Shown here: piece after piece, positions 1 through 64,000 of the stretch
How the letters are laid out: the number at the start of each line of letters is the position of its first letter
Numbering within the stretch: the first letter of the stretch is position 1
Source of the DNA: a virus
IMG/VR virus record: IMGVR_UViG_3300023184_000033
Location: 99,825-163,824 of that record
DNA: 64,000 bases
Reading direction: 5' to 3' (one strand)
Notes under the pieces: generated by a model
The model's input: only the letters and a program-made list of their open reading frames with translations
Told to the model about the DNA's origin: nothing
The model's database searches: none
Translations under genes and position numbers: made by a program

Positions 1-28
1 GGGCTCGGAACAGATTTTTTCGAATTTT

Positions 29-601
29 TCATCTCCACTTAGGACCATCGAACCAAGCGGCTAACGAGTGTCGTTTACCTTTGGTTACGGGAGTGGCTTG
101 ATGATCTAAGAAAGACGGAAAGAACAAAATTGTTCCCTGTTTTCTTATTTTTTCTTTGTCTGGAAAATTGATTAGATCAAAAAACTCAAATTCACCACCT
201 TCATACTCTGACGGATCGGTTAATTGTATAATTGCACTAATTTTTCTGTGGTATTTTGGATCATCATTAATCCAAAACACATCATGGTGTCTATCATATT
301 TGCCTTGATATGATGCATCATACTCGGCTACTTGTACATAATCTAATTTTGAGATATGGAAATTGAAAAACTTATCATTAGCTTCTATTGCAAGTTTCCA
401 TAGTAAATTATTGAGTTGTTCTAATTTTGGGTTTTTCATATCCAAAAAACGAACAACACTTTTCCTCATTTCATGTGGTACCATCTTACCATCGATGCCA
501 ACAACAGCTTCTTGTGCTTTTGTCTCTAAACTAAATTGAATAATATGTTCACATGTTTGTTTAGTCAAATATGATTCATAATAACACCATTCACCTATCA
601 T
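29..601 (-). CDS. 2OG-Fe(II) oxygenase, prolyl-4-hydroxylase-like
   Basis: About 190 residues, the usual size of a single-domain phage 2-oxoglutarate/Fe(II) dioxygenase. The iron triad is visible: H105-x-D107 in the RHHDVFW segment and a distal H167 in FLDHQATP. R177, ten residues later, would bind 2-oxoglutarate. The family hydroxylates a substrate using O2 and 2-oxoglutarate; prolyl hydroxylases are typical members. I chose ATG 601 because GAGGA lies about 8 nt upstream. A TTG at 613 in the same frame overlaps that ribosome binding site and is an unlikely start. It follows a collagen-like tail fibre gene, so the fibre is a plausible substrate (inference). The fold call is firm; the substrate is not known. 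Confidence 0.85.
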   Translation of the reverse strand: MIGEWCYYESYLTKQTCEHIIQFSLETKAQEAVVGIDGKMVPHEMRKSVVRFLDMKNPKLEQLNNLLWKLAIEANDKFFNFHISKLDYVQVAEYDASYQGKYDRHHDVFWINDDPKYHRKISAIIQLTDPSEYEGGEFEFFDLINFPDKEKIRKQGTILFFPSFLDHQATPVTKGKRHSLAAWFDGPKWR

Positions 602-623
602 AATAATCCTCAAAAATTACATT

Positions 624-3320
624 TTACAGTTTTTTCTTTACTTCGTCAAGCTCTGCCTTCAATTCTTTGATTGCTTCAACAAGAAGTGGCACCAACTTAT
701 CATATCTTACAGTCAAGTACTCTTTATCTAGAGGAGCTGGAACCACAACTTCAGGCAGAATTTTTTGTACATCTTGTGCAGAAAGACCAACGTCACGCTC
801 ATTAAGTTTAGCTTCATAACCCAATTCTTTAGCGAGTTCATTTGGTTCATAAATGAATCCAGTCAAAGACAACACTTTTTCGAGTGCATTTTCAATTAGA
901 CCAATACGGTTCTTTAATCTATCGTCAGAATAACCAGAGGTGATATTGTTTGTAGCACGAATTTCACCAGCTGTACCTGATGCAGCTGTACCAACACCTA
1001 AACTACTGAATTGTACGTTGTCGTATGTATTTACGTTTTGGTTATAGCTTCCTGGAGGACCAGCTGGTCCTGGAGCTCCGGCCGATCCAGGAGATCCTGT
1101 TGGGCCTTGAACTGGTCCAGCAGAATAGTTTGTTGCAGTAGTTGTAATATATAAAATGCCACCACTAACATATGCATTGGTAACACTAACACCTGTGGCT
1201 CCAACAGGCCCGGTAACTCCTGTGGTTCCTGTGGGTCCTGTAACACCAGTGGCTCCGACAGGACCAAGGATACTTCCTGACACAGCAACAACAACTGCAT
1301 CGCTTCGTGTTAATTGTAGTTGTGTTCCAACAACAGCACCAGAAGTTACATAAGGTCCTGTAACACCGGTAACCCCAGTAACTCCTGTGGCTCCCGTGAC
1401 ACCTGTTAAACCTGTGGGTCCTGTAGCGCCTTGTGGAATTGTGAAGTTAAATACAGCAGCACCAACTGTTCCAGTATTAGTTATTGCTGCTAAACTTCCT
1501 GCAGCACCAGTCGATACCGTTCCTAGTGAAACTGTGCCTGTTGCGCCAGTAACGCCAGTAGCACCTTTAACTGTTCCCGCATTAAAAGTGTAGGTGTTAG
1601 AGTATGTAATTTGTAAATCAGCACCAACAACTGTCGCAGATGTTAAGAATAAACCAGTTGCACCGGTTGCACCAACTTGACCAGAAACAGTTACGGAATT
1701 TGCAACAGCAATAATTCTACCTTTAGAATCAACTGTAATGATAGGTACAGAAGAACTATTACCATATGTCTTTGCCGTCAAACCTACTTGGTCAGGAAGA
1801 CCAATCGCAACAATACCTGTGTTTGCGTTTGCAGTTAAATCGCCAGTATTTGCGTAAACTTTTGTTCCTGGTGGAATTGAAACTGTAGTATTAGATACTG
1901 CTAGAACTCGACCAAACTTGTCAACAGTAATTGCAGGAATGTTTGATTCATCACCATATGTTTTTGATGTTACACCAGTTGTTTCTAATCCAAAATCAAT
2001 TATTTTTGTTGTATTATTGGCCAGAATTGCAATACCATTTGCAACGCTTGTGGTAATATTCAACCCGCCATTGTAAGCATTTGCAGAAACATTAATTGTA
2101 TTAGCAGTAATTGAACTATACGCATTTTTACTTAATACGAAACTTTGTAAATAAGTATTAGCAGCATTTGTATATGATTGTGAATAAACATTTGCCGAAT
2201 ATACAGCTGCCGATGTGGCCACGTTTGAAGTACTATTTAAATTGCTAGAATTATTTGAAAATTCATCAGTATGAATTCTATAATAATTTCCATTAGTTAC
2301 ATCATTTAATTGCCACTGTAAAGCTGGTTCGTTCCAACTAATTGCTGCATTAGCATAAGAACCACCACCACGATATACACTATAGTAAGATGTTATACCA
2401 TTAATATTACCTTGATTTAATTGATACGTATTTGATGAGTTGACTGTTGTACCGATTAGAATGAAGTTCGAATTAACGGTTAAGTTGTTAACTGAAACAC
2501 CATTGAAGAAAGCGTTTGCGCCAGAACCACCAAGTGTTGATCCAAGATTGATAACTGGCGTATTGATGACCGTGTTTGCAGTAATTCTATCAGATATAAC
2601 ATTACCACTCATCAAGTAGTTGTTAGCATACACAGTATTTGCATATGAGATTGTTGCAAAACTTTTAGGTGCTGAGAGGAATGTATTAGATGATACAGAA
2701 TCGGAAATTAACTGGTTCTGCAATGTTAAGTTTGTTCCATAACCACTTTGAGTATATGTGAAGTTATTGGAAATTATTGTTGCACCAGAAATGACTACAG
2801 TATTTGAAATTGTTGTGGCACCATTAACAGTTAGTGAACCAACAATTGTTGCAGTACCATTTGTTGAAAAGTTTCCATTAATTTTACCAGTTCCCGTAAC
2901 AGTAAGATTACCACTAACTGTTTCATTTCCTGTCGTAATAATATTGCCGCCAACTGTGACATTATTTGAAACTGCAAGACCTGTACCAGAACCCATTGCA
3001 AGAATAGGACCACTGATGTTCGCTTGGCCTGATGCAACTAGACTGAGTGTGGTGTTCGTGAAATAAACTTGACCATCGACACGGAGGTTGTTTTGGACAT
3101 ATGCGGATGAACCTAGACCAATGACTTGTAATTGTCCACCAAGAATGGCATTGTTGGCAACTTGTAAACCTAGAGAATTATCATTGAGAAATAATGTTCC
3201 GGTAGATTTTGTGTAGTTGTTTGCGGCCAACGAATTGTTTTCTTGCACCAAAGCATTCGTGGTAACCAACCAGTCGCCGAATGTATTTGCATATCCTAGA
3301 ATAGAAACTGTATTTGCCAT
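624..3320 (-). CDS. Tail fibre with collagen-like repeats and C-terminal S74 intramolecular chaperone
   Basis: 898 residues. The N-terminal two thirds is Asn/Thr/Val/Gly-rich beta-structured fibre with repeats such as GNLTVTGTGKINGN. From about residue 545 to 770 come several blocks of Gly-X-Y triplets (GATGATG, GVTGATGVTG, and a proline-rich GPAGPPGSY block), which should form a collagen-like triple helix. The last 101 residues, starting at S798 in SDDRLKNRI, are a peptidase S74 endosialidase-type chaperone that trimerises the fibre and then cleaves itself off at the serine; a C-terminal coiled coil (KELKAELDEVKKKL) fits this. It lies among baseplate genes, so it is probably a side or distal tail fibre that contacts the host. 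The domain calls are strong; the receptor is unknown. Confidence 0.9.
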   Translation of the reverse strand: MANTVSILGYANTFGDWLVTTNALVQENNSLAANNYTKSTGTLFLNDNSLGLQVANNAILGGQLQVIGLGSSAYVQNNLRVDGQVYFTNTTLSLVASGQANISGPILAMGSGTGLAVSNNVTVGGNIITTGNETVSGNLTVTGTGKINGNFSTNGTATIVGSLTVNGATTISNTVVISGATIISNNFTYTQSGYGTNLTLQNQLISDSVSSNTFLSAPKSFATISYANTVYANNYLMSGNVISDRITANTVINTPVINLGSTLGGSGANAFFNGVSVNNLTVNSNFILIGTTVNSSNTYQLNQGNINGITSYYSVYRGGGSYANAAISWNEPALQWQLNDVTNGNYYRIHTDEFSNNSSNLNSTSNVATSAAVYSANVYSQSYTNAANTYLQSFVLSKNAYSSITANTINVSANAYNGGLNITTSVANGIAILANNTTKIIDFGLETTGVTSKTYGDESNIPAITVDKFGRVLAVSNTTVSIPPGTKVYANTGDLTANANTGIVAIGLPDQVGLTAKTYGNSSSVPIITVDSKGRIIAVANSVTVSGQVGATGATGLFLTSATVVGADLQITYSNTYTFNAGTVKGATGVTGATGTVSLGTVSTGAAGSLAAITNTGTVGAAVFNFTIPQGATGPTGLTGVTGATGVTGVTGVTGPYVTSGAVVGTQLQLTRSDAVVVAVSGSILGPVGATGVTGPTGTTGVTGPVGATGVSVTNAYVSGGILYITTTATNYSAGPVQGPTGSPGSAGAPGPAGPPGSYNQNVNTYDNVQFSSLGVGTAASGTAGEIRATNNITSGYSDDRLKNRIGLIENALEKVLSLTGFIYEPNELAKELGYEAKLNERDVGLSAQDVQKILPEVVVPAPLDKEYLTVRYDKLVPLLVEAIKELKAELDEVKKKL

Positions 3321-3340
3321 TTATTTCGAACCTATTGAAC

Positions 3341-3562
3341 TTATAGTTTATTTAGAATAGTTGTCAGGAGCGTTTTGATATCAGAAACATCTTGCTCTAA
3401 TTTTACAATCTTTGCATTATTCTGTTCAAGTTCTTGACTCATTTTTTGTTTTCGTTGGTGATCTTTAAGACCACTAATATCCGTATTCAATATAGCTTTA
3501 CTGTAACCATCCCGTTGCAGATGGGGATTATCAGTTACTTCATATTTTACATTATCGATCAT
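3341..3562 (-). CDS. Small coiled-coil virion-operon protein, unknown function
   Basis: 73 residues. The C-terminal half (MSQELEQNNAKIVKLEQDV...) has heptad-like spacing of I/L/V and is probably a trimeric or dimeric coiled coil. The start overlaps the stop of the upstream giant baseplate gene by 4 nt (ATGA), so the two are probably translationally coupled. Sitting between the DUF4815 protein and the fibre, it could be a small connector or assembly factor. No family was recognised. Confidence 0.7.
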   Translation of the reverse strand: MIDNVKYEVTDNPHLQRDGYSKAILNTDISGLKDHQRKQKMSQELEQNNAKIVKLEQDVSDIKTLLTTILNKL

Positions 3563-6500
3563 GATATTGCAATAGCTCTAAATTTCTTAATTTGTGGAAC
3601 AATTTCTGTTGCACCGGAATACATAACAACTTTAACAGCAAACGTTTGGAAAGAATTATGTATAACGCCATTACTTGTGTAGGAAATGTTATCCAAGAAA
3701 TAATTTTGTTCAATAAAGTCTGTGTAAGAAGATGAATTTTTTGTTACACTATCTATATTTGGAACTAGAATCCATGGTTTAGTAGTAAATGCACTTACAT
3801 CATCAGCAGCTAATACTTTAACAAACACATCAAAAGAAGTTCCACTCTGCATATTTGCATCAAACGTAACTTTAATACCTTTGGCATCAAATCCAGAAGC
3901 AAGTGTTACTGATCTTGTTACATATTTAGCAGAAGCATTACCACCACTTGCAGTAGTTTCTGGTATTGTAACATCAACTCTATCATTGATAATGTTATTA
4001 ATCATAATCATCGACATTCTATCTAGGTCAATAACAGGAGAAATGTTTTTATCAAGCGTTGCAAGTTTTGCTTTCACCAATGTGTCACCATAAGCTGTAT
4101 TATTTCTATATTTCTTTAATACTGTATTTTTATTAGCTAATAATGGAGTATATGATGTATCAAATATACCATCATTTTGGTTCATCATACTATAATCAAT
4201 AGATGTAGTATTATTAAAGTCCAACTCTTGTGAAATTAAATCTACAATTTCAAAATCAAATGCCTGTGCGGGAGCATCAGATTTAAATGTTGCTTCATAA
4301 GTTTTTGTTGTGTCAAATTGAGCATAATACAACTTGAACGATAAGTCTGAAGATTGGTCAGCAGTCCAAGTTGAACCATTTTGCGATATAAACAAACTAC
4401 CAATATTTGGTTGTTCTGAGACTGTATTTGTTGAGCCAATTTGTTTTTGTCCCACAGTCGCATAATATACTTTTGTTTTACTGCTATTTGAACCAACAAC
4501 AATTGCATATTCGCCAGGTTGCAGATAGACAGGATCAGCAAATCTAAACAAAGTTTCAACAGATGCATCGGTTGATGTGTTTATATCATAAGGATTTTTC
4601 CAAACAGTTGATGATGGAATAACTTTAGTGGAATTTGGATATCCATTAACTGTAGGTCTAATCTGTGCAAACACAGGCAACTTATCATCAACACTTTCAA
4701 AATACAAACTAACACCAGTCAAGAAAACACCGTTAGGATAAATTCCTGCAGGAACAAAGAATGTCTGTGCTAATGGATCAGTAGTACAGGCTATGAATGA
4801 GGTTCTACTACCAAATGGTTCTTTGTTTGCTTTTGCAGCTGCTTCAAAATCAGCTCGGATTTTCGCATCTGCTTGAAGTGCCGTCAGGCCAAACTGTGTG
4901 CCACCCATAATAATATTTTCAGCAGCCAGAGCACCTCTACTAGTCCATATTGTTCCACCTGCGGCATTTTTAATAGTAGCTGCATACCAAGAGGGATTTG
5001 TTCCCCAGGTAGTAGCTGCACCAGTTGTTCCTTGATTGTCAATCTTACACTTAATCTGGTGTGCGCCTGGAGCTAACCAGTTAACGGTAACATCTATGTA
5101 TAATTTTCCATCATTACTATTTGGCCAAGCCGGTGTTTTCCAATGTTCAGAATTCTTATATTTTCCAATAGGTTCATTATCAATCCAAACTTCAACATCA
5201 TCATCGGCACCAAATGATATTGTGTGATTAGAACCAAAAGCTTGAGTTGTTGTAAAATTTCTATAAATTGTAAATGTTTGGCCAGATTTTAGATTTGTGT
5301 TGTCTCCTTCAGCCACTGGATATACAGCATTTGCCGCAACAAACTCAACACCAGTATTATTAGTCAATCCCGTACCAGCACCAGTGATCGCATAAACAAT
5401 TGGTGAGGTCGTGGTGCTGCCCTGCTGTAACGCATAATATGCATTTAGCCAATAGATAAATCCTCCTAAGTCTGGATTTCTATTCAAGTTTGCTGGATTT
5501 CTATAATAAGAAAGTATAGTCGGCCCAGTAATTGCAATTGCCTCGGCTTTCATCGCTGCGTTTAACCATATTTTACCGCCGCCGGCCGGAGTACGAGAAT
5601 TTGGATCAGCAATTGCTTGGTTGTAAGTTTGAGTAGTTATCAGATATGTGTATGCCTCAATGGCTTCTTTCATAGTCAAACTAGAATCAACAAAGTCACC
5701 AATTTTTGGTTTAGTAAGTAATACACCCGTAGCAACACTTACAGCACTAGCCGTACTTTGAATTGTTGTTGTTTTATTTTGACTAATTGGAGCGTCTAGT
5801 TTTAATTCAACTGTTGCTGTTGACTTACTATAACCATTTAATGGATTAATATAAATTGCAATCGTTGCTGGCGTAGTGTCCGAAACAGAAATTGTTCCTG
5901 TAATTATATCTAATCTAGGAATTGTTCTGTTTTCAGCTTTGCCATATTTTTCGTAATGCCATTGACCAAATGCATCAATACCTTGTGTTGCAAATTTTCT
6001 AAAATCTGCATTAGCAAAATATGCAATTGCTTCTAACTCAACTGTTGCATAAATTTTGGTATAACCACCACTAAAAGTATTTGATGCATAAGAATTTGTA
6101 CCAGTTGCACCATCATTAAATAAAGATTTAATATCAGCATAAGAGTTGACATAAGCGGTGTAGTTAAAACCACCAGAAACGTTCAAAACAGTATTTGTAG
6201 ATGATGTTGCACCTTTAGTTAACCACATACCATCAACATTTGAGATGGTGAATGGTACTATAACAGAACCGCCAACATTTGTAGATGTAACGACATATGT
6301 GAGAGTCTCACTCATGTTTATACTAGTAGGTCCACTAACTGAATAAACTGCTGCCTTTGGACCAGAATAGAAAGATGTTGTTGCTTGTCTATTATCATTA
6401 AAATAAAATGTCCAAATATAAGAACCAACTCTAGTTACTACATAATCTAAAGTTGTTGTTGTGCCAGGAGGACTTAATGGTAGAGTACCACTAGCAGGAA

Positions 6501-9500
6501 TTCTTTCACCATAGTTACTTACAGCATAATAATTTCCATTATTAGGTCCATTAACAACATTAAATGATATCTTATCATTTTGTATACAAGATGTTGATGT
6601 GCTTAAATTAACTCCACTAGAATTTTTAGCGGAAAGCTCAATTGGCACTATGGGTGTTGCATTAATTGTAAATCCTGCATATACTTCTGGTAAAATGCTA
6701 TTTAATTTTAATTTTACATTTTTAATATCATTAACTACAGATGCGGAAGTTAATAAAACAGATGCGTTGCCGTTTGAATCTGTTGTAAATGATCCAGTTA
6801 AACTAGCACCAGCAATGTTTGCAGATTCAACACCGGTAATTGTATAAGGTACACTTACGCCGGCACCAACATTCACCGTTGACAATGTTACGTTAGCTGT
6901 TTTACCAATATTAAGTGCAGTTCCCAATGAAGGTTGAATTTGACTTGTGTTGGCGACCAACATGTAAGATTTAATAGCAGAAATTGGAACATTTACCGAT
7001 TTACTGGATGTGTTTCCTGTTCCCCATGTGTATTGAATTGTGAATACATCAGAACCTCTCATTGCATAGTTAGAATTAACTTGATACAATAATGTATTTG
7101 AACCAGATGGTGAATTTATTGTGAAAGCGCCACTTGTTTGATTACCTTTACTACTCACAACAGAATATTCATTTGTATTGGCTGTTGATGTGATTGCGTA
7201 ATAAACAGTTTGATTACTTGGGATACTTGAAGCTGAGAATATAGACTGTATGGTATTGCCAGCAACAATAGAAGAATTTGCTGCAACACTAAATGTTGGA
7301 ACAAATGCACTTTGAATTGCTACATTACATAACAATTGTTGTGGTCCTTTATATTGTGGATTTCCGGTATCTGTCGGAACATCAACTTCAAGAGTGATGT
7401 ATTTGTTTACATAACTACTGATTGCACCACTATTAATTGGTATACTTACAATGGCCTGATTTTTGGAGTTTGTACCAATTGTACGTATAATTGTATTTCC
7501 ACGAACGAAACCATTTCCCAAATCAGTGTTAACAATTGAACCAGAAATGTTTGCATTGTATGTTTTTCCCGCAGGAGCATTTTGAACATTGAAGATGAAA
7601 TTAATAACACCACCTTCTCTGATAGTTGTATAATCAGGAGTTAATGTATATGATGCATCTGGCAACGCTGCAGTAGTAATTGCTCCAACATTTTTTGTAG
7701 TAATTGATGAATTGTCTGTACCATTTAAGCTTAATCTGGTAATAATATCCTGGTTTGGCTTTGTAGAAACAATTAATGGACTTAATGTTTGTAGTAAACC
7801 TTGTGCATAGAAAGTGGTAGATGCATAAGATTTTCCAAGAGCAATACTAATAGGACTGTCACACAAAACAATATTGATATTTCCTGTTAAGAATTTGACA
7901 TCGTTATCATTTGGAATACAAATTTTACCAGAAGCAGAACCGGAAGAATCAGTATAAACAGCCATATCATGAGGTGAAATTCCACTATTATTAATTAGTG
8001 AAGTGTAACCATCAGGAAGCAAATAACTTGTCATGTTTAAACCATTCATATACAAGTATAAATTGGTTTTTGGTGACATACCATCTACACGAAAACTTAT
8101 TTCTTTCTTTCTTGCATAAGGAATTACTGTTTGATTTACAGTTGCAGTAGAAGATGATGTAACAACGCCTGGCGGAGAACTTAATATCTGTGAGTTTTGG
8201 GGCGTACCAACTTGACCAGAAACATTACGAACAGTATTTGTCCCTAAAACAGAATTGATTGTATCTGTTGTTTGTTCACCGGACCATAGAGTCTGCCATG
8301 CATTCCATTGTGTTTCAACAGATGAGTAAGCAGAGTAGTTATCGTTTTCACCATTTGTGTTTACGATAACAACCGGCGGAGTAACTATATCAAACCAAAC
8401 GTCAGATTGTGGACTTAATTTTATTTCACCAACATAGGCAACAACGTCAAATGGATTTACTTTAATTGAACCTGATGCAATTGGCTGATTGCCTCCAGGC
8501 ATTACTTCGGAAACATAAGGTACTGTTATAAGAGATGAAAATGCTGAATTACCAGAAATTACTGTATTACTTGATTCTCTTGTATAATTTAACTTAACGT
8601 TCTCAGACAAATACAGCGGTCTTGCTAATTTGTTTGTGTAATCAATAGATGCACGATATTCATTACTACCAACATCACCAACACCAGAACCAACGAAAGA
8701 ATCGACAATAAAACCATTTTTAAATTGTGTATTGCCATTGTTGTCGGTAACAACTTGTGAGTTAACTTGAGTCTCTAAGAAATTTAATGAAGTATAATAC
8801 TCCATATTTGTTAAACGTGTATCAAGATTGGAAATATCCTTCATAGTATAACGTTTGTGTGGTATAACTTGAAGACCAACATCAGTCTCACGATATGTGT
8901 ATGGTGAAAAATCTAACACATATAGTGTAACAGCATCACTTTGATTTGCTGGAGGTTGTGGTTTAACATCAGGAATACCTTGAATGTCTTTAAACAAACC
9001 ATCTCTGGTCAGTACAACCTTATCAATTCTTCCAAGGTAGTATGTGATATCAGCAATAACGTTTTGATAATTATTTGTTGTTGGAATCTGGTGTGATGCC
9101 AACGAATATGTTGTTGTATCATCAACCCTTCTTGGTCTAAAATCTATACAATCACTTAATGATACAACTTTTCCTGTTACAAGCGATTTGTATGTTGGTA
9201 TGATACCATAATCAATCGGATATGATTCTGGTGAGATGTAACCCAATCCAGAATGTGTGAAGTAACTATAAACCGGTAAAACTTTTATTGTACTCTGTGG
9301 TGCAGATTTTCTATTAATTGATGCATGGTCATAAATTGTATCTCTTTGGCCAGTATCCAATGAATATAATGTTACTTTATTGTCTAACACAGTCCAATTA
9401 CCTGTGGATGTACTTGGAGTATTATTTAAATTAGTTCCTGAAATTGAAATGTATGCAATACCAGATACAGAAACAACATCACCACTATTATATGTTGTTG

Positions 9501-11409
9501 CACTACTCCAACTTCCCAAATATGAAGAAGTTAAAGGATATTCATATACACCGTCAATTTGATACACATCAGACTTTAATAAACTATAAGCGTTTGTGTT
9601 TGAAATGCTTAATTCTGTCCCAACATATTTTAATACAGCAGTTTTTTGTTTATAAGAATCGTTTGTTGTATGAATACGTGCAATAATGTTTACGTTACGA
9701 CCATTATAAATGTTAGAACCAAAATTAACTGTTGCTTGATATGCTGTAGGTAGAGTTACACTAGCATTATCCATTGGAATAAATGTTCCACTAGTTGTTT
9801 CTACCGCAATATAGTTATCAATAATATTTGGTCCTGAACCTGAACCAACAAACGCATCGGTAGATTTGCAAGAAATACTTACTGTATTACCAGAAATTGT
9901 TCCTGTAAAATTTTGATTGTAATAGTATTCAACATTACGTAAATTTTTCACATATGATCTTGGCAATGTGAACAACATTGAGTTGTAATCAGAAAGATAT
10001 AATTGAGTACCTTTACCATCAACTTGAGCTGAACTATCAATCAAACATTTGAATGTTGGTGTTGAATAGTTGCCACCATTTGGTGCAGTCAATGATTTTA
10101 CAGAAGAAAATTGACTAGAAGTTAGTGTGCTATTGTCTAGGTATAATGCATAAATTGCAGCTGCACCCACGCCACTTACATATTCAATACCTTTAATGTA
10201 TGTCGTACCAATTCTAGAAGAAGAACTTGTGGGTGTTGTGATGTTATGTAATTCAACTAATGTGGATGTATTAATGTTTGGTAATCCACCAACAAGACTA
10301 CTTACGAGTGTGTAATTTCCATAAGCAGAATTGATAATGTAAGAATTATCTGTGCCAGTTGTACGTGATTTATCTACTGAAATTGTTGTTGTGGAAATTG
10401 TTTCAACTTCATACCCCTGGACAAATGCAGAACCAGGACTCACCTTCAACACTAATTTGTCCAAATCTTGTGGGTCATTAATAATGGTTGGAATAAAATT
10501 CTTAATGATGAAGTCGCCACTAGTGTCAAATGTTCTTTTAGCCATTGTATCCATGATGGCAGAATATATGGGTGTTCTTTGGTCAGTTAATAAATTGCCG
10601 TCTTTAATGGAAACCAATTGAATAAAGTTTGGATATGTGACCGCAGTATCTGTGTACGTCTGTGTCGTTAACTGTAAGTCAATCTTATAACGGTCTGCAC
10701 CAGGAGCAAGATAGTTTGATGCACCAAGAGCTGGATCCAATAAGGATGAATCATCAGCATAATCTATTACTGATTCTACAATATTTAAACCAACAACACC
10801 CGAAGCTATTTTTGAATATTTACCAACAACAACAGATTGTTCCGCACAGTATAAGAACGTACCATTACCAAAAAATACACCTTCGGAAATGTGAAAAATT
10901 AGAGATGAACCAGATGCTGATGTGGCCGCACTAGTAAAATAATTAACGCCAGTATTTGAATTTTTATTTAATGTCGCATAGAAATTTGTGTTATCAGAAA
11001 ACGGAGTCTGGCTACCACTAACAATACTTACATGCAGTGTTGGCAAATCAGTTGCTGTTGCTGGCGTATATTTTTTAACGAGAGCAATTTTACCAGTTGA
11101 AGTTTCAACAATATATTGACCTTCAATTGTAGTATAATCTACATTAACAATCGTTGTTCCGTTATCATAACTTGGATTTACTTTTAAATAGAATACACTA
11201 TCATCTAGTTGGTGTTGACCACCTTTGACTACTGAACCTTCAGCAAAAATATTTGATGCAAAACTTCCAATTTGGTTACCCAAAATAGATTGCATCTGTG
11301 TGAGTTCTCTCGCTTGAACGGCTCTACCTGGTCTAAACAATACACGGTAAAACGCTTTTGCGGGATCAAAATCATCATAGTATGGGTCAACATTAAAATT
11401 CAGAGCCAT
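3559..11409 (-). CDS. Giant DUF4815-type baseplate wedge / fibre protein (gp10 position)
   Basis: 2616 residues. The N-terminus (MALNFNVDPYYDDF...FYRVLFRPGRAVQARELTQMQ) and the C-terminal part (TDPLAQTFFVP..., VYLQPGEYAIVVGS) match the DUF4815 structural protein of T4-like cyanophages, which occupies the gp10 baseplate-wedge position. Between them lie a long Ser/Thr/Asn-rich series of Ig-like segments (NVGAGVSVPYTI and NVGGSVIVPFTI show the repeat), a DUF4214-like stretch (DFRKFATQGIDAFGQWHYE..., later NPDLGGFIYWLNAYYA), and a PA14/galactose-binding-like segment (ISFGADDDVEVWIDN). It probably forms the wedge periphery and carries adhesive domains. The insertions make it much longer than T4 gp10. 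Domain names other than DUF4815 are less certain. Confidence 0.75.
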   Translation of the reverse strand: MALNFNVDPYYDDFDPAKAFYRVLFRPGRAVQARELTQMQSILGNQIGSFASNIFAEGSVVKGGQHQLDDSVFYLKVNPSYDNGTTIVNVDYTTIEGQYIVETSTGKIALVKKYTPATATDLPTLHVSIVSGSQTPFSDNTNFYATLNKNSNTGVNYFTSAATSASGSSLIFHISEGVFFGNGTFLYCAEQSVVVGKYSKIASGVVGLNIVESVIDYADDSSLLDPALGASNYLAPGADRYKIDLQLTTQTYTDTAVTYPNFIQLVSIKDGNLLTDQRTPIYSAIMDTMAKRTFDTSGDFIIKNFIPTIINDPQDLDKLVLKVSPGSAFVQGYEVETISTTTISVDKSRTTGTDNSYIINSAYGNYTLVSSLVGGLPNINTSTLVELHNITTPTSSSSRIGTTYIKGIEYVSGVGAAAIYALYLDNSTLTSSQFSSVKSLTAPNGGNYSTPTFKCLIDSSAQVDGKGTQLYLSDYNSMLFTLPRSYVKNLRNVEYYYNQNFTGTISGNTVSISCKSTDAFVGSGSGPNIIDNYIAVETTSGTFIPMDNASVTLPTAYQATVNFGSNIYNGRNVNIIARIHTTNDSYKQKTAVLKYVGTELSISNTNAYSLLKSDVYQIDGVYEYPLTSSYLGSWSSATTYNSGDVVSVSGIAYISISGTNLNNTPSTSTGNWTVLDNKVTLYSLDTGQRDTIYDHASINRKSAPQSTIKVLPVYSYFTHSGLGYISPESYPIDYGIIPTYKSLVTGKVVSLSDCIDFRPRRVDDTTTYSLASHQIPTTNNYQNVIADITYYLGRIDKVVLTRDGLFKDIQGIPDVKPQPPANQSDAVTLYVLDFSPYTYRETDVGLQVIPHKRYTMKDISNLDTRLTNMEYYTSLNFLETQVNSQVVTDNNGNTQFKNGFIVDSFVGSGVGDVGSNEYRASIDYTNKLARPLYLSENVKLNYTRESSNTVISGNSAFSSLITVPYVSEVMPGGNQPIASGSIKVNPFDVVAYVGEIKLSPQSDVWFDIVTPPVVIVNTNGENDNYSAYSSVETQWNAWQTLWSGEQTTDTINSVLGTNTVRNVSGQVGTPQNSQILSSPPGVVTSSSTATVNQTVIPYARKKEISFRVDGMSPKTNLYLYMNGLNMTSYLLPDGYTSLINNSGISPHDMAVYTDSSGSASGKICIPNDNDVKFLTGNINIVLCDSPISIALGKSYASTTFYAQGLLQTLSPLIVSTKPNQDIITRLSLNGTDNSSITTKNVGAITTAALPDASYTLTPDYTTIREGGVINFIFNVQNAPAGKTYNANISGSIVNTDLGNGFVRGNTIIRTIGTNSKNQAIVSIPINSGAISSYVNKYITLEVDVPTDTGNPQYKGPQQLLCNVAIQSAFVPTFSVAANSSIVAGNTIQSIFSASSIPSNQTVYYAITSTANTNEYSVVSSKGNQTSGAFTINSPSGSNTLLYQVNSNYAMRGSDVFTIQYTWGTGNTSSKSVNVPISAIKSYMLVANTSQIQPSLGTALNIGKTANVTLSTVNVGAGVSVPYTITGVESANIAGASLTGSFTTDSNGNASVLLTSASVVNDIKNVKLKLNSILPEVYAGFTINATPIVPIELSAKNSSGVNLSTSTSCIQNDKISFNVVNGPNNGNYYAVSNYGERIPASGTLPLSPPGTTTTLDYVVTRVGSYIWTFYFNDNRQATTSFYSGPKAAVYSVSGPTSINMSETLTYVVTSTNVGGSVIVPFTISNVDGMWLTKGATSSTNTVLNVSGGFNYTAYVNSYADIKSLFNDGATGTNSYASNTFSGGYTKIYATVELEAIAYFANADFRKFATQGIDAFGQWHYEKYGKAENRTIPRLDIITGTISVSDTTPATIAIYINPLNGYSKSTATVELKLDAPISQNKTTTIQSTASAVSVATGVLLTKPKIGDFVDSSLTMKEAIEAYTYLITTQTYNQAIADPNSRTPAGGGKIWLNAAMKAEAIAITGPTILSYYRNPANLNRNPDLGGFIYWLNAYYALQQGSTTTSPIVYAITGAGTGLTNNTGVEFVAANAVYPVAEGDNTNLKSGQTFTIYRNFTTTQAFGSNHTISFGADDDVEVWIDNEPIGKYKNSEHWKTPAWPNSNDGKLYIDVTVNWLAPGAHQIKCKIDNQGTTGAATTWGTNPSWYAATIKNAAGGTIWTSRGALAAENIIMGGTQFGLTALQADAKIRADFEAAAKANKEPFGSRTSFIACTTDPLAQTFFVPAGIYPNGVFLTGVSLYFESVDDKLPVFAQIRPTVNGYPNSTKVIPSSTVWKNPYDINTSTDASVETLFRFADPVYLQPGEYAIVVGSNSSKTKVYYATVGQKQIGSTNTVSEQPNIGSLFISQNGSTWTADQSSDLSFKLYYAQFDTTKTYEATFKSDAPAQAFDFEIVDLISQELDFNNTTSIDYSMMNQNDGIFDTSYTPLLANKNTVLKKYRNNTAYGDTLVKAKLATLDKNISPVIDLDRMSMIMINNIINDRVDVTIPETTASGGNASAKYVTRSVTLASGFDAKGIKVTFDANMQSGTSFDVFVKVLAADDVSAFTTKPWILVPNIDSVTKNSSSYTDFIEQNYFLDNISYTSNGVIHNSFQTFAVKVVMYSGATEIVPQIKKFRAIAIS

Positions 11410-11418
11410 TTTTTTCCT

Positions 11419-12786
11419 TTAGTATCCCAATACAAACTTAAATTGTTCTATTCCATCAACACTTCTTTGAATTCCACTTCTGTTCTCTATATATGAAACA
11501 TATCCTGAAAACGGTACGATATTTGGTTGATTATATAACAACAGTGTTCGAGCTGTTTTTGAATCTGTTCCAAAAATTGGAGCATTCGTAACATTACTGC
11601 CTGATATATTTATAAGCTTAACCACGTTGGATGCTGGGTCAAAATCTAAAACTGTTGCAGTAAGTGTTGGATTTGTAATTTCACCTTGATATACAATTTC
11701 ACCTAAATTAAACACACCAAATCCTGGTGCAACGTTTACGATTGTAGACAAGTCATAAATTGGATCAGAAGCTATACCTGTAGGATCATCCAAAGCAGAA
11801 GGATTCACCAACATTCCTAATTGGTGATATGTAATATCTGTTGGCACATAACCACCTTCGGAACCATCAAACTCACAGGTGAGCATAACGTTTGTGCAAC
11901 CCAACTCAGGCACAGGATCATAACCGTGGCCACCTGGAGGTGAAATTGGTGCGTTTGCAGTTGCACCAGAGCCTAGAGTTGAGTTAATTGCAATATTTGC
12001 AAATGTGTATCCTACACCTGGATTTGTAACTGCAATATCAGTAACTTGGCCACCAGAAACAATTGCAGTTGCCGTTGCACCAACACCATCACCAGTTACA
12101 ACTATAGAGATAGCTGCATTTGCGGGATCATATCCTGAACCAGGATTTGTTATATTAATAACTTCAATGTCACCTGCGCCAACATTATTTTTTGCGAATG
12201 AAAAACTTGATGCGCCCAAAGGAACAGGAAGCCAAGTTGTGTCTAAGAAATTGATTTTAGAACCCGAGTCGATGGTATACATGAATTTCCATTTGTACAA
12301 ATCGGCACCCTCATAGATTCCATTTGCACCATAAGTTCCAGGTTCAAAGTATGGTTCATATGTGGATAGTCCACCATTATTGTTCCACAAACATTTGAAA
12401 ACTTGGTCATAACGATTCTTAACATAAAATGTTTTGATTAAGTTGTCGTTTGAATCTAATCCAAACATCTCAACATCGTCACGATAGTAATCATATACAC
12501 GATTTGCATCCCAATCAACCCTACGGATCACTGGAGAGATATTGTTTGTGTTGATTTTTTTCATAACAAACATGTTCTTAAAGATATTTTTAAGAGATTT
12601 TTGTGTCTGAGTTGGTACTGGTGGATTTTCATTGTTCAACCAAGGATCAACTTGAGCTAAGAAACAATAGATAGTTGCCAGAGGAACGTTACTTGGTGGA
12701 ACAACAGCTACAGGTGAATAGTACGTCTGTAGAACCTGAGAGGTCTTTGTTCCGTTTGTGAGTAGATTAGGATATTGTTGTGCCAT
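11419..12786 (-). CDS. 8: Baseplate wedge subunit gp8
   Basis: 455 residues. The N-terminal half (VDPWLNNENPPVPTQT..., VIRRVDWDANRVYDYYRDD..., YDQVFKCLWNN, YKWKFMYTID) is the conserved part of T4-type gp8, which links the inner baseplate wedge (gp6/gp7) to gp10. The middle carries GSGYDPANA/GVGYTFANI repeats, a beta motif also seen in the gp6 and gp7 homologues of this window. It lies directly before the gp10-position gene, as in T4. The homologue call is confident. Confidence 0.85.
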   Translation of the reverse strand: MAQQYPNLLTNGTKTSQVLQTYYSPVAVVPPSNVPLATIYCFLAQVDPWLNNENPPVPTQTQKSLKNIFKNMFVMKKINTNNISPVIRRVDWDANRVYDYYRDDVEMFGLDSNDNLIKTFYVKNRYDQVFKCLWNNNGGLSTYEPYFEPGTYGANGIYEGADLYKWKFMYTIDSGSKINFLDTTWLPVPLGASSFSFAKNNVGAGDIEVINITNPGSGYDPANAAISIVVTGDGVGATATAIVSGGQVTDIAVTNPGVGYTFANIAINSTLGSGATANAPISPPGGHGYDPVPELGCTNVMLTCEFDGSEGGYVPTDITYHQLGMLVNPSALDDPTGIASDPIYDLSTIVNVAPGFGVFNLGEIVYQGEITNPTLTATVLDFDPASNVVKLINISGSNVTNAPIFGTDSKTARTLLLYNQPNIVPFSGYVSYIENRSGIQRSVDGIEQFKFVLGY

Positions 12787-12801
12787 AGTCTTTATTTATC
12801 G

Positions 12802-14733
12802 TTACTTTGTAATGGATACAAAGGTATTTGCAAGTGTTCCATCCATACTCCAGTATTTTACATAGATGGTTGATGTGCCTGGAATATTATATGATGTTGA
12901 ATTAACTGTTGAGTTGAGAGCAGAAACTCCGTGTGTGAATGTTTGGTTTGTGCCAGCAGTATTTGTAATCCATGCATCAACGACTTTACCTGTTACAAAA
13001 TTAGACAATGTAACTACTAAACCTGTTGCAGTCTGAGCACGAACGACAGAATTGTTTGCAAAGTCAATTGTAATTGCAGTCTGTGAACTTGGGTAAATGT
13101 TTGGTGTATAGATGAAACCTTTTTGTGGACTAACAGCACCACTAAATATTACAGAGTCTGCATTGAACGATGCGACTTTTTGAATTGTATTTGAACCATT
13201 TGGTGTATTCCAGAATTCAATACGAGTTCCTCTTGCAGTATCACTAAATGACTCGCCTGCAACCAAGTCAATCTTTGTTGGTGATGATGATGGGAATTGT
13301 GTTCCAGTAAAACCATTACCAACAATACGCATCAGAACATCATTGTTTGCAACAGCTGCAGGTGCGGTAACAGAACCACGACCCATACGACCAACTAAAA
13401 CTGGGTAGGTATTTTGACCAAAACTATCCATAACAACACGTGTTACTGTGTTGGCTTTACCGGTCATCTGTAACAAGTAGTTTGTATTCGATGAAGCATA
13501 AGCTGAGTTTGCACCAGTAATTTGTACAAGTGCAACGTTAGGGTCAAAAGTACTATTGTTAAAGTCAACAAGTACTCCGTTGGTTACCAGATTTCCTGTT
13601 ATAGCAAGGTCTTTGGTGATGTTTGTAGTACGATTAATAACCAAATTAGCTGTTGCAATCGATTGGCCAATAACCATATCAACGTTGGTCAATGAAGAAT
13701 AAATTGCATTGTTTGATAAAGTTAAGTTACCAATATTACCGGTATTACCAGTAACTGTACCAATAACTGTTACATTTCCCGGTGTTGTCAGAGTTCCTGT
13801 GCTATTAAATGTCCAATTATTGGATCCGAATCCAAGTAATAAAGTATAATTTTGAGTTGTAATTGTAGATATGGAAGGACTTGACGCTGGATTTGTTGTT
13901 GTAACTGTTAGAATATTGTTTACATTCATTGTTCCTGCTACGTTCAAATCGCCACCAAATGTGCCTGATGTGTTGGCCAATGCATTGTTTGCTTTATTGA
14001 ACGCAGCCCATGCAGCATTGTTGGCCGTAGTTATGTTGGTATTCTGTGTTACATCAACACCAGTCTGATATACAATACTATTTGAATTGGTATTTGCTAA
14101 TGTAAACGCAGCAACAGTATATGCAAGAGTTGCTGCAGCCGTATTCTGTACAGTACCATCATTAAATGTCAATGTCTTTCCGTTTACCAACCGCAAACCA
14201 TCAGAAGTAACTTTTGCAATTACATTTGCAGAAGTACCGCCACCAGCAATGAAACGTGTTTCTGTATTTGATGACGTTGTACCAACAATCAAGTTACCAC
14301 CAACAGCACCACTTGTATTACCTTGTACATACAGATAACCACTCATAGGTTCAATCGCCGTACCAATGTTATTGAATTCAGAACCAGGAGCGTAATCCTT
14401 GTTTGCAAATCCCATATCAACAAAGTATGTTGAATCTGTACCTGTGTTTGCAGTAATCACGTGGTCAGCAGTACCACCATTACTCAAATTAATAAAGTTG
14501 GTTTGCACGTAACTTTCACCTCGAAGTGCAAACTGTGCAACAGTATTTGGTAATGTGATAGCATTATTACCAACATTCAGTACATTGTTTGCATAAAGAC
14601 CGGCAGCAAGTGTTGTGGCTGTAAACTTACCTGTAATACCAGCTTGTGCATCAACAGCAACGAACACGGTGTTCGATGTGTTAGCATTCAGCTGAGTTAT
14701 TAAAGGTAATTGCGTAATCTTAATCGTTGACAT
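12802..14733 (-). CDS. Tail fibre / baseplate-attached adhesin
   Basis: 643 residues, rich in Asn, Thr, Gly and Val, with beta-solenoid-like repeats (GNTGNIGNLTLSNNAIY, VNNILTVTTTNP). The N-terminus (MSTIKITQLPLITQLN) is the start often seen in fibre and neck-whisker-like virion proteins of exo-T-even phages. The C-terminus lacks an S74 domain. It lies between gp7-like and gp8, so it is probably an appendage anchored on the wedge. Function is inferred from composition and position only. Confidence 0.6.
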   Translation of the reverse strand: MSTIKITQLPLITQLNANTSNTVFVAVDAQAGITGKFTATTLAAGLYANNVLNVGNNAITLPNTVAQFALRGESYVQTNFINLSNGGTADHVITANTGTDSTYFVDMGFANKDYAPGSEFNNIGTAIEPMSGYLYVQGNTSGAVGGNLIVGTTSSNTETRFIAGGGTSANVIAKVTSDGLRLVNGKTLTFNDGTVQNTAAATLAYTVAAFTLANTNSNSIVYQTGVDVTQNTNITTANNAAWAAFNKANNALANTSGTFGGDLNVAGTMNVNNILTVTTTNPASSPSISTITTQNYTLLLGFGSNNWTFNSTGTLTTPGNVTVIGTVTGNTGNIGNLTLSNNAIYSSLTNVDMVIGQSIATANLVINRTTNITKDLAITGNLVTNGVLVDFNNSTFDPNVALVQITGANSAYASSNTNYLLQMTGKANTVTRVVMDSFGQNTYPVLVGRMGRGSVTAPAAVANNDVLMRIVGNGFTGTQFPSSSPTKIDLVAGESFSDTARGTRIEFWNTPNGSNTIQKVASFNADSVIFSGAVSPQKGFIYTPNIYPSSQTAITIDFANNSVVRAQTATGLVVTLSNFVTGKVVDAWITNTAGTNQTFTHGVSALNSTVNSTSYNIPGTSTIYVKYWSMDGTLANTFVSITK

Positions 14734-14736
14734 TCT

Positions 14737-17646
14737 TTACTCCAGTATTAATATACTACCGTCTTCTGTTGTTAATGAGAAACCATCTTCCGTTACTAAT
14801 TCAGGAACGTATTCTAGTCCAATTGGTCCAATAATTCTTACACTCTTACCACTTGCTTGTATAGTTCTGTTGACTGAAACAAAAGAATTGGCAATATTAG
14901 AAGTTACATTTGCTGATGTGTATAAAATTCCATGTTCATAATCTACTGATGATACAGTATATGTGTTAGTTGAAATCTTAATTAAATCACCAGCAAACAC
15001 AATGTCTTTTAATGGGTATGCAGTATTACTGTAAACGCCATTGTTCATTACATTGTAAGAATTTGTAATTGCTCTGATATTTATTATCTTAGTGTTGGCA
15101 TTGGCCGACACATATGCAACATTTGAATATGTTAAGAATACACTATCTTTTAATGTGATTAGGTTGTTTGCATAATCAACACCAATAACTTCAGACCTAA
15201 CATTAGGTCCATGTGATGTTGACATGTAAAACACAGAGTTTGGTATTCCAGATTGATTTGTGAATATGAATGTTGCAATGTTTGCACCAGCCGTATTACT
15301 CAACAATACTTTGTTATTGCTGTGGTTTGTAAAGTTAGCCACAATTTTTGCAGCGCTTGCGGAGTCTCCAGTATAATCTTGTAAGTGTACAGCTTTATAT
15401 AAAGCATTTAGACCGGCAACTTTAATGTTTGTATTTGACCTTAATGCATAACGACCTCTGAGTTTTGTTCCAGCAGGATGCAATAAATTCAGTACAACGT
15501 TTCTATACTTTTCAATTTCTCTCTCAACTGTAATTTGATAAGTGAAGTCATTGTAAATATCACTTTCAAGTACATCAAACGAACTTGGTTGACCAGATGT
15601 GTCTAAGTATTGACCTTGACTGAACACCAATCCGTTTAAGAAAGATGCTTGTGCTAAAGCTGCACCATCACCATAGTTTTTAATACCAAATCCATTATAA
15701 TCAGGACTTCCAATATAATATCTGTTTGCCTCAGCCGCAGTATTGGCCATTCTTAGATTGATATTTTTATTTTCAATCACCAATGGCAATCTTGGATTTG
15801 GTTGTGAGTTGTAATTGAAAACCCGAATGTTATACAATGAATTGAATGTGTTTATATCACCATTTAATAATCTAACCGAATCCACAAATCCGGAATATGA
15901 TGTGGTCTTAGGAGAATTACCTTGATAGATAAAGTCGCCGGCTGAAGGCAACAAAAGAATGTCTGCATTTGACACTAAAATGTCCTGCACAGAAAGAGAA
16001 ACATTTGGTGAAGAAACATAATCTTCACCATTATTAGTTAAGTTGATTGTTGTGACAGAACCAATCTTTTGTGTGGCCACAGAGAATGATGCACCAGCAC
16101 CCAAGATACCCGGAACAAAAAGACTTGCGTTAGCAGCTTGTGTGTTACTAGAAACAACTGTTACTGTTGGTAAAAATTCATTGTTGTAACCCATGCCACC
16201 CAATGGATAATTTTGTGGCCTTGCAGTATTACTTCGATAAACATAACGGACACCAGTAATCGAACCTGCTGAGTTTACTGTGATGTTTGCTTGAGCGCCA
16301 TATCCATTACCACCAGTAATTCTAATAACATCATTTGCACGATAACCACGGCCAGCATTTGCAATTTGTATTGGTGCAAGAATGCCTAGTTTATCTAAAA
16401 AGGCATCACCATTAATATCGGTTTTCTGAGTACTGTATGCAGTAACTTCTGGTAATTTTGAAATACCACCGCCACCATTAATAACTGCAACAGAAGAAAT
16501 GGGGAATGTTGAAAACGAAATAAAGTTTAATGTATTACCAATTGATGTGTTTGCATTTGACCATGCGGAGTTTACAAAGTTGTAATTGTTTGCATTGAGT
16601 ACTACAGCCAATTTGCCATAAATTGAATCTGTTGGAAACATAAACACATTAGCTTGTGTATTTACATTTGGGTCAACAGAATACACAATTGCATTTGCAC
16701 CTGGAGCATTAGTAATTGTTAATTTTGTATACGGATACAAAGAATAACCAAAACCACCTTTAATTGTATTGATACCTGTAATCGCACCAGACGTTACGGT
16801 ACCGATTTCAGCAGTAGCACCAATTGGTGTTTGAATATCAGGATTTAAACCACCATAAACAATTACGGGGTCACCAACTTGATATAATGTGCCTCGATTA
16901 AGTGGAACACCTTTATCATTATTTTTTAAGTTAATTTGACTAACTTGACCTACAACTTTACTTGTAAGAATTGTTCCATTAATTAAAATATTTTGATTAT
17001 TATTATCAACAATACGAATTGTTTCACCAGATTCGAACAGACGTTCGATGTTTGAAATAAAGACTTCAATTTTATTACCAACTAAAATTGCATTTTCAAT
17101 TGTTGCAATAGACTTGGATGTTTCACCAAAAACTCTTAGGTTTTTAGTTTGTAAGAATCTTAAATCACTTGTTGCAAGTTTAAGACTCTTTGCAACATAC
17201 CATGTACCGGCCGATGCCCGTAAAATTGTATCACTTGTTTTGTAATATTCAAAATCAGAATTATATAAAACACGAAACAAAAATTGATAGGATGCTGGCG
17301 TGCCTTTTGATTGATAGAGCTGTTTTGCAAATTTAACAGCTTTTTGTTGATTGACTAATGATTCTTTTGGAAAATATGGTAAAAAATCATTTACATAGTA
17401 ATCAATGAACGCATCAATTGTTGTGTCAATATCCTTATACTGTAAAAGATTTGAAGAACCAAAATTAGCACCTTGACCGGTACTAACAGCTTCAGTAACT
17501 GCTGAATTGGCGGTGTTGGCTAACTCAAGCCATTCATAGTAGGCCTGAAGAAATACCTGAAAATTACTGTATTCGGGATTTTCTCTTACGAATTGAGGTA
17601 ATTGATACGGTACAAGTAATGATGTTTTTTGTGTATTTGGTATCAT
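14737..17646 (-). CDS. 7: Baseplate wedge initiator, gp7-like
   Basis: 969 residues, close to T4 gp7 (about 1030). The N-terminus (YQLPQFVRENPEYSNF..FLQAYYEWLE) followed by KGTPASYQFLFRVLY is the form seen in T4-like phages with diverged gp7. The middle has several G-G-x-G-Y repeats (IKGGFGYSLYP, NAGRGYRAND) typical of wedge beta domains. Gene order gp25-gp6-this-gp8 equals T4 order, and that is the main reason for the gp7 call. The stop overlaps nothing, while the upstream gp6 gene ends 4 nt inside its start, so translation is coupled. Confidence 0.65.
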   Translation of the reverse strand: MIPNTQKTSLLVPYQLPQFVRENPEYSNFQVFLQAYYEWLELANTANSAVTEAVSTGQGANFGSSNLLQYKDIDTTIDAFIDYYVNDFLPYFPKESLVNQQKAVKFAKQLYQSKGTPASYQFLFRVLYNSDFEYYKTSDTILRASAGTWYVAKSLKLATSDLRFLQTKNLRVFGETSKSIATIENAILVGNKIEVFISNIERLFESGETIRIVDNNNQNILINGTILTSKVVGQVSQINLKNNDKGVPLNRGTLYQVGDPVIVYGGLNPDIQTPIGATAEIGTVTSGAITGINTIKGGFGYSLYPYTKLTITNAPGANAIVYSVDPNVNTQANVFMFPTDSIYGKLAVVLNANNYNFVNSAWSNANTSIGNTLNFISFSTFPISSVAVINGGGGISKLPEVTAYSTQKTDINGDAFLDKLGILAPIQIANAGRGYRANDVIRITGGNGYGAQANITVNSAGSITGVRYVYRSNTARPQNYPLGGMGYNNEFLPTVTVVSSNTQAANASLFVPGILGAGASFSVATQKIGSVTTINLTNNGEDYVSSPNVSLSVQDILVSNADILLLPSAGDFIYQGNSPKTTSYSGFVDSVRLLNGDINTFNSLYNIRVFNYNSQPNPRLPLVIENKNINLRMANTAAEANRYYIGSPDYNGFGIKNYGDGAALAQASFLNGLVFSQGQYLDTSGQPSSFDVLESDIYNDFTYQITVEREIEKYRNVVLNLLHPAGTKLRGRYALRSNTNIKVAGLNALYKAVHLQDYTGDSASAAKIVANFTNHSNNKVLLSNTAGANIATFIFTNQSGIPNSVFYMSTSHGPNVRSEVIGVDYANNLITLKDSVFLTYSNVAYVSANANTKIINIRAITNSYNVMNNGVYSNTAYPLKDIVFAGDLIKISTNTYTVSSVDYEHGILYTSANVTSNIANSFVSVNRTIQASGKSVRIIGPIGLEYVPELVTEDGFSLTTEDGSILILE

Positions 17647-19724
17647 TGCTGAACTGTAAGGTTGACGGTTATTGCACCTGGATCGTAAGGATCAATTGTT
17701 ATCACTCGGTTGTATGATGAGGAAATAATACTTGACTTTGGTATTGCAGTTATAGTTAATTGCCCCAAAGGATTATCAATTTGAATTGGATTGAAATCGT
17801 TTAGTGTTATAAGACCATTTGTATAATCAACTGTTCCCAAATTAGGATTCAAAATAGTTTTTGCTTTATCTTGATTGAAATAATAACTTTGAAGTTTACC
17901 AATTGCACCAGACAAATTAACTGTTACAGCACCAAGTTTACCTGTTGTGTCGTTTGCGACAGGAGTAATTATTGCAACAGCAGAACTATAGTTTGTTCCT
18001 GGATTTAAAATATTGATTGCTGTAATCGAACCAACCGAATTAATAATTGCTTGCGCCGTTGCACCAATACCATCACCAACAATATTTATTAGTGGTGGAT
18101 ATTGATAGCCAAAACCTGGATTGGATATTGTAATTGATTCCACACCAGCAACAATTGATGGCAATTCTTGTATATAAACTCCAGGAACAATTGTTGTTCC
18201 GGATACCAAGTCAAAGAATTGCATACTAGGTGAACTAGTAATACCACTCAAGTATACACCTTTTTGCAATGGTGTGCCGCAATATAATTTATATGTCTGT
18301 GAATTATTTAGAGTTGGTATAAACTTTTTCTGTATTGCAACATTCACCTCATTAGAAACGATAGATGGGTCTGAATTTTGGATGGTTACAATCAAATCAG
18401 CCAAAGAAAATATTGAATTGAATGTGTTTAATGTTTTAGTGGAAAATGATTGAATTGCTGTGGCAATTTTATCTTTAATCTGATTGAATGACAATGTTGT
18501 TTTCTTAGAATTTATTACAACATTTGCGGTAATCTTTAAGAATGTGTAATCTGGATCAACAATTGTTGGCGACACCGTTATCATTGATATTGGACGAATC
18601 AATTCTTTAACGATTCGACTTTTTTGTATATCAGTTAAAATTAATGAACCGGTCGGTTTCATTGATACAAATACTTGGCCATATACGGGCGGAATGTTTT
18701 CTTCACCACCCCATACATTCACCGCATCAAATGAAAAACCTAGTTTGTTTTGTTGAATTGCAGTAATGTAATCTTCTGTTGTTACTGCCCGCCCTTGAGC
18801 TGCATAAGATTTGGGTGCTTGGAATTTAATAGAATCTATGGTTTCTTTGCTACCGCCAGTAGTTGCTGAATTGATAGGATACACAACGTTGTTGGAATAT
18901 CCATTAACAGAATTCATCAACACAAAACTATTAGCTCCAGCCCCAGCAACACCTTTTGTAACAATATATTGAATTACAACAACGTTTCCATTAAATAATT
19001 TTTTACCTAGAATACCGTCACCAAAACTAATTCGATATTTTTGATCTGTTCCTTCTTCTAAGAAGAAAACTTTTGATTCACCAGATAGTTGCAAATAATT
19101 TTTTGCTTCAGTAAAAACTTCTGAAGAGCTATTTGAACTGGATGTTCTAATAGTAACTTTAATTGTTGTTGTATCAATACCATCATCAGGTATTCTAATG
19201 ACAAAATTTGGATTTTCTATCGAATCTTGAACGGTATAGTTTACTGTGACTGGTGTTCCCTGTTTAATATAAACATCCGAGAACATTGCAGTATTATTAC
19301 TTACGGGAACGGTACGTGAATCTATTGTAACAAACCTATAATTGATACCATCAATCGCTTCAGATAAAAATGTTGTATATGCAGGTAAAGTTAATGCTGT
19401 ATCTACAACACCATTAATCTTTAAATTGATTTTTGCCGTAGCTGCAGTTTCAGATTTTGGTGTATAATTTAATAATTTTGCATGTGAAACAACAGAACCT
19501 CTTTGCACCGCAGAGTCCAAAAACATCTCATTTGCAACCATATTCAAGTAAAAAGCATTGTATTGTGTATTGTATGCAAGAACATCCAACAAAGTAGAAA
19601 GTGCGGCACCTTCATAGTTGTAATCTTTTAGTGTATCTTGAGACTTCAAAAAAGTCTTTAAATTATTTTTTATATTATTGAAATCCAAATCTGTAATTTG
19701 GATATTTGAATTAAGGCCTGCCAT
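17643..19724 (-). CDS. 6: Baseplate wedge protein gp6 (gpJ-like)
   Basis: 693 residues against about 660 in T4. The N-terminal part (FLKSQDTLKDYNYEGAALSTLLDVLAYNTQYNAFY, then NEMFLDSAVQRGSV) and the central KSYAAQGRAVTTEDY segment are hallmarks of gp6, the protein that closes the inner baseplate ring and whose core resembles gpJ of P2. The C-terminal third carries a G-F-G-Y repeat domain. It sits between gp25 and the gp7-like gene, as expected for the (gp6)2-gp7 wedge core. Confidence 0.9.
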   Translation of the reverse strand: MAGLNSNIQITDLDFNNIKNNLKTFLKSQDTLKDYNYEGAALSTLLDVLAYNTQYNAFYLNMVANEMFLDSAVQRGSVVSHAKLLNYTPKSETAATAKINLKINGVVDTALTLPAYTTFLSEAIDGINYRFVTIDSRTVPVSNNTAMFSDVYIKQGTPVTVNYTVQDSIENPNFVIRIPDDGIDTTTIKVTIRTSSSNSSSEVFTEAKNYLQLSGESKVFFLEEGTDQKYRISFGDGILGKKLFNGNVVVIQYIVTKGVAGAGANSFVLMNSVNGYSNNVVYPINSATTGGSKETIDSIKFQAPKSYAAQGRAVTTEDYITAIQQNKLGFSFDAVNVWGGEENIPPVYGQVFVSMKPTGSLILTDIQKSRIVKELIRPISMITVSPTIVDPDYTFLKITANVVINSKKTTLSFNQIKDKIATAIQSFSTKTLNTFNSIFSLADLIVTIQNSDPSIVSNEVNVAIQKKFIPTLNNSQTYKLYCGTPLQKGVYLSGITSSPSMQFFDLVSGTTIVPGVYIQELPSIVAGVESITISNPGFGYQYPPLINIVGDGIGATAQAIINSVGSITAINILNPGTNYSSAVAIITPVANDTTGKLGAVTVNLSGAIGKLQSYYFNQDKAKTILNPNLGTVDYTNGLITLNDFNPIQIDNPLGQLTITAIPKSSIISSSYNRVITIDPYDPGAITVNLTVQQ

Positions 19725-19725
19725 G

Positions 19726-20121
19726 TTATCTGTTTCTCTCTAATATAAGGTTTACTGTTGTTGGAGTTGTTGCATTTTCAATATAAAATGATATAGAAAC
19801 TTCATATGCATGGTCATCAGGCATTGCCTTAACAGAAACATAATTTAAATTAGCTCTTCTTTCAAAATTACCAATTACATTCTTAATTTCATTTTCAATA
19901 CTAGACGCAGTTAAAGGCGTTGAATTTTCAAATAATAACATATCCAAATTCGAACCAATTGCTGGATTGAATAATTTCTCATAGTGTTTTGTCAATAAGA
20001 GGTTTCGTATTGAACGAACTACCGCTTGAGAATCGTAACTAATGGCAATATCACCTATCACCGGTCTCTTGGTGAAGGTGAAATCTATGTCCGAGTATAT
20101 TTTTTTAAGAGTATCTGCCAT
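19726..20121 (-). CDS. 25: Baseplate wedge protein gp25 (gpW family)
   Basis: 131 residues, the normal gp25/gpW length. The family features are visible: an N-terminal DIDFTFTKRP segment, the SYDSQAVVRSIRNLLLTK helix, and an EENEI-type core here as SSIENEIKNVIGNFERR. gp25 binds the sheath initiator site and starts sheath polymerisation on the wedge. The gene is one nucleotide from gp6. CATAAATA, which includes the stop of the upstream gene, lies 5 nt before the ATG. Confidence 0.93.
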   Translation of the reverse strand: MADTLKKIYSDIDFTFTKRPVIGDIAISYDSQAVVRSIRNLLLTKHYEKLFNPAIGSNLDMLLFENSTPLTASSIENEIKNVIGNFERRANLNYVSVKAMPDDHAYEVSISFYIENATTPTTVNLILERNR

Positions 20122-20128
20122 TTTCTAT

Positions 20129-20983
20129 TTATGAGTTTATTCTAGACTTTATCTTATCGGTACCTAACACTTCATTTAACAAATATTTTTCAGTCTCTCC
20201 GGAACTGGAAAAACTTCTCATTTCATTAAATCTATTCACCATGCTCTTAACATTTGTGAAAAATGCAATATCATGTCCTTGTCTTTCAATCATAAATGCA
20301 TTTAGTTCATTTAATTTTGATGTTATTCCTGTGATTGCGCCTGTTGGATCACTATTAGCTGCAATAATCGTATTCACCTTAGTCAATATTGAGGTAACAT
20401 TACTTGCATAATCCTTAAATTGTGGTACAACCAGAAGGCTGGTCAATGAACCTAAAATTGGAGAGTTGTCCACAATACCATCAGTTTGATTTGTGATGTA
20501 GATGGCTTGTTTACCATAAGCCGTTAAGGTTTTATAGTAGGGATTGATGTGTGTATCTTCCTGACCTTCCATTGGAGTTACACCAGAAACTTTATTTGTG
20601 TGGAAAATCATATTATTTGCAGCAATTGTTATATTATTCGCTGCGGTTTTAATACCAATCAAGCTTGGTCCAAAATAAGACGGCGGCAATGGTTCATCAG
20701 TCATAACATTCGTACCGGCCGAGGTCATTGCAACACCAATTTTCTGAATAATTGTATTTGATGTTGATATAATTGTATTAAGATATGCAACGACCGGATT
20801 TTGGTAATAACCACCAACATCATTATTTTTTAAGTCTGTTGCTTGCCACTCATTGATAATTGGAGGAAATTGTTGTAAATTTGCTTGTGTATTTGCAGAA
20901 AATTCTTGAACTGTTCCATTTGGATCATTAAAATTGAAACCTAATGTTGCGTATACGCCTGATGCATTATTAATTAAAGCCAT
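20129..20983 (-). CDS. Unrecognised virion-operon protein
   Basis: 284 residues, not recognised. It is Asn/Thr/Ile-rich, without signal peptide or membrane segment. The centre is helical (GIKTAANNITIAANNMIFHTN) and the C-terminus is a charged helix (GETEKYLLNEVLGTDKIKSRINS). It lies between the spike gene and gp25 in the baseplate operon, so a structural or assembly role is likely. The codon pattern matches its neighbours. Confidence 0.6.
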   Translation of the reverse strand: MALINNASGVYATLGFNFNDPNGTVQEFSANTQANLQQFPPIINEWQATDLKNNDVGGYYQNPVVAYLNTIISTSNTIIQKIGVAMTSAGTNVMTDEPLPPSYFGPSLIGIKTAANNITIAANNMIFHTNKVSGVTPMEGQEDTHINPYYKTLTAYGKQAIYITNQTDGIVDNSPILGSLTSLLVVPQFKDYASNVTSILTKVNTIIAANSDPTGAITGITSKLNELNAFMIERQGHDIAFFTNVKSMVNRFNEMRSFSSSGETEKYLLNEVLGTDKIKSRINS

Positions 20984-20993
20984 AATATTTTCC

Positions 20994-21920
20994 TTAAATC
21001 ATTGGTAATAAAGTTGAACTAGTTGGAAAACCTTTATTTCCAATATGAGCGTGTGCATTAAAAATACCTGTGTTTACTTCATCTGTCATCCAAACTGCGT
21101 CCATAAGACCGGTTTTCACCATCACAGGAAAATTTCCTAGTGGTGAATTAACCGCAAGTAATGCATTAACGGACATCACCGCATTAACAGACATCAATGT
21201 GCTAATTGGTAACATTGCAAAAATGCTACCCATACAGGTGATTGATCCTGGTGTAGCTACAGGTGTTAGTGGTGTTGGAAAACCAAGACTCAGACCACCT
21301 AATGCGGAAGTGAATCCATAAGGTCCTGCGACAACTCCCATGCCTGCATTAACACGTGATTCAGCGGTAATCGTGTCACAAGAAATAGAACCACCAACAT
21401 CTAGATCCGCACCAACGTACACATTATCAGATGCATTAATTCTTACTGAACCACCAAAAGTTTCATTGGCTGAAATAATAACATCGTCATCACCATTAAC
21501 CCATATCTCACCACTAGCTCTAAGATTATATTCACCTTTTACATAAAGATTATAATCACCAAGAACTTGATGGTTGAAATCACCAGTAACATCTAAGTTA
21601 CAATCACCTTTAACTGTAATATTGCAATGTCCGGTTACTTCAACGTTTTTGTTACCTGCAATAATTTCATAACCATTTCCTAGAATTTTAATGGTATTGT
21701 CACCCAGAGCATTAAACTCCATGAATGAACCAATTCTATGTTGCAAACGAATACGTTCAGCTCCAGGAGTGTCATCCATTTCAAATGAATGACCAGATTC
21801 AGTTTGTGTTACATGGTTATAAGGAAAAAGTGGTGGATTATCTACTGTTGGACCTTCAGGTTCTGTCCATAAACCAGGAGCTTCCGCTGGAGGTGAATTG
21901 ATGTCGGATTCGTTTGCCAT
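20994..21920 (-). CDS. 5: Central spike: beta-helical C-terminal half of gp5
   Basis: 308 residues. After a Pro-rich N-terminus there is a run of V-x-G-x-x-N octad repeats (VEVTGHCNITVKGDCNLDV and so on, about residues 90-170), the signature of the triple-stranded beta-helix of T4 gp5. The C-terminal tip has FNAHAHIGNKGFPTS with an H-x-H motif like the metal-binding tip of P2-type spikes. The OB-fold half of gp5 is a separate gene at 23056-23388, and no lysozyme domain is present in either. It should form the membrane-piercing needle under the hub. Confidence 0.85.
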   Translation of the reverse strand: MANESDINSPPAEAPGLWTEPEGPTVDNPPLFPYNHVTQTESGHSFEMDDTPGAERIRLQHRIGSFMEFNALGDNTIKILGNGYEIIAGNKNVEVTGHCNITVKGDCNLDVTGDFNHQVLGDYNLYVKGEYNLRASGEIWVNGDDDVIISANETFGGSVRINASDNVYVGADLDVGGSISCDTITAESRVNAGMGVVAGPYGFTSALGGLSLGFPTPLTPVATPGSITCMGSIFAMLPISTLMSVNAVMSVNALLAVNSPLGNFPVMVKTGLMDAVWMTDEVNTGIFNAHAHIGNKGFPTSSTLLPMI

Positions 21921-21922
21921 TT

Positions 21923-22840
21923 TTATATCGTTGATCTGTTAGCGGATGAGGAAATCGAAGCCATTGATGTTGATGTTGAAACTGTATTTGCTATATTGGC
22001 GGTTGTAGGCATCGAACTTGCAATTGATTTAATCGTCACTGATGCAGTATTTGCGGTATCAGCAGTAACTGATTGAGTCAATGTGCTTTGTGCTGTTGTT
22101 AAAGATGCTGCGCCAGTCACAGAACTTGCAGATTTATTTAACTTGGTGCTTGTAAGAGCTCCTAACGATTGTACTTCTGCAACTGTCTTACCGGCTAAGG
22201 CAACTGTTGTTGTTATTGTTTTAATAATTTCTTTACCATCATTCATAATCTCTTTTATGTCTTTTCCAATTCCACTATCGGGACCATCACTTTCAAACAA
22301 AGTGTCAATAAAAACTTTTCCAATTGCAGAAATAAGAGCAGTTAAACATTCACGTAAATATTTTAGAAAACGTGCGGGTAAACCAAGAATCCAAGCAATA
22401 ACCGCTTTAATATAACCAATAAATTTAATAACTTTAATTAAAAATTTTGCAATTGGTTTAATATAGGTATTAACATAGTATTTAATTTCTTGTACGATTG
22501 CTTTAACTTTATTGATAATTGTGGAAATAACTCCTGATGGATCACCAAGTCCTAAAAACCTTTTAATTGCACGAACAGCTTCTCTAACTGCTGTCAACAT
22601 TGCTTTAATATATTTTTTAAGTCCAATTCTTCTTGAAAGATTGATACCAAAATCACAATGATGAGCAAGTCTATTACTCATTTTGTCGATAGTTGTATCT
22701 TTCATCACACCTCTGGCTGCACGTGGTGTAGTAGGAGTTCCTTTTATGCGAGAATCACCCTTTTCCTTTGGTTTAGGTGGGTTAGATTCTTTACCATCAG
22801 CTGCCGCTGGAGCTAACTCTGGATATGGTTCATCGTTCAT
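21923..22840 (-). CDS. Basic amphipathic virion protein between the gp5 halves, unknown function
   Basis: 305 residues, not recognised. Three zones are visible: a Pro/Lys-rich disordered head (about 1-60), a strongly basic and hydrophobic helical middle (about 70-190; IKYYVNTYIKPIAKFLIKVI, FIGYIKAVIAWILGLPARFLK), and a Ser/Thr/Ala-rich tail without charge. The middle looks amphipathic rather than like a clean transmembrane helix, suggesting membrane interaction or a trimeric bundle. It lies between the OB-fold and beta-helix genes that together make gp5, so a role in the hub or in membrane penetration is a reasonable inference. Confidence 0.55.
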   Translation of the reverse strand: MNDEPYPELAPAAADGKESNPPKPKEKGDSRIKGTPTTPRAARGVMKDTTIDKMSNRLAHHCDFGINLSRRIGLKKYIKAMLTAVREAVRAIKRFLGLGDPSGVISTIINKVKAIVQEIKYYVNTYIKPIAKFLIKVIKFIGYIKAVIAWILGLPARFLKYLRECLTALISAIGKVFIDTLFESDGPDSGIGKDIKEIMNDGKEIIKTITTTVALAGKTVAEVQSLGALTSTKLNKSASSVTGAASLTTAQSTLTQSVTADTANTASVTIKSIASSMPTTANIANTVSTSTSMASISSSANRSTI

Positions 22841-23055
22841 TTTATTCCTGATGCATTGAGGTTTAAATTTATAATGTCACGATAGTGTGAAGCACATTCT
22901 TCATGTTGTTCGTCAACACAAATTTCATCATGGCAATGAAATTGTTTCATTCTTTCATCATATTCTTCTTGTGTTATTAATTCCGCCTGTAGATGTGCGT
23001 TCATTACTTCAATTTCGTGTGCCATTAAATGCAATTTATATAATTCGTGACTCAT
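22837..23055 (-). CDS. Small Cys/His-rich protein in the hub operon
   Basis: 72 residues, mostly helical. The segment HCHDEICVDEQHEECASH (about residues 40-57) holds three Cys and four His and could bind a metal. The stop overlaps the next start by 4 nt (ATGA). No family was recognised; position suggests a hub accessory or assembly protein. Confidence 0.55.
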   Translation of the reverse strand: MSHELYKLHLMAHEIEVMNAHLQAELITQEEYDERMKQFHCHDEICVDEQHEECASHYRDIINLNLNASGIK

Positions 23056-23388
23056 TTAAGCCTCCTCTAACTCAGAATTATCTGTATCTGCCGGATCATT
23101 TTGTAATCCAGGTAAAACGCCCATCATCACCGGTGATTGTCCAGATAAACCATCAGTAAAAAATCCAACGACCCAATCACCAATTCTTGGTGGTGAAAAT
23201 GTATTTGAATTATTTATGGGTAACAGTGGAATAGCCCACGGTAAATCTTCTGTTGGCAATAGTTCTATATTATCAGTATGCCATCCAAAGATTCTACATT
23301 GACAACGACCAAGACCCATCGTATCTATTCTATTTTCTACAATACCCATCCACCAAATAAAACCATCTTTACCTAAAAAGTTTTCCAT
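23056..23388 (-). CDS. 5: gp5 N-terminal OB-fold domain protein (hub/spike adaptor)
   Basis: 110 residues from the ATG at 23388, which overlaps the hub stop codon (TAATG). The sequence FLGKDGFIWWMGIVENR..GLGRCQCRIFGWH and IGDWVVGFFTDG..SPVMMGVLPG is the OB-fold domain that opens T4-like gp5 and joins the gp27 hub to the needle. In T4 it continues into lysozyme and beta-helix; here the polypeptide ends after the OB domain. A GTG nine bases upstream is in frame but would sit on the ribosome binding site. Confidence 0.85.
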   Translation of the reverse strand: MENFLGKDGFIWWMGIVENRIDTMGLGRCQCRIFGWHTDNIELLPTEDLPWAIPLLPINNSNTFSPPRIGDWVVGFFTDGLSGQSPVMMGVLPGLQNDPADTDNSELEEA

Positions 23389-24782
23389 TATATCCACACC
23401 TCTTTCATTCCATCTACCAATTTTTGCAAATTGGAATCATTATCATTATCAACATATGTTGCACTTTCTGTTCCACTATCTTTTGCCAATTCCAATATAG
23501 TTTGATATGCACTAATTGATGGTTGAATAATATGTCTTGCAGCTGTAACCAAATACTTACCTGAATAATTAATATCTAATTCGCCATTGTTTTGTATGGA
23601 CGGAAGAGATATCTCCACAACTTGGCCAACCATAAGACCAGAAAAACCAGGTACAACAATTTTTATGGTTGTTAACATAGATAATGCAATTTGTGCTGTT
23701 CTGTTTGGAATAAAGGTTTCAACATAAATGTCTTTAGTATCGGAATTCGTATCCGAAAGATATTCATTTTTTTCTTGGTTCGAATTTCCTGTTGCCAACT
23801 TCAATGAACCATCATAACCAGTATATAATTCTTTACCAAATCTATTTTTTAAATTGTTTATTATTGAATTACCATTTAGAGAAGTTGTATCCGTATCAGC
23901 ATTATACTTATTATAATTAAAAGTAGTTTGTGTTTTCTTTCTTTGTATTGGGTCTAGAGATATCAATTTATTGGCAAACGCACCAGAATTAATTCCTTGT
24001 AATACATCATAAGCTTTTGGAAATTCAAAAGATATAATAACTTTCATCTTTTCTTCTAATGGTTGTTCTACATCATTTAGATTTCTTCGTTCATATTTAA
24101 AATCTCTATAGGTTGTGTCTTTAAACATAGACTGCAAAGACCTAAAATTATATCCATTTTTTGTTTCAAAGAACAACATGTCAGCACCTATACCTTCGGC
24201 CGGTCTTGCATAATTAGATAACCAACTTATTGCTTCAAATGGTTTCAATCTAGGTACAACAAAATTATATGTCCCAATTGTGTCTTCTATTGTGGAAATT
24301 CTTTCTGTTGGTATTTCTAATTGTTCCGTCAAAATATCATATATGATATCATTTACTTGATATCCCATATAAGATTTACTAATTTTTGTTTGTTCTGAGA
24401 GCGTCAATTCATCCGAACAAAAATATAATGTATAATACTCTGACATAAAGTTGCCAGAATTATTTCGGTCTGCTAATTTGTAAACTTTGTATGTTTTTTC
24501 GTGTTTGTCTGGATCATCAGCAGATTTCCCATAAACAATTCGTATGTACTCATTCCCAGCTAACTTAAATGCTTCTATTAAACCAAGAGCATCTTCTACT
24601 TTTACATAACCAGACACAGAAAAACTAAAAATATCTTCATTTATCGATAATTCACGTAATATTTTACGCAAATCAATACTTTCACCATTTGTCGCAAAAA
24701 GTCTAATTTCCTCTAAGTGATAATTTTCAGAGTAATATACACCTTTCGAATCTTCTACTGTATCAAAATTTACTGTGGCCAT
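23388..24782 (-). CDS. 27: Baseplate hub protein, gp27-like
   Basis: 464 residues. The pattern of a first tube-like domain (SINEDIFSFSVSGYVKVEDALGLIE) followed by a second (YFCSDELTLSEQTKISKSYMGYQVNDIIYDIL) and the late VGQVVEISLPS...YSGKYLVTAARH barrel is that of the gp27/gpD hub family. The trimer adapts the sixfold tail tube to the threefold spike. It directly precedes the OB-fold gp5 half. Homology is by fold pattern and context, as this family diverges quickly. Confidence 0.8.
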   Translation of the reverse strand: MATVNFDTVEDSKGVYYSENYHLEEIRLFATNGESIDLRKILRELSINEDIFSFSVSGYVKVEDALGLIEAFKLAGNEYIRIVYGKSADDPDKHEKTYKVYKLADRNNSGNFMSEYYTLYFCSDELTLSEQTKISKSYMGYQVNDIIYDILTEQLEIPTERISTIEDTIGTYNFVVPRLKPFEAISWLSNYARPAEGIGADMLFFETKNGYNFRSLQSMFKDTTYRDFKYERRNLNDVEQPLEEKMKVIISFEFPKAYDVLQGINSGAFANKLISLDPIQRKKTQTTFNYNKYNADTDTTSLNGNSIINNLKNRFGKELYTGYDGSLKLATGNSNQEKNEYLSDTNSDTKDIYVETFIPNRTAQIALSMLTTIKIVVPGFSGLMVGQVVEISLPSIQNNGELDINYSGKYLVTAARHIIQPSISAYQTILELAKDSGTESATYVDNDNDSNLQKLVDGMKEVWI

Positions 24783-24785
24783 TTT

Positions 24786-25382
24786 TTATTGTTTAAATAA
24801 TTTAGTAATTTCAGTTTCAATTTGCGACACATAACCAGCGTTTATAAGATTAATATTGCGTTTGGCTTCATTTTTTTCATTTTCCATTGTGTATATATTA
24901 ACTACTCGGACCTTTTCCGAAATAACACAATCAATAGTACTTGTTTGATATGATTTGGTTACTGGTGCAAAATTGTCATATTCATTTTTATTAATTGAAA
25001 CGATGTCAACCGTATTAGTATTTGTAAGTTTGTCAGTAGTTGTAATTATTTTTTCATAATGATCCACCGTAGCAAAAATGTCATTATTTGGATATTTTTT
25101 GGCCAAATAATCAGACATTACACTCTGAGACAATGGCCAGTCCCATTGTGGATTAATGATTTTATTTGCAAATAATACCAACCAATAACGATATACATCA
25201 CCATAATATTTGTGAGCTATAATTTCTGGAGTATCACCTTCTTGTATGTCATAATTATAAAATACCATTGGGTTTGAAAATAAACCAGGAATAATACTAG
25301 ACCTAGCTAATAAATTTGTCCTTATGGTTGAATTACCATTTTCGGTTACAATTATTTTTGGTAGTGCATTAAAATATTTCAT
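24786..25382 (-). CDS. 53: Baseplate wedge protein gp53 (LysM-like domain)
   Basis: 198 residues, the T4 gp53 size. The LysM-like core is clear: YDIQEGDTPEIIAHKYYGD followed by YRYWLVLFANKIINPQWDWPL, the most conserved gp53 stretch. gp53 bridges neighbouring wedges during baseplate assembly around the hub. It lies between gp48 and the hub gene. Confidence 0.9.
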   Translation of the reverse strand: MKYFNALPKIIVTENGNSTIRTNLLARSSIIPGLFSNPMVFYNYDIQEGDTPEIIAHKYYGDVYRYWLVLFANKIINPQWDWPLSQSVMSDYLAKKYPNNDIFATVDHYEKIITTTDKLTNTNTVDIVSINKNEYDNFAPVTKSYQTSTIDCVISEKVRVVNIYTMENEKNEAKRNINLINAGYVSQIETEITKLFKQ

Positions 25383-25384
25383 CT

Positions 25385-26329
25385 TTAATATCCGTTTTCA
25401 ACACCAGTTTGACCATCCCTATCAATAAGTGACAATTCTTTAAAATCTACTTTCATTTTAATATTTACAGGTGAACCATCTTGGTGTGTTGACCATCCAT
25501 TTGGTGCATAATCAATCTCAACATTTGTTACCACAGAATCTGCAACTTTATTAACATACGTATTTCTTCCATCTAAGAATCTAAAGTCGATTTCGAAAAT
25601 TGATGGCGGAGTAAAAGCCATGCCATAAGATCCTTCCATAGTTCTTGGACGTGAATACATTTTGAAAGCTTCAATGATATTTCTGACAGATGTTGTTTCT
25701 TTTTTTGATTTTGGCATAAAAATAAATTCAAAAGAAAATGTTCTTAGGGGTATGCCATCAAATATTACTTGTTGGTTTGGATTGATTGCTATTCCTTGTG
25801 ATTTTAAAAATAATTTACTTACATCATTAGAAGCTATACCAGAAAGTGTTTTTGCAGCACCGCCAATGACGCCTGGTAATTTTGATAAAGCATTACCTTC
25901 GGCCAAAGGATTAAGAATTATTTCACCATAACTGGCTTGATAATCAAATTGAACCGAATCGGGAATATATAATGATATCTCTGCAACTTGTTGAGTTAAT
26001 CTAGGATTCAAAGTGGTATTGACTTTATTAATTAATGATTTAGTAGAATCTGTGGCCTTGTCTATGAGTTTACCGAACTGGCCAGTTAATGTACCCTCTT
26101 TGTCAAACGTTAATGATAGGTCGGTGCCGGATTCCAATTCAAAAGGTTCTATATCATAAATTCTAAAGGTAATATAATGAGCTCTTGTACCACTAGCCAA
26201 GTCATCGGGATATTTCAGCATATCCAAACCAAAAGGATCACCAAAAAGCGCACCCAAAGGACCTCCGGCCTTAGACATGCCGGGAATATGCACGCCGAAG
26301 ATTGAAGTTGGAAATGAAATGACAGCCAT
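25385..26329 (-). CDS. 48: Baseplate tail-tube cap gp48
   Basis: 314 residues. The order of features (ALFGDPFGLDMLKYPDDL, HYITFRIYDIEP, SLYIPDSVQFDYQASYGE, then LRTFSFEFIFMPKSKKET..IIEAFKMYSRPR) is that of gp48 in T4-like phages, a tail-tube-fold protein that caps the baseplate hub. It is the first gene of the leftward tail operon. A TATAAATA box lies 29-36 nt upstream of the start, and AGAGATAACG serves as a weak ribosome binding site. Confidence 0.85.
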   Translation of the reverse strand: MAVISFPTSIFGVHIPGMSKAGGPLGALFGDPFGLDMLKYPDDLASGTRAHYITFRIYDIEPFELESGTDLSLTFDKEGTLTGQFGKLIDKATDSTKSLINKVNTTLNPRLTQQVAEISLYIPDSVQFDYQASYGEIILNPLAEGNALSKLPGVIGGAAKTLSGIASNDVSKLFLKSQGIAINPNQQVIFDGIPLRTFSFEFIFMPKSKKETTSVRNIIEAFKMYSRPRTMEGSYGMAFTPPSIFEIDFRFLDGRNTYVNKVADSVVTNVEIDYAPNGWSTHQDGSPVNIKMKVDFKELSLIDRDGQTGVENGY

Positions 26330-26357
26330 CGTTATCTCTCTTTTAAATGAATATACA

Positions 26358-26365
26358 TATTTATA
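26358..26365 (-). promoter_or_regulatory. T4-type late promoter -10 box (TATAAATA)
   Basis: Reading the minus strand, TATAAATA is the exact T4 late-promoter consensus bound by sigma gp55. It is placed to start a transcript about 20 nt before the gp48 start. It lies between the divergent gp48 and gp4 genes. The phage also encodes gp33, the late co-activator, so T4-type late transcription is expected. An AT-rich genome gives such octamers by chance, hence moderate confidence. Confidence 0.55.
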
Positions 26366-26799
26366 TGGCTTATTCAGGATATTTTAGACCAAAGCACCCG
26401 CAAAAGTATGTGGGTGACTATAAAAACATTGTTTATCGTTCGTCATGGGAGTGCCGAGTGATGGATTGGCTTGACCGCAATCAAGATATCATCAGTTGGG
26501 CTTCAGAAGAACTTATAATACCTTATATATCGCCGGTTGATAACCGCCAACACAGATATTTTCCAGATTTTCTTGTAAAAATGAAAACGAGAGAAGGTAA
26601 AACTAAAACTGTACTGATTGAGGTCAAACCTAAGTATCAAACACAACCACCAATTCAAAAGAAACGCATAACAAAACAATATATCAATGAAGTTACAACA
26701 TGGGGTGTAAATCAATCCAAATGGAAAGCGGCCAACGAATATTGTCTTGACAGGGGTTGGGAGTTTTTAATTATAACCGAAGACCATCTTGGTCTCTAA
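26365..26799 (+). CDS. 4: Head completion protein gp4 (nuclease fold)
   Basis: 144 residues from the ATG at 26365. The segment GYFRPKHPQKYVGDYKNIVYRSSWECRVMDWLDRN is the family signature, and RYFPDFLVK...VLIEVKP gives the D...E-x-K core of a restriction-endonuclease-like fold. gp4 completes the head before the tail joins. An upstream in-frame ATG (26347) would add six residues, but homologues start at MAYSG. No good ribosome binding site is visible for either start. It opens the rightward operon. Confidence 0.85.
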   Translation: MAYSGYFRPKHPQKYVGDYKNIVYRSSWECRVMDWLDRNQDIISWASEELIIPYISPVDNRQHRYFPDFLVKMKTREGKTKTVLIEVKPKYQTQPPIQKKRITKQYINEVTTWGVNQSKWKAANEYCLDRGWEFLIITEDHLGL

Positions 26800-26811
26800 C
26801 ATAAATACACG

Positions 26812-27408
26812 ATGGCATCTAAATTAACACAACTTACCCAAGAAAAGACCGCTGCAGAACTTCAAAGTATGTCCCGTGAGGCATACAAATGGTTGCTGCG
26901 TAAAGTCGCATTTATTAGAAATCCAAGGTCTATACCACCCACAATTAAAAGGGAACAAGACCGATATACAAATAGACCACTATTGGGCAAGATGTATTTT
27001 TTCTATTATGATCCAAAAACAAAAACTGAACTACCATACTATGATACTTTCCCGTTGGTATTAGTATTGGACAAATATGCTGATGGTTTCTTAGGGTTGA
27101 ATTTGCATTACTTGCCACTTAAATACCGAGTAATATTCCTAGACAAATTGATGCAATATGCACGATATGATGATGATGATGAGGTCAAGAAGATTAAGAT
27201 AACCTATGACATCCTGGACTCAGCCAGAAGGCTTCGAGAGTTTAGACCTTGTCTGAAACGTTATCTATATTCACACGTTAAGTCTAGGATATTAACCGTG
27301 CAACCGGCAGAAATAGACGTTGCGGTATTTTTACCAATTCAAAGATTCGTAAAAGAAAAGGCACAGACAGTTTGGAAAGAATCTGTGCAACAAATAAGGA
27401 ATAGTTAA
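26812..27408 (+). CDS. Conserved T4-like virion protein, possible gp2 DNA-end protector
   Basis: 198 residues. The stretch LLGKMYFFYYDPKTKTELPYYDTFPLV..GLNLHYLPLKYR followed by REFRPCLKRYLYSHV is a conserved block in exo-T-even phages. It is usually linked to the gp2 position (next to gp4), whose product protects packaged DNA ends. No enzymatic motif was seen. The gp2 name rests on neighbourhood and partial recall, so treat it as tentative; a minor head or neck protein is the alternative. Confidence 0.5.
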   Translation: MASKLTQLTQEKTAAELQSMSREAYKWLLRKVAFIRNPRSIPPTIKREQDRYTNRPLLGKMYFFYYDPKTKTELPYYDTFPLVLVLDKYADGFLGLNLHYLPLKYRVIFLDKLMQYARYDDDDEVKKIKITYDILDSARRLREFRPCLKRYLYSHVKSRILTVQPAEIDVAVFLPIQRFVKEKAQTVWKESVQQIRNS

Positions 27409-27410
27409 AA

Positions 27411-28004
27411 ATGGCAGGTAATGTTAACGATTTTAAGGCAAGTTTTGCTAAGGACCTGGCAAAGTCGAATAAATTTGATGTGGTTATACCAGTACCATTA
27501 TCACTCATATTTTGGGTTAACAAGGCTAAAACTCTCACTATGAGATGTGAAGAAGCACATTTACCAGGAAGAACACTTGCAACAATGGACCTTAAAATTG
27601 GATCTAGTCCGGTTGAAAAATATCCATATGCAACAACATATAACGATATCGATCTAACATTTATGTTGGATGACACAATGGATCACAAAGTATTTTTTGA
27701 TTCATGGATGAACTACATCAGTCCGGTATATACTTGGAATCTTCGTTACAAAGACGATTACACAACAACAATCACCATTAACCAATATGATTCATTGAAT
27801 AAAAAAAGTTATTCTATTGATTTGTATGAAGCGTATCCAATATCAATAAATCAATTGGATTTATCATGGGGGAGTGAAGGTTATCATAAATTGAATGTAA
27901 CTTTTGCATACACATCTTGGTATAATAACTCAATACAGAATATTGGAAATGATTTACTTGACCTTGGTGCTGCAGCATTCGCAGATTTCCTTAATGATGA
28001 TTGA
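27411..28004 (+). CDS. Tail-tube-fold protein, gp54-like initiator (or gp19 tube)
   Basis: 197 residues. The start NVNDFKASFAKDLAKSNKFDVVI and the core LTMRCEEAHLPGRTLATMDLK...YNDIDLTFMLDD...FFDSWMNYI are those of the gp19/gp54 tail-tube family. T4-like phages keep gp19 with the sheath and portal genes, which are not in this window. Its place just before gp26 therefore favours gp54, which starts tube polymerisation on gp48. The fold call is strong; the choice between gp54 and gp19 is inference. Confidence 0.7.
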   Translation: MAGNVNDFKASFAKDLAKSNKFDVVIPVPLSLIFWVNKAKTLTMRCEEAHLPGRTLATMDLKIGSSPVEKYPYATTYNDIDLTFMLDDTMDHKVFFDSWMNYISPVYTWNLRYKDDYTTTITINQYDSLNKKSYSIDLYEAYPISINQLDLSWGSEGYHKLNVTFAYTSWYNNSIQNIGNDLLDLGAAAFADFLNDD

Positions 28005-28045
28005 TGTAAAATTAATAAATAGTTTTTTTTGAAAGTGAGAATAAA

Positions 28046-28765
28046 ATGTTACCAAAACTTGACGTACCAACCTATGAACTAGACTTGCCGTTATCAAAGA
28101 AGAAGATTAAGTATAGACCTTTTTTAGTAAAAGAACAGAAAAATCTTCTAATGGCTATGGAATCAAAAGATTCTAATGATATTCATAATGCCATCAAAGA
28201 TGTACTTTCAAACTGTACAATCACAGATGGAATCAATTTTGATAAACTACCAATTATTGATGTTGAATATTATTTCATCAATTTAAGAGCAAAATCTGTG
28301 GGTGAGGTTATTGAAACAAAGTATCGATGTAATAACCAAGTGAATGATAAAACTTGTGGTGGTACAATGGAATCAGAAATTAATTTGCTTGACATTAAAC
28401 CGGAAGGCAAAGAAGTTAATCCAGAGATTGCGTTGGATAATAAAATCACAGTTAAGTTTAAGTATCCAGAATTTGGAATTGTTAAAGATTCTTTGAGTTA
28501 TGAATCTGAAACTGAAGTAACGTTTAACTTAGTTGCGAGTAGTATTGAATACATTTATGATGGTGACCAGTTCTTTTATGCACACGAATCAACACAAGAA
28601 GAATTGGTTGAATTTGTCGAATCTATGAATCAATCTCAATTTGAAAAAGTTGAAGAGTTCTTCTCCAGTATGCCTAAAATGAAGAAGACACTTGAGATTA
28701 CTTGTGGTAAATGTGGATATGAACATAAACTTGAAATGGAAGGGCTCGAAAGTTTTTTCGGCTAA
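28046..28765 (+). CDS. 26: Baseplate hub / tail assembly protein gp26
   Basis: 239 residues. The N-terminus LPKLDVPTYELDLPLSKKKIKYRPFLVKEQKNLL is diagnostic of T4-type gp26. Two Cys pairs (C-x10-C near residue 112 and CGKCGYEH near the end) suggest a zinc site. The gene sits between the tube-fold gene and the tape-measure region, the slot used by tail assembly chaperones in other tailed phages. It ends GLESFFG-stop over a U-UUU-UUC run, where a -1 slip would extend it into the gp51 frame. Confidence 0.88.
   Translation: MLPKLDVPTYELDLPLSKKKIKYRPFLVKEQKNLLMAMESKDSNDIHNAIKDVLSNCTITDGINFDKLPIIDVEYYFINLRAKSVGEVIETKYRCNNQVNDKTCGGTMESEINLLDIKPEGKEVNPEIALDNKITVKFKYPEFGIVKDSLSYESETEVTFNLVASSIEYIYDGDQFFYAHESTQEELVEFVESMNQSQFEKVEEFFSSMPKMKKTLEITCGKCGYEHKLEMEGLESFFG
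28753..28759 (+). other. Putative -1 ribosomal frameshift slippery site
   Basis: T TTT TTC in the gp26 frame fits the X-XXY-YYZ rule for tandem -1 slippage. It lies two codons before the gp26 stop (GGC TAA). After the slip the frame stays open for 64 codons to 28950. This is the same arrangement as the G/GT and E/E' tail chaperone genes, which lie just before the tape measure, as here. No stimulatory hairpin was established by eye. Confidence 0.65.
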
Positions 28766-28950
28766 CCTTTTGTCATGAAAACCTGAAGAATTATTATCGG
28801 ACAAACTTTGCAATGATGCAACACCACAAATACAGTTTGACCGAGCTTGAATCCATGTTACCTTGGGAACGTGATATTTACGTTACTATGCTGATACAAT
28901 ATATCGAAGATGAAAACCAAAAGATAAAAGAACGGCAAAAAAGAGGGTAA
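28759..28950 (+). CDS. 51: gp51-like frame, probably made as a gp26-gp51 fusion
   Basis: The -1 frame reads RLTFCHENLKNYYRTNFAMM then a helical, acidic and polar tail (SLTELESMLPWERDIYVTML...) up to a stop one base before the next ATG. It is clearly protein-like and matches the short gp51 (baseplate hub assembly catalyst) of T4-like marine phages. No ATG, GTG or TTG opens this frame before the internal ATG at 28813. That ATG would lose the conserved LTFCHE...NYY part and lacks a good ribosome binding site. Frameshift expression from gp26 is the best explanation (inference). Confidence 0.65.
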   Translation, partial: RLTFCHENLKNYYRTNFAMMQHHKYSLTELESMLPWERDIYVTMLIQYIEDENQKIKERQKRG

Positions 28951-31323
28951 ATGGAACCAAAGAGTGAATCACTTGCTGATAAGACTTTAGAAGAGAAAGC
29001 ACCAAAGAAACCAGAACCAAAACTGGTAGCTGCGGCTTTGCTCGGAAAAATATTCACGTTGATGAAGAAAAAGCGTGAACTAGAATTAAAAAATCGTGAA
29101 CTGGATCAAGTTCAACAATCTCAAACTGAGATAAAAGAACTTGAGATGAAGAAAAAAATCATAGAGGCTGTAAAAGAACCTAAAGATGAAGGTCCTAAAG
29201 ACAAAATTCCTAAAGACAAAATTCCTAAAAGTATAGTTAAAAAACCAAAAAAAGAAAAAAAAGCAAAAAAAACAAAAAGCAAAAAAAAATTTGGTTATCC
29301 TGATGGCTTAGCTGGATTTTTAACCGATGCTACACTTATTGGCGCTTTAATTTTTAAACACAATAAAGATGCAGAAAAAATAGAAAAAGAAATTGCAGAT
29401 GTGCTTCAAAATGATGCATTAGAAAAACTATTATCTAATGAACCAGAACCGGCTCCTGATGCGCCAGCACCAAATCCTTCAACTGTCGAGAAACCAACAG
29501 CAGAGTTGCCAGTAACACCACCAGATGCATCTAAAGATGAAGCTGAAGCTAAGAAAGTTGCTGCTGAAGCCGAAGCTGCCAAAGTTGCTGCTGAAAAGAA
29601 AGCTGATGAAGTTAAAAAAGCTAAAGAAGAAGCTGAAGTTAAGAGAGTTAAAGAAGAGAAAGAAACGGCTGCTAGAGAACAAGAAGAAACTGAAAAAAGA
29701 AAAAAAGCAGAAGAAGAAAAAAAGAATGCTGCTGCCAAACAAATTGAAGCTGAACAAAAAGAAAAACAAGCCAAAGCCGATGAAGAACAAAATCAAAGAG
29801 AATCGGATATATTAAAAAGAAAAGCAGAACGAACAAAAAACGAACAAGATAAAAAAGCAGCGGAGGAAGCAGAAGAAAAAGCTCGTGTTGCGAAAGAAAA
29901 ATCTCGCCTTGCTCAGGAAGAAACTGAAAAAGCCCGTAGAGAAAAAGAAGAAGTAAGGTTAAAAGAAGAATCTAGGTTAAAAGCTGCGGCTGACGCCGAA
30001 AATAAACGTAAAGAGCAAAAAGCTGCTGATGATAAGAAAGCTGCTGATAAAGCGGCAGCTGATAAGAAAGCTGCTGATAAAGCGGCAGCTGATAAGAAAG
30101 CTGTTGATGATAAAGCGGCAGCTGATAAGAAAGCTGTTGATGATAAAGCGGCAGCTGATAAGAAAGCTGTTGATGATAAAGCGGCAGCTGATAAAGCTGC
30201 AGCGGACAAACGTAAACTAACACCACAACCACCAGTTCCACCCGCTGTACAACCTATACTTCCAAAACCATCAGTCAATCCTAATGCTGGCGAACTTGGC
30301 AATCAAGATAATGTAAGAAATCCTTCAGCCTCAAGAATATTTCCTAAAGATTTGAATAATTTTGGTAAAAACAAAAAATATGGTTATTTGGATGAATACC
30401 AAACCTATTCGGCCATATCTAAACACGAAGGTGGTTATGAGGCTCTTTATAATGATTCATCAAAACTAATACCGGACCCGGAAGATCCAAAAAAGCAGAA
30501 GAAGATTAGGGTGAAATACAATAAATCTGGCCCAACAGTAGAAGAATGGTCGGAAGCAAATCTTGGGAAGAAGAAAAAATTAACAGAATTGACATTCACT
30601 GAGTTATTACAACTTCAGAACTCCAGACCGGCCGGCCAGGCCGCAGTAGGTAAAATACAGTTCATACCATCTACACTTTTTGGTAAGAAACTTGATGGTG
30701 ATGCAGCATCCGTCTTTGGCCAGTCGGGTCTAAAATGGTCAGATATATTTTCCCCAGCTAATCAAGAAATTTTAATATCAACGTTGAGCAAACAACAAGA
30801 TGCTGTATTGCTAGGAAAAGAGGGCCAGAAGACCCTTAAAGATTTAGGACATGATGGAAAAATTACTCCTGGTATGAAACTTGCGGCCAATTATATCGGC
30901 CCAGCAGGTTTACTTGCTATTATGGAAGAATCAAAAAAAGATCCAACTCTCTCTGTTGCTGAGATTTATAAAAAAAGATTTAATATAGACCTTACTAAAG
31001 GTATGACAATCAATAAAGAATTGGCTGTACCTGGCAGTGGTGCAACTTTTTTAGCTGAAAAAGAAAAGTTTGTGCTTGATTTTGCTATTAAAGAAAAATA
31101 TTTAACCCCAGAAGAATCAGCAAAAACAGTCATGCCAGCTACAGTTCCATCGGGCACAAGAATTGATACTTTATCAACAAATAATGCAGCTGCCAAAGCT
31201 GATTCAAAAGCTGCAACTTCATCTGCATCAACTACTGTTATAATACAAAATCAATCCAATACTAGACCTGCGGCCGTACCAGCACCAAAAGTGGATGATA
31301 GACCAGCACATTTAAGAAAGTAA
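28951..31323 (+). CDS. Virion protein with lysozyme-like domain, tape-measure region
   Basis: 790 residues. Residues 1-130 are Lys/Glu-rich coiled coil. About 190-420 is a highly charged Ala/Lys/Glu helix with exact tandem repeats (DKKAADKAAA). A lysozyme-fold domain follows at about 485-680: E493 in SKHEGGYEALYND is the candidate catalytic acid, and AVGKIQFIPSTLFG (about 563) is the lysozyme/transglycosylase turn. It would cut peptidoglycan during DNA entry. Since neither gp5 half has a lysozyme domain, this protein is the likely tail-associated muralytic enzyme. A motif near residue 148 (LQNDALEKLLSNEP) recurs in the membrane protein at 47769-48140. Confidence 0.7.
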   Translation: MEPKSESLADKTLEEKAPKKPEPKLVAAALLGKIFTLMKKKRELELKNRELDQVQQSQTEIKELEMKKKIIEAVKEPKDEGPKDKIPKDKIPKSIVKKPKKEKKAKKTKSKKKFGYPDGLAGFLTDATLIGALIFKHNKDAEKIEKEIADVLQNDALEKLLSNEPEPAPDAPAPNPSTVEKPTAELPVTPPDASKDEAEAKKVAAEAEAAKVAAEKKADEVKKAKEEAEVKRVKEEKETAAREQEETEKRKKAEEEKKNAAAKQIEAEQKEKQAKADEEQNQRESDILKRKAERTKNEQDKKAAEEAEEKARVAKEKSRLAQEETEKARREKEEVRLKEESRLKAAADAENKRKEQKAADDKKAADKAAADKKAADKAAADKKAVDDKAAADKKAVDDKAAADKKAVDDKAAADKAAADKRKLTPQPPVPPAVQPILPKPSVNPNAGELGNQDNVRNPSASRIFPKDLNNFGKNKKYGYLDEYQTYSAISKHEGGYEALYNDSSKLIPDPEDPKKQKKIRVKYNKSGPTVEEWSEANLGKKKKLTELTFTELLQLQNSRPAGQAAVGKIQFIPSTLFGKKLDGDAASVFGQSGLKWSDIFSPANQEILISTLSKQQDAVLLGKEGQKTLKDLGHDGKITPGMKLAANYIGPAGLLAIMEESKKDPTLSVAEIYKKRFNIDLTKGMTINKELAVPGSGATFLAEKEKFVLDFAIKEKYLTPEESAKTVMPATVPSGTRIDTLSTNNAAAKADSKAATSSASTTVIIQNQSNTRPAAVPAPKVDDRPAHLRK
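30031..30189 (+). repeat. In-frame tandem repeat, 2 x 30 bp then 3 x 33 bp
   Basis: Two identical 30-bp units are followed by three identical 33-bp units that differ by one inserted codon and one substitution. They encode DKKAADKAAA twice and DKKAVDDKAAA three times. The near-perfect identity at the DNA level means recent duplication, so copy number may vary between isolates. Confidence 0.9.
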
Positions 31324-31332
31324 AGAAATAAA

Positions 31333-33291
31333 ATGGCCGAAGAAAAAAAAGAAAAAAAGATTGCTGCGTTGTTAAGGGGGTCCAATACAGAAGAACAAAC
31401 AGCGGTACAGGTTGTACCCCAGTACAATCTTTCTTCCAATAAAATTACTGAAGGCAAATCCGAAGTTGCTACAGAAGAACTTGTCACTAGAATTTCTGAC
31501 GTAGAAGCACTCATTCCAAAAAATGATATTAAAATTGGTAAAGTAAGTAAAAAAGTTGACAATCTAAAAAGTTTAACAAATAAAAAGTTTGAACGAATCA
31601 CCAAAAAAATCACCGAAGAGATTGATATTATTGCTGAAGGTCTCGATGATAATAATAAAAAAGTAACAAAATTATCTACACTAATTGAAAAACAAAAAAA
31701 AGATGGTGAAAAAGACTCTAAGAATGCTGAAAAGGGCGACAATAAAATAATTACAATTCTAACGAATATGTTAGATTTTATGAAATTAACTTTTGAAGAA
31801 GACAAATTAACAAGAGAACAACAAAATAATTTTAGTGAAGAACATAATTTAGAAAAAGAACGTAAAGACAAAGAACTTTTAGAAGCATTAAAAGGAAGAA
31901 ATGTTCCTACAGCTGAAAAGATTGTTGAAGATGATGATAAAGGTGGTTTTTTTGAAAAAATATTAGGTGCCATGGCATCTATTTTAGGTCCACTAAAAAC
32001 TTTTATGAATGTTTTAGGAAAATTATTTTCCACATTAAGCAAGTTTGTTACTTCCTTTGCAAGATTCATCACTTCTGCCGGCAAAATATTATTTTCTGCT
32101 GCTAGATTGCTGTTTAGTCCTTTGGGTCTTGGTTTGTTAATCGCTGCAGGTGCTGGTTATTCTTTATACAAATTTTATGAATGGATTCAAAAGAATGACC
32201 AATCCAAATTGAGTCCATCAGAAGCTGCAGCTGCATTATCAGATGAACGAGAGGTTATAGCTCAAGCAAAACTCAAATTCAGAAAAGATGAGGTTACTAA
32301 AGATGAAATTGAAGAAACACGCAAAGCGTTAATTGAGAATGTAACGGGTGGTAGAAAAAGAGCTGAAGAAATTAAAGCAATGCCTGAAGGTCCAGAAAAA
32401 GAAAATGCATTGCAATCAATTGGTGGTGCCAGAAAACTAGAAGAAATTTTAGCAGATAAAAATGAATATAAAGTACCCACTGGAAATGAAGTTGAAGCTT
32501 TACCTGGTAGAGCTATACCAAGGCCAGATCCAAAAAAAGGAAATCCTGCTGCAACAATGTCTTGGGATAGACAATGGAAAGGTATATTAGATCCAGTTAC
32601 AGGACTTCAACTTTCTGTAACTAACAATAAAATTGCCGATAGGATGGATGCTGAAGCCAGCGCAAATCGTACTGGTGTTCCGCAAAATGTTATAGCTGCT
32701 GATAGGATGGATGCTGAAGCTAACAACATGCCGAATCCTATTGCTCAAAAAATTGCTGATAGGATGGATGCTGAAGCCAACTCAGAATCTATGCGGGCCA
32801 TTGGAAAGGCAGCTACTCCAACCTCAAAGTTTGCTATAACTCCTGAAGAAGCACGTATCGCTTTGACAGGTTCTGACCGAGATATCGAAAAACTTGGAGG
32901 CAGAGTCTACTTACAACGGATAGCTAACTCCACAACACCATCAACTCAATCTACGCCGGCGGCAGTACCAGCAACACCTTCTACATCAAGCTCAACATCA
33001 GAAGTTACACCGGTTGTGCCACCACCACCAAAGCAAGTTCATGAACCAGTATCTTCTGCAACTCCTATGCCAATGACACAAAATTTAGGATCAAAAGTTG
33101 CTGACATGTCGAATGATAATGCTTTAACCAAGTCGGCTATGGAAATCAATATAACTCCAAACAATTCAGTTAATAATGTTGTGGCTACAAACAAAAGTAA
33201 TGTTCCACAAGCAGGTAATAAAATTCCTTCTGTTAGAAATCAAGAAGAAACATACCAGCGAATGATATTGGATAGTACCAGAATGGTATAA
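31333..33291 (+). CDS. Tape-measure-like protein (gp29 position)
   Basis: 652 residues. An N-terminal coiled coil (KKVDNLKSLTNKKFERITKK, about 70-190) is followed by a hydrophobic, weakly charged region at about 215-285 (ILGAMASILGPLKTFMNVLG..FSPLGLGLLIAAGAGYSLY) that could insert in the inner membrane, as in tape measures. The C-terminal part is Pro/Ser/Thr-rich and contains three DRMDAEA repeats. With its position after gp26/gp51 and next to the lysozyme protein, a gp29-type role or a second internal tail protein is likely. No sequence signature proves it. Confidence 0.6.
   Translation: MAEEKKEKKIAALLRGSNTEEQTAVQVVPQYNLSSNKITEGKSEVATEELVTRISDVEALIPKNDIKIGKVSKKVDNLKSLTNKKFERITKKITEEIDIIAEGLDDNNKKVTKLSTLIEKQKKDGEKDSKNAEKGDNKIITILTNMLDFMKLTFEEDKLTREQQNNFSEEHNLEKERKDKELLEALKGRNVPTAEKIVEDDDKGGFFEKILGAMASILGPLKTFMNVLGKLFSTLSKFVTSFARFITSAGKILFSAARLLFSPLGLGLLIAAGAGYSLYKFYEWIQKNDQSKLSPSEAAAALSDEREVIAQAKLKFRKDEVTKDEIEETRKALIENVTGGRKRAEEIKAMPEGPEKENALQSIGGARKLEEILADKNEYKVPTGNEVEALPGRAIPRPDPKKGNPAATMSWDRQWKGILDPVTGLQLSVTNNKIADRMDAEASANRTGVPQNVIAADRMDAEANNMPNPIAQKIADRMDAEANSESMRAIGKAATPTSKFAITPEEARIALTGSDRDIEKLGGRVYLQRIANSTTPSTQSTPAAVPATPSTSSSTSEVTPVVPPPPKQVHEPVSSATPMPMTQNLGSKVADMSNDNALTKSAMEINITPNNSVNNVVATNKSNVPQAGNKIPSVRNQEETYQRMILDSTRMV
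32638..32777 (+). repeat. Three dispersed copies of a 20-bp repeat (DRMDAEA)
   Basis: GATAGGATGGATGCTGAAGC occurs at 32638, 32701 and 32758, always in frame, coding DRMDAEA(S/N). The spacers differ in length (43 and 37 bp) and sequence. The repeat may be a small structural or binding motif duplicated within the tape-measure-like protein. Confidence 0.85.
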
Positions 33292-33296
33292 CAAAA

Positions 33297-33317
33297 AACC
33301 CCGCACAAGGCGGGGTT
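33297..33317. terminator. Bidirectional intrinsic terminator between convergent operons
   Basis: AACCCCGC and GCGGGGTT form a perfect 8-bp stem with a 5-nt loop. On the minus strand it is followed by TTTTTTG, and on the plus strand by TTCTTATTTTG. It starts 6 nt after the stop of the rightward tail operon and lies just past the end of leftward gp32, so it can stop both transcripts. Confidence 0.9.
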
Positions 33318-33342
33318 CTTATTTTGTGAAGAAAATTGATTA

Positions 33343-34230
33343 TTAGTCTTCAGCTAACTTACTGAAGTAAGCCATATCGTCATCATCTTCTGTAATTTCT
33401 GGTTCTTTAGTTGCAAACTTAGCAGGATTGGCACGAGCCTCTGCTTTAATAGTTTCAACTGTAGTCTTAGGTGCAATTACTTCACCGTTTAAACCAAGAA
33501 CCTTTTCAAGACGATTCTTCAAGTCATCATATGTTTTGAATTCTTTATCAGTCACCAAAGTTTTTAGTGTATGTTCAGACTTCCAAATTGTTTCGAGTTC
33601 TTCATCATTGGTAGACAATGGCGCAGCTGACTCAAATTCAGACTTGTCATAGTTCTGATAACCTTCAACTTTACGAATCTTAATTTTAAAGTTAGCACCT
33701 TTCCACATATCAAATGGATTGATTGCTGTTTCATCTTCAAACTGAGGATTCATCGCTTCAGTAATCTTATCGAAAATCTTGGCACCAAACTTGAACAGTT
33801 TGACTTTGCCTTCATTTTCAGGATTCTTAGGGTCTGAAACAATATACACGTTAGTGATATAATTCAGTTTACGTTTTTGTTTACTAACGATATCACGATT
33901 AGCTTTAACACCAGAATTCCACAAAACAGAATTGTGTTCACACACAGGACATTGTTGGTTTTTAGTAGTCAAGCAGTTATCGATTAACCAACCACCAGGA
34001 CCTTGGAATCCATGAGAGAAGATTTTAACCCATGGCAAAGATTCATCACCATCACCTTCAGATGCAGGAAGAAAACGGACAGTGGCCATACCATTGCCTG
34101 CTTTATCCACAGATGGTTTCCAGAATAGGTCTTTGTTTTCATCACCAGACGTTGCATTGAGAGATTCAATAGCCTTAGTGAGTTTGTCGAGATTGCCAGA
34201 TTGGCGTTTGAGATTAGCAAAAGAGCTCAT
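33343..34230 (-). CDS. 32: Single-stranded DNA-binding protein gp32
   Basis: 295 residues, the T4 gp32 length. The basic N-terminal LAST-like head (MSSFANLKRQSGNLDKL) serves cooperativity. The core has the zinc ligands C86, C94, C97 and H99 (NQQCPVCEHN), and the acidic tail (EITEDDDDMAYFSKLAED) recruits gp59 and other replication proteins. It coats ssDNA in replication, repair and recombination. A strong sigma70-type promoter (34298-34326) precedes it, matching the need for abundant early expression. Confidence 0.95.
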   Translation of the reverse strand: MSSFANLKRQSGNLDKLTKAIESLNATSGDENKDLFWKPSVDKAGNGMATVRFLPASEGDGDESLPWVKIFSHGFQGPGGWLIDNCLTTKNQQCPVCEHNSVLWNSGVKANRDIVSKQKRKLNYITNVYIVSDPKNPENEGKVKLFKFGAKIFDKITEAMNPQFEDETAINPFDMWKGANFKIKIRKVEGYQNYDKSEFESAAPLSTNDEELETIWKSEHTLKTLVTDKEFKTYDDLKNRLEKVLGLNGEVIAPKTTVETIKAEARANPAKFATKEPEITEDDDDMAYFSKLAED

Positions 34231-34297
34231 TTTGTTTTCCTTATAAACGGAGTATTAAATATTACGGAGTGTAAACGGTTTGTTTCACATGGTGCAT

Positions 34298-34326
34298 AGT
34301 ATATCATATATTTAGGCGCTTGTCAA
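34298..34326 (-). promoter_or_regulatory. Sigma70-type promoter for gp32
   Basis: Minus strand TTGACA, 17-nt spacer, TATACT. It overlaps the end of the nucleotidase gene and leaves a leader of about 60 nt before the gp32 start. Near-consensus elements and optimal spacing make this a strong early promoter read by host polymerase. Confidence 0.8.
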
Positions 34327-34814
34327 ACGTATAGTTTCAAAATTGCCAGAGTGGTTACCCAATCTTTATGATATATGGCATGTCCACCAGCTCCTATAAA
34401 TTGTTTGACGTTTATTTCAGTATCGTCAATCAATAAAGTATCTGGTCGAGCATACTCTTTTTTGTGCCGTTTTCCAGGCACAAGAATTGGTTTGAAGGTA
34501 ATATTATGTTTCTTCAACCAATTAATTTTTTGTTCTTGCACATCTTCATGTACCTCAGGTCTTGCTGTTGAGGAAAGAATTTCAGTTGGAATATGAATTT
34601 TGTTTAGATAATCTAATCCAACTTGTGCATCATCCATAAGTGGAAGTTTTTCGAAGCCTTTGTTATCAATCATTTGACGGAAATAAGGTTCAAACTTTTT
34701 TTCTTTTTCGGCTTGGCGTGGATGAATTCCGTGCTGCCTAATGTATTCACGATTAAAGTCAGCAATGACACCATCCATGTCTAGATAGATTTTGGTGATT
34801 TTATGAAACGGCAT
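34323..34814 (-). CDS. HAD-family 5'(3')-deoxyribonucleotidase-like protein
   Basis: 163 residues. HAD motif I is YLDMDGVIADF (nucleophile and acid Asp), motif II is the SSTARPE region, K comes from the GKRHKKEYA region, and motif IV is LLIDDTEIN. This is the NT5C-like layout that removes phosphate from deoxynucleotides. In a phage it may adjust dNMP/dNTP pools. It lies in the gp33-gp59-gp32 cluster with a 14-nt overlap with gp59. Confidence 0.75.
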   Translation of the reverse strand: MPFHKITKIYLDMDGVIADFNREYIRQHGIHPRQAEKEKKFEPYFRQMIDNKGFEKLPLMDDAQVGLDYLNKIHIPTEILSSTARPEVHEDVQEQKINWLKKHNITFKPILVPGKRHKKEYARPDTLLIDDTEINVKQFIGAGGHAIYHKDWVTTLAILKLYV

Positions 34815-35403
34815 AATCTTTAATTTTCTCTTGCAATATATTCTTCATTTTGTTCTTGTCGTAAAACAAAAACGGTTTGTATTTTTCACATTTATTTTTC
34901 AATTCAGGCCAAACAATATCATCAATAATCTTTTTCTCCCACATGGGAAAGAAGTTTAGTAAATCATTCAAAATAACCAGAGTTTCAATCGCAACTTTAC
35001 CATGCATTGTTTCTACCAACAACTTTGGATAGTTGCCCGATTCCACTTTGAAGATATTATTGTGATTATCTAATACGTGTATTATATCAGATTCAAACTG
35101 ATATGTCAAGCTCTGGATTCTTTTTTGCCACTTTTTATAGTTTTCTTCATTGTCAGGTCCTGTTATATCACCAACCCAATTAACGTCTTGGACTATGAAG
35201 TTGGAGATATAATAGTTCCTGAGTTCATCCAACGAGTATTTCCTAGACAAACGATAGAACGTAAACTTATCCTTTCTTATTGAAAAGGATTGTTTAGAAA
35301 CATTCGTTTTACCATGATACTTTACATAGTCATAAGAACCTGTGAAGTGTAACTTGAGAGCATGAAACATGGCAAACGCTGCGAAGCCAGTATTCTCACT
35401 CAT
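34801..35403 (-). CDS. 59: Replicative helicase loader gp59
   Basis: 200 residues, slightly shorter than T4 gp59 (217). The start AFAMFHALKLHFTGSYDYVKYHGKT..SFSIRKDKFTFYRLSRKY is the typical gp59 N-terminal block in T4-like phages. gp59 loads the gp41 helicase onto gp32-coated forks. The order gp33-gp59-gp32 is as in T4, and the start overlaps the gp33 stop by 4 nt. Confidence 0.85.
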   Translation of the reverse strand: MSENTGFAAFAMFHALKLHFTGSYDYVKYHGKTNVSKQSFSIRKDKFTFYRLSRKYSLDELRNYYISNFIVQDVNWVGDITGPDNEENYKKWQKRIQSLTYQFESDIIHVLDNHNNIFKVESGNYPKLLVETMHGKVAIETLVILNDLLNFFPMWEKKIIDDIVWPELKNKCEKYKPFLFYDKNKMKNILQEKIKDYAVS

Positions 35404-35621
35404 AACGGTAGTTTAGATGTTTTCCTTAGCATGTTAGCATCTTGCGCTTCTTCTCTAATACGACCTTTTAATGCGGCTGATATTAGAGAAGAAGCAACTT
35501 CAATTTCCAAGCCAGTTGTTTTACAATGTTCTAGGATGGCATCCATATGTGTACACCGCAAACGAATGGCCAAGTCTCTAATCATTAGACTGAATTCAGA
35601 TATTTCATTTTTAGTTGGCAT
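35400..35621 (-). CDS. 33: Late transcription co-activator gp33
   Basis: 73 residues. MPTKNEISEFSLMIRDLA..THMDAILEHCKTTGLEIEVASSLISAALKGRI resembles gp33 of exo-T-even phages. gp33 bridges RNA polymerase to the sliding clamp and activates late promoters with gp55. It is immediately upstream of gp59, as in T4. Confidence 0.8.
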   Translation of the reverse strand: MPTKNEISEFSLMIRDLAIRLRCTHMDAILEHCKTTGLEIEVASSLISAALKGRIREEAQDANMLRKTSKLPL

Positions 35622-35679
35622 AGTAGTTTAAGTATTCAAAGATATACATTATAAGGTATCACAAGTCAAATGTCAACAA

Positions 35680-36213
35680 CTATATTGATTTGTACCGATA
35701 AAAGATGTGATTACCAATCTTAGAGACAACTGGTAGATTCCAACCCGGATTTACATAGTTGGCATGATAGAACATAGCTTTCTTTAAGTAAAGCAATTCA
35801 TGTGCTATAGGTTCTGTTAAAGCTTTTCTTGCAACGATAAGAGATTCTTCCCATGAGTACTTGTTCTTGGCAGAAAGGTTTTCTTTCATGCAAGTCCAAG
35901 AAAATTGGCAAGTTACTTTGCCATTGATATTGTCTCTTTGGTGTACTACATTGCAGATTGAGGATGAATATCTGCCAGAATTAGCACGATTCAATGTTAC
36001 TTGTGCTACTGCTAGTTTACCCTCGAATGATTCTGTTGCAGCTTCATAGTATATGTTCTCTGCAAGACAGTTCATTTCTTTTTTGAATTCCATTCCAACT
36101 ATATGCTTTGTTGATGGACTGGTGGCCAATGATTGTTGAAAAGTTGCTGTGAATGTACATAAACTTATTGTGATTAATGAAATAAAAAGGAATTTCTTTT
36201 TACTTAACTTCAT
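35680..36213 (-). CDS. SleB/CwlJ-type cell wall hydrolase with N-terminal signal, likely endolysin
   Basis: 177 residues. Residues 6-25 (KKFLFISLITISLCTFTATF) form a signal sequence or signal anchor. The domain has the SleB hallmark CLAENIYYEAATESFEGKLAVAQVTLNRA..YSSSICNVV, with the conserved Glu of LAENIYYE, then CQFSWTC and MFYHANYVNPGW. Such enzymes cut the peptidoglycan glycan strand. With a secretion signal it could act as a signal-anchor endolysin at lysis. GGAG precedes the ATG. No holin was recognised next to it. Confidence 0.8.
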   Translation of the reverse strand: MKLSKKKFLFISLITISLCTFTATFQQSLATSPSTKHIVGMEFKKEMNCLAENIYYEAATESFEGKLAVAQVTLNRANSGRYSSSICNVVHQRDNINGKVTCQFSWTCMKENLSAKNKYSWEESLIVARKALTEPIAHELLYLKKAMFYHANYVNPGWNLPVVSKIGNHIFYRYKSI

Positions 36214-36259
36214 CGGTTCTCCTTGTGTGTGTTTAACAGGCCCGAAGGCCTGCTCCCAA

Positions 36260-36541
36260 TCAAGAGTTCTTTTTAGTAAGAACTTTTACAGCAGGTGCTG
36301 CATCAGGAAGATTAGACACGAAACCATTTAAGGTTGAAGCCTTAATGATAATGTCTGATTCCAATGGGATTGAAGGTAAGGCGGGATGTTCAGGTGGTGT
36401 TTCACCTTTAGCCTTGGCGGTTTCTACTACGACTTGCCAATTGGATTGGATCCTATTAGATTGTGCGTGATAGTCATCGAATAACATGTCTCTTGCCATT
36501 TTTAAAAGCTCGAGACGGATTTCAAATGGTGTCATACTCAT
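36260..36541 (-). CDS. Conserved small phage protein, unknown function
   Basis: 93 residues. MTPFEIRLELLKMARDML resembles the start of a small protein common in T4-like and other phages. Helical first half, Pro-rich middle, no membrane segment. A 10-bp inverted repeat (36568-36597) stands in its leader and AAGGAG precedes the start. Confidence 0.65.
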   Translation of the reverse strand: MSMTPFEIRLELLKMARDMLFDDYHAQSNRIQSNWQVVVETAKAKGETPPEHPALPSIPLESDIIIKASTLNGFVSNLPDAAPAVKVLTKKNS

Positions 36542-36567
36542 ATTTACTCCTTGTGTTGTAGTGTGTG

Positions 36568-36597
36568 TTATACTGACTTTTATGTTTGTCAGTATAA
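36568..36597. promoter_or_regulatory. Inverted repeat in the leader of the 93-residue gene
   Basis: TTATACTGAC and GTCAGTATAA form a perfect 10-bp stem with a 10-nt loop, 27 nt before the start. There is no trailing T-run, so it is more likely an operator or an mRNA structure than a terminator. Confidence 0.5.
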
Positions 36598-36655
36598 TTA
36601 TTTAGGCAGTTTAATTCCGTTACGAGGATAAACTACCAAAAACCATAATCGATTT

Positions 36656-36823
36656 TCAACTCGATTTTTTGGCTGATTTCTTAGCTTCTGCTTTCTTAGC
36701 TACAGGCTTAGCACTTTCTTTCTTAACTGTTGCTGCTGGTGCAGCCGGTTTTGCTGGTGCTGAAGATTGTGCGAAAGAAACAGTTGCGAATGATAACATT
36801 ACTAGTGCGATAATTGATTTCAT
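36656..36823 (-). CDS. Small exported Ala/Lys-rich protein
   Basis: 55 residues from the ATG at 36823, which has AAAGGA 8 nt upstream. A classic signal peptide (MKSIIALVMLSFATVSFA) is followed by a Lys/Ala/Pro-rich tail (KKAEAKKSAKKSS). The mature part is a short basic periplasmic peptide of unknown role. An in-frame upstream ATG would lie inside the tmRNA coding piece and is unlikely. Confidence 0.65.
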   Translation of the reverse strand: MKSIIALVMLSFATVSFAQSSAPAKPAAPAATVKKESAKPVAKKAEAKKSAKKSS

Positions 36824-36835
36824 ATTGATTCCTTT

Positions 36836-37016
36836 AAAAAATTTAAAACTGCAAGTTGATTCTGTTGCTAAGTTCAACTTGCAAAACTCCGATGAGGATT
36901 ACGCCGCCATCAAGAAACGTGAGTCGTTTGCTTTTACTTTATTTTCTTCTTTTTACATCGTTGCTGATGTGCTGTCCACTCATTTACTTGTTGCCCTGTC
37001 GAAACTATGCAGGCCC
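36836..37016 (-). ncRNA. ssrA: Two-piece tmRNA, coding (tag) piece
   Basis: The minus strand opens with GGGCCTG, then the conserved TTTCGACAGGG of the tmRNA tRNA-like domain, and contains the tag frame GCA AAC GAC ... TAA. GGGCCTG pairs with CAGGTCC of the acceptor piece at 37188-37264 to make a 7-bp acceptor stem with G3-U70, the alanine identity element. Because the 5' half is encoded after the 3' half, the gene is circularly permuted. A 10-bp hairpin (36850-36883) followed by TTTTAAATTTTTT probably ends the RNA, so the 3' end is approximate. Its role is ribosome rescue with host SmpB. Confidence 0.88.
36899..36931 (-). other. tmRNA proteolysis-tag reading frame (ANDSRFLMAA)
   Basis: Ten codons plus TAA starting at the resume codon GCA give ANDSRFLMAA. 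The AND start is shared with many proteobacterial tags (ANDENYALAA in E. coli). The end is L-M-A-A instead of A-L-A-A, which alters the residues read by ClpX. The upstream AGTAAAAGCAAAC matches the usual resume context. Confidence 0.85.
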
Positions 37017-37017
37017 A

Positions 37018-37176
37018 TCATAAAGATTTAATTTCTGTGATGATACTGTAGATGTTTGAGTATGTATTAGTTATTTCCTCTAGCTGTTGTTCTGATATAG
37101 AATCATTTACTTCAAAATGAACTAAGTCTTTAGCTAGATTCTCCTGTAATAATTTCAAACTATCTTGTTCATCCAT
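37018..37176 (-). CDS. 52-residue ORF inside the intervening segment of the permuted tmRNA
   Basis: The ORF starts 12 nt after the CCA end of the acceptor piece, with AAAGG placed 5 nt before the ATG. It ends with TGA one nucleotide before the G1 of the coding piece. It fills the intervening segment almost exactly. The product (MDEQDSLKLLQENLAKDLVH... ending TEIKSL) is acidic and helical with a coiled-coil look, like other small phage proteins. No homologue was recognised. It could be made from the excised intervening RNA or from unprocessed precursor. The reading frame and ribosome site are seen; expression is inferred. Confidence 0.6.
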   Translation of the reverse strand: MDEQDSLKLLQENLAKDLVHFEVNDSISEQQLEEITNTYSNIYSIITEIKSL

Positions 37177-37187
37177 ATAAACCTTTA

Positions 37188-37264
37188 TGGTGGACCTGGG
37201 GGGATTCGCACCCCCGTCCAGAACACTTTTCTCTTTGCTTCATACAGCAATATCACTTAATCAT
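37188..37264 (-). ncRNA. ssrA: Two-piece tmRNA, acceptor piece
   Basis: The minus strand ends with a T-arm (GGGGG-TGCGAAT-CCCCC), then CAGGTCC-A-CCA with an encoded CCA. The preceding TCTGGAC resembles the tmRNA P2/T-arm junction. The region is too short and lacks a D-arm and anticodon arm for a tRNA, which together with the partner piece supports tmRNA. The 5' end is set by the promoter at 37271-37299 and is approximate. Confidence 0.87.
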
Positions 37265-37270
37265 GTTATA

Positions 37271-37299
37271 ATTATATATCATTTAATGGCCATTGGCAA
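37271..37299 (-). promoter_or_regulatory. Sigma70-type promoter for the tmRNA
   Basis: Minus strand TTGCCA, 17-nt spacer, TATAAT. It begins 24 nt after the end of the nuclease gene and places the start about 75 nt before the CCA end. The same CTTGCCA..TATAAT pattern drives several early genes at 49-55 kb, so the tmRNA is probably made early by host polymerase. Confidence 0.8.
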
Positions 37300-37322
37300 G
37301 CACTAAAAGATTATATACCACT

Positions 37323-37760
37323 TTAATTACACCAAGATTGTTTGGCTTCACCATAGTATTCACGTGCATATCCTTGTTGGATTAACATGTAACGTAAGGA
37401 TTGGCCATTCAATAGTACATCACCTAAAACACGGCCGCCATATTTGTCCCAATCCATCAATACCACTTGGCGTGTTGTAGATTGTTCTACCATTTTCTTA
37501 GTAAATGCACTAGCGGCTTGGCCACGTGCATCTTCTTCAGGACACTTTGCCCGAAATCCTTTTTCTGGAGTATCAACACCAAATACACGAATCGATAATT
37601 CTTTCTTTAGTGGATCAGGTAACCATAGTGCCTGAAATGCAACTGTATCACCATCAATAACTCTGGTGATAACTGCGTTGTATGTTACACCAGCTTTTTG
37701 TTGTTGTGCAAATGCTGGTAATGTGCAAATCATGCACAAAGCAATTAATAATTTTTTCAT
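37323..37760 (-). CDS. Secreted thermonuclease (staphylococcal nuclease-like)
   Basis: 145 residues from the ATG at 37760, which overlaps the upstream stop (ATGA). Residues 1-19 (MKKLLIALCMICTLPAFAQ) are a signal peptide. The SNase active site is seen as VIDGDTV, RVFGVDTPE and GGRVLGDV. The enzyme would cut DNA or RNA in the periplasm or outside the cell using calcium. A role in degrading foreign DNA or salvaging nucleotides is inference. A longer reading frame starting upstream lies in the neighbour gene and was discarded. Confidence 0.85.
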   Translation of the reverse strand: MKKLLIALCMICTLPAFAQQQKAGVTYNAVITRVIDGDTVAFQALWLPDPLKKELSIRVFGVDTPEKGFRAKCPEEDARGQAASAFTKKMVEQSTTRQVVLMDWDKYGGRVLGDVLLNGQSLRYMLIQQGYAREYYGEAKQSWCN

Positions 37761-38068
37761 TGTGTACAAGTCCTTGTTCTTGTTATTGTGCCGTCTGGAT
37801 TCTGAACTTCTGTCCATGGACTACAGACTGGTTGATTCTGTTGTTGTACAATAACAGGTTGTTGCTGTACTATTACAGGCGGTTGTTGTTTTGCAATTTC
37901 ATAACCAATCACACCACCGATAACTGTTGGTGCAACCCAAATCCAAGGACTTGGACCACCTCTATGTTGCCAATAACCATGGTGACCATAATGATAGTGT
38001 TGTGCCAATGCAGGCACTGGCATACATGATGTTAAAGTAATGCATAATGTTAATAGAAAGTTTTTCAT
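37757..38068 (-). CDS. Exported small protein with glycine-zipper segment
   Basis: 103 residues. A signal peptide (MKNFLLTLCITLTSCMPVPALA, with either signal peptidase I cleavage after ALA or a lipobox-like LTSC) leads to a His/Tyr-rich stretch. A hydrophobic WIWVAPTVIGGVIGYEIA follows, then a Gln/Pro/Val repeat (PPVIVQQQPVIVQQQ). Similar proteins are common in proteobacterial genomes and phages. It is coupled to the nuclease gene. Confidence 0.65.
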   Translation of the reverse strand: MKNFLLTLCITLTSCMPVPALAQHYHYGHHGYWQHRGGPSPWIWVAPTVIGGVIGYEIAKQQPPVIVQQQPVIVQQQNQPVCSPWTEVQNPDGTITRTRTCTQ

Positions 38069-38718
38069 TTCTTATCCTTGTAGTACTGTATAGCCTTAAC
38101 AAGGCCATCAATATGGTCCTCTGTTTTTTGAATGAACAATAATGGTTTGCTGTTCTCTACAGCCATAACAATAACTAATTGGTTGATTGGTGTACCAACC
38201 AGTTCTTCATACATCAAAGCGTAAGCAGCAGTCTGCCAGAAATAGTCTTCAATATCTTTGATTGATTTAACTTTCTTAGAAGTCTTAAAATCAATAACAG
38301 ATAATGTACCAGCAAACTCAGCAATACAGTCTACACGACCAGCAAGACCAAGTTTCGTAGACCACAAGGCCTGCTCTTGGTAATGAATGTTGTTGATTTG
38401 GTCTAGTAATGGTTTAATGTCATTGAACATCTCTTTTGCATCAGGCATAATGTTACCAAGAGAATCATTATTCAAATAACGTTCACACAATGTATGTACA
38501 TTTGTTCCTCTTGATGTGGCCTTCTTAGAGATTGCGTTTGCAACTTCATCACCCACACGTTTACGCCATGCCATGATGGCGTCCTTTTTCATGGCACCTA
38601 GTACTGTAGTGACAGAAGGTAAATTCGTTCCATCCGGTAGAGTGTAGTATCTCTTACCATCTGATAACGTTTGTGATTTCAAATCATCAATATTTTTTGG
38701 TGGACAATAATTAAACAT
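38065..38718 (-). CDS. PD-(D/E)XK exonuclease, MGME1/RecB-like
   Basis: 217 residues. The catalytic core is D130 in GLAGRVDCIAEF and D143-F-K145 in LSVIDFKTSKK, with an upstream motif TSRGTNVHTLCE and a downstream DYFWQTAAYALMYEE helix. This is the phage version of the mitochondrial-genome-maintenance exonuclease type. It likely degrades linear or single-stranded DNA in recombination or host DNA breakdown. The stop overlaps the next start by 4 nt. Confidence 0.82.
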   Translation of the reverse strand: MFNYCPPKNIDDLKSQTLSDGKRYYTLPDGTNLPSVTTVLGAMKKDAIMAWRKRVGDEVANAISKKATSRGTNVHTLCERYLNNDSLGNIMPDAKEMFNDIKPLLDQINNIHYQEQALWSTKLGLAGRVDCIAEFAGTLSVIDFKTSKKVKSIKDIEDYFWQTAAYALMYEELVGTPINQLVIVMAVENSKPLLFIQKTEDHIDGLVKAIQYYKDKK

Positions 38719-38735
38719 TACGAAATCATTTCTAT

Positions 38736-39149
38736 TTAAACTTTAAAAGTTGGTTCTTCTGGCCAAATTACAGAATATGGGAAACCAGCTGTATCGGTAA
38801 TATCCAATAGTTGTTGACGATATTGTGTTAAGTATGCTTGTTGTTCTGTTGTCAATAGGTTCCATCGCACTTGGTTGACCGCATCAACGTATTTACCGAG
38901 CAATTGGTTTCGTTGCATCCTAACTTTAGATTCTTCAAGTTCTGTTGCTGAAGGCCGTCTATCAATTAAAATAGGTTTGCCCTGACCAGTTGAAGATGTA
39001 ATCTCAAATCCAATTGATTGTTTTTCCATGTACTCTAGGTGTTCAGCAGTTGTCAATTCGACACAATCTGGCGGCATACTATCACCATGTACCTCTTTAA
39101 CAAAGAAACCTCTTTTTGAATTTGACCAGTAATATGTAAGATTTTCCAT
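38736..39149 (-). CDS. Tail fibre assembly chaperone-like protein
   Basis: 137 residues from the ATG at 39149, with AGAAAGAG upstream. The N-terminus (YYWSNSKRGFFVKEVHGDSMPPDCVELT) and the C-terminal QQAYLTQYRQQLLDIT..FPYSVIWPEEP resemble the phage tail fibre assembly (Tfa) family. The C-terminal tryptophan/proline motif is typical. It follows three short tail-tip genes, the usual Tfa position. A longer upstream in-frame start would overlap the tip gene. Confidence 0.72.
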   Translation of the reverse strand: MENLTYYWSNSKRGFFVKEVHGDSMPPDCVELTTAEHLEYMEKQSIGFEITSSTGQGKPILIDRRPSATELEESKVRMQRNQLLGKYVDAVNQVRWNLLTTEQQAYLTQYRQQLLDITDTAGFPYSVIWPEEPTFKV

Positions 39150-39166
39150 TTTTTTACTCTTTCTAA

Positions 39167-39568
39167 TTAATAACCAATAGCAATGTAAGCACCACCAAGG
39201 CCGGATGCATAATATGATGCCGTATTTGTAATCCAAGCAGCTTGAAATTGAAAATAACTATTAGTAATGGCAGTCGGGCAATAAAGTGTTGCTGAATAAG
39301 CACCCCATCCACCAGCACCAGCTTCACATATAACAACCGACAAGCACTGAACCGCAAAAGCTATTGGGAAATATATTGTACCACTATATCTACCACCAGT
39401 ACCTGTACTTGTACACTGGCCATATATCATTTTAAATCCACCATCTAAGCTGACATATCCAGAGTTTCCACGTGAAAGAGCTCCACCAGTACTTATGAAT
39501 CCGCCACCAAAATATGTCTCATCAAAACCGTCAATTCGGCTATTAACACTATTTAATCTTATGGCCAT
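39167..39568 (-). CDS. Short tail-tip protein 1 (gp53-like C-terminal receptor domain)
   Basis: 133 residues, Gly/Ser/Tyr-rich. The C-terminal half (SGTIYFPIAFAVQCLSVVICEAG ... AYIAIGY) resembles the domain that ends many fibres, with a final aromatic-xx-A-x-G-Y. It is the first-listed of three tandem related genes before the Tfa-like chaperone. The role is inferred to be receptor binding as a separate trimeric tip. Confidence 0.62.
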   Translation of the reverse strand: MAIRLNSVNSRIDGFDETYFGGGFISTGGALSRGNSGYVSLDGGFKMIYGQCTSTGTGGRYSGTIYFPIAFAVQCLSVVICEAGAGGWGAYSATLYCPTAITNSYFQFQAAWITNTASYYASGLGGAYIAIGY

Positions 39569-39580
39569 GATTTACCTTTA

Positions 39581-40051
39581 TTAGATACCAAATGCGGCAT
39601 ACGTATATCTCCAAATACCTGCCCCAGTTCCAGGCGTTCCAACAAAACTACCCCACATAAATCTTTGATATAAATAGAAACCGCCGGCGTCATATGCACC
39701 CGCTACCAATGCTGGTGTTGGAGTACCTACAGGTACTCCAGAGAGGCCACCTTGAGTATCCCAAGTTGTGTTACCACTATCAACAAAAGTTACCATTAAC
39801 CCAAAGCAACGATACTGAAAATATTGTTGAAAATTTATTCTTGTGCCATCTTCGCCACTCCATTGGCCATCCCCCGACATTACTTTAGAAGCACCTGGGT
39901 AAGGAATATTAGGATAATCTATACCAAAAGCTACGGTTGATCCAGTAACATTTCCCACACCTCTTCTGCCATAAACAGATAGATAAGTGTCTGCATCGGG
40001 GTGGGAGTCACCAAAATTATCAATATAAAATGAAGTCATTCTTACCGACAT
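39581..40051 (-). CDS. Short tail-tip protein 2
   Basis: 156 residues. It is related in style to its neighbours and ends WRYTYAAFGI, with a Gly/Tyr-rich body (YNFQQYFQYRCFGLMVTF-like beta segment, DAGGFYLYQRFMW). There is no signal peptide. The N-terminus MSVRMTSFYIDNFGDSHPDADT differs from the flanking genes, suggesting a different attachment or diversification. Confidence 0.55.
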   Translation of the reverse strand: MSVRMTSFYIDNFGDSHPDADTYLSVYGRRGVGNVTGSTVAFGIDYPNIPYPGASKVMSGDGQWSGEDGTRINFQQYFQYRCFGLMVTFVDSGNTTWDTQGGLSGVPVGTPTPALVAGAYDAGGFYLYQRFMWGSFVGTPGTGAGIWRYTYAAFGI

Positions 40052-40061
40052 ATTTTTTTCC

Positions 40062-40433
40062 TTAATATCCTAGTGCAACCCAATTGGCTGTAATACCACT
40101 GTTTTGGAAATTTCCAGTGTCGCCGTTAAGTTTTCTGCGGCCACGAATAACGCAAGAAGTTGTTGAAGCGGAGTATCTACCAAAAATAGTAACATCACCC
40201 CATGCCCAACCACTAGGACCACCTTCAGAAGCAATTACAACTATGCAAGCATTTGGAAATGAATATGGAAAGGTAACAGTTGTATCGCCATTTACCGCAA
40301 TTTTTCCAGACATAATAGTTAATCCGTAAATTCTAATCCAGCTGGATCCGTCACCGCCACCATCATATCGTAAATATGTGCCATCAGGCATCAATATTCT
40401 TCTATTTGAACCTTCTAGTGTAATTTGAGCCAT
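40062..40433 (-). CDS. Short tail-tip protein 3
   Basis: 123 residues. An N-terminal MAQITLEGSNRRILMPDGTYLRYDG is followed by the same C-terminal type (VTFPYSFPNACIVVIASEGG ... ITANWVALGY). It has the highest similarity to tip protein 1 in the FP-x-A/F-VV block. It is the first gene of the tip cluster in transcription order. Confidence 0.62.
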   Translation of the reverse strand: MAQITLEGSNRRILMPDGTYLRYDGGGDGSSWIRIYGLTIMSGKIAVNGDTTVTFPYSFPNACIVVIASEGGPSGWAWGDVTIFGRYSASTTSCVIRGRRKLNGDTGNFQNSGITANWVALGY

Positions 40434-40469
40434 TTGTTATTTTTTTATTTTCTTTAAAGTTATATTTAG

Positions 40470-41234
40470 TCAAAATCCTAATTGGTCACAAGCAACAATC
40501 CAAGACTTTACCAAACTGGAACGTACAATATCATCTGGTGTAAACTGAATCTCAGAGAATTCATTCATGTGTCTTGCAACATCTAGAAACTGGCTTAAAC
40601 CCGATACATCATTGCGACTCTTAATCAAATCATTCTGTTTTAGGTCACCGATAAAGATAATCTTAGAACGGTGGCCAACACGGGAGATAACTGAATGTAG
40701 TTCATGGAATGTCATTGACTGACATTCATCAACAATAATGATAGAGTTATCAATAGAAATACCACGAATGGCTGTTGTACTGATAAATCTGGCATGATTC
40801 TGTTCTTTTAATCTTTCCCATGCATCTTTACGGCCAAAAAGTGTCTCACAAATTTCTTTGTACGGCACTTCATAAATTTCCATCTTTTCATCTAACGTAC
40901 CAGGAACAAATCCTTGGTCACGTACTTGAACCGCAGAACGTACAACTACCACATGTTCAAACGGATTACATTTGTCTAATACTTCCTCGATGGCACGATA
41001 CAAAGCTAAGAATGTTTTACCGACACCAGGAGAACCCAACAACCCTACAAAATAGTCACCACGTTTATATGCTTCAAAGAACTTCTGTTGATTTTCTGTT
41101 AAAGCTTCGAAAGTTTTTAAATGGTCTAATTTTATTCTTAGTGCATTAGAAACTGGTTGGTGTTTATGTACTGTCTCATCATTATCTAAAGATTCATCAC
41201 GTTTCTGCGCTGCGGTTTTTGATTTGGTCGCCAT
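40470..41234 (-). CDS. phoH: PhoH-family ATPase
   Basis: 254 residues. Walker A GSPGVGKT (about 72) and Walker B SIIIVDECQSM sit in the PhoH arrangement with VVVVRSAVQVRDQGFVPGTLDEKM and IFIGDLKQND. PhoH proteins are helicase-like ATPases widespread in T4-like and marine phages; the phosphate-stress link is from the host gene and is not proven for phages. Confidence 0.93.
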   Translation of the reverse strand: MATKSKTAAQKRDESLDNDETVHKHQPVSNALRIKLDHLKTFEALTENQQKFFEAYKRGDYFVGLLGSPGVGKTFLALYRAIEEVLDKCNPFEHVVVVRSAVQVRDQGFVPGTLDEKMEIYEVPYKEICETLFGRKDAWERLKEQNHARFISTTAIRGISIDNSIIIVDECQSMTFHELHSVISRVGHRSKIIFIGDLKQNDLIKSRNDVSGLSQFLDVARHMNEFSEIQFTPDDIVRSSLVKSWIVACDQLGF

Positions 41235-41314
41235 TGAAACCTTCCTGTTAATTGTTTTACATGCTTTTTTTGGGGAAGTTTTTTGATTGAACAGATGGAT
41301 CCTTTCTTACTTTG

Positions 41315-41596
41315 TTACCACTCTCTGGCCATTTTTGTTTTATGTCCAGCTTTTAGAGTATTTTGAGGCACTTGTTCTTTAATACGATTGATAACATATT
41401 TCTCAAACGTAGAGTCGGCCTTACCTGTTCCCGGAACACTTAGTCGTGAACCATCAGACATTACGGGGAGATTAGCTGCAGAATGATACTGCTGTAGATG
41501 TGGATTAGTTTCTTTGAACTCATCTAAAACCGTATGTGACATACGGTGTTCTTCTATTTCGTTTGTATTTTTGTTAAAAAAATCATATGAAGGCAT
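41315..41596 (-). CDS. Conserved small phage protein, FmdB-like without cysteines
   Basis: 93 residues. MPSYDFFNKNTNEIEEHRMS recalls the FmdB zinc-ribbon family (P-x-Y-[DE]-[FY]...G), but the CxxC pairs are missing. The tail MSDGSRLSVPGTGKADSTFEKYVINRIKEQVP is conserved in T4-like marine phages. Function unknown. Confidence 0.65.
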   Translation of the reverse strand: MPSYDFFNKNTNEIEEHRMSHTVLDEFKETNPHLQQYHSAANLPVMSDGSRLSVPGTGKADSTFEKYVINRIKEQVPQNTLKAGHKTKMAREW

Positions 41597-42195
41597 TAAT
41601 GTTCCAGTTCTAATTCTTGATTGGATTTTGACATTTCATTCACAGTCATGTCACTCAACCATTTTGGCATCTGTCTACTATTTATCTTTCCTTTCCATGA
41701 CCACATACGTTGTTTTTCATTGAAGTAGTAGTTATGGTATGACTGTAGTGAATTGCCTGGAACTTTACAGTAATCTGGCATAGCAGGTGTGGGGCCGAAA
41801 AAATTGCCGTAAGGTATACGATTAGGTAATACAGCAAGATCAGGTATCAACCGAGCACATGCATGTACTTTACCGTAACGATACGTAAACTCATTTAGTA
41901 GGTCACACCACATATTGTATAACCACAGATAATTTTTATTAGATTGACGTACCCATATAGCAGAAGGATGATTCATCATTGTAGGTTTCATGAGTCGTTC
42001 TTCACGAGCATCAGGCAATCGCCAAGCTTTGATTGAACGATTGTTAGCAGAAAGTCTACGATATTCTTCACCATCAAGAACACGATGAGCAGTAGAAAGT
42101 AACTGAGCATACTCAATCACCATTTTGCAAACGTGTTTGTCAAGGTGCATTTCAGCACAAACAGAGGGATTACGGTCAAGGTAAAATATGTTCAT
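41596..42195 (-). CDS. Conserved phage protein, possible DNA glycosylase-type fold
   Basis: 199 residues. MNIFYLDRNPSVCAEMHLDKHVCKMVIEYAQLLSTAHRVL is a strongly conserved phage N-terminus of unproven function. The H-L-D-K-H-V and E-Y-A-Q-L-L-S-T-A-H motifs resemble the pyrimidine-dimer glycosylase-like families, but this is a weak resemblance. No signal peptide. Start and stop overlap neighbours by 1-4 nt. Confidence 0.6.
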   Translation of the reverse strand: MNIFYLDRNPSVCAEMHLDKHVCKMVIEYAQLLSTAHRVLDGEEYRRLSANNRSIKAWRLPDAREERLMKPTMMNHPSAIWVRQSNKNYLWLYNMWCDLLNEFTYRYGKVHACARLIPDLAVLPNRIPYGNFFGPTPAMPDYCKVPGNSLQSYHNYYFNEKQRMWSWKGKINSRQMPKWLSDMTVNEMSKSNQELELEH

Positions 42196-42476
42196 AACAT
42201 TCTAATTAATCCGATTGTGTCGATTGTCGTAAGCAAGATGTAATTAGCAAGCATACCAAAGGAACGCCTACTATAAGCACACCAAGCGTATATAGCACAG
42301 CCTGTAATCCAAACTGGGTACATGGCCAGAAGAGGAGGATTAGGCACGGTTGCGGCCATAGTGATAGAACAACCAATAGATATAGCCCAAGCAAAGACCT
42401 CAAGACAAAAACGAAATTTATTGCTCTTGAAGTCATCTTTTATCCAACCAAAGGTTGATACCAGAATATCATTCAT
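42192..42476 (-). CDS. Small membrane protein with about three transmembrane helices
   Basis: 94 residues. Hydrophobic segments at about 24-44 (LEVFAWAISIGCSITMAATV), 48-68 (LLAMYPVWITGCAIYAWCAY) and 74-93 (MLANYILLTTIDTIGLI). It is coupled to both neighbours by overlaps. No family was recognised; a PnuC-like half-transporter or holin-like role cannot be excluded. Confidence 0.6.
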   Translation of the reverse strand: MNDILVSTFGWIKDDFKSNKFRFCLEVFAWAISIGCSITMAATVPNPPLLAMYPVWITGCAIYAWCAYSRRSFGMLANYILLTTIDTIGLIRML

Positions 42477-42769
42477 TACAATTTAGGAATTACAAATTCT
42501 TCTTTTGGTCCGGCTTTTGCAACAGATTCTTTAAGCAGTTTAGTTTTTTTACTAATATCTTCTGGTGTAATCATGGTCATTACCAATTGTTGAAACAATG
42601 GATATGAATCTTTAACTTTCATAGTGCGAACACCACCAACAGATGCACCATCATTAAAGAAAATTGCACAGCCGCCGGCGGCAATTGGTGCAATTTCAAC
42701 AACATGTTCTAGGTTGATGATAACTTTACAATTTTTTTCGAGTGAATCGACTTCAACAAACAAACTCAT
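42476..42769 (-). CDS. Conserved small phage protein
   Basis: 97 residues. A short beta domain (VIINLEHVVEIAPIAAGGCAIFFNDGASVGGVRTMKV) similar in pattern to FlbD-like ligand or protein interaction folds, then a basic tail. Function unknown. The start lies just after the stop of the 54-residue gene. Confidence 0.6.
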   Translation of the reverse strand: MSLFVEVDSLEKNCKVIINLEHVVEIAPIAAGGCAIFFNDGASVGGVRTMKVKDSYPLFQQLVMTMITPEDISKKTKLLKESVAKAGPKEEFVIPKL

Positions 42770-42770
42770 T

Positions 42771-42935
42771 TCATTCTCCTTTAGGTTCTTTAAATTTGGT
42801 TAACTTAGCTTGGATTTCTGATAATTGAGCATCAATCAACATTCTTTTCCAATAATTACGTTCTTGCGGGTCAATGAATGTAGCCAATACACGCTTATTG
42901 GCTTTTGTCATTTTAAAATTTTTATCAGGTTTCAC
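42771..42935 (-). CDS. Small conserved protein with GTG start
   Basis: 54 residues. The GTG start overlaps the upstream stop (GTGA), which argues for coupling. The product (KPDKNFKMTKANKRVLATFID..ERNYWKRMLIDAQL) is basic and helical; the K-N-F-K-M-x-K-x-x-K-R-x-L pattern is seen in small proteins of other T4-like phages. An ATG eight codons later is an alternative start. Confidence 0.65.
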   Translation of the reverse strand: MKPDKNFKMTKANKRVLATFIDPQERNYWKRMLIDAQLSEIQAKLTKFKEPKGE

Positions 42936-43204
42936 TTTTTAATATCCTTATCACAGTCTTCTACACGAATTAAATACACAGTACCATTTGAATATGGTTG
43001 CACAAAGAAACACTCACCTTTAACTGACCATGTCAAATGGTTTTGAATTGAACCTTTAATTTCTTTAACTTCGGGTGGTTTCTTAACTACATCAACGAGA
43101 TTGAAAATAACAAAACCCATGGCAGAAAAAACCAAAACAATTAGAATTCTAATTGCAATTTCAGTTGAATTAACTTTAAACCAATCTTTAAATGAATATA
43201 ACAT
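42932..43204 (-). CDS. Single-pass membrane protein
   Basis: 90 residues. One transmembrane helix at about 17-37 (IAIRILIVLVFSAMGFVIFNLV), then a soluble domain with two cysteines (KGECFFVQPYSNGTVYLIRVEDC). The stop is shared with the following GTG start. Function unknown. Confidence 0.6.
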   Translation of the reverse strand: MLYSFKDWFKVNSTEIAIRILIVLVFSAMGFVIFNLVDVVKKPPEVKEIKGSIQNHLTWSVKGECFFVQPYSNGTVYLIRVEDCDKDIKK

Positions 43205-43213
43205 AATAACCTT

Positions 43214-43363
43214 TCACCAATGACGTATCACGCCGGCAATAATAAAACAGTTTGTGATAACATATGATAACACAACCACGAATCTAATGCAAGCAATTTT
43301 ATCTGCTTCAGCGTCATTAGTACCACTTTTCTCACCAAGAGCCTTGGCAATTATCCGCCACAT
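43214..43363 (-). CDS. Small membrane protein, 49 residues
   Basis: ATG at 43363 overlaps the preceding stop (TAATG). The product is MWRIIAKALGEKSGTNDAEA followed by a hydrophobic helix (IRFVVVLSYVITNCFIIAGVI). Found by reading between the annotated neighbours. Function unknown. Confidence 0.55.
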   Translation of the reverse strand: MWRIIAKALGEKSGTNDAEADKIACIRFVVVLSYVITNCFIIAGVIRHW

Positions 43364-43863
43364 TACACAAAACCTTCCTCGGTTTGAGGTGCTGATTGTG
43401 GTTCTGCATCCGAATGCTTGTACTCATAGATAGGTTTATCTGGAGGATCGTATGGGAAAGTCACAGGCACACGGGAATCTCTACTGGTGTAATAAGACTT
43501 GAACGGATTACCTTCTTCATCTTTATACCATTCCCAAAAGACCTTACCATCAATATTATAAGCTTCACCGTCTTTACCATCTTTAAACACTGTTGATAAC
43601 CTTTTGTTTTGATAGTTTGGTGGTACACCATAATCATGTTCAACCCATTCATCGTTTTCACCTGTAAGAGGTGTTAGTGGTTTAAATGTTAACAGTTTAG
43701 TTAAGATACCAATAGCATATGGTGCTGAAAAACCTGAATGTCCTTCGTCAGCAAATACTTTAATCATATGCAAGATATGTTTACGCATCATAGCATTATA
43801 TTCATCCGCATCAGTTAAACCAATACGGTTCAATTCATCTTCAGCATGTGAGAGCAATGTCAT
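43363..43863 (-). CDS. Conserved phage protein, unknown function
   Basis: 166 residues. The central part (WVEHDYGVPPNYQNKRLSTVFKDG..AYNIDGKVFWEWY) is conserved in many unrelated phages. The N-terminal half is helical; the tail is Pro-rich. No catalytic motif was seen. The start is shared with the stop of the 46-residue gene (ATGA). Confidence 0.65.
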   Translation of the reverse strand: MTLLSHAEDELNRIGLTDADEYNAMMRKHILHMIKVFADEGHSGFSAPYAIGILTKLLTFKPLTPLTGENDEWVEHDYGVPPNYQNKRLSTVFKDGKDGEAYNIDGKVFWEWYKDEEGNPFKSYYTSRDSRVPVTFPYDPPDKPIYEYKHSDAEPQSAPQTEEGFV

Positions 43864-44000
43864 TCTTTAACCTTTTTATCATATAAGAATAGTTTCACAT
43901 AATATTGAAACTCATTTGGACAATGGTCGGGGTTTGGTAACTTATGACCATACATCTCGACCATCTCATCATATAGTTTCAAAACTTCTTCGTCAGTCAT
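43860..44000 (-). CDS. Small acidic protein, 46 residues
   Basis: MTDEEVLKLYDEMVEMYG..PDHCPNEFQYYVKLF, helical and acidic. The end overlaps the next start by 4 nt, and its own start lies one base after the end of the 223-residue gene, so it fits the operon exactly. Function unknown. Confidence 0.6.
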   Translation of the reverse strand: MTDEEVLKLYDEMVEMYGHKLPNPDHCPNEFQYYVKLFLYDKKVKE

Positions 44001-44672
44001 TTAATCCCAAAGCGCCTGATAGTATTTACCAAACAAACGGAATCCGTTCTGGATTCTGTCTTCAACAATCTTCATGCCATCATAATCGGCTTTGTATGTG
44101 TGATTTGGACCTTCTAAAGATTTATACAATGTAGCCTTGCCGTTTTCATCCCACGCACAAGCAACTGTCTTATGGTCAAATTCACCTGAACGATATGCTT
44201 CTTGCCACTTGTCATCGAGGTGATGTTCGAAAGCAAAAATCATTTCATTCATTACCCAATCCCAGCGCTTATGCCAGTTTTCATCTATATCCCATTCATT
44301 CTCTTTTGAAGGTGCAGAAGTAGACTTCAATTCTTCTGGAACATCTTCATCATCAACAAAAGGTCCGCCATGTTTTTTCTCTTGTAATTGTTTTAACATA
44401 GGCAAAGCAATCAGACCAAGAGTATGATCCATAGACCATGTATCCCAACGGTCAATCTTTACATAGTCAATCTTTGGATGAATTATATCCAAAACCTTGG
44501 CCATGAATTTACAAATGGGGTCTAAACGATTGATCCATTTATCGTAAGGTGCATTTGGTTTGTCTTCGTGATTATAAAACACATCATTGTCTTTTTCCCA
44601 AAAGCAAACAAACTCCAGGATATGATATGGCGAAAGCCAGTGATGGCGGTAATTGTTGATGTATACTTTCAT
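44001..44672 (-). CDS. Conserved T4-like phage protein, unknown function
   Basis: 223 residues, aromatic-rich (YINNYRHHWLSPYHILEFVCFWEK, DRWDTWSMDHTLG, RLFGKYYQALWD). This family is common in T4-like cyanophages and other marine phages, often large and acidic in the middle, with no assigned role. It overlaps the epimerase stop by 4 nt. Confidence 0.65.
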   Translation of the reverse strand: MKVYINNYRHHWLSPYHILEFVCFWEKDNDVFYNHEDKPNAPYDKWINRLDPICKFMAKVLDIIHPKIDYVKIDRWDTWSMDHTLGLIALPMLKQLQEKKHGGPFVDDEDVPEELKSTSAPSKENEWDIDENWHKRWDWVMNEMIFAFEHHLDDKWQEAYRSGEFDHKTVACAWDENGKATLYKSLEGPNHTYKADYDGMKIVEDRIQNGFRLFGKYYQALWD

Positions 44673-45541
44673 GTTGCTCTCAATAATTCTTCATTTGTGT
44701 AAAGGTGTACCATATACTTAGACGGGTTGTCCAGTACAGAGTATTCTAAATCACCTGGTCTCCTTGGCAAGACATTTACTTTAAAATCACAATTGTTTAC
44801 CTTTTTGTAGATATCTACCATCTCTTTAACTGTCATACCAATACCATGTCCTAGATTTTGTAGGTTCATGGCAGGAGTTTCAATCGCTTGCCAAATTGCA
44901 TGGCAAATTTCATTTACGTGTACATAATCCCTTACAGGAGAACCATCACGTGTTTCGTAATCATCACCATACAAATTAAATTCGCCTGTTTCTTGTGCCT
45001 TCATAAGGTTGTAAAACAAACCATCCACATTAGTAGGAGGAATCCCGTCAGACCCAATAACATTATAAAATCTGAAGATGGTAAAGTCACGCTGATGCTT
45101 CGCACAGAGTTCTTTTACGATATCTTCGCCACATCGCTTTGAAAGAGCATATGGACTGACGGGATATTCTGCTGCACCGGTAGATGCAAAAATAAAATTA
45201 TCGCAGGCAAAATCTTCTATTACGTTGATTGTGCCTTCAATATTGGTTTTGTAATAGGTTGTTGGCTTGGCCACGGATTCATTAACCCGTACCAAAGCAG
45301 CAAGATGAATGACACAATCAAACTTGACAGGCCAATGTGCAACGTCCAGTATATGATGCTCAAATATATTCCTAATGTCATGATTAATATAGTGACCATA
45401 ATTAAGATCACAAAACACAGGATTTCCTTTAGCCAAATCGAAGCCATAGATTTCATATTCATTCTTCAATAACTTATAAGTTAACTTACAGAGGTGTTGT
45501 CCAATGTATCCATTACACCCCGTTATCAGTATCTTCTTCAT
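44669..45541 (-). CDS. NAD-dependent sugar epimerase (GalE-like, SDR extended)
   Basis: 290 residues from ATG 45541. Rossmann motif TGCNGYIG at the N-terminus binds NAD. The active site is Y-x-x-x-K in YPVSPYALSKRCGED, with upstream FASTGAAEY supplying the Ser/Thr. RDYVHVNEICHAI and the PRRPGDLEYSVLDNPS tail are typical of UDP-glucose 4-epimerases. It may alter nucleotide sugars for surface or DNA modification. An in-frame TTG four codons upstream is less likely. It overlaps the upstream gene by 29 nt. Confidence 0.85.
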   Translation of the reverse strand: MKKILITGCNGYIGQHLCKLTYKLLKNEYEIYGFDLAKGNPVFCDLNYGHYINHDIRNIFEHHILDVAHWPVKFDCVIHLAALVRVNESVAKPTTYYKTNIEGTINVIEDFACDNFIFASTGAAEYPVSPYALSKRCGEDIVKELCAKHQRDFTIFRFYNVIGSDGIPPTNVDGLFYNLMKAQETGEFNLYGDDYETRDGSPVRDYVHVNEICHAIWQAIETPAMNLQNLGHGIGMTVKEMVDIYKKVNNCDFKVNVLPRRPGDLEYSVLDNPSKYMVHLYTNEELLRAT

Positions 45542-45869
45542 CTTTGTAATCAATTTTATTGATGTATGATAGTTTCTTTTCTTCTGACCATGAACTCATA
45601 AAGTGATTGTCTTTATCAAACAACTCTAAATATTCTTTCTTTGATAACTCACGAATAGAAGAAATATTTTCAGCAATATGTTCTTGTGAAAATTCACAAA
45701 ATTCATCATCGCCAATTTCACATGTGTGTTCATCAGCAGCATGACTTTCTTCTTTTGCTTCGATTACGTAACGCATACGAAACATAGAGATTGCTTCAAC
45801 CAAATATAATTTCTTTTCCATATTTTTCTCCAGACTTTCAATAGTACGTTGTACATCAGAATCACGCAT
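45513..45869 (-). CDS. Conserved small phage protein
   Basis: 118 residues. The core MEKKLYLVEAISMFRMRYVIEAKEESHAADE...EFSQEHIAENISSIRELSKKEYL is a common phage family with no role assigned. Two starts are plausible: the first ATG overlaps the amidotransferase stop (TAATG) with GGAG upstream, and a second ATG at 45821, also with GGAG, begins exactly at the conserved core. The second may be the real one. Confidence 0.7.
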   Translation of the reverse strand: MRDSDVQRTIESLEKNMEKKLYLVEAISMFRMRYVIEAKEESHAADEHTCEIGDDEFCEFSQEHIAENISSIRELSKKEYLELFDKDNHFMSSWSEEKKLSYINKIDYKDEEDTDNGV

Positions 45870-46501
45870 TATTTATTCTCCAACTGCTTAACAAAATCCA
45901 ATAATAATTTATGGTGTTTACCACCATGCCAATGTGGTTTCATCCACGAATACATATCATACCAAAATTTCTCACTCTCAGGATGGCAACCAATCAATCC
46001 TATATTGTCTTTGATAACTGCCATTGCATCACCATTCGGGTATGTTGATATTATATCACAATCACCAGTGATAGCGCAACCATCATAGAAAAACATTTTT
46101 TCTTTGTTGTTTTTCCACAACACATCCATAGCCTTTGGGTGTGGCCGTCTGGTATCTGTATTGGGCCTAGTAATATATTGTGTTATATCTAAATCACTAA
46201 AATTGAAATAGTGTTTACCTGCCCAATATGCACCCATACAAATACCAAGATACTTGCCGCCATTACTTACAAAATCTTTTACTCTTTGTTTATCGTATAT
46301 GAAAAGATTTTCAAAAGTTGATGCATCACCAATGCCACCAGGAATGGCAACAATATCAACATCATTAAAGAAACCATCTTCCATCCCATTCTTACTAAAA
46401 ATTTTAAAACTATATTCAGAACCAAGTGATTGCATTATACCATTGCAACTCTGAACTGAACATTTTGGATCAGCAACAAAGAGAGCGATTGTAGATTTCA
46501 T
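45869..46501 (-). CDS. Class I glutamine amidotransferase-like protein (BPL_N type)
   Basis: 210 residues. Flavodoxin-like amidotransferase fold with the nucleophile elbow YLGICMGAYW (Cys) and the His-Glu pair in IGCHPESEKFW. IVAIPGGIGDASTF is the oxyanion strand. Best fit is the biotin-protein-ligase N-terminal type found in bacteria and phages. The substrate is unknown. Confidence 0.75.
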   Translation of the reverse strand: MKSTIALFVADPKCSVQSCNGIMQSLGSEYSFKIFSKNGMEDGFFNDVDIVAIPGGIGDASTFENLFIYDKQRVKDFVSNGGKYLGICMGAYWAGKHYFNFSDLDITQYITRPNTDTRRPHPKAMDVLWKNNKEKMFFYDGCAITGDCDIISTYPNGDAMAVIKDNIGLIGCHPESEKFWYDMYSWMKPHWHGGKHHKLLLDFVKQLENK

Positions 46502-46502
46502 A

Positions 46503-46745
46503 TTATTTGGTTCGATTTCGCAATTTCATTCCAACCCAAGTACCACAAAAAGCACCAAGACATGCAGGAATTAATAACATATGATTGCTTGTATAATTTA
46601 CAACGGCTATGGCTGCAATAAAAAACACAACCACAGACCATCCACTAGCCTTTAGTGTTTCATTGTTATTAATTGATTTTAAATAAAATGTATAAAATAC
46701 ATCTGTAAAAAATAATGCAAAAAAAGTTATAGCAATATCAATCAT
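46503..46745 (-). CDS. Small membrane protein (about three transmembrane helices)
   Basis: 80 residues: hydrophobic segments at 3-22, 35-52 and 57-73, then a basic end (GMKLRNRTK). Resembles phage small integral membrane proteins of unknown role. One base before the amidotransferase-like start. Confidence 0.6.
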   Translation of the reverse strand: MIDIAITFFALFFTDVFYTFYLKSINNNETLKASGWSVVVFFIAAIAVVNYTSNHMLLIPACLGAFCGTWVGMKLRNRTK

Positions 46746-47591
46746 TTAAACTTCTACGTATTGCAATTTAAAATCATCTGCTTGACCTTCGTAGTTAATA
46801 TATCCACGTGGGTTACAAACGATACGGGTAGAACCAATCATATAATCAAAGTTGTGGTGAGTATGTCCATGTGTCCACACTTTGATTTGCGGTCGGTCTA
46901 GAATAAATGCAGACAAATCGGAACTGTATGCACCATTCACCATCACATCATTTTCATATTGTGGTTTTGTGGACAACTTGCTTGGTGCATGATGGCCAAC
47001 AACCACAATCTTTTCATTAGGCAATCCAGAACAAACTTCATCAATCAATTTCAGCATTGCTTTATGTTCAATCACAGATTTTTCTGGAGAAAATTTAGCA
47101 GGTCGAGTCTTGAAAATTGGTTTATCTTCATCATCAAAAGATTTATAATTCACAACTTCACTAGAATCTTCAATGATACGATAGTCATTCATATAGCTCT
47201 TAATGCCATACAAGGTGTTAGGGTCTTCTTTGTTCATATCAGTCCAAAGAGTACCTGCAACAAAGGTCACATCACCAAATGTAACGAATTCTTTTTCCAT
47301 TACGTGGATGTTAGTCAAATCAGCCAATGCAACTTTCAATTGGTCGTAAGACTTAGAAAAGTCACCATGATAGTGCTCATGGTTACCCATAATGTAAATT
47401 ACATTAGGGAATTGAAATGAACAACGCTTGAAGAAATCCAAAAATCTTTGGCCCTTTTCAGAATCAGAAAATGGCATTTCTTTAGCAACACAAATGTCGC
47501 CTGACAAAATCAATACATCAGCATTCTCTTCATTTTTGAGAATAAGGTCACCAAATTCTAGGTGCAGGTCGGAGCAAACAGCAAACTTCAT
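46746..47591 (-). CDS. Calcineurin-like metallophosphoesterase
   Basis: 281 residues. All five metal motifs are present: SDLHLEFGD (D-x-H), LSGDIC (GD), MGNHEHY (GNHE), VVVGHHAPS (GHH) and THGHTHHN (GHTH). These dinuclear-metal enzymes hydrolyse phosphoesters; the phage substrate may be a nucleotide or nucleic acid. The start overlaps no neighbour. The lack of signal peptide places it in the cytoplasm. Confidence 0.9.
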   Translation of the reverse strand: MKFAVCSDLHLEFGDLILKNEENADVLILSGDICVAKEMPFSDSEKGQRFLDFFKRCSFQFPNVIYIMGNHEHYHGDFSKSYDQLKVALADLTNIHVMEKEFVTFGDVTFVAGTLWTDMNKEDPNTLYGIKSYMNDYRIIEDSSEVVNYKSFDDEDKPIFKTRPAKFSPEKSVIEHKAMLKLIDEVCSGLPNEKIVVVGHHAPSKLSTKPQYENDVMVNGAYSSDLSAFILDRPQIKVWTHGHTHHNFDYMIGSTRIVCNPRGYINYEGQADDFKLQYVEV

Positions 47592-47592
47592 T

Positions 47593-47772
47593 TTACGCCT
47601 CTTTAATTTTCATTCGTTGACTAAAGGTCATCATCCATTCTTTTACGATATCACGTGATTCGTATCGGTCTAATCCAAATTCTGTACGCACATAATTTGG
47701 ACTCTCAAACATATTACAAATACCAGACTCTCTCAGATTATCTAGGTACTCAAAAATTTCATCTTTATTCAT
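47593..47772 (-). CDS. Small protein, 59 residues
   Basis: MNKDEIFEYLDNLRESGICNMFESPNYV... is helical and polar; its start overlaps the upstream stop (ATGA), and the stop is one base from the phosphoesterase start. The R-E-S-G-x-x-N-M-F motif is common in small phage proteins. Function unknown. Confidence 0.6.
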   Translation of the reverse strand: MNKDEIFEYLDNLRESGICNMFESPNYVRTEFGLDRYESRDIVKEWMMTFSQRMKIKEA

Positions 47773-48140
47773 TCTGATTCTGGTTTGTTATTGAGTAATT
47801 TTTCAGTTGCGTCATTTTGCAGCAAATCCGAAATTCTATTTTGTAGATTTTCTTTAAACAAATCTTTGCACATTTCTTTATTGTTTGTGAGAGAAACACA
47901 TTCTTCTATATATTTTTTTTCTTGCAAAGCTGGCAATGTATTACTTCCATCATTATTGGATATGGATATAGTGCCGTGAGTAAATACGACAAAACAAAAG
48001 CAAGCCACCGCACCGGCAATTAAATATTGCCAATAGGCAACAAGAATTGTACCAACAATAAGCATCGCAACAACCAAAAGAATAATGTGTTCCAGGGTTG
48101 ATTGCGATACATTGAGGTATGCTAACATTTGTTCGTACAT
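47769..48140 (-). CDS. Membrane protein with two transmembrane helices and tape-measure-like motif
   Basis: 123 residues. Hydrophobic helices at about 19-39 (IILLVVAMLIVGTILVAYWQ) and 41-55 (AGAVACFCFVVFTH), then a C-terminal soluble tail. The last 21 residues (ISDLLQNDATEKLLNNKPES..) share 14 of 20 positions with residues 148-167 of the lysozyme-bearing virion protein at 28951-31323. Size and topology would suit a class II holin, but this is not shown. Confidence 0.65.
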   Translation of the reverse strand: MYEQMLAYLNVSQSTLEHIILLVVAMLIVGTILVAYWQYLIAGAVACFCFVVFTHGTISISNNDGSNTLPALQEKKYIEECVSLTNNKEMCKDLFKENLQNRISDLLQNDATEKLLNNKPESE

Positions 48141-48145
48141 ATTAA

Positions 48146-48466
48146 TTACGGTCTTTTAGGATTACAATGAACATTCACAGCAGTTAACACACGACCAAAC
48201 TCGGTACGTTGTGTAACATATTCAACAAAAGGTCTCATGCCGACAGTGTAACATTGCTCAGAGGCAGAAATTACTTCTGTTCTAGTTAATGCACGTGCTT
48301 CGAATTCAGGAATCTGTCCATAACCTTTTGTTATTTCATTTTGAACAGGGTCTTTAATTGGTGACGATTTACTATCAACATCCCGAACAGGCGCATAACC
48401 CATACGAGGTGTTGATGAGCATGCTGCCACTACCAATACGATTGGTACTAACAATAGTGCTTTCAT
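48146..48466 (-). CDS. Small lipoprotein
   Basis: 106 residues. Signal with lipobox VVAAC (MKALLLVPIVLVVAACSST). The mature part (YGQIPEFEARALTRTEVISASEQCYTVGMRPFVEYV) is a small domain seen in other phages. It might be a spanin-like or superinfection lipoprotein; no partner was found. Two cysteines besides the lipobox. Confidence 0.65.
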   Translation of the reverse strand: MKALLLVPIVLVVAACSSTPRMGYAPVRDVDSKSSPIKDPVQNEITKGYGQIPEFEARALTRTEVISASEQCYTVGMRPFVEYVTQRTEFGRVLTAVNVHCNPKRP

Positions 48467-48469
48467 TTT

Positions 48470-48742
48470 TTACCAGTCTCTTTCAGATACTTCAAATGTT
48501 GTATCAATCGAACCATCAGGATTATGTGTGATTGTGGCACCAACTTCAATGTCTTCATCACCAAAAGAATGGTTACCAAATTCTTCTTCTAATGCAACAT
48601 TCAAAGTGTATGCAGCATTTTTAAACAAATCACCATCACCAAGCCGGCAACGTGATACCAATGCATTGACCAAAATCATTTCTTCTTGAGTAAGAAGCAA
48701 ACGATACATTTTAACACTATCTTTATATTTCAATTTTTTCAT
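48470..48742 (-). CDS. Small conserved phage protein
   Basis: 90 residues from ATG 48742, which has GGTGG upstream and follows the neighbour's stop by one base. LLLTQEEMILVNALVSRCRLG is a helix; the C-terminal half is acidic with beta strands (GATITHNPDGSIDTTFEV). Function unknown. Confidence 0.6.
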   Translation of the reverse strand: MKKLKYKDSVKMYRLLLTQEEMILVNALVSRCRLGDGDLFKNAAYTLNVALEEEFGNHSFGDEDIEVGATITHNPDGSIDTTFEVSERDW

Positions 48743-48743
48743 A

Positions 48744-49121
48744 TTACCACCATGAATCATAATAAACCGTTTTGCCTTCTTCCAAGGCGATACGGCACTT
48801 TTGTATAAACATCAAATCTTCTTTCAAAGATTCAAGGTCGGGAGGGTTATCACCAAAGAAAAACCCTTGTGTTTGTGGAAGTTTTTCACCAAGCAAATCA
48901 TTTTGCAATTGATCCAAATCTTCCACGGTGAGTTGAACGGGTACACAATTGAAACTCTCTTTTGTACCGCCTTTGGCACGATACAATTGTTCCATCCAAC
49001 CATGAAGGTCGTGGTGTTTACGCCAGTACTGCAATTCTTCATTGTCAGAATCTGGTGCAATTGTAAACTGGTCAACAGAGTTTTCTTTTGACACAGCGTA
49101 AGCATACATATCGAGACCCAT
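48744..49121 (-). CDS. Conserved small phage protein
   Basis: 125 residues. MGLDMYAYAV ... LQYWRKHHDLHGWMEQLYRAKGG..FNCVPVQLTVEDLDQLQNDL is a widely distributed phage family of unknown role. High content of aromatic and acidic residues, ends YYDSWW. Not membrane associated. Confidence 0.65.
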   Translation of the reverse strand: MGLDMYAYAVSKENSVDQFTIAPDSDNEELQYWRKHHDLHGWMEQLYRAKGGTKESFNCVPVQLTVEDLDQLQNDLLGEKLPQTQGFFFGDNPPDLESLKEDLMFIQKCRIALEEGKTVYYDSWW

Positions 49122-49124
49122 TTT

Positions 49125-49493
49125 TTAACCTTTTAATTTAGCAGCAACTAATTCTTTTTCAACCGACTCTGTAAAAGAGTTATCGGATTTTTGTACTTCA
49201 ATTCCACTTGGTGATGGTGTCTTGGCTTTACCAATGTATCGACCTTCAGCATTGAACTCTGTAAAGTTAAGCAACTGATAACCAGTCACAGCACGGCCAT
49301 TTTTGTGAACTCGCACGATGCCACCATCTTTACGAATATTGTAAATGTTGGTAGACAATCGATAGAGAACCGATTCTTGGTCTGTGCCTTTAAACACATC
49401 ACGGATTTCTGTGGGTGACACCGGTTTGCCAGATAGCAAAACAACGGTGATTTTTTCGTGGCGATTTGGTTTGCCTTTGCGAACTGTATTCAT
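49125..49493 (-). CDS. Conserved phage protein, possibly winged-helix
   Basis: 122 residues. The first 80 (NRHEKITVVLLSGKPVSPTEIRDVFKGT..ESVLYRLSTNIYNIRKDGGIVRV) have the helix-helix-wing layout of small DNA-binding domains. The tail is Lys/Glu-rich. A sigma70-type promoter (49525-49553) lies directly upstream. It may be an early regulator; function not shown. Confidence 0.6.
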   Translation of the reverse strand: MNTVRKGKPNRHEKITVVLLSGKPVSPTEIRDVFKGTDQESVLYRLSTNIYNIRKDGGIVRVHKNGRAVTGYQLLNFTEFNAEGRYIGKAKTPSPSGIEVQKSDNSFTESVEKELVAAKLKG

Positions 49494-49524
49494 AATATAT
49501 TTCCTTTTCGATTCAATTTATACA

Positions 49525-49553
49525 ATTATAACGGATAACGGACTGGATGGCAA
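49525..49553 (-). promoter_or_regulatory. Sigma70-type promoter
   Basis: Minus strand TTGCCA, 17-nt spacer, TATAAT, placed between the ATPase stop and the winged-helix-like gene start. Confidence 0.75.
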
Positions 49554-49556
49554 GCA

Positions 49557-50702
49557 TTAAAACGCTGGCTGTTGTTCCGTTGCAACAACTTCCGGTGCTG
49601 CTGTGTTGGCAGGACTTTCGACCGAACTATCAACTTTAGAATAGAGGTCTAAGAATGCCATCTTAGTGTCCTCATCAAAACGATTCACACATAGGCGAAT
49701 TGCTTTCATGCGGTCATTGTAGATATCATATGCCTTGGCAATGTGAACCAAACGGCGAGTGGAGATAATCTCATCGATACCACCATTATTATACGTTTGG
49801 CGAACCACATCAGCCCATGTACACAAATAGTCTACAAACTTTTCATCCTTAATAAGAGGCGTAAGAATTTTCTTCTCAGTCTTCATGTCGGGATATTCCT
49901 GTTCTACCGTAATTGGAAATCTTTCCAAGAAAGCATCATCAAGAATTTGGGAGAGATAACGGCCTTCATCTGAACCTTTACCTTTTGTATTGGCAGTAGC
50001 AATTACATTAAAACCATTGGCGGGATAAATCACTTCGCCTGTCTTCTTATTGTAATATGGTTTACCTTCTAAAATGCCTTGTAAACACATTAACTTATTG
50101 GATCCACGGTCAACTTCGTCTATCAAACAAATTGCACCCTTCTTCATTGCCTGAATAACAGGACCATCTTTGTATGCCGTATTGCCATTAATCAACTGAT
50201 AACCACCAAGCAAATCGGTTTCATCAGTTTCAATAGAGATATTAATACGAATACATTCACGATTCAATACGGCACATACTTGCTCAACCATGAGAGTCTT
50301 GCCGTTGCCAGATAAACCAGTAATGAAGATAGGATAGAACATCCTAGATTTTACAATACCTGTTAGGTCTTTAAAGAAACCAAAAGGCACATAATCGGGA
50401 TATTTTGCAGGGATTGCTGCATCAGATTCATCGACCAATTTAGGTTGGCGTAGAGATACGACTTGACCATAATCAACAAGTTCAGGAGTTTTTTCATTTG
50501 TAGTTTGTTTCACAGGAATTCCAGAGGATGGTACACGATATTGACCACGGTCAGCACGAAAATCAGATTTGGTAACCAACCAATAAGGATAGGGTACGCC
50601 AGATTCTGATACCACACGATTGATATCTTCACGACTTACAATAGCTTCCGAACCAAATTTGGATTCACAAGCAGTAACGAAAGCTAAAGCATTCTTATTC
50701 AT
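49557..50702 (-). CDS. MoxR/CobS-type AAA+ ATPase
   Basis: 381 residues. Walker A GLSGNGKT (about 143), Walker B CLIDEVDR, sensor 1 VIATANTKG and the arginine-finger region DDAFLERF place it in the CobS/MoxR group common in cyanophages. The N-terminal 100 residues are variable. Such ATPases remodel protein complexes or insert metal; the phage target is unknown, and the cobalt role of CobS should not be assumed. Confidence 0.88.
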   Translation of the reverse strand: MNKNALAFVTACESKFGSEAIVSREDINRVVSESGVPYPYWLVTKSDFRADRGQYRVPSSGIPVKQTTNEKTPELVDYGQVVSLRQPKLVDESDAAIPAKYPDYVPFGFFKDLTGIVKSRMFYPIFITGLSGNGKTLMVEQVCAVLNRECIRINISIETDETDLLGGYQLINGNTAYKDGPVIQAMKKGAICLIDEVDRGSNKLMCLQGILEGKPYYNKKTGEVIYPANGFNVIATANTKGKGSDEGRYLSQILDDAFLERFPITVEQEYPDMKTEKKILTPLIKDEKFVDYLCTWADVVRQTYNNGGIDEIISTRRLVHIAKAYDIYNDRMKAIRLCVNRFDEDTKMAFLDLYSKVDSSVESPANTAAPEVVATEQQPAF

Positions 50703-50744
50703 TTAAAACCTTTCATAATATAAATTCAAACGGCTACATACCGT

Positions 50745-50773
50745 ATTATACAGACTTGCCGTTTCAATGGCAA
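50745..50773 (-). promoter_or_regulatory. Sigma70-type promoter for the MoxR/CobS-type gene
   Basis: Minus strand TTGCCA, 17-nt spacer, TATAAT; leader about 40 nt with AAAGG near the start. Confidence 0.75.
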
Positions 50774-50781
50774 GCCGTATA

Positions 50782-51630
50782 TCAACCGCAAATGGTATAC
50801 TCAGCCAAGTTAGCCCAATTCTTACCAGCACTCTTACGAATCTTGGTAACTTGAATAAGAGTCCGTAAGGACATTTCTTTGACTGAATCTTTAAGGTGGT
50901 CAATCAAATCCATAGCATCTTGTTTGTGCTTCTTATCAAATTCTGGCATAAACTCACCGGAATCTAACAGGAAACGCATACGTTCAACCTTTTGCTCTGT
51001 AGACATTGACAAGTCAACTGCCATAGAACGGGAAATAATTGCTTGATCTAAAGTGGCAGAAGACAAATTAGAGATAAAAACCACACGACCTTTAAATTCA
51101 AAGGATTGTGGCAAGTCTTCATCTTTAAGGTCAGCACGCCATGAAATGATACGGCGAGAGTAAGAATCTAACGCACCTTTTAACAGGTTGAGGGAAACTG
51201 GATCACGCAACACCGAATCACAATCATCAAATACCACAACTGAGGAACGATTCTCATACAATGTACGATACAATCCTTTTGGTGTAGAATAACCCTTGAT
51301 AACAAGGTAAGAATTGGCTGGTATTTTCTCACCAACGGAGAATTCTTCAAGCAATGATACGTCACGGAGACCAGCATCATTCAAGGCCTTGGTGATGGTA
51401 AAGGACTTACCAAGACCACCAGGACCAGTCACCACAACGGATGCTTGTTCGCCTTTGCACAACATATTAACCATGTCGGTAACGAATCCAAAGCGCTCAT
51501 TGATAGTGAAACGGGATTCTACTACTGGCATTGGCACTTTGGCCGATGCAATAGGAGTGATTCCTAGGTTGTGCATAGCAATGCGCTTGGCGGTCATACG
51601 AACACCGGTTTTTGGTACACCACGTGGCAT
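50782..51630 (-). CDS. AAA+ ATPase, DNA-replication type
   Basis: 282 residues. Walker A TGPGGLGKS (about 69), Walker B SVVVFDDCDS, sensor VVFISNLSSATLDQAIISRS. The N-terminus MPRGVPKTGVRMTAKR is basic, suggesting nucleic acid contact. Similar ATPases occur in T4-like phages of diverse hosts. It lies between two promoter-bearing gaps and is probably expressed early. The substrate is unknown. Confidence 0.82.
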   Translation of the reverse strand: MPRGVPKTGVRMTAKRIAMHNLGITPIASAKVPMPVVESRFTINERFGFVTDMVNMLCKGEQASVVVTGPGGLGKSFTITKALNDAGLRDVSLLEEFSVGEKIPANSYLVIKGYSTPKGLYRTLYENRSSVVVFDDCDSVLRDPVSLNLLKGALDSYSRRIISWRADLKDEDLPQSFEFKGRVVFISNLSSATLDQAIISRSMAVDLSMSTEQKVERMRFLLDSGEFMPEFDKKHKQDAMDLIDHLKDSVKEMSLRTLIQVTKIRKSAGKNWANLAEYTICG

Positions 51631-51661
51631 AAAAAGTCCTTTTCTTGATTCAATATAGAGT

Positions 51662-51689
51662 ATTATACAGGAACCTTACCACTTGGCAA
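51662..51689 (-). promoter_or_regulatory. Sigma70-type promoter for the AAA+ ATPase gene
   Basis: Minus strand TTGCCA, 16-nt spacer, TATAAT, with a perfect 16-bp palindrome (51701-51716) just upstream of the -35 element. Confidence 0.7.
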
Positions 51690-51700
51690 GCATACTGTAT

Positions 51701-51716
51701 AATACTCCGGAGTATT
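51701..51716. promoter_or_regulatory. 16-bp palindrome, operator candidate
   Basis: AATACTCCGGAGTATT is a perfect palindrome located 12 bp upstream of the -35 box of the AAA+ ATPase promoter. There is no trailing T-run. It could bind a dimeric regulator. Confidence 0.5.
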
Positions 51717-51724
51717 GTGTTGTA

Positions 51725-51940
51725 TTAATCCAACAGTACCATATATTCCTGTGGGAAGAATTTACGGAACCAGTCTAGACCTTTGCGAACGGTTTTATAG
51801 TCTCCAGTCATCTCCGCACCACGTATGGAATCGTATACAGCGACCGCTTCAGGTACCAACATAACGCCTTCACCAGAAAATGGGTTCTTAATAAGGACAG
51901 GTTCAGAGTCCAAAATCGTACAATCAAAAGGTAATTTCAT
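51725..51940 (-). CDS. Conserved small phage protein
   Basis: 71 residues. PFSGEGVMLVPEAVAVYDSIRGAE..DYKTVRKGLDWFRKFFPQEYMVLLD is a well-conserved phage family, often near replication genes. Function unknown. It overlaps the next gene's stop by 4 nt. Confidence 0.7.
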   Translation of the reverse strand: MKLPFDCTILDSEPVLIKNPFSGEGVMLVPEAVAVYDSIRGAEMTGDYKTVRKGLDWFRKFFPQEYMVLLD

Positions 51941-52131
51941 TTTAAATTCTCCAAAACTTCTTTAGCTAAATCAGTACCTTCGTATTCATCAAACACGGCA
52001 GCTATAATCATATCACGAACTACAGCAACTTCGGGGTCTTTGCAAAACATCTTGGCTTGTTCTGGTGTACAAGACCATAACAAATCCGCAATTTTAACTT
52101 GTCTCTTACTGAAGCCTTCAATACGAATCAT
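51937..52131 (-). CDS. Small helical protein
   Basis: 64 residues from ATG 52131, which overlaps the end of the upstream gene (GGCGGA upstream). MIRIEGFSKRQVKIADLLWSCTPEQAKMF is conserved-looking and helical. A longer reading frame to 52245 overlaps the neighbour coding region and was discarded. Confidence 0.55.
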   Translation of the reverse strand: MIRIEGFSKRQVKIADLLWSCTPEQAKMFCKDPEVAVVRDMIIAAVFDEYEGTDLAKEVLENLK

Positions 52132-52357
52132 CGAATCCGCCAAAATCACCATAATCTTCATTGGTGCCAAAACCGGCGGATGCCAATGCTTCAGCATCCG
52201 ATTCATGGTCAAAACCAGAATCATCAAAGAATAACTTTTCTTCAATATCTAATACAACTTTAATTGGAATGCCAAATGAATTGGCAACTTCTTCTGGCGT
52301 ATGACCATCAATCAACATTTGTTCAATATCTACTGACATTTCTTTTACTTTACCCAT
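52118..52357 (-). CDS. Small acidic protein with helix-turn-helix-like N-terminus
   Basis: 79 residues from ATG 52357, preceded by a strong GGAGGAA. MSVDIEQMLIDGHTPEEVANSFGIPIKVV looks like a helix-turn-helix (TPEEVANSFGIPIKVV), followed by an acidic, Gly/Asp-rich tail ending FGGFDDSY. It may be a small DNA-interacting protein; not proven. An upstream start lacks such a ribosome site. Confidence 0.6.
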   Translation of the reverse strand: MGKVKEMSVDIEQMLIDGHTPEEVANSFGIPIKVVLDIEEKLFFDDSGFDHESDAEALASAGFGTNEDYGDFGGFDDSY

Positions 52358-52358
52358 G

Positions 52359-52517
52359 TTATTCCTCCAAAGAATCAAGTGCTTCACATATGCAGCTATC
52401 AGCCACACTCATAAGGGATTCTAAACGACCATCAGGCTTTTGGCAAGCGTGATGGTATACATCCGACAATAAATTCTGTGCCTGTTGTAATTTAGCAACA
52501 ATTTCTTGGTCACTCAT
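52359..52517 (-). CDS. Small helical protein, 52 residues
   Basis: MSDQEIVAKLQQAQNLLSDVY.., with three Cys in the second half. Its ATG overlaps the RNA ligase stop and its stop lies 2 nt before the next start. Function unknown. Confidence 0.6.
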   Translation of the reverse strand: MSDQEIVAKLQQAQNLLSDVYHHACQKPDGRLESLMSVADSCICEALDSLEE

Positions 52518-53539
52518 GAATTTTCTCCTAATAGATATTTGTTTGAAATAACCTTGAAGGTCATTCCACCATTGATTTCCTTGAATACAATGCCTTCACG
52601 TTCAGGTCCTGTAATATCTCCCATTACAGATTTTGCTTCCGCAAAACTCAATAACCCCTCAATGCCACCAGCACCAGCCAATTCATAGTCCTTAACCATA
52701 ACAGGAACGTGAAGTAAACCCATCATTGTAATCAAGGTCTGACGTTTATTTGGCGTCACATAAAACCCACCAGAAATATTGTATACATCAAACACACGGA
52801 ACTCAGGCTTTGACAGCTTGTAGATATTGCCCTGGATACCAGGACCAATCAATTCACCTTGAATAGCAAAATCAGTACCAACAACTGTCCGCATTTTTTC
52901 TTCAATGCCGTCACGCCGAGCCACTTCCCAGAATGTAGTACCACCTTCTTCTTTCAGATCCAGGTTACGAGAACAGACACCGAACACACCATCGATCAGG
53001 TAGACGGTCATTGAAGAACCTTCTAGCTTCTCGGTAACTTCAAATTGAAGCTCATCGGTAATAGCTTGATCGATTTCTTTAACCAGGTTCTGACAACGCT
53101 CTTGATCGGTCTTTGGAATCAATGAAGGGAAGTTACCTTTCGCCATGCCAGCCAATTGGGCGTTCATTGGACGTTCCCATTTGATAACACCTAGATATTC
53201 CGACACATCGGCACCTTCACCAAATGAATGTGTTTCTGGAATCACTTGGTCTAGATTCAACAACAGACCTTGAGATAATTGACCACGTAACTTTACAGTA
53301 CGCAAGCGTTCACCTTTGATGCCTTCAAATTCCCGAGGTTCTTTGCCTTTGCTTAAAAATAGTGCTAACTTAGTAGGAATCCATGAGTCAATTTCGCAAT
53401 AGACTGCACGATCACCAACGTTGAATTCACCTTTTTTAACAACAACTTTCCATCCGCCAACCGTGGCACATTCAATTGCATCTGCACCATTGATAGGATC
53501 AATTGAATCAATTTTACGAATAACAGCCATTTTACGCAT
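52514..53539 (-). CDS. RNA ligase, DRB0094/Rnl5-like
   Basis: 341 residues. An N-terminal OB-like domain (VKKGEFNVGDRAVYCEIDSWIP) precedes the ligase core: motif I EKLEGSSMTVYL with nucleophile K171, motif III (FRVFDVYNISGG), motif IV EGIVFKE and motif V MTFKVISNKYLL. It adenylates itself and seals RNA nicks, as in phage defence against anticodon nucleases or RNA repair. T4-like marine phages often carry this type. GGAA lies 8 nt before the chosen ATG; a later ATG (codon 4) is possible. Confidence 0.85.
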   Translation of the reverse strand: MRKMAVIRKIDSIDPINGADAIECATVGGWKVVVKKGEFNVGDRAVYCEIDSWIPTKLALFLSKGKEPREFEGIKGERLRTVKLRGQLSQGLLLNLDQVIPETHSFGEGADVSEYLGVIKWERPMNAQLAGMAKGNFPSLIPKTDQERCQNLVKEIDQAITDELQFEVTEKLEGSSMTVYLIDGVFGVCSRNLDLKEEGGTTFWEVARRDGIEEKMRTVVGTDFAIQGELIGPGIQGNIYKLSKPEFRVFDVYNISGGFYVTPNKRQTLITMMGLLHVPVMVKDYELAGAGGIEGLLSFAEAKSVMGDITGPEREGIVFKEINGGMTFKVISNKYLLGENS

Positions 53540-53556
53540 TTTATATTTCCAAAAAT

Positions 53557-53871
53557 TTATTTGTTGTGTTTATTAGCCCATTCTACACCACGTAGAAAAG
53601 CTTCACGTTCTAATCGGTTGTAATGTGTCTTTGCAACGGTGTTTTCATATATATCAAATTTCTTTGCATCACGCTTACGGGTTGAAACTGCGCCATGTGG
53701 TCGTGGGCCACGAAACATCACATAATACTTGGTGAAGTCAATTTGTTGTTTCAACAATTCATAGAATTCGAATGGTACTGCTTTGTAAACAGAACTATAA
53801 CCACCTGGAGATTTGAAAGTCTTCAAAGTCTCTTGCATCTTAATATCTTTTGATTTGTAATCTGGTCTCAT
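53557..53871 (-). CDS. Small basic phage protein
   Basis: 104 residues, basic, with FDIYENTVAKTHYNRLEREAFLRGVEWA near the end and GPRPHGAVSTRKRDAK in the centre. No family recognised. Start overlaps the GP88 gene stop by 1 nt (TAATG). Confidence 0.6.
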   Translation of the reverse strand: MRPDYKSKDIKMQETLKTFKSPGGYSSVYKAVPFEFYELLKQQIDFTKYYVMFRGPRPHGAVSTRKRDAKKFDIYENTVAKTHYNRLEREAFLRGVEWANKHNK

Positions 53872-54608
53872 TATGCAGCCACCATCATAACTGTTGGATA
53901 CTTTACAAAGCCTGTAGTATCTTTTTTGGCTTTACCTTTGGCATACAAACCAACAATAACGCCTTTTGGATCAAGAAAGCGTAAATCACTTTCATCACCA
54001 TTAAACACAGGACGATTGTAATAGGTTTCTGGCAATGCTTCTGTTTTCTTGACACCGAACACGGTAGCGATATTGTAACCTTGCAATACGGCACCAAGTA
54101 CATCACCCATATTACCATCGGCATCGGAGAATGTCAGGTGATAATTGGTAATGCCTGCAACCTTACGACCAAGGATTTTCGTGTAGTCATAGAATTGGAT
54201 ATCAGGGAAGCATTCGAACACGTTTTGACCTGGAATCATATCATACTTTTCCCATGAAAGGTCAGAAGTACCGTTCAAACGGAATACAGGAATCAAATTA
54301 GCTTTGGCTGCCTGCTTGATACCTAATTCGATATCCTTCTTTAATGCAAGCATAAAGTCTTGGCGCTGTTCAAAGAACATTTTGGTTTTGCGAATACGTG
54401 CTTGCTGAATGACATTAGTAGATTCACCACGCTTGAACATACCGCCACGACCAGCAGTATTGAGACAAGCCGCCTTACAGCCTGCCGTTGCTTTAGGGCA
54501 GGTATTGTAACCAGACAATTCAGCAGGTGCCAAGTGTAGAATAAACGTCATATAACCAACGGATTGACCTTTCAAGGTCTTGGGGTTTCCAACAGATAAC
54601 AATTTCAT
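53871..54608 (-). CDS. GP88-family phage protein
   Basis: 245 residues from ATG 54608 with AAGGAT upstream. The Cys cluster CPKATAGCKAACLNTAGRGGM is the GP88 family signature, followed by RLNGTSDLSWEKYDMIP. The cysteines may hold a metal cluster. The family is widespread in phages and has no proven function. A sigma70-type promoter (54640-54667) drives it. A start at 54632 lies in the leader. Confidence 0.82.
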   Translation of the reverse strand: MKLLSVGNPKTLKGQSVGYMTFILHLAPAELSGYNTCPKATAGCKAACLNTAGRGGMFKRGESTNVIQQARIRKTKMFFEQRQDFMLALKKDIELGIKQAAKANLIPVFRLNGTSDLSWEKYDMIPGQNVFECFPDIQFYDYTKILGRKVAGITNYHLTFSDADGNMGDVLGAVLQGYNIATVFGVKKTEALPETYYNRPVFNGDESDLRFLDPKGVIVGLYAKGKAKKDTTGFVKYPTVMMVAA

Positions 54609-54639
54609 AATAAATCCTTTTTTCTCAATCAATACGGTG

Positions 54640-54667
54640 ATTATACAGGTTCAGGTAACAATGGCAA
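54640..54667 (-). promoter_or_regulatory. Sigma70-type promoter for the GP88 gene
   Basis: Minus strand TTGCCA, 16-nt spacer, TATAAT, in a gap of about 100 bp. Confidence 0.72.
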
Positions 54668-54713
54668 CAACTATTTGCCACACTGTTGTTTTTATGCAAC
54701 AGTTAGTGGTCAC

Positions 54714-54989
54714 TCACATAGACCAATACGCTTCGCTAGAGGGGCTGCAATAACGTGGTGTATCGTAGCGTTCCTGATATTCGCCGCCACCCATCATATT
54801 GTTGCGGGTAACAAAAGTCTCAAAAATCTGAAAACGATAACCATCCTTGGTCTTATAGGTTGGATAAAGTGATGAGACCTCACGTTCCATCGATTCCATG
54901 TCCTTGCGGTCAAAGTCATACTTGCTAATCAGGCGTTCACCTGTTTTCTTTCGTTTATCGGCTTTGTATATTTCAATCGTAAACATCAT
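54714..54989 (-). CDS. Conserved small phage protein
   Basis: 91 residues. MMFTIEIYKADKRKKTGERLISKYDF ... FETFVTRNNMMGGGEYQERYDTPRYCSPSSEAYWSM is a common phage family. Start overlaps the upstream MNERI-family stop; the second ATG is an alternative. Function unknown. Confidence 0.68.
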   Translation of the reverse strand: MMFTIEIYKADKRKKTGERLISKYDFDRKDMESMEREVSSLYPTYKTKDGYRFQIFETFVTRNNMMGGGEYQERYDTPRYCSPSSEAYWSM

Positions 54990-55174
54990 TCTTCAACTCC
55001 AAAATGTTTTCCCATTTCTTCAGCAGCGATATACCCATGCTCGCCGATACTATCAGAAATACACATACATTCCTGCACAATTAACTGGGCGAATTTTTCA
55101 ATCTGTCCGTCTTGGGCATCATAGTATGCTTGAAGCTCAGATTGTTTCAGCAATTTTTTAATTCGTTCGTTCAT
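54986..55174 (-). CDS. MNERI...HFGVEE family small protein, copy 1
   Basis: 62 residues. Three conserved parts define the family: MNERIKKLLKQ, KFAQLIVQECM and MGKHFGVEE, separated by variable spacers. It is the most leftward member of at least seven copies; the others lie at 59.6-62.3 kb. A sigma70-type promoter precedes it. Function unknown. Confidence 0.72.
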   Translation of the reverse strand: MNERIKKLLKQSELQAYYDAQDGQIEKFAQLIVQECMCISDSIGEHGYIAAEEMGKHFGVEE

Positions 55175-55208
55175 CTTGTGTTCCTAGTGTGTTGCTGTCT
55201 ATGCTTGT

Positions 55209-55237
55209 ATTATAATAGGGTTCTTAGGCCCTGTCAA
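55209..55237 (-). promoter_or_regulatory. Sigma70-type promoter
   Basis: Minus strand TTGACA, 17-nt spacer, TATAAT; the -35 box overlaps the stop of the upstream gene. It drives the small family member at 54986-55174 and the gene after it. Confidence 0.8.
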
Positions 55238-55692
55238 CCGTTCAATTTGGCACGTAGCAGGTCGCTTAGAGTGGGCTGATGCTCTCCTGGAACAACCACA
55301 CCCTCCACGAACAGGTCCACGCCTTCGCTGTAGTAGCCGTTGCTCTCGCCTAACCAACGCACATCCACATAGCCCTTGCGGGTAGCGAACTTGTAGAAGG
55401 TATAGGTATAGCTTTCATAATGCTCTTCGCCAAGGTCTGGCTCAGGTGTGGCTCCCCGAACTTCCTCAGCAACCAACAAAGGCTCACCAACCAAGTCCTG
55501 CAGGTCACCAACAATATCGTTGATGTCCACACACTCGCAACAATCCTGTGAGTGAGCAAACATGAACCGCTCACCTTGTGCGGTTTCGAAAGTCATTTCG
55601 CCGTCACCAACGGACCCAGTCACCTGCACAAAGGTCTTGCCCAGCATCTGTGCCATGCCCTTTTGTGTGTCTACTATGTTGTTGTAATCCAT
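55234..55692 (-). CDS. Conserved phage protein (DUF7448-like)
   Basis: 152 residues. FMFAHSQDCCECVDINDIVGDLQDLVGEPLLVAEEV is a strong conserved block, with a Cys-Cys-x-Cys group, followed by YTFYKFATRKGYVDVRWLGESNGYYSEGV. Its GC content and codon use are visibly higher than its neighbours, suggesting separate acquisition. Function unknown. Confidence 0.7.
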   Translation of the reverse strand: MDYNNIVDTQKGMAQMLGKTFVQVTGSVGDGEMTFETAQGERFMFAHSQDCCECVDINDIVGDLQDLVGEPLLVAEEVRGATPEPDLGEEHYESYTYTFYKFATRKGYVDVRWLGESNGYYSEGVDLFVEGVVVPGEHQPTLSDLLRAKLNG

Positions 55693-55701
55693 TTTGTTTC
55701 C

Positions 55702-55905
55702 TTATCGATTGTAAAATTCACAGTCAGCACCTTCAGGACCGACCTTCACTTCATCATACCAGACGAAATCATGACAGAAGTCATGCCTTGAATCTTCCAA
55801 CACTGCACAGCGAGCATTGGCCAACTCAACAGTGGGGTACACTCCGTAGATGATGCTCTCAGGAGCGCCACGGTCCTCGGCACGTACAATAAAAATAGAA
55901 GTCAT
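55702..55905 (-). CDS. Small protein, 67 residues
   Basis: From ATG 55905 with AAGGAAAG upstream: MTSIFIVRAEDRGAPESIIYGVYPTVELANARCAVLE. An in-frame start at 55941 gives MNEQIKQPKGKK, matching the N-terminus of the MNERI family at both protein and DNA level, and may be a remnant of a lost copy. Function unknown. Confidence 0.62.
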   Translation of the reverse strand: MTSIFIVRAEDRGAPESIIYGVYPTVELANARCAVLEDSRHDFCHDFVWYDEVKVGPEGADCEFYNR

Positions 55906-55943
55906 TTTCTTTCCTTTTGGTTGTTTAATTTGTTCGTTCATAA

Positions 55944-56510
55944 TTATTTGACCTCGATTACAACGGATTCAGAGAAACCGTATTTTTTCAATAGAAACTT
56001 TTGGCAGGATTCGATAGAATCACGTGCCGCTTCTTGTTTGTTATTCCACATTGCTACCCATTTGCTACGGTCAGCACGGAAGAAAATAGTACCATCAGCA
56101 AAAACCGAATCTTTGTTAGTAACCACTTTGGTTACCGCTTTAGTCACCAGCCCTGGCGTAGTTTCAAAACGCTTTGCGGCTTTGGTAACTGTTTTCTTTT
56201 CTACCTTTTTAACCTTGGCAATCTTCGGTGCTTTTGGTGCTTTTGGCTTCAAAACGGCATCGGCAACAATCATTTCCATTTCTTTATCTGGATTCAGTTT
56301 AGGACCAGTCAAAGGACCAACCCATGGAAAGAAACCAACAACCTCATAGGTAGAATGATTGTCTTTATTACGGAGAGCATCATTCATATCAGAACCACAG
56401 GAACCCCATTTATCGGTGTCCGCATTATAGTAACGATAATACTTGCCTTGAAGACCACGGTCAACCAAATAAAGTGCCGTTCTTGTAGGTGTTTCAGTAT
56501 TAAATTCCAC
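55944..56510 (-). CDS. Two-part phage protein with GTG start
   Basis: 188 residues from GTG 56510, which has AAGGAG 8 nt upstream and overlaps the previous gene by 11 nt. The N-terminal domain is ALYLVDRGLQGKYYRYYNADTDKWGSCGS...YEVVGFFPW; the middle is Lys/Ala/Pro-rich (KPKAPKAPKIAKVKKVEKK), and the C-terminus is a helix (DSIESCQKFLLKKYGFSE). Function unknown. Frames extending upstream are less likely because of the overlap. Confidence 0.62.
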   Translation of the reverse strand: MEFNTETPTRTALYLVDRGLQGKYYRYYNADTDKWGSCGSDMNDALRNKDNHSTYEVVGFFPWVGPLTGPKLNPDKEMEMIVADAVLKPKAPKAPKIAKVKKVEKKTVTKAAKRFETTPGLVTKAVTKVVTNKDSVFADGTIFFRADRSKWVAMWNNKQEAARDSIESCQKFLLKKYGFSESVVIEVK

Positions 56511-56835
56511 AGAATTCTCCTTGTTTACCGAATTGTTGAAAACCCATCGGCATGCAAACCGATGCAAAACCGTCATTATCTACGACCACATCACCAACAG
56601 AAACCGAGTGCATTGGCGCAATCCGTTCTATTTTAGATTCAGGACCGACATTGCCGACCGTAAAAACACCTTCTAAGTTTTCCGCTTCGATAACAGCAAC
56701 CTTAGAATATAAGGGTTTTGCCGCCATAACCGTTGCAACAGAGCAACCGAATTGAACATTCCGATAAACCTCTACGATAATTGCATCATCATATTGTACA
56801 TCGGTCAGATTTATTTGATAAATGCCGTATTTCAT
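56500..56835 (-). CDS. Small phage protein, 111 residues
   Basis: Beta-rich (YGIYQINLTDVQYDDAIIVEVY, GVFTVGNVGPESKIERIAPM). No membrane segment, no recognised family. It overlaps the following GTG-start gene and the preceding one by 4 nt. Confidence 0.6.
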   Translation of the reverse strand: MKYGIYQINLTDVQYDDAIIVEVYRNVQFGCSVATVMAAKPLYSKVAVIEAENLEGVFTVGNVGPESKIERIAPMHSVSVGDVVVDNDGFASVCMPMGFQQFGKQGEFCGI

Positions 56836-56996
56836 TTTTTATCCATTTCTTCATAATGTTTAAATACTTTAAGAATTTCAGGTGCCGCTTCAGCAGGCAA
56901 ACCTTCGTCAATCATTAGTTGAATGATATATTCATCGGATAGACCGACTTCTAATGCTTCGGTGATTAATGTATGCAATCGAGACATATAAGACAT
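56832..56996 (-). CDS. Small helical acidic protein, 54 residues
   Basis: MSYMSRLHTLITEALEVGL.. then DEYIIQLMIDEGLPAEAAPEI, a UBA-like helix pattern. The stop overlaps the next start by 4 nt (ATGA). Function unknown. Confidence 0.58.
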   Translation of the reverse strand: MSYMSRLHTLITEALEVGLSDEYIIQLMIDEGLPAEAAPEILKVFKHYEEMDKK

Positions 56997-57001
56997 TTAA
57001 T

Positions 57002-57214
57002 TCAAACCTCATTTAATTGAACATCGAAACAATGCTGTTTCATTTGATGGTCATAGTACCGAACCCGAGTACCGAAACCAGAATTTTTACCTTTTAGATG
57101 CAAAACATAATAGAGTGCATCATTCATCAGGGTAAAATCACCAACCCTACGATTTTTAATCGCCGTCTTGGTTGTATAGAAACTAACACCATTCACTATT
57201 GCACGAATTTTCAT
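57002..57214 (-). CDS. Small protein, 70 residues
   Basis: Beta-rich (MKIRAIVNGVSFYTTKTAIK, YYVLHLKGKNSGFGTRVRYYD). Start overlaps the upstream gene by 4 nt. Function unknown. Confidence 0.55.
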   Translation of the reverse strand: MKIRAIVNGVSFYTTKTAIKNRRVGDFTLMNDALYYVLHLKGKNSGFGTRVRYYDHQMKQHCFDVQLNEV

Positions 57215-57429
57215 ATAACCTCCATCACGCCAAAATCAGCAATAACCTGATTTTCATTTACAATTACCTGCTCACGAATAGAACCAAAAACGAATAATGG
57301 CTCATCCAAATCAATATGGTAAGATACAGAACCACCATATCTTACCCGAGATTCAGTAACCTTACCAGTTACCAAATATTCGGAAAGATATAATGCTTTC
57401 ACCGTAGAACCATCTTTATTCCAACCCAT
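57211..57429 (-). CDS. Small protein, 72 residues
   Basis: MGWNKDGSTVKALYLSEYLV.., beta-rich, resembling in layout small phage ligand-binding folds. Function unknown. Codon use like its neighbours. Confidence 0.55.
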   Translation of the reverse strand: MGWNKDGSTVKALYLSEYLVTGKVTESRVRYGGSVSYHIDLDEPLFVFGSIREQVIVNENQVIADFGVMEVI

Positions 57430-57447
57430 AATTAAACCTTTTCACTT

Positions 57448-57660
57448 TCATGATATAATGGTGTTTATAATATTATTTGCATAATAAGACCAAACATATT
57501 CCCGAACGGCAGTATCCGTTGCTTCAGAGAAAACTTCAACCTTTGAGAGATTAACCAATTGCTGATAAATCTCTAACCAAGCAGAACCGTCTTCAATAGC
57601 ACAATCGACAATATGCTTAACCGCAGCATCACCTGCATTTGAAAACATACCAAAATACAT
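57448..57660 (-). CDS. Small protein, 70 residues
   Basis: MYFGMFSNAGDAAVKHIVDCAIEDG..VWSYYANNIINTIIS, helical. It is the first gene behind the promoter at 57684-57711. Function unknown. Confidence 0.58.
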   Translation of the reverse strand: MYFGMFSNAGDAAVKHIVDCAIEDGSAWLEIYQQLVNLSKVEVFSEATDTAVREYVWSYYANNIINTIIS

Positions 57661-57683
57661 AGAACCTCACTAATAAAACAACC

Positions 57684-57711
57684 ATTATACAGGTACCGGA
57701 GGATAAATCAA
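57684..57711 (-). promoter_or_regulatory. Sigma70-type promoter
   Basis: Minus strand TTGATT, 16-nt spacer, TATAAT, about 25 nt before the gene start. Confidence 0.65.
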
Positions 57712-57882
57712 CCAATACTTGACCAAAATACTCTGATATTACCATAGTGGCAATATCGGAAAATTCTAGTGTTGTACAGAAACAACAGTGTCGCAGGATG
57801 TGTCGCAATTATGGTGCCCAAAGCAGGTCTTAGTTTGCATCCGTGATTCTCCGTGGTTTCCAGAACGGTTCCAAAAGGTTTT
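57712..57882. other. Non-coding gap with short repeats
   Basis: No convincing gene. It holds GTGTCGCA twice (57788 and 57800, 12 bp apart), a GTTGT-N6-ACAAC inverted repeat just before them, and a TTGCCA element that may be a second, weaker promoter. Confidence 0.45.
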
Positions 57883-58077
57883 TTAAGCGCTCAGAGACAT
57901 TTTCGCAACCTCTTCGAATTCTCCAATGACCACCTGATAAGCTTCGGTAAGTATCGGAGAAAGCAAACCCAGTTTATCCTGTATATCGAGAACCTCTATA
58001 GTCTCCATAAAGGATTCAGTCTGGCATTTCAGTCCGAATTCAGAGACCAACCTCATAGCGTCACCTGTAGTCATCAT
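57883..58077 (-). CDS. Small helical protein, 64 residues
   Basis: MMTTGDAMRLVSEFGLKCQTESFMETIEVLDIQDKLG.., acidic and helical. One base from the preceding stop. No family recognised. Confidence 0.58.
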   Translation of the reverse strand: MMTTGDAMRLVSEFGLKCQTESFMETIEVLDIQDKLGLLSPILTEAYQVVIGEFEEVAKMSLSA

Positions 58078-58078
58078 A

Positions 58079-58333
58079 TTAATATTCCTCTAGAGCAGCA
58101 ATACGCTCTTTATAATCTTCTACCTCTTCAGCATCCGTTTCGGGGTCTAACCGATCCAAATCATACTGAAGATTTTCAATTTCAGAATTTACCACTTCCA
58201 AGCAAACCTCACGATAAGCAATTGGATCAACAGCTTTCAGAATCTCAGAGCGAGAGTAGGTAAGATTACCAATTTTCACTTCACCTTCAGAATCCAACAG
58301 CTCATCCACCATTTCAGTTACAAAATCTCTCAT
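58079..58333 (-). CDS. Acidic coiled-coil protein, 84 residues
   Basis: From ATG 58333, which overlaps the upstream stop (TAATG) with GGAG before it. MRDFVTEMVDELLDSEGEVKIGN..YREVCLEVVNSEIENLQYDLDRLD ends in a coiled coil. An in-frame ATG 12 nt upstream would overlap the neighbour. Function unknown. Confidence 0.62.
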   Translation of the reverse strand: MRDFVTEMVDELLDSEGEVKIGNLTYSRSEILKAVDPIAYREVCLEVVNSEIENLQYDLDRLDPETDAEEVEDYKERIAALEEY

Positions 58334-58458
58334 TACGGTCTCCATACAAAAAGGTCTAATATTAATACAATCACAGCAGCAGTATATACTACGGTGAATG
58401 CTGCTCGCTCACAATTTTCCCAATTTAAATTTGGAAAGTACTTTTCCAAAATGCTCAT
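58333..58458 (-). CDS. Tiny membrane protein, 41 residues
   Basis: MSILEKYFPNLNWENCERAA then a transmembrane helix (FTVVYTAAVIVLILDLFVW). AAGGAGAAG precedes the ATG, and the stop overlaps the next start. Function unknown. Confidence 0.6.
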   Translation of the reverse strand: MSILEKYFPNLNWENCERAAFTVVYTAAVIVLILDLFVWRP

Positions 58459-58475
58459 AGCTTCTCCTTTAAAAT

Positions 58476-58543
58476 AACCATTATATCAGAAACCTAACAA
58501 CCTTGCAGGTCGCTGATATAATGGTTGACCGTTTTGGTCAACC
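58476..58543. promoter_or_regulatory. Overlapping inverted repeats, possible attenuator or divergent operator
   Basis: A perfect 14-bp inverted repeat (58476-58489 with 58513-58526, each arm containing TATAAT or its complement) shares GGTT with a second hairpin (GGTTGACC/GGTCAACC, 58523-58543). The two structures exclude each other. Neither is followed by a T-run on the minus strand. Confidence 0.45.
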
Positions 58544-58553
58544 TTCGAATCGA

Positions 58554-58955
58554 TTAAGCGAATTCGATAACGCTTTGGACACGCTTCGCACGGAGAGCAG
58601 CTGCAATGGTGTTAGCTTCTGCACCTTCGCTGATTGTCACAGCGCCTGGTTTACGGTTCGCTTTAATCGCTTTAGCGCCGACCTTGCCGACAGCTTTAGC
58701 AATCGCCTTAGCCTGAAGCGCTTCAAGGCGAGCAGTAGCCTTAGCAATACGCTCTGCCATTTTAGCTTCAGCAGCTGCAGCTTTATCAGCACGTGCTGCC
58801 TGCTTCTCGAATTTGGCAAAGGACTTGGACTCACGGCGGAATTTAACCTCATCGCTGATAGAAGCACGGAGAGCTTTAACTGCTTCACGTTTTTGGTTGA
58901 GGGTCAGGCCGTTAACTGAAGCGCAAGGGAACACATGGTTGGTGCTGGTAGTCAT
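58554..58955 (-). CDS. Ala/Lys-rich helical protein, 133 residues
   Basis: Residues 45-105 form a very charged Ala/Lys/Glu/Arg helix (FEKQAARADKAAAAEAKMAE..), flanked by uncharged ends. Higher GC than neighbours due to Ala codons. Similar proteins occur in other phages; function unknown, nucleic acid binding is possible. A sigma70-type promoter lies upstream. Confidence 0.65.
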   Translation of the reverse strand: MTTSTNHVFPCASVNGLTLNQKREAVKALRASISDEVKFRRESKSFAKFEKQAARADKAAAAEAKMAERIAKATARLEALQAKAIAKAVGKVGAKAIKANRKPGAVTISEGAEANTIAAALRAKRVQSVIEFA

Positions 58956-59015
58956 AAAAATCCTTTATAGTGACTGGTTGAAAATTTGCATCGCTTTTCT
59001 CGACTGCATGGATGC

Positions 59016-59043
59016 ATTATAGACGAACCGGCAGGTTAAGCAA
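59016..59043 (-). promoter_or_regulatory. Sigma70-type promoter for the Ala/Lys-rich gene
   Basis: Minus strand TTGCTT, 16-nt spacer, TATAAT; leader about 55 nt with AAAGGA near the ATG. Confidence 0.68.
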
Positions 59044-59399
59044 GCGTTATTTACCACGCCTGTAAGCTGTTGATTCCATTGAGCTTAATACTTGACAGGA
59101 TTGGTCAAGTATTCACAGGAACTGGCAGGAATGACAGTTTTTTGGTATTTTCGCAGGTTTTCGCAGCGCCTGGGGAGGGCTGGTAAGCTGTTGATTTATA
59201 TAGCTATTTTGCTGGTCAACTGGGGCTGGCTGGGGCTGCTCTCGGGGACACTATATGGGGCACGGTGCCGGATGGGGGAGGTGCGTTATAGAAAAAGTTA
59301 CCACCTGGTCAAACTCTTTATTTCAAATTTTTATTTTCTGGAGCCAGCTCAGAGGAATCTAAATTTTTTTTTCAGGAGGCCTCAGAGGTCTCCAGTATT
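59044..59399. other. Long non-coding gap, G-rich on the plus strand, with repeats
   Basis: About 356 bp without a convincing gene, the largest such gap here. It has a perfect 10-bp inverted repeat (AATACTTGAC, 59087-59113, 7-nt loop), a 14-bp direct repeat GTAAGCTGTTGATT (59062 and 59183), tandem TTTTCGCAG, several CAGGA words, and a plus-strand G-rich run at about 59160-59280 unlike the AT-rich surroundings. Candidate origin, regulatory RNA or acquired segment. Confidence 0.5.
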
Positions 59400-59489
59400 T
59401 CATTCGTCTTTGTCATTACGCATATCCCATAATACTATGCCTATCACGGATATGATGATTATACAGAAAATAATGTCATTGATTGTCAT
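59400..59489 (-). CDS. Tiny membrane protein, 29 residues
   Basis: MTINDIIFCIIIISVIGIVL then a charged end (WDMRNDKDE). The ATG overlaps the previous stop (ATGA). Short, so support comes from the overlap and hydrophobic profile. Confidence 0.45.
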   Translation of the reverse strand: MTINDIIFCIIIISVIGIVLWDMRNDKDE

Positions 59490-59581
59490 TCTGTCATTGT
59501 CCTTGAATCTTCATTTGATCGATATGCATATACGATGGCTGCTACTATATAACCTGCAAAGAATCCTAAAATAAAACTCAT
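59486..59581 (-). CDS. Tiny membrane protein, 31 residues
   Basis: MSFILGFFAGYIVAAIVYAY then RSNEDSRTMTE. The start is embedded in the GAATGA end of the family gene upstream, with GGAGTTGAAG serving as ribosome site. Same length as the one at 60482-60577. Confidence 0.5.
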   Translation of the reverse strand: MSFILGFFAGYIVAAIVYAYRSNEDSRTMTE

Positions 59582-59799
59582 TCTTCAACTCCAAAACGGT
59601 CTTGAATTCTTTGTTCAATCTCATAGCATCTATCCAGCGCCCAGTCATCGGGTTCAGTAATGTTTCCCACATTACGTGCAATATCCATACATTCCCGAAC
59701 AATCAACTCGGCGAACTTTTCTTTACTAAAAATCAATTCACCGTCCAGTTCAACCAGACTTTGTGCGGCAAACCGTTCTAACATTGGTATCTTACTCAT
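59578..59799 (-). CDS. MNERI...HFGVEE family small protein, copy 2
   Basis: 73 residues. The N-terminus differs (MSKIPMLERFAAQSL), while KFAELIVRECMDIA and DRFGVEE are conserved. It contains the shared DNA word for AELIVREC. Function unknown. Confidence 0.7.
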   Translation of the reverse strand: MSKIPMLERFAAQSLVELDGELIFSKEKFAELIVRECMDIARNVGNITEPDDWALDRCYEIEQRIQDRFGVEE

Positions 59800-60107
59800 A
59801 CATTATTCCTTCCTATGCGGCTGTATCCTAACTTGGACTTAATCTCTTTACGGTCTCGGTTCTTCTCTGGTTTCCATGCTCTTGGATCCACAGTCTCTCC
59901 CGTTAATTCATAACGAAAATCTGGATCGTAAACCATATATCCTAACTTGTTCCATTTGATTACTCCTGCATCAAATAAGAAGATACAACCACGACACATA
60001 CAGAAACTGGCACCGTTGTCGCTCATCACATTGCCATTTACTGTGCCAACATATTTGACCACATTACCCTGGTGCATTTCTTTCAGTGCTTCGAAGTAAT
60101 CAATCAT
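59796..60107 (-). CDS. Small phage protein (DUF2829-like start)
   Basis: 103 residues. MIDYFEALKEMHQGNVVKYVG resembles the start of DUF2829-type phage proteins; Cys-x-Cys-x-x-Cys (FCMCRGC) in the middle may bind metal. The tail is basic. Overlaps both neighbours by 4 nt. Confidence 0.58.
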   Translation of the reverse strand: MIDYFEALKEMHQGNVVKYVGTVNGNVMSDNGASFCMCRGCIFLFDAGVIKWNKLGYMVYDPDFRYELTGETVDPRAWKPEKNRDRKEIKSKLGYSRIGRNNV

Positions 60108-60250
60108 TCTTGTTCCATCTTACTAAAGTCAGGATCCCGGCTGTACCCGATATTAAAGTTACCAAGTTTCCACCAAATATAGCGTCCACCATAATCACAG
60201 GTTTGTACTGTAAATCCAAGAAACTTAAAATGTGTAATCCATTCAATCAT
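60104..60250 (-). CDS. Small protein, 48 residues
   Basis: MIEWITHFKFLGFTVQTCDY.. with aromatic-rich YIWWKLGNFNIGYSRDPDF. Y-D-P-D-F recalls the neighbour at 59796, suggesting duplication of a short domain. The stop overlaps the next ATG. Confidence 0.52.
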   Translation of the reverse strand: MIEWITHFKFLGFTVQTCDYGGRYIWWKLGNFNIGYSRDPDFSKMEQE

Positions 60251-60485
60251 TCTTCACTCCCAACAATTCTTTGATTAGGGTCTTTTTATCTTCCGTGGAC
60301 ATACCAACTCCGAAATGTTGTTCAATCAAATACCACGCTTCGTGTGTGGCATCCATTCCATCAGCACCACGAGCAACGGTGATACATTCCCTAACAATCA
60401 ACTCAGCGAACCTATGAGCAATAATAGCATAATCAAAATCCTTATAGCCAGCCTCTGTGGCAAGTTGTTTAATTCTTTCATTCAT
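60243..60485 (-). CDS. MNERI...HFGVEE family small protein, copy 3 (C-terminal extension)
   Basis: 80 residues from ATG 60485. MNERIKQLATEAG, RFAELIVRECITVA and LIEQHFGV are present, but instead of ending at VEE the protein continues with MSTEDKKTLIKELLGVKND. The frame upstream of the ATG is within the tiny membrane gene. Function unknown. Confidence 0.7.
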   Translation of the reverse strand: MNERIKQLATEAGYKDFDYAIIAHRFAELIVRECITVARGADGMDATHEAWYLIEQHFGVGMSTEDKKTLIKELLGVKND

Positions 60486-60577
60486 TTGTCTAAACCTTGA
60501 ACAAAAAGACTGGCTACTATTGCCATTAGGAACAAACATCCAAGACCAATGGCATACACTATTAAAAATTCAATCAT
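60482..60577 (-). CDS. Tiny membrane protein, 31 residues
   Basis: MIEFLIVYAIGLGCLFLMAI then VASLFVQGLDK. The start is in the GAATGA end of family copy 4, and the stop overlaps the start of copy 3. Confidence 0.5.
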   Translation of the reverse strand: MIEFLIVYAIGLGCLFLMAIVASLFVQGLDK

Positions 60578-60789
60578 TCTTCAACTCCAAAATGTTGTTC
60601 AATCCTGTTACCAATAATCATACCTGGTCCAGACATTTTAGGAGCATCGTATTCGTAGGCAATGTCAATACATTCCCGAACAATTAACTGGGCGAACTTT
60701 TCTTCACGATCCCAATGAAAAATATCGCTGATTTTGAATGCTGGAATACCCCAAGCCTCTGTAATAAGTTCTTTAATTCGTTCGTTCAT
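60574..60789 (-). CDS. MNERI...HFGVEE family small protein, copy 4
   Basis: 71 residues with MNERIKELITEAWG, KFAQLIVRECIDIA and RIEQHFGVEE. Conserved DNA words at all three blocks. Overlaps both neighbours. Confidence 0.72.
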   Translation of the reverse strand: MNERIKELITEAWGIPAFKISDIFHWDREEKFAQLIVRECIDIAYEYDAPKMSGPGMIIGNRIEQHFGVEE

Positions 60790-61064
60790 GACTTCCCCAT
60801 ATCGTGTTTTAATCTACTATGAAAATTATCTTCTCCGTCGTCTCCTGATACCAACCAATCGATACGTTGTACGTAGATGTGAGCCAGTCTAAGCGTTGTT
60901 AATGCATTTTTGAACTCATCTATCGTTTCTTCACTGTACCCATAACCTTTTTTATCACCATACTCATTCAGTTCTTCTGAATCGTTATCGATGATTATTT
61001 GTTCTATCTCATCGGCGATGTTACCGATTTCCCATTGCTTATATTGGAAGTGTCCGCCTGACAT
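60786..61064 (-). CDS. Conserved small phage protein
   Basis: 92 residues. MSGGHFQYKQWEIGNIADEIEQII..YSEETIDEFKNALTTLRLAHIYVQRIDWL..GDDGEDNFHSRL is a very widespread phage family of unknown role. The last ten residues are near the family copy 4 start. Confidence 0.72.
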   Translation of the reverse strand: MSGGHFQYKQWEIGNIADEIEQIIIDNDSEELNEYGDKKGYGYSEETIDEFKNALTTLRLAHIYVQRIDWLVSGDDGEDNFHSRLKHDMGKS

Positions 61065-61330
61065 TATTCTACTCCAAAGTGTTCTTTCAATTCTTCACCC
61101 AAGTCTTGTAGCAACCTTGCGTGGATATCATAGATATCTTCCCACTTGGCCGAATGTCCAGGAACCAAATCATAGGTTGTAATCTTGTCAATACATTCCT
61201 GCACAATCAACTCGGCGAACTTAGACATAACAGTTGAGTCCAAGGTATTACCTGGATGATACATATACACAGCATCACCCCACACAGCAATACCAGCCTG
61301 TTCAGCAAGTTCCAGAATTCGTTCGTTCAT
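61064..61330 (-). CDS. MNERI...HFGVEE family small protein, copy 5
   Basis: 88 residues, the longest copy. MNERILELAEQAG, KFAELIVQECIDKI and LKEHFGVE at the end. The spacer between blocks 2 and 3 is longer (GHSAKWEDIYDIHARLLQD). Confidence 0.72.
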   Translation of the reverse strand: MNERILELAEQAGIAVWGDAVYMYHPGNTLDSTVMSKFAELIVQECIDKITTYDLVPGHSAKWEDIYDIHARLLQDLGEELKEHFGVE

Positions 61331-61515
61331 AACATCTGTTTGTCAGCAAGCATGGATTCGAATGTAGCCCACAGTTGTTTGAATTTGAAATCATAAACGC
61401 AGGCTAGGCTGGTCATATCCGCTACATTGGCACCTTGAGATTCCATCATCGGAATCTCATCAGTGATTTTCCAGCACTCCAATATCTGTTGTTCTAAATC
61501 AAATCTATTACTCAT
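61327..61515 (-). CDS. Small conserved phage protein, 62 residues
   Basis: MSNRFDLEQQILECWKITDEIPMM ... YDFKFKQLWATFESML is a known small phage family, helical and acidic. Function unknown. Confidence 0.65.
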   Translation of the reverse strand: MSNRFDLEQQILECWKITDEIPMMESQGANVADMTSLACVYDFKFKQLWATFESMLADKQML

Positions 61516-61729
61516 TTTTAATTCCTAAAGTTTCGGGGTTATGATCCAACCTATCACTCTGTGGTTCAGAATAAAATGCGGCATCTTCATCGGTGATTGT
61601 AACACACAGGTCCGAATGTGTCAAATCGTAATCTGTGAATTGGTGATTCTCGCCATACACTCGAAACGCTACATCATAGCCTGTACGTAGTAAATGTCCA
61701 GTAACACCATTGGCTGGTTTAATTGTCAT
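61508..61729 (-). CDS. Small conserved phage protein, 73 residues
   Basis: KPANGVTGHLLRTGYDVAFRVYGENHQFTDYDLTHSDLCVTI is a conserved phage block. Beta-rich and acidic. Overlaps the next gene's start by 8 nt. Function unknown. Confidence 0.66.
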   Translation of the reverse strand: MTIKPANGVTGHLLRTGYDVAFRVYGENHQFTDYDLTHSDLCVTITDEDAAFYSEPQSDRLDHNPETLGIKNE

Positions 61730-61914
61730 TCTTCTACTCCGAAATGTTTTTTAATCTTGTCAACATAGGTGCTTGCTGGTTCACGATGGTCTACTGCACC
61801 AGCAACAATATTAACACATTCCCGAACAATCAACTCGGCAAACTTTTGACGGTCCAACCAACCTGTTTTAGGATCACTTGCCTTCAATGCCAATAGTGTA
61901 ATTCGTTCGTTCAT
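61726..61914 (-). CDS. MNERI...HFGVEE family small protein, copy 6
   Basis: 62 residues with MNERITLLALKAS, KFAELIVRECVNIV and KIKKHFGVEE. The start overlaps the 54-residue Cys protein stop. Confidence 0.72.
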   Translation of the reverse strand: MNERITLLALKASDPKTGWLDRQKFAELIVRECVNIVAGAVDHREPASTYVDKIKKHFGVEE

Positions 61915-62075
61915 TTTGCATAGACCAGACTTTTGGCCTCTGAGTTAGTTACGGGGCATTCAAAGTACATTATATCCCGACCTTGAATATCTTCCTCTAT
62001 ATTTAAAAATTTAACTTTTTCCGTGTCATGTTCTTCGGAACACTCTGTACAAACAACAATAAAATACCTACTCAT
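61911..62075 (-). CDS. Small Cys-containing protein, 54 residues
   Basis: MSRYFIVVCTECSEEHDTEK and later YFECPVTNSEAK give C-x-x-C plus a further Cys, a partial zinc-ribbon look. The ATG is embedded in the end of family copy 7. Function unknown. Confidence 0.55.
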   Translation of the reverse strand: MSRYFIVVCTECSEEHDTEKVKFLNIEEDIQGRDIMYFECPVTNSEAKSLVYAK

Positions 62076-62284
62076 TCTTCAACTCCGAAATGTGTTTTAA
62101 TCTTATTAGCAATAATAGCACCCATATCATCTTCTCTATGACTAGATCCTAAAGCAAGGTCCATACATTCGTAGGCAATCAACTCGGCAAACTTTGCCAA
62201 GGGAACATTATCCCAATCTTCAATAGGAAAGTCAGCATCATCTAAGCCAGCCTGTCTAACCAGTTGTCTAATTCGTTCGTTCAT
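62072..62284 (-). CDS. MNERI...HFGVEE family small protein, copy 7
   Basis: 70 residues with MNERIRQLVRQAG, KFAELIAYECMDLA and KIKTHFGVEE. The second block deviates (AYEC for VREC). Confidence 0.72.
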   Translation of the reverse strand: MNERIRQLVRQAGLDDADFPIEDWDNVPLAKFAELIAYECMDLALGSSHREDDMGAIIANKIKTHFGVEE

Positions 62285-62460
62285 ACGAAATCTCTAAACA
62301 TTTTTTTTCGACCATCGACACCAATTTCTAAATCAAATAATTCCTTTGTACGCTGGAGCATCACGCAGGCCATCATTAAGATTTCTTCTCTGGAATCACA
62401 CATCATAATTTGTTGCTCAATCGGTTCAACCAACTCAGACATTCTCTCAGACACATTCAT
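62281..62460 (-). CDS. Small helical protein, 59 residues
   Basis: MNVSERMSELVEPIEQQIMM..REEILMMACVMLQRTKELFD, helical with several Met and Cys. The stop overlaps family copy 7's start. The N-terminus recalls, but does not match, the family. Function unknown. Confidence 0.58.
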   Translation of the reverse strand: MNVSERMSELVEPIEQQIMMCDSREEILMMACVMLQRTKELFDLEIGVDGRKKMFRDFV

Positions 62461-62461
62461 T

Positions 62462-62659
62462 TTAAGCCATACTATCTACATTTTGACCAGGTCTATTCAG
62501 ACGCCGGTTCATTTCGATTCTTGCTTCTTCTGTAATCTTTATATTTTGACTGATACGCCGTTCTTCTATTCTAAGTTCTTCGTGCCTTCTGTCTATCTTT
62601 CTAACCTCAGATTGTTGGTAGAATTTTAGATTCTGTGCGGTAACGCTAGATACTGTCAT
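62462..62659 (-). CDS. Small basic helical protein, 65 residues
   Basis: QNLKFYQQSEVRKIDRRHEELRIEERRISQNIKI.. is strongly charged and helical, likely a coiled coil. Function unknown. Confidence 0.55.
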   Translation of the reverse strand: MTVSSVTAQNLKFYQQSEVRKIDRRHEELRIEERRISQNIKITEEARIEMNRRLNRPGQNVDSMA

Positions 62660-62868
62660 TTTTCACCAAAATATTTAAGAATTAGATCCATTGCAGCAAT
62701 CAGTTTGATATTACTTGGCACATCATCTGGATGAACATATGCAGTACCTTCTTTGAAATGCTTTAGTTCTTTCTTTAGAATCTCTCTATGATCCTTCAGA
62801 AGACAGATTGTAATCTTATCAGCTGCTTCATAATCCAACTCTAATTTTAAACCTTTAAGTTTTCCCAT
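62656..62868 (-). CDS. Small helical protein, 70 residues
   Basis: From ATG 62868 (GGAG upstream). MGKLKGLKLELDYEAADKITICLLKDHREILKKELKHF is a known phage-type helix pair; ends LILKYFGEK. A frame from 62910 overlaps the neighbour. Function unknown. Confidence 0.62.
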   Translation of the reverse strand: MGKLKGLKLELDYEAADKITICLLKDHREILKKELKHFKEGTAYVHPDDVPSNIKLIAAMDLILKYFGEK

Positions 62869-63220
62869 TGCGTTTCTCCACGAATTTCTGATAATCTGCT
62901 TCGTTACCAATTTGGTAACCTTTGTCTGACATATGCTCGGAAGCCTTTAAAAGGCCAAATGTATCTGTGATTTTCTTAGTAAGTTGTTGAGCCATACCTT
63001 TGGCCATACTTTGGTCGTAACTTGTGTATACTACTTTATTATAGTTGCGGATATCACCAATAATGTCCAGTACGTCATTGAGAGCTTGTTCTACCATGAG
63101 GTCAGCATACTTCTGTACTGCTTCTTTGTCGTAAGAGTCCATGTCATCAAAAGAACCTTGGGCAATCAAACCAGATTCATACATCTTATCCTGGATTTGA
63201 CGTTTTCTCCAACCACTCAT
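62855..63220 (-). CDS. Small phage protein, 121 residues, distantly like the MNERI family
   Basis: From ATG 63220, with AGGAAG upstream, in the TGA overlap of the previous gene. KYADLMVEQALNDVLDI and KITDTFGLLK occupy places similar to the KFAELIVREC and HFGVEE blocks, so a distant relation is possible. The C-terminus is SDKGYQIGNEADYQKFVEKR. Function unknown. Confidence 0.58.
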   Translation of the reverse strand: MSGWRKRQIQDKMYESGLIAQGSFDDMDSYDKEAVQKYADLMVEQALNDVLDIIGDIRNYNKVVYTSYDQSMAKGMAQQLTKKITDTFGLLKASEHMSDKGYQIGNEADYQKFVEKRNGKT

Positions 63221-63444
63221 TTCTTCTTCCTCTTGGGTTTCACTTTGTCTTCTAGTTTTATCGCTGCCTGTAATGCTGCCTGTTTCGTTTGTTCTTCTTT
63301 GACCCACTCTAAGTGTTCTTTAATAAGACGGTCATAGGTTTCTTCGTCAACTTCTTGGTCGTTTAAACGATACTTCCAACCACCAGTGTCTAGTATAGCA
63401 GACACGGCTACTGGTTCTTTTACTGTTTTCTTTTTTACGACCAT
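63217..63444 (-). CDS. Small Lys-rich protein, 75 residues
   Basis: MVVKKKTVKEPVAVSAILDTGGWKYRLND..YDRLIKEHLEWVKEEQTKQAALQAAIKLED, basic ends and a helical middle. Overlaps both neighbours. Function unknown. Confidence 0.55.
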   Translation of the reverse strand: MVVKKKTVKEPVAVSAILDTGGWKYRLNDQEVDEETYDRLIKEHLEWVKEEQTKQAALQAAIKLEDKVKPKRKKK

Positions 63445-63713
63445 GTTCTATGGTCCTCTGCTACATGTTCAATGCCATCATACTCATGGATGTGCCACTT
63501 AACACCATCAGGAATTTCTACTACTTTGAGTTTAGCGTATTCACCATCGACATTGCCACCCTCAACCATAGAAACCAGAACGGGACAGTCACGTGCCAAA
63601 TCCCAATAGTACCAGTGTGTGTCAGTAATACCCATACGTTTCTTGTACTCTGCTTCGGCTTCTTCAGAAAGACCGAAGCCACCGAAACATGTATTAATCA
63701 CAATCTTAATCAT
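63435..63713 (-). CDS. Conserved phage protein (INTCFGGFGLS family)
   Basis: 92 residues. KIVINTCFGGFGLSEEAEAEYKKR ... RDCPVLVSMVE ... LKVVEIPDGVKWHIHEYDGIEHVAEDHRTW is a very widespread phage family of unknown function. All conserved blocks are present. Confidence 0.78.
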   Translation of the reverse strand: MIKIVINTCFGGFGLSEEAEAEYKKRMGITDTHWYYWDLARDCPVLVSMVEGGNVDGEYAKLKVVEIPDGVKWHIHEYDGIEHVAEDHRTWS

Positions 63714-63858
63714 TTTTACTCCTAAAACTCAACGAAAAAATCATAGCCAACAGGTATGTCCACATAGACCAATTATACACCACTATAAGATAGGAGGCAC
63801 CAGCCACAATGGTAATATTGTAAACCAGTATCATAAAAACAACAAAATTATTACTCAT
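63706..63858 (-). CDS. Small membrane protein, 50 residues
   Basis: MSNNFVVFMILVYNITIVAG.. with two hydrophobic segments (FVVFMILVYNITIVAGASYL and WTYLLAMIFSLSF). The stop overlaps the next start by 8 nt. Function unknown. Confidence 0.55.
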   Translation of the reverse strand: MSNNFVVFMILVYNITIVAGASYLIVVYNWSMWTYLLAMIFSLSFRSKND

Positions 63859-63903
63859 ACAAATCCTATATATTTTAGAATACCAACGTGCTTCATATTG
63901 GGC

Positions 63904-64000
63904 TTAAGTTTTCTTTTCCCATCTGATACCAAGAAGATTCAGTAACCACCTGCGGTAGAATGGTGGTTCTTCTTTTGTCCTAAAAACCGTTGTCTCGGTA
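63904..64000 (-). CDS. C-terminal end of a gene cut by the window edge
   Basis: An open frame enters from beyond 64000 and ends at TAA 63904. The last residues are TKEEPPFYRRWLLNLLGIRW then EKKT, basic and aromatic. Too short to name. Confidence 0.45.
   Translation of the reverse strand, partial: TETTVFRTKEEPPFYRRWLLNLLGIRWEKKT

Follow-up and report, generated by a model that had tools for sequence, protein, structure and literature searches.

Protein genes in the spacers of permuted tmRNA genes of phages

The tmRNA locus and its 52-codon nested gene

The locus described here lies on the minus strand of a 64,000-nucleotide stretch of phage DNA, referred to as the window, which is part of a 163,824-base IMG/VR record. 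The neighbouring genes are T4-like (a phrog_298 exonuclease, the late-transcription coactivator gp33 and the helicase loader gp59), in keeping with the T4-like phage proposed by the first-pass annotation. The features of the locus, with the evidence for each, are as follows:

37271..37299 (-): promoter of sigma70 type, TTGCCA-N17-TATAAT, immediately before the tmRNA 3' piece (sequence)
37299-37294 and 37276-37271 (-): promoter hexamers TTGCCA and TATAAT, separated by 17 nt (sequence)
37188..37249 (-): tmRNA 3' (tRNA-like) piece (RF04321 match starts at 37249; ARAGORN)
37215-37199 (-): T-arm GGGGG-TGCGAAT-CCCCC (sequence)
37198-37192 (-): acceptor 3' strand CAGGTCC, followed by A73 at 37191 and the encoded CCA at 37190-37188 (sequence)
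37017..37187 (-): intervening sequence (IVS), 171 nt; its closing helix, TAAAGGTTTA/TAAATCTTTA, stacks onto the acceptor stem (fold; covariation)
37182..37186 (-): ribosome-binding site AAAGG, within the IVS-closing helix (sequence; pairing calculation)
37018..37176 (-): nested protein-coding gene, 52 aa, MDEQDSLKLLQENLAKDLVHFEVNDSISEQQLEEITNTYSNIYSIITEIKSL (homologs, pN/pS, codon positions, AlphaFold)
37017..37020 (-): TGAT, the nested-gene stop codon and conserved IVS end (present at most IVS ends)
36899..37016 (-): tmRNA 5' (mRNA-like) piece (RF04321; ARAGORN)
37016-37010 (-): acceptor 5' strand GGGCCTG, then TTTCGAC (sequence)
36931-36899 (-): tag frame GCA..TAA, ANDSRFLMAA (ARAGORN)
36851..36882 (-): hairpin GCAAGTTGA/TCAACTTGC after the tag (sequence)

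The first-pass annotation had read the locus as a permuted tmRNA, and the promoter, T-arm, acceptor strands, CCA and tag frame are all present where it had placed them on the minus strand; the acceptor strands pair over 7 bp with G3-U70, as it had described. The CCA end at 37188 precedes G1 of the 5' piece at 37016, putting the 3' piece first in the gene. The Rfam and ARAGORN comparison it had suggested is favourable in its main part, with RF04321 matching 36899-37249(-) at 99.1 bits (covariance-model cut-off 47; E 4.5e-18) and ARAGORN calling a tmRNA* with the tag ANDSRFLMAA; RF01850 (beta_tmRNA), the best among the lineage models shown, stays under its family cut-off (53.2 bits vs 84). Judged from sequence and covariance-model evidence, the permuted two-piece anatomy is almost certainly genuine.

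On its 3' side, the mRNA-like piece probably ends at the hairpin that follows the tag; the RF01850 match extends to 36844, and the relative L086 has an equivalent post-tag hairpin built of different paired bases. The tmRNA is immediately followed by an ORF of 57 aa (36656-36829(-)) that is rich in Ala and Lys and has an N-terminus resembling a signal sequence; the hairpin motif of the tmRNA tail (TCCTCGTAAC.GAAT) appears a second time behind the counterpart of this ORF in L086. Tags in related loci include ANDSQFALAA. Tags of 28-31 residues, compared to the usual ~10, are predicted by ARAGORN in L185, L191, L199, L221, L228, L253 and L285 (e.g. ANADTFDFSAMSFTGNTVRGAANESRFALAA), loci whose cargo is unrelated in several cases. 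No SmpB was found in the 163,824-base record, and the tmRNA would thus need the SmpB of the host. As hypothetical roles of such an RNA, the first-pass annotation had named the freeing of ribosomes late in infection and the retargeting of tagged proteins.

Kin of the locus were gathered by scans with the exonuclease and gp59, giving ~150 viral contigs, and ARAGORN finds a permuted tmRNA in ~100 of the loci. Downstream of the tmRNA 5' end, the closest relative (L006/L086) shows 97% identity to the window, and the L086 tmRNA is preceded by identical promoter hexamers at the same 17-nt spacing. Its spacer, however, is a 62-nt noncoding hairpin compared to 171 nt in the window, and its acceptor reads GGGGGAG/CTCCTCC rather than GGGCCTG/CAGGTCC, so that pairs 4, 5 and 6 have changed on both sides. 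Divergence between the window and L086 runs from acceptor strand to acceptor strand, between flanks that are 97% alike. In L088, the 68 nt that correspond to window 37255-37188 are identical. The gene before the tmRNA encodes an SNase-like nuclease in the window (37323-37817), whereas L086 has a different, nonspecific-nuclease-like reading frame with a DKGHMSPDGDL motif at 5600-6206; the tmRNA therefore borders a swapped region.

The spacer of a permuted tmRNA is normally a short loop, and it has so far been treated as discarded. The gap of ~170 nt between the two pieces in the window, which the first-pass annotation had passed over as filler, actually holds a protein-coding gene: the ATG at 37176 lies 11 nt past the CCA, and the TGA (37020-37018) ends 1 nt before G1. 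This gene is very probably real, on the comparative evidence of its family. Members occur in IVSs with the acceptor CAGGTCC (L223) and in others with CACCTCC (L187, L218); pN/pS is 0.30-0.38 at a synonymous divergence of up to 0.81, indicating purifying selection, and differences between the window ORF and L345 are distributed 10/4/20 over codon positions 1/2/3 (P 0.002). The 52-aa protein is predicted to form a two-helix hairpin (AlphaFold, mean pLDDT 78).

Relatives of the window ORF surfaced only through the tmRNA pattern scan and an alignment query; an exact-peptide search with the ORF alone returned zero, its PHROG and Pfam matches were at chance level only, and tblastn against phage isolates found none. 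The alignment query matched 43 places, many of which are tmRNA spacers ending -KSL-stop-T-G1. The other places are free-standing homologs, most of which end differently (e.g. -DKPKE); the -SL tail is thus chiefly a feature of the spacer location rather than of the protein. Several free-standing homologs lie directly upstream of a tmRNA with a noncoding spacer or other cargo (L351, L380), a placement that suggests movement between free-standing and spacer positions.

In L351, L352 and L380-L386, the distance from the free-standing homolog to the CCA end of the tmRNA 3' piece is ~80 nt. Two other identities were considered and rejected: the window ORF is not the gp33 coactivator, which flanks phage tmRNAs elsewhere and is encoded here at 35400-35621, and a glutamine riboswitch like that of phage Melnitz is set aside as Rfam gives no match near the gene.

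Survey of spacers in viruses and cells

A viral pattern scan, in which T-arm, acceptor and CCA are followed by TAARG, yielded at least 120 stretches, and ARAGORN calls a tmRNA in 91 of the 120 viral stretches listed. A strict set drawn from all loci, requiring a perfect acceptor with G3-U70, contains 168 distinct IVSs; 93 are coding, being filled by an ORF (81-531 nt), and 75 are noncoding (25-256 nt), a ratio that is not a prevalence as the sample was enriched by the search patterns (CCA then TAARG). In a set of 78 IVSs of at least 80 nt, 60 carry an ATG within their first 25 nt and a frame that is open to the last 16 nt, compared to 3.6 expected under dinucleotide shuffles of the interior. 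The 165-nt spacer ORF of L043 has 12 relatives, all 12 in tmRNA spacers, with differing acceptor stems and tags and a length difference of 9 nt that keeps the frame. As judged across these loci, the coding spacer is a general arrangement found in dozens of related viruses.

The spacer ORFs fall into ~47 unrelated clusters, although a few very short frames could be chance. Recognised cargo includes Thioredoxin (Pfam, E 4e-21), an Oxidored-like protein (E 2e-10), HNH endonucleases and PGDYG, and other spacers carry what appear by eye to be one-helix membrane microproteins. The Oxidored-like protein is found in the spacers of L179, L205, L225, L237, L269 and L286 (PF09791 match for L286), and no standard start codon was seen for these ORFs inside the spacer. 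The spacers of L234 and L267 (215 and 256 nt) apparently hold two consecutive small ORFs each.

Two coding-spacer patterns run over 84,980 cellular species genomes gave 0 and 1 matches for TAAGGA-type starts, and one such spacer-start type is present in 71 viral contigs. The sole cellular match (L293, CALMJT010000228.1) is a phage-like contig with a coding-spacer tmRNA and an endolysin-like gene, from a metagenome-assembled genome labelled Alteromonadales. The coding-spacer pattern is essentially absent from cellular genomes as far as TAAGGA-type starts are concerned, other starts being able to escape the scan. Genuine permuted tmRNAs were few in the cellular class sampled (369 genomes), and the five strong ones, from the order of G026, extend over 190-191 nt compared to 351 in the window; cellular spacers were therefore assessed mainly by such pattern scans. 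In the phage isolates examined, six in all, the spacers are noncoding and measure 26-126 nt.

The spacer-closing helix and its possible roles

In the closing helix, base i of the IVS stands opposite base -4-i. Positions 1-10 of coding IVSs are paired in 88-100%, with position 7 paired in 94% compared to 47% after shuffling; noncoding IVSs form the same helix with a freer sequence. Comparison of the 168 IVSs indicates that the closing helix covaries, and acceptor pairs 4-6 likewise vary as pairs. One strand of the helix is the ribosome-binding site and the other encodes the last codons (-Ser-Leu-stop). Position 5 is G in 90/93 coding IVSs, with a partner that is mostly C or U, and is mixed in noncoding IVSs; the ribosome-binding strand is fixed in coding IVSs while the partner strand is not, a sequence pattern that bespeaks selection. 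TGAT, which is partly complementary to ACCA, stands at the IVS end in 83/93 coding and 50/75 noncoding cases and supplies the stop codon in 52/93 coding IVSs. A further 19/93 stop 12-16 nt before G1, and 22/93 have no stop before G1; as read from their frames, these 22 do not fit a single simple termination rule.

Accessibility was computed by folding isolated strands, a calculation that takes no account of ribosomes, RNase kinetics or coupling. In nascent RNA, where the closing strand is missing, the Shine-Dalgarno sequence of coding IVSs has a computed unpaired value of 0.49; the value is 0.06 once the precursor is complete and 0.10 for the excised spacer. For the AAAGG of the window, the corresponding probabilities are 0.54, 0.00 and 0.00.

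The locus is probably best explained overall as a genuine permuted tmRNA of a T4-like phage whose IVS is a docking site for a protein gene. Transcription from the TTGCCA/TATAAT promoter would give a single RNA with the tRNA-like piece first, then a whole small message and finally the mRNA-like piece, and the closing helix, continuous with the acceptor stem, would hold the tmRNA halves together for processing. Ribosomes would load on nascent RNA in which the closing strand is not yet made, and a translating ribosome would keep that strand single until termination at the UGA beside G1. The helix would then shut, which would silence the nested gene and make the RNA ready to be cut at G1 and behind the CCA, and the mature two-piece tmRNA with host SmpB would rescue stalled ribosomes. 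This translation/processing switch is put forward tentatively, with rather less than an even chance of being correct; we infer it along with expression, processing and the function of the protein. A wider proposal would combine a standing docking site for many unrelated small genes, a helix that switches from co-transcriptional translation to tmRNA maturation, and stop-less versions in which the tmRNA polices its own passenger; taken as a whole, it is possible but doubtful.

A rival account, to which we give nearly an even chance, takes the spacer as a neutral insertion site in which recombination occurs between the conserved tmRNA halves, expression is ordinary and there is no switch. The helix may then serve processing alone, and the ribosome-binding site may have evolved in an already purine-rich sequence. 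The ~47 unrelated cargo families, including HNH endonucleases that could drive their own spread, are what such a site might collect, and the window and L086 do differ between the acceptor strands within flanks that are 97% alike. Harder to reconcile with it are the fact that almost every coding spacer has its ribosome-binding site within the helix, the predicted closure of this site in the complete precursor and the C-terminal codons forced to fit the helix. Neutral insertion and the switch are about equally likely. For the 22 stop-less spacers, e.g. the L043/L160 family ending FLYV-GGG, cleavage at G1 could instead leave a nonstop message, with the tmRNA tagging and destroying the protein of its own spacer; arfA offers a precedent, its stop-less message being repressed by trans-translation (PMC10107115). 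Such regulation is unlikely, as frames in the uncut RNA terminate soon after G1 in several members, and it is inapplicable to the window, where the UGA lies inside the spacer.

Two further explanations are much less likely. The locus could be a standard phage permuted tmRNA whose noncoding spacer just happens to be long, the 52-codon frame being open by chance, and short noncoding spacers do occur in many relatives and in every isolate examined (26-126 nt). This is highly improbable given the protein homologs in other spacers and in free-standing positions, the purifying selection, the excess of open spacers (60/78 vs 3.6) and the recognisable domains in other spacers; we count it as already refuted by the conservation at the protein level. 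Alternatively, the tmRNA may be decaying and retained only for surrounding a useful protein gene. L348 and L350 keep the nested ORF despite a mismatched acceptor (GAGCCTG/CAGGACC), and their tmRNA has perhaps decayed, but the tmRNA of the window retains its acceptor, G3-U70, T-arm, CCA and tag undamaged, and the acceptor changes are compensatory, making decay very unlikely there.

Comparison with known tmRNAs

At least 93 distinct versions of the permuted-tmRNA spacer hold protein genes whose start and stop signals coincide with an RNA helix; they occur in phages and, as far as the cellular scans reach, hardly ever in cells. They provide a testable case of a single RNA that would be first a message and then part of a noncoding machine, as well as a catalogue of small phage proteins, which gene callers may skip because the genes sit inside an annotated RNA gene. 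The nested genes also account for the unusually long appearance of such tmRNA genes.

Two-piece tmRNAs are known from aquatic phages, being carried by Methylophilales phage Melnitz and Pelagibacter phage Mosig, and 53 distinct phage tmRNAs were predicted to be two-piece in a set of 18,146 genomes (PMC9004378). The window tmRNA as such is therefore not new; the unusual part of the locus is the protein-coding spacer. The 2025 tmRNA database, with 97,179 sequences of which 79 are from phage, describes permuted IVSs that contain a tRNA gene or a repetitive element, and group I introns that contain endonuclease genes, with no mention of a protein gene in an IVS (PMC11915505). No earlier report of a protein gene in a permuted tmRNA spacer was found in the open-access literature, although subscription journals could hold one.

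The window resembles the permuted tmRNAs of RF04321 (alpha, beta and cyano lineages) in gene order, G3-U70 acceptor, T-arm, CCA and tag frame, and differs from them in that its spacer encodes a protein. With Melnitz and Mosig it shares the combination of a T4-like phage and a two-piece tmRNA (PMC9004378); the Mosig tmRNA also lies between PD-(D/E)XK exonuclease and late-transcription coactivator genes, as in the window, but its spacer is a 44-nt noncoding hairpin. The permuted tmRNA of GCA-2688965 likewise has a second gene inside the IVS, though this is a single case and the gene is a tRNA-Ala rather than a protein gene (PMC11915505). Group I intron tmRNAs with homing endonuclease genes (PMC11915505) are similar in having a protein gene within a tmRNA gene; there the gene lies in a self-splicing intron in the T-loop, whereas in these phages it occupies the permuted spacer, is mostly not an endonuclease gene and has start and stop signals that form part of the helix closing the spacer.
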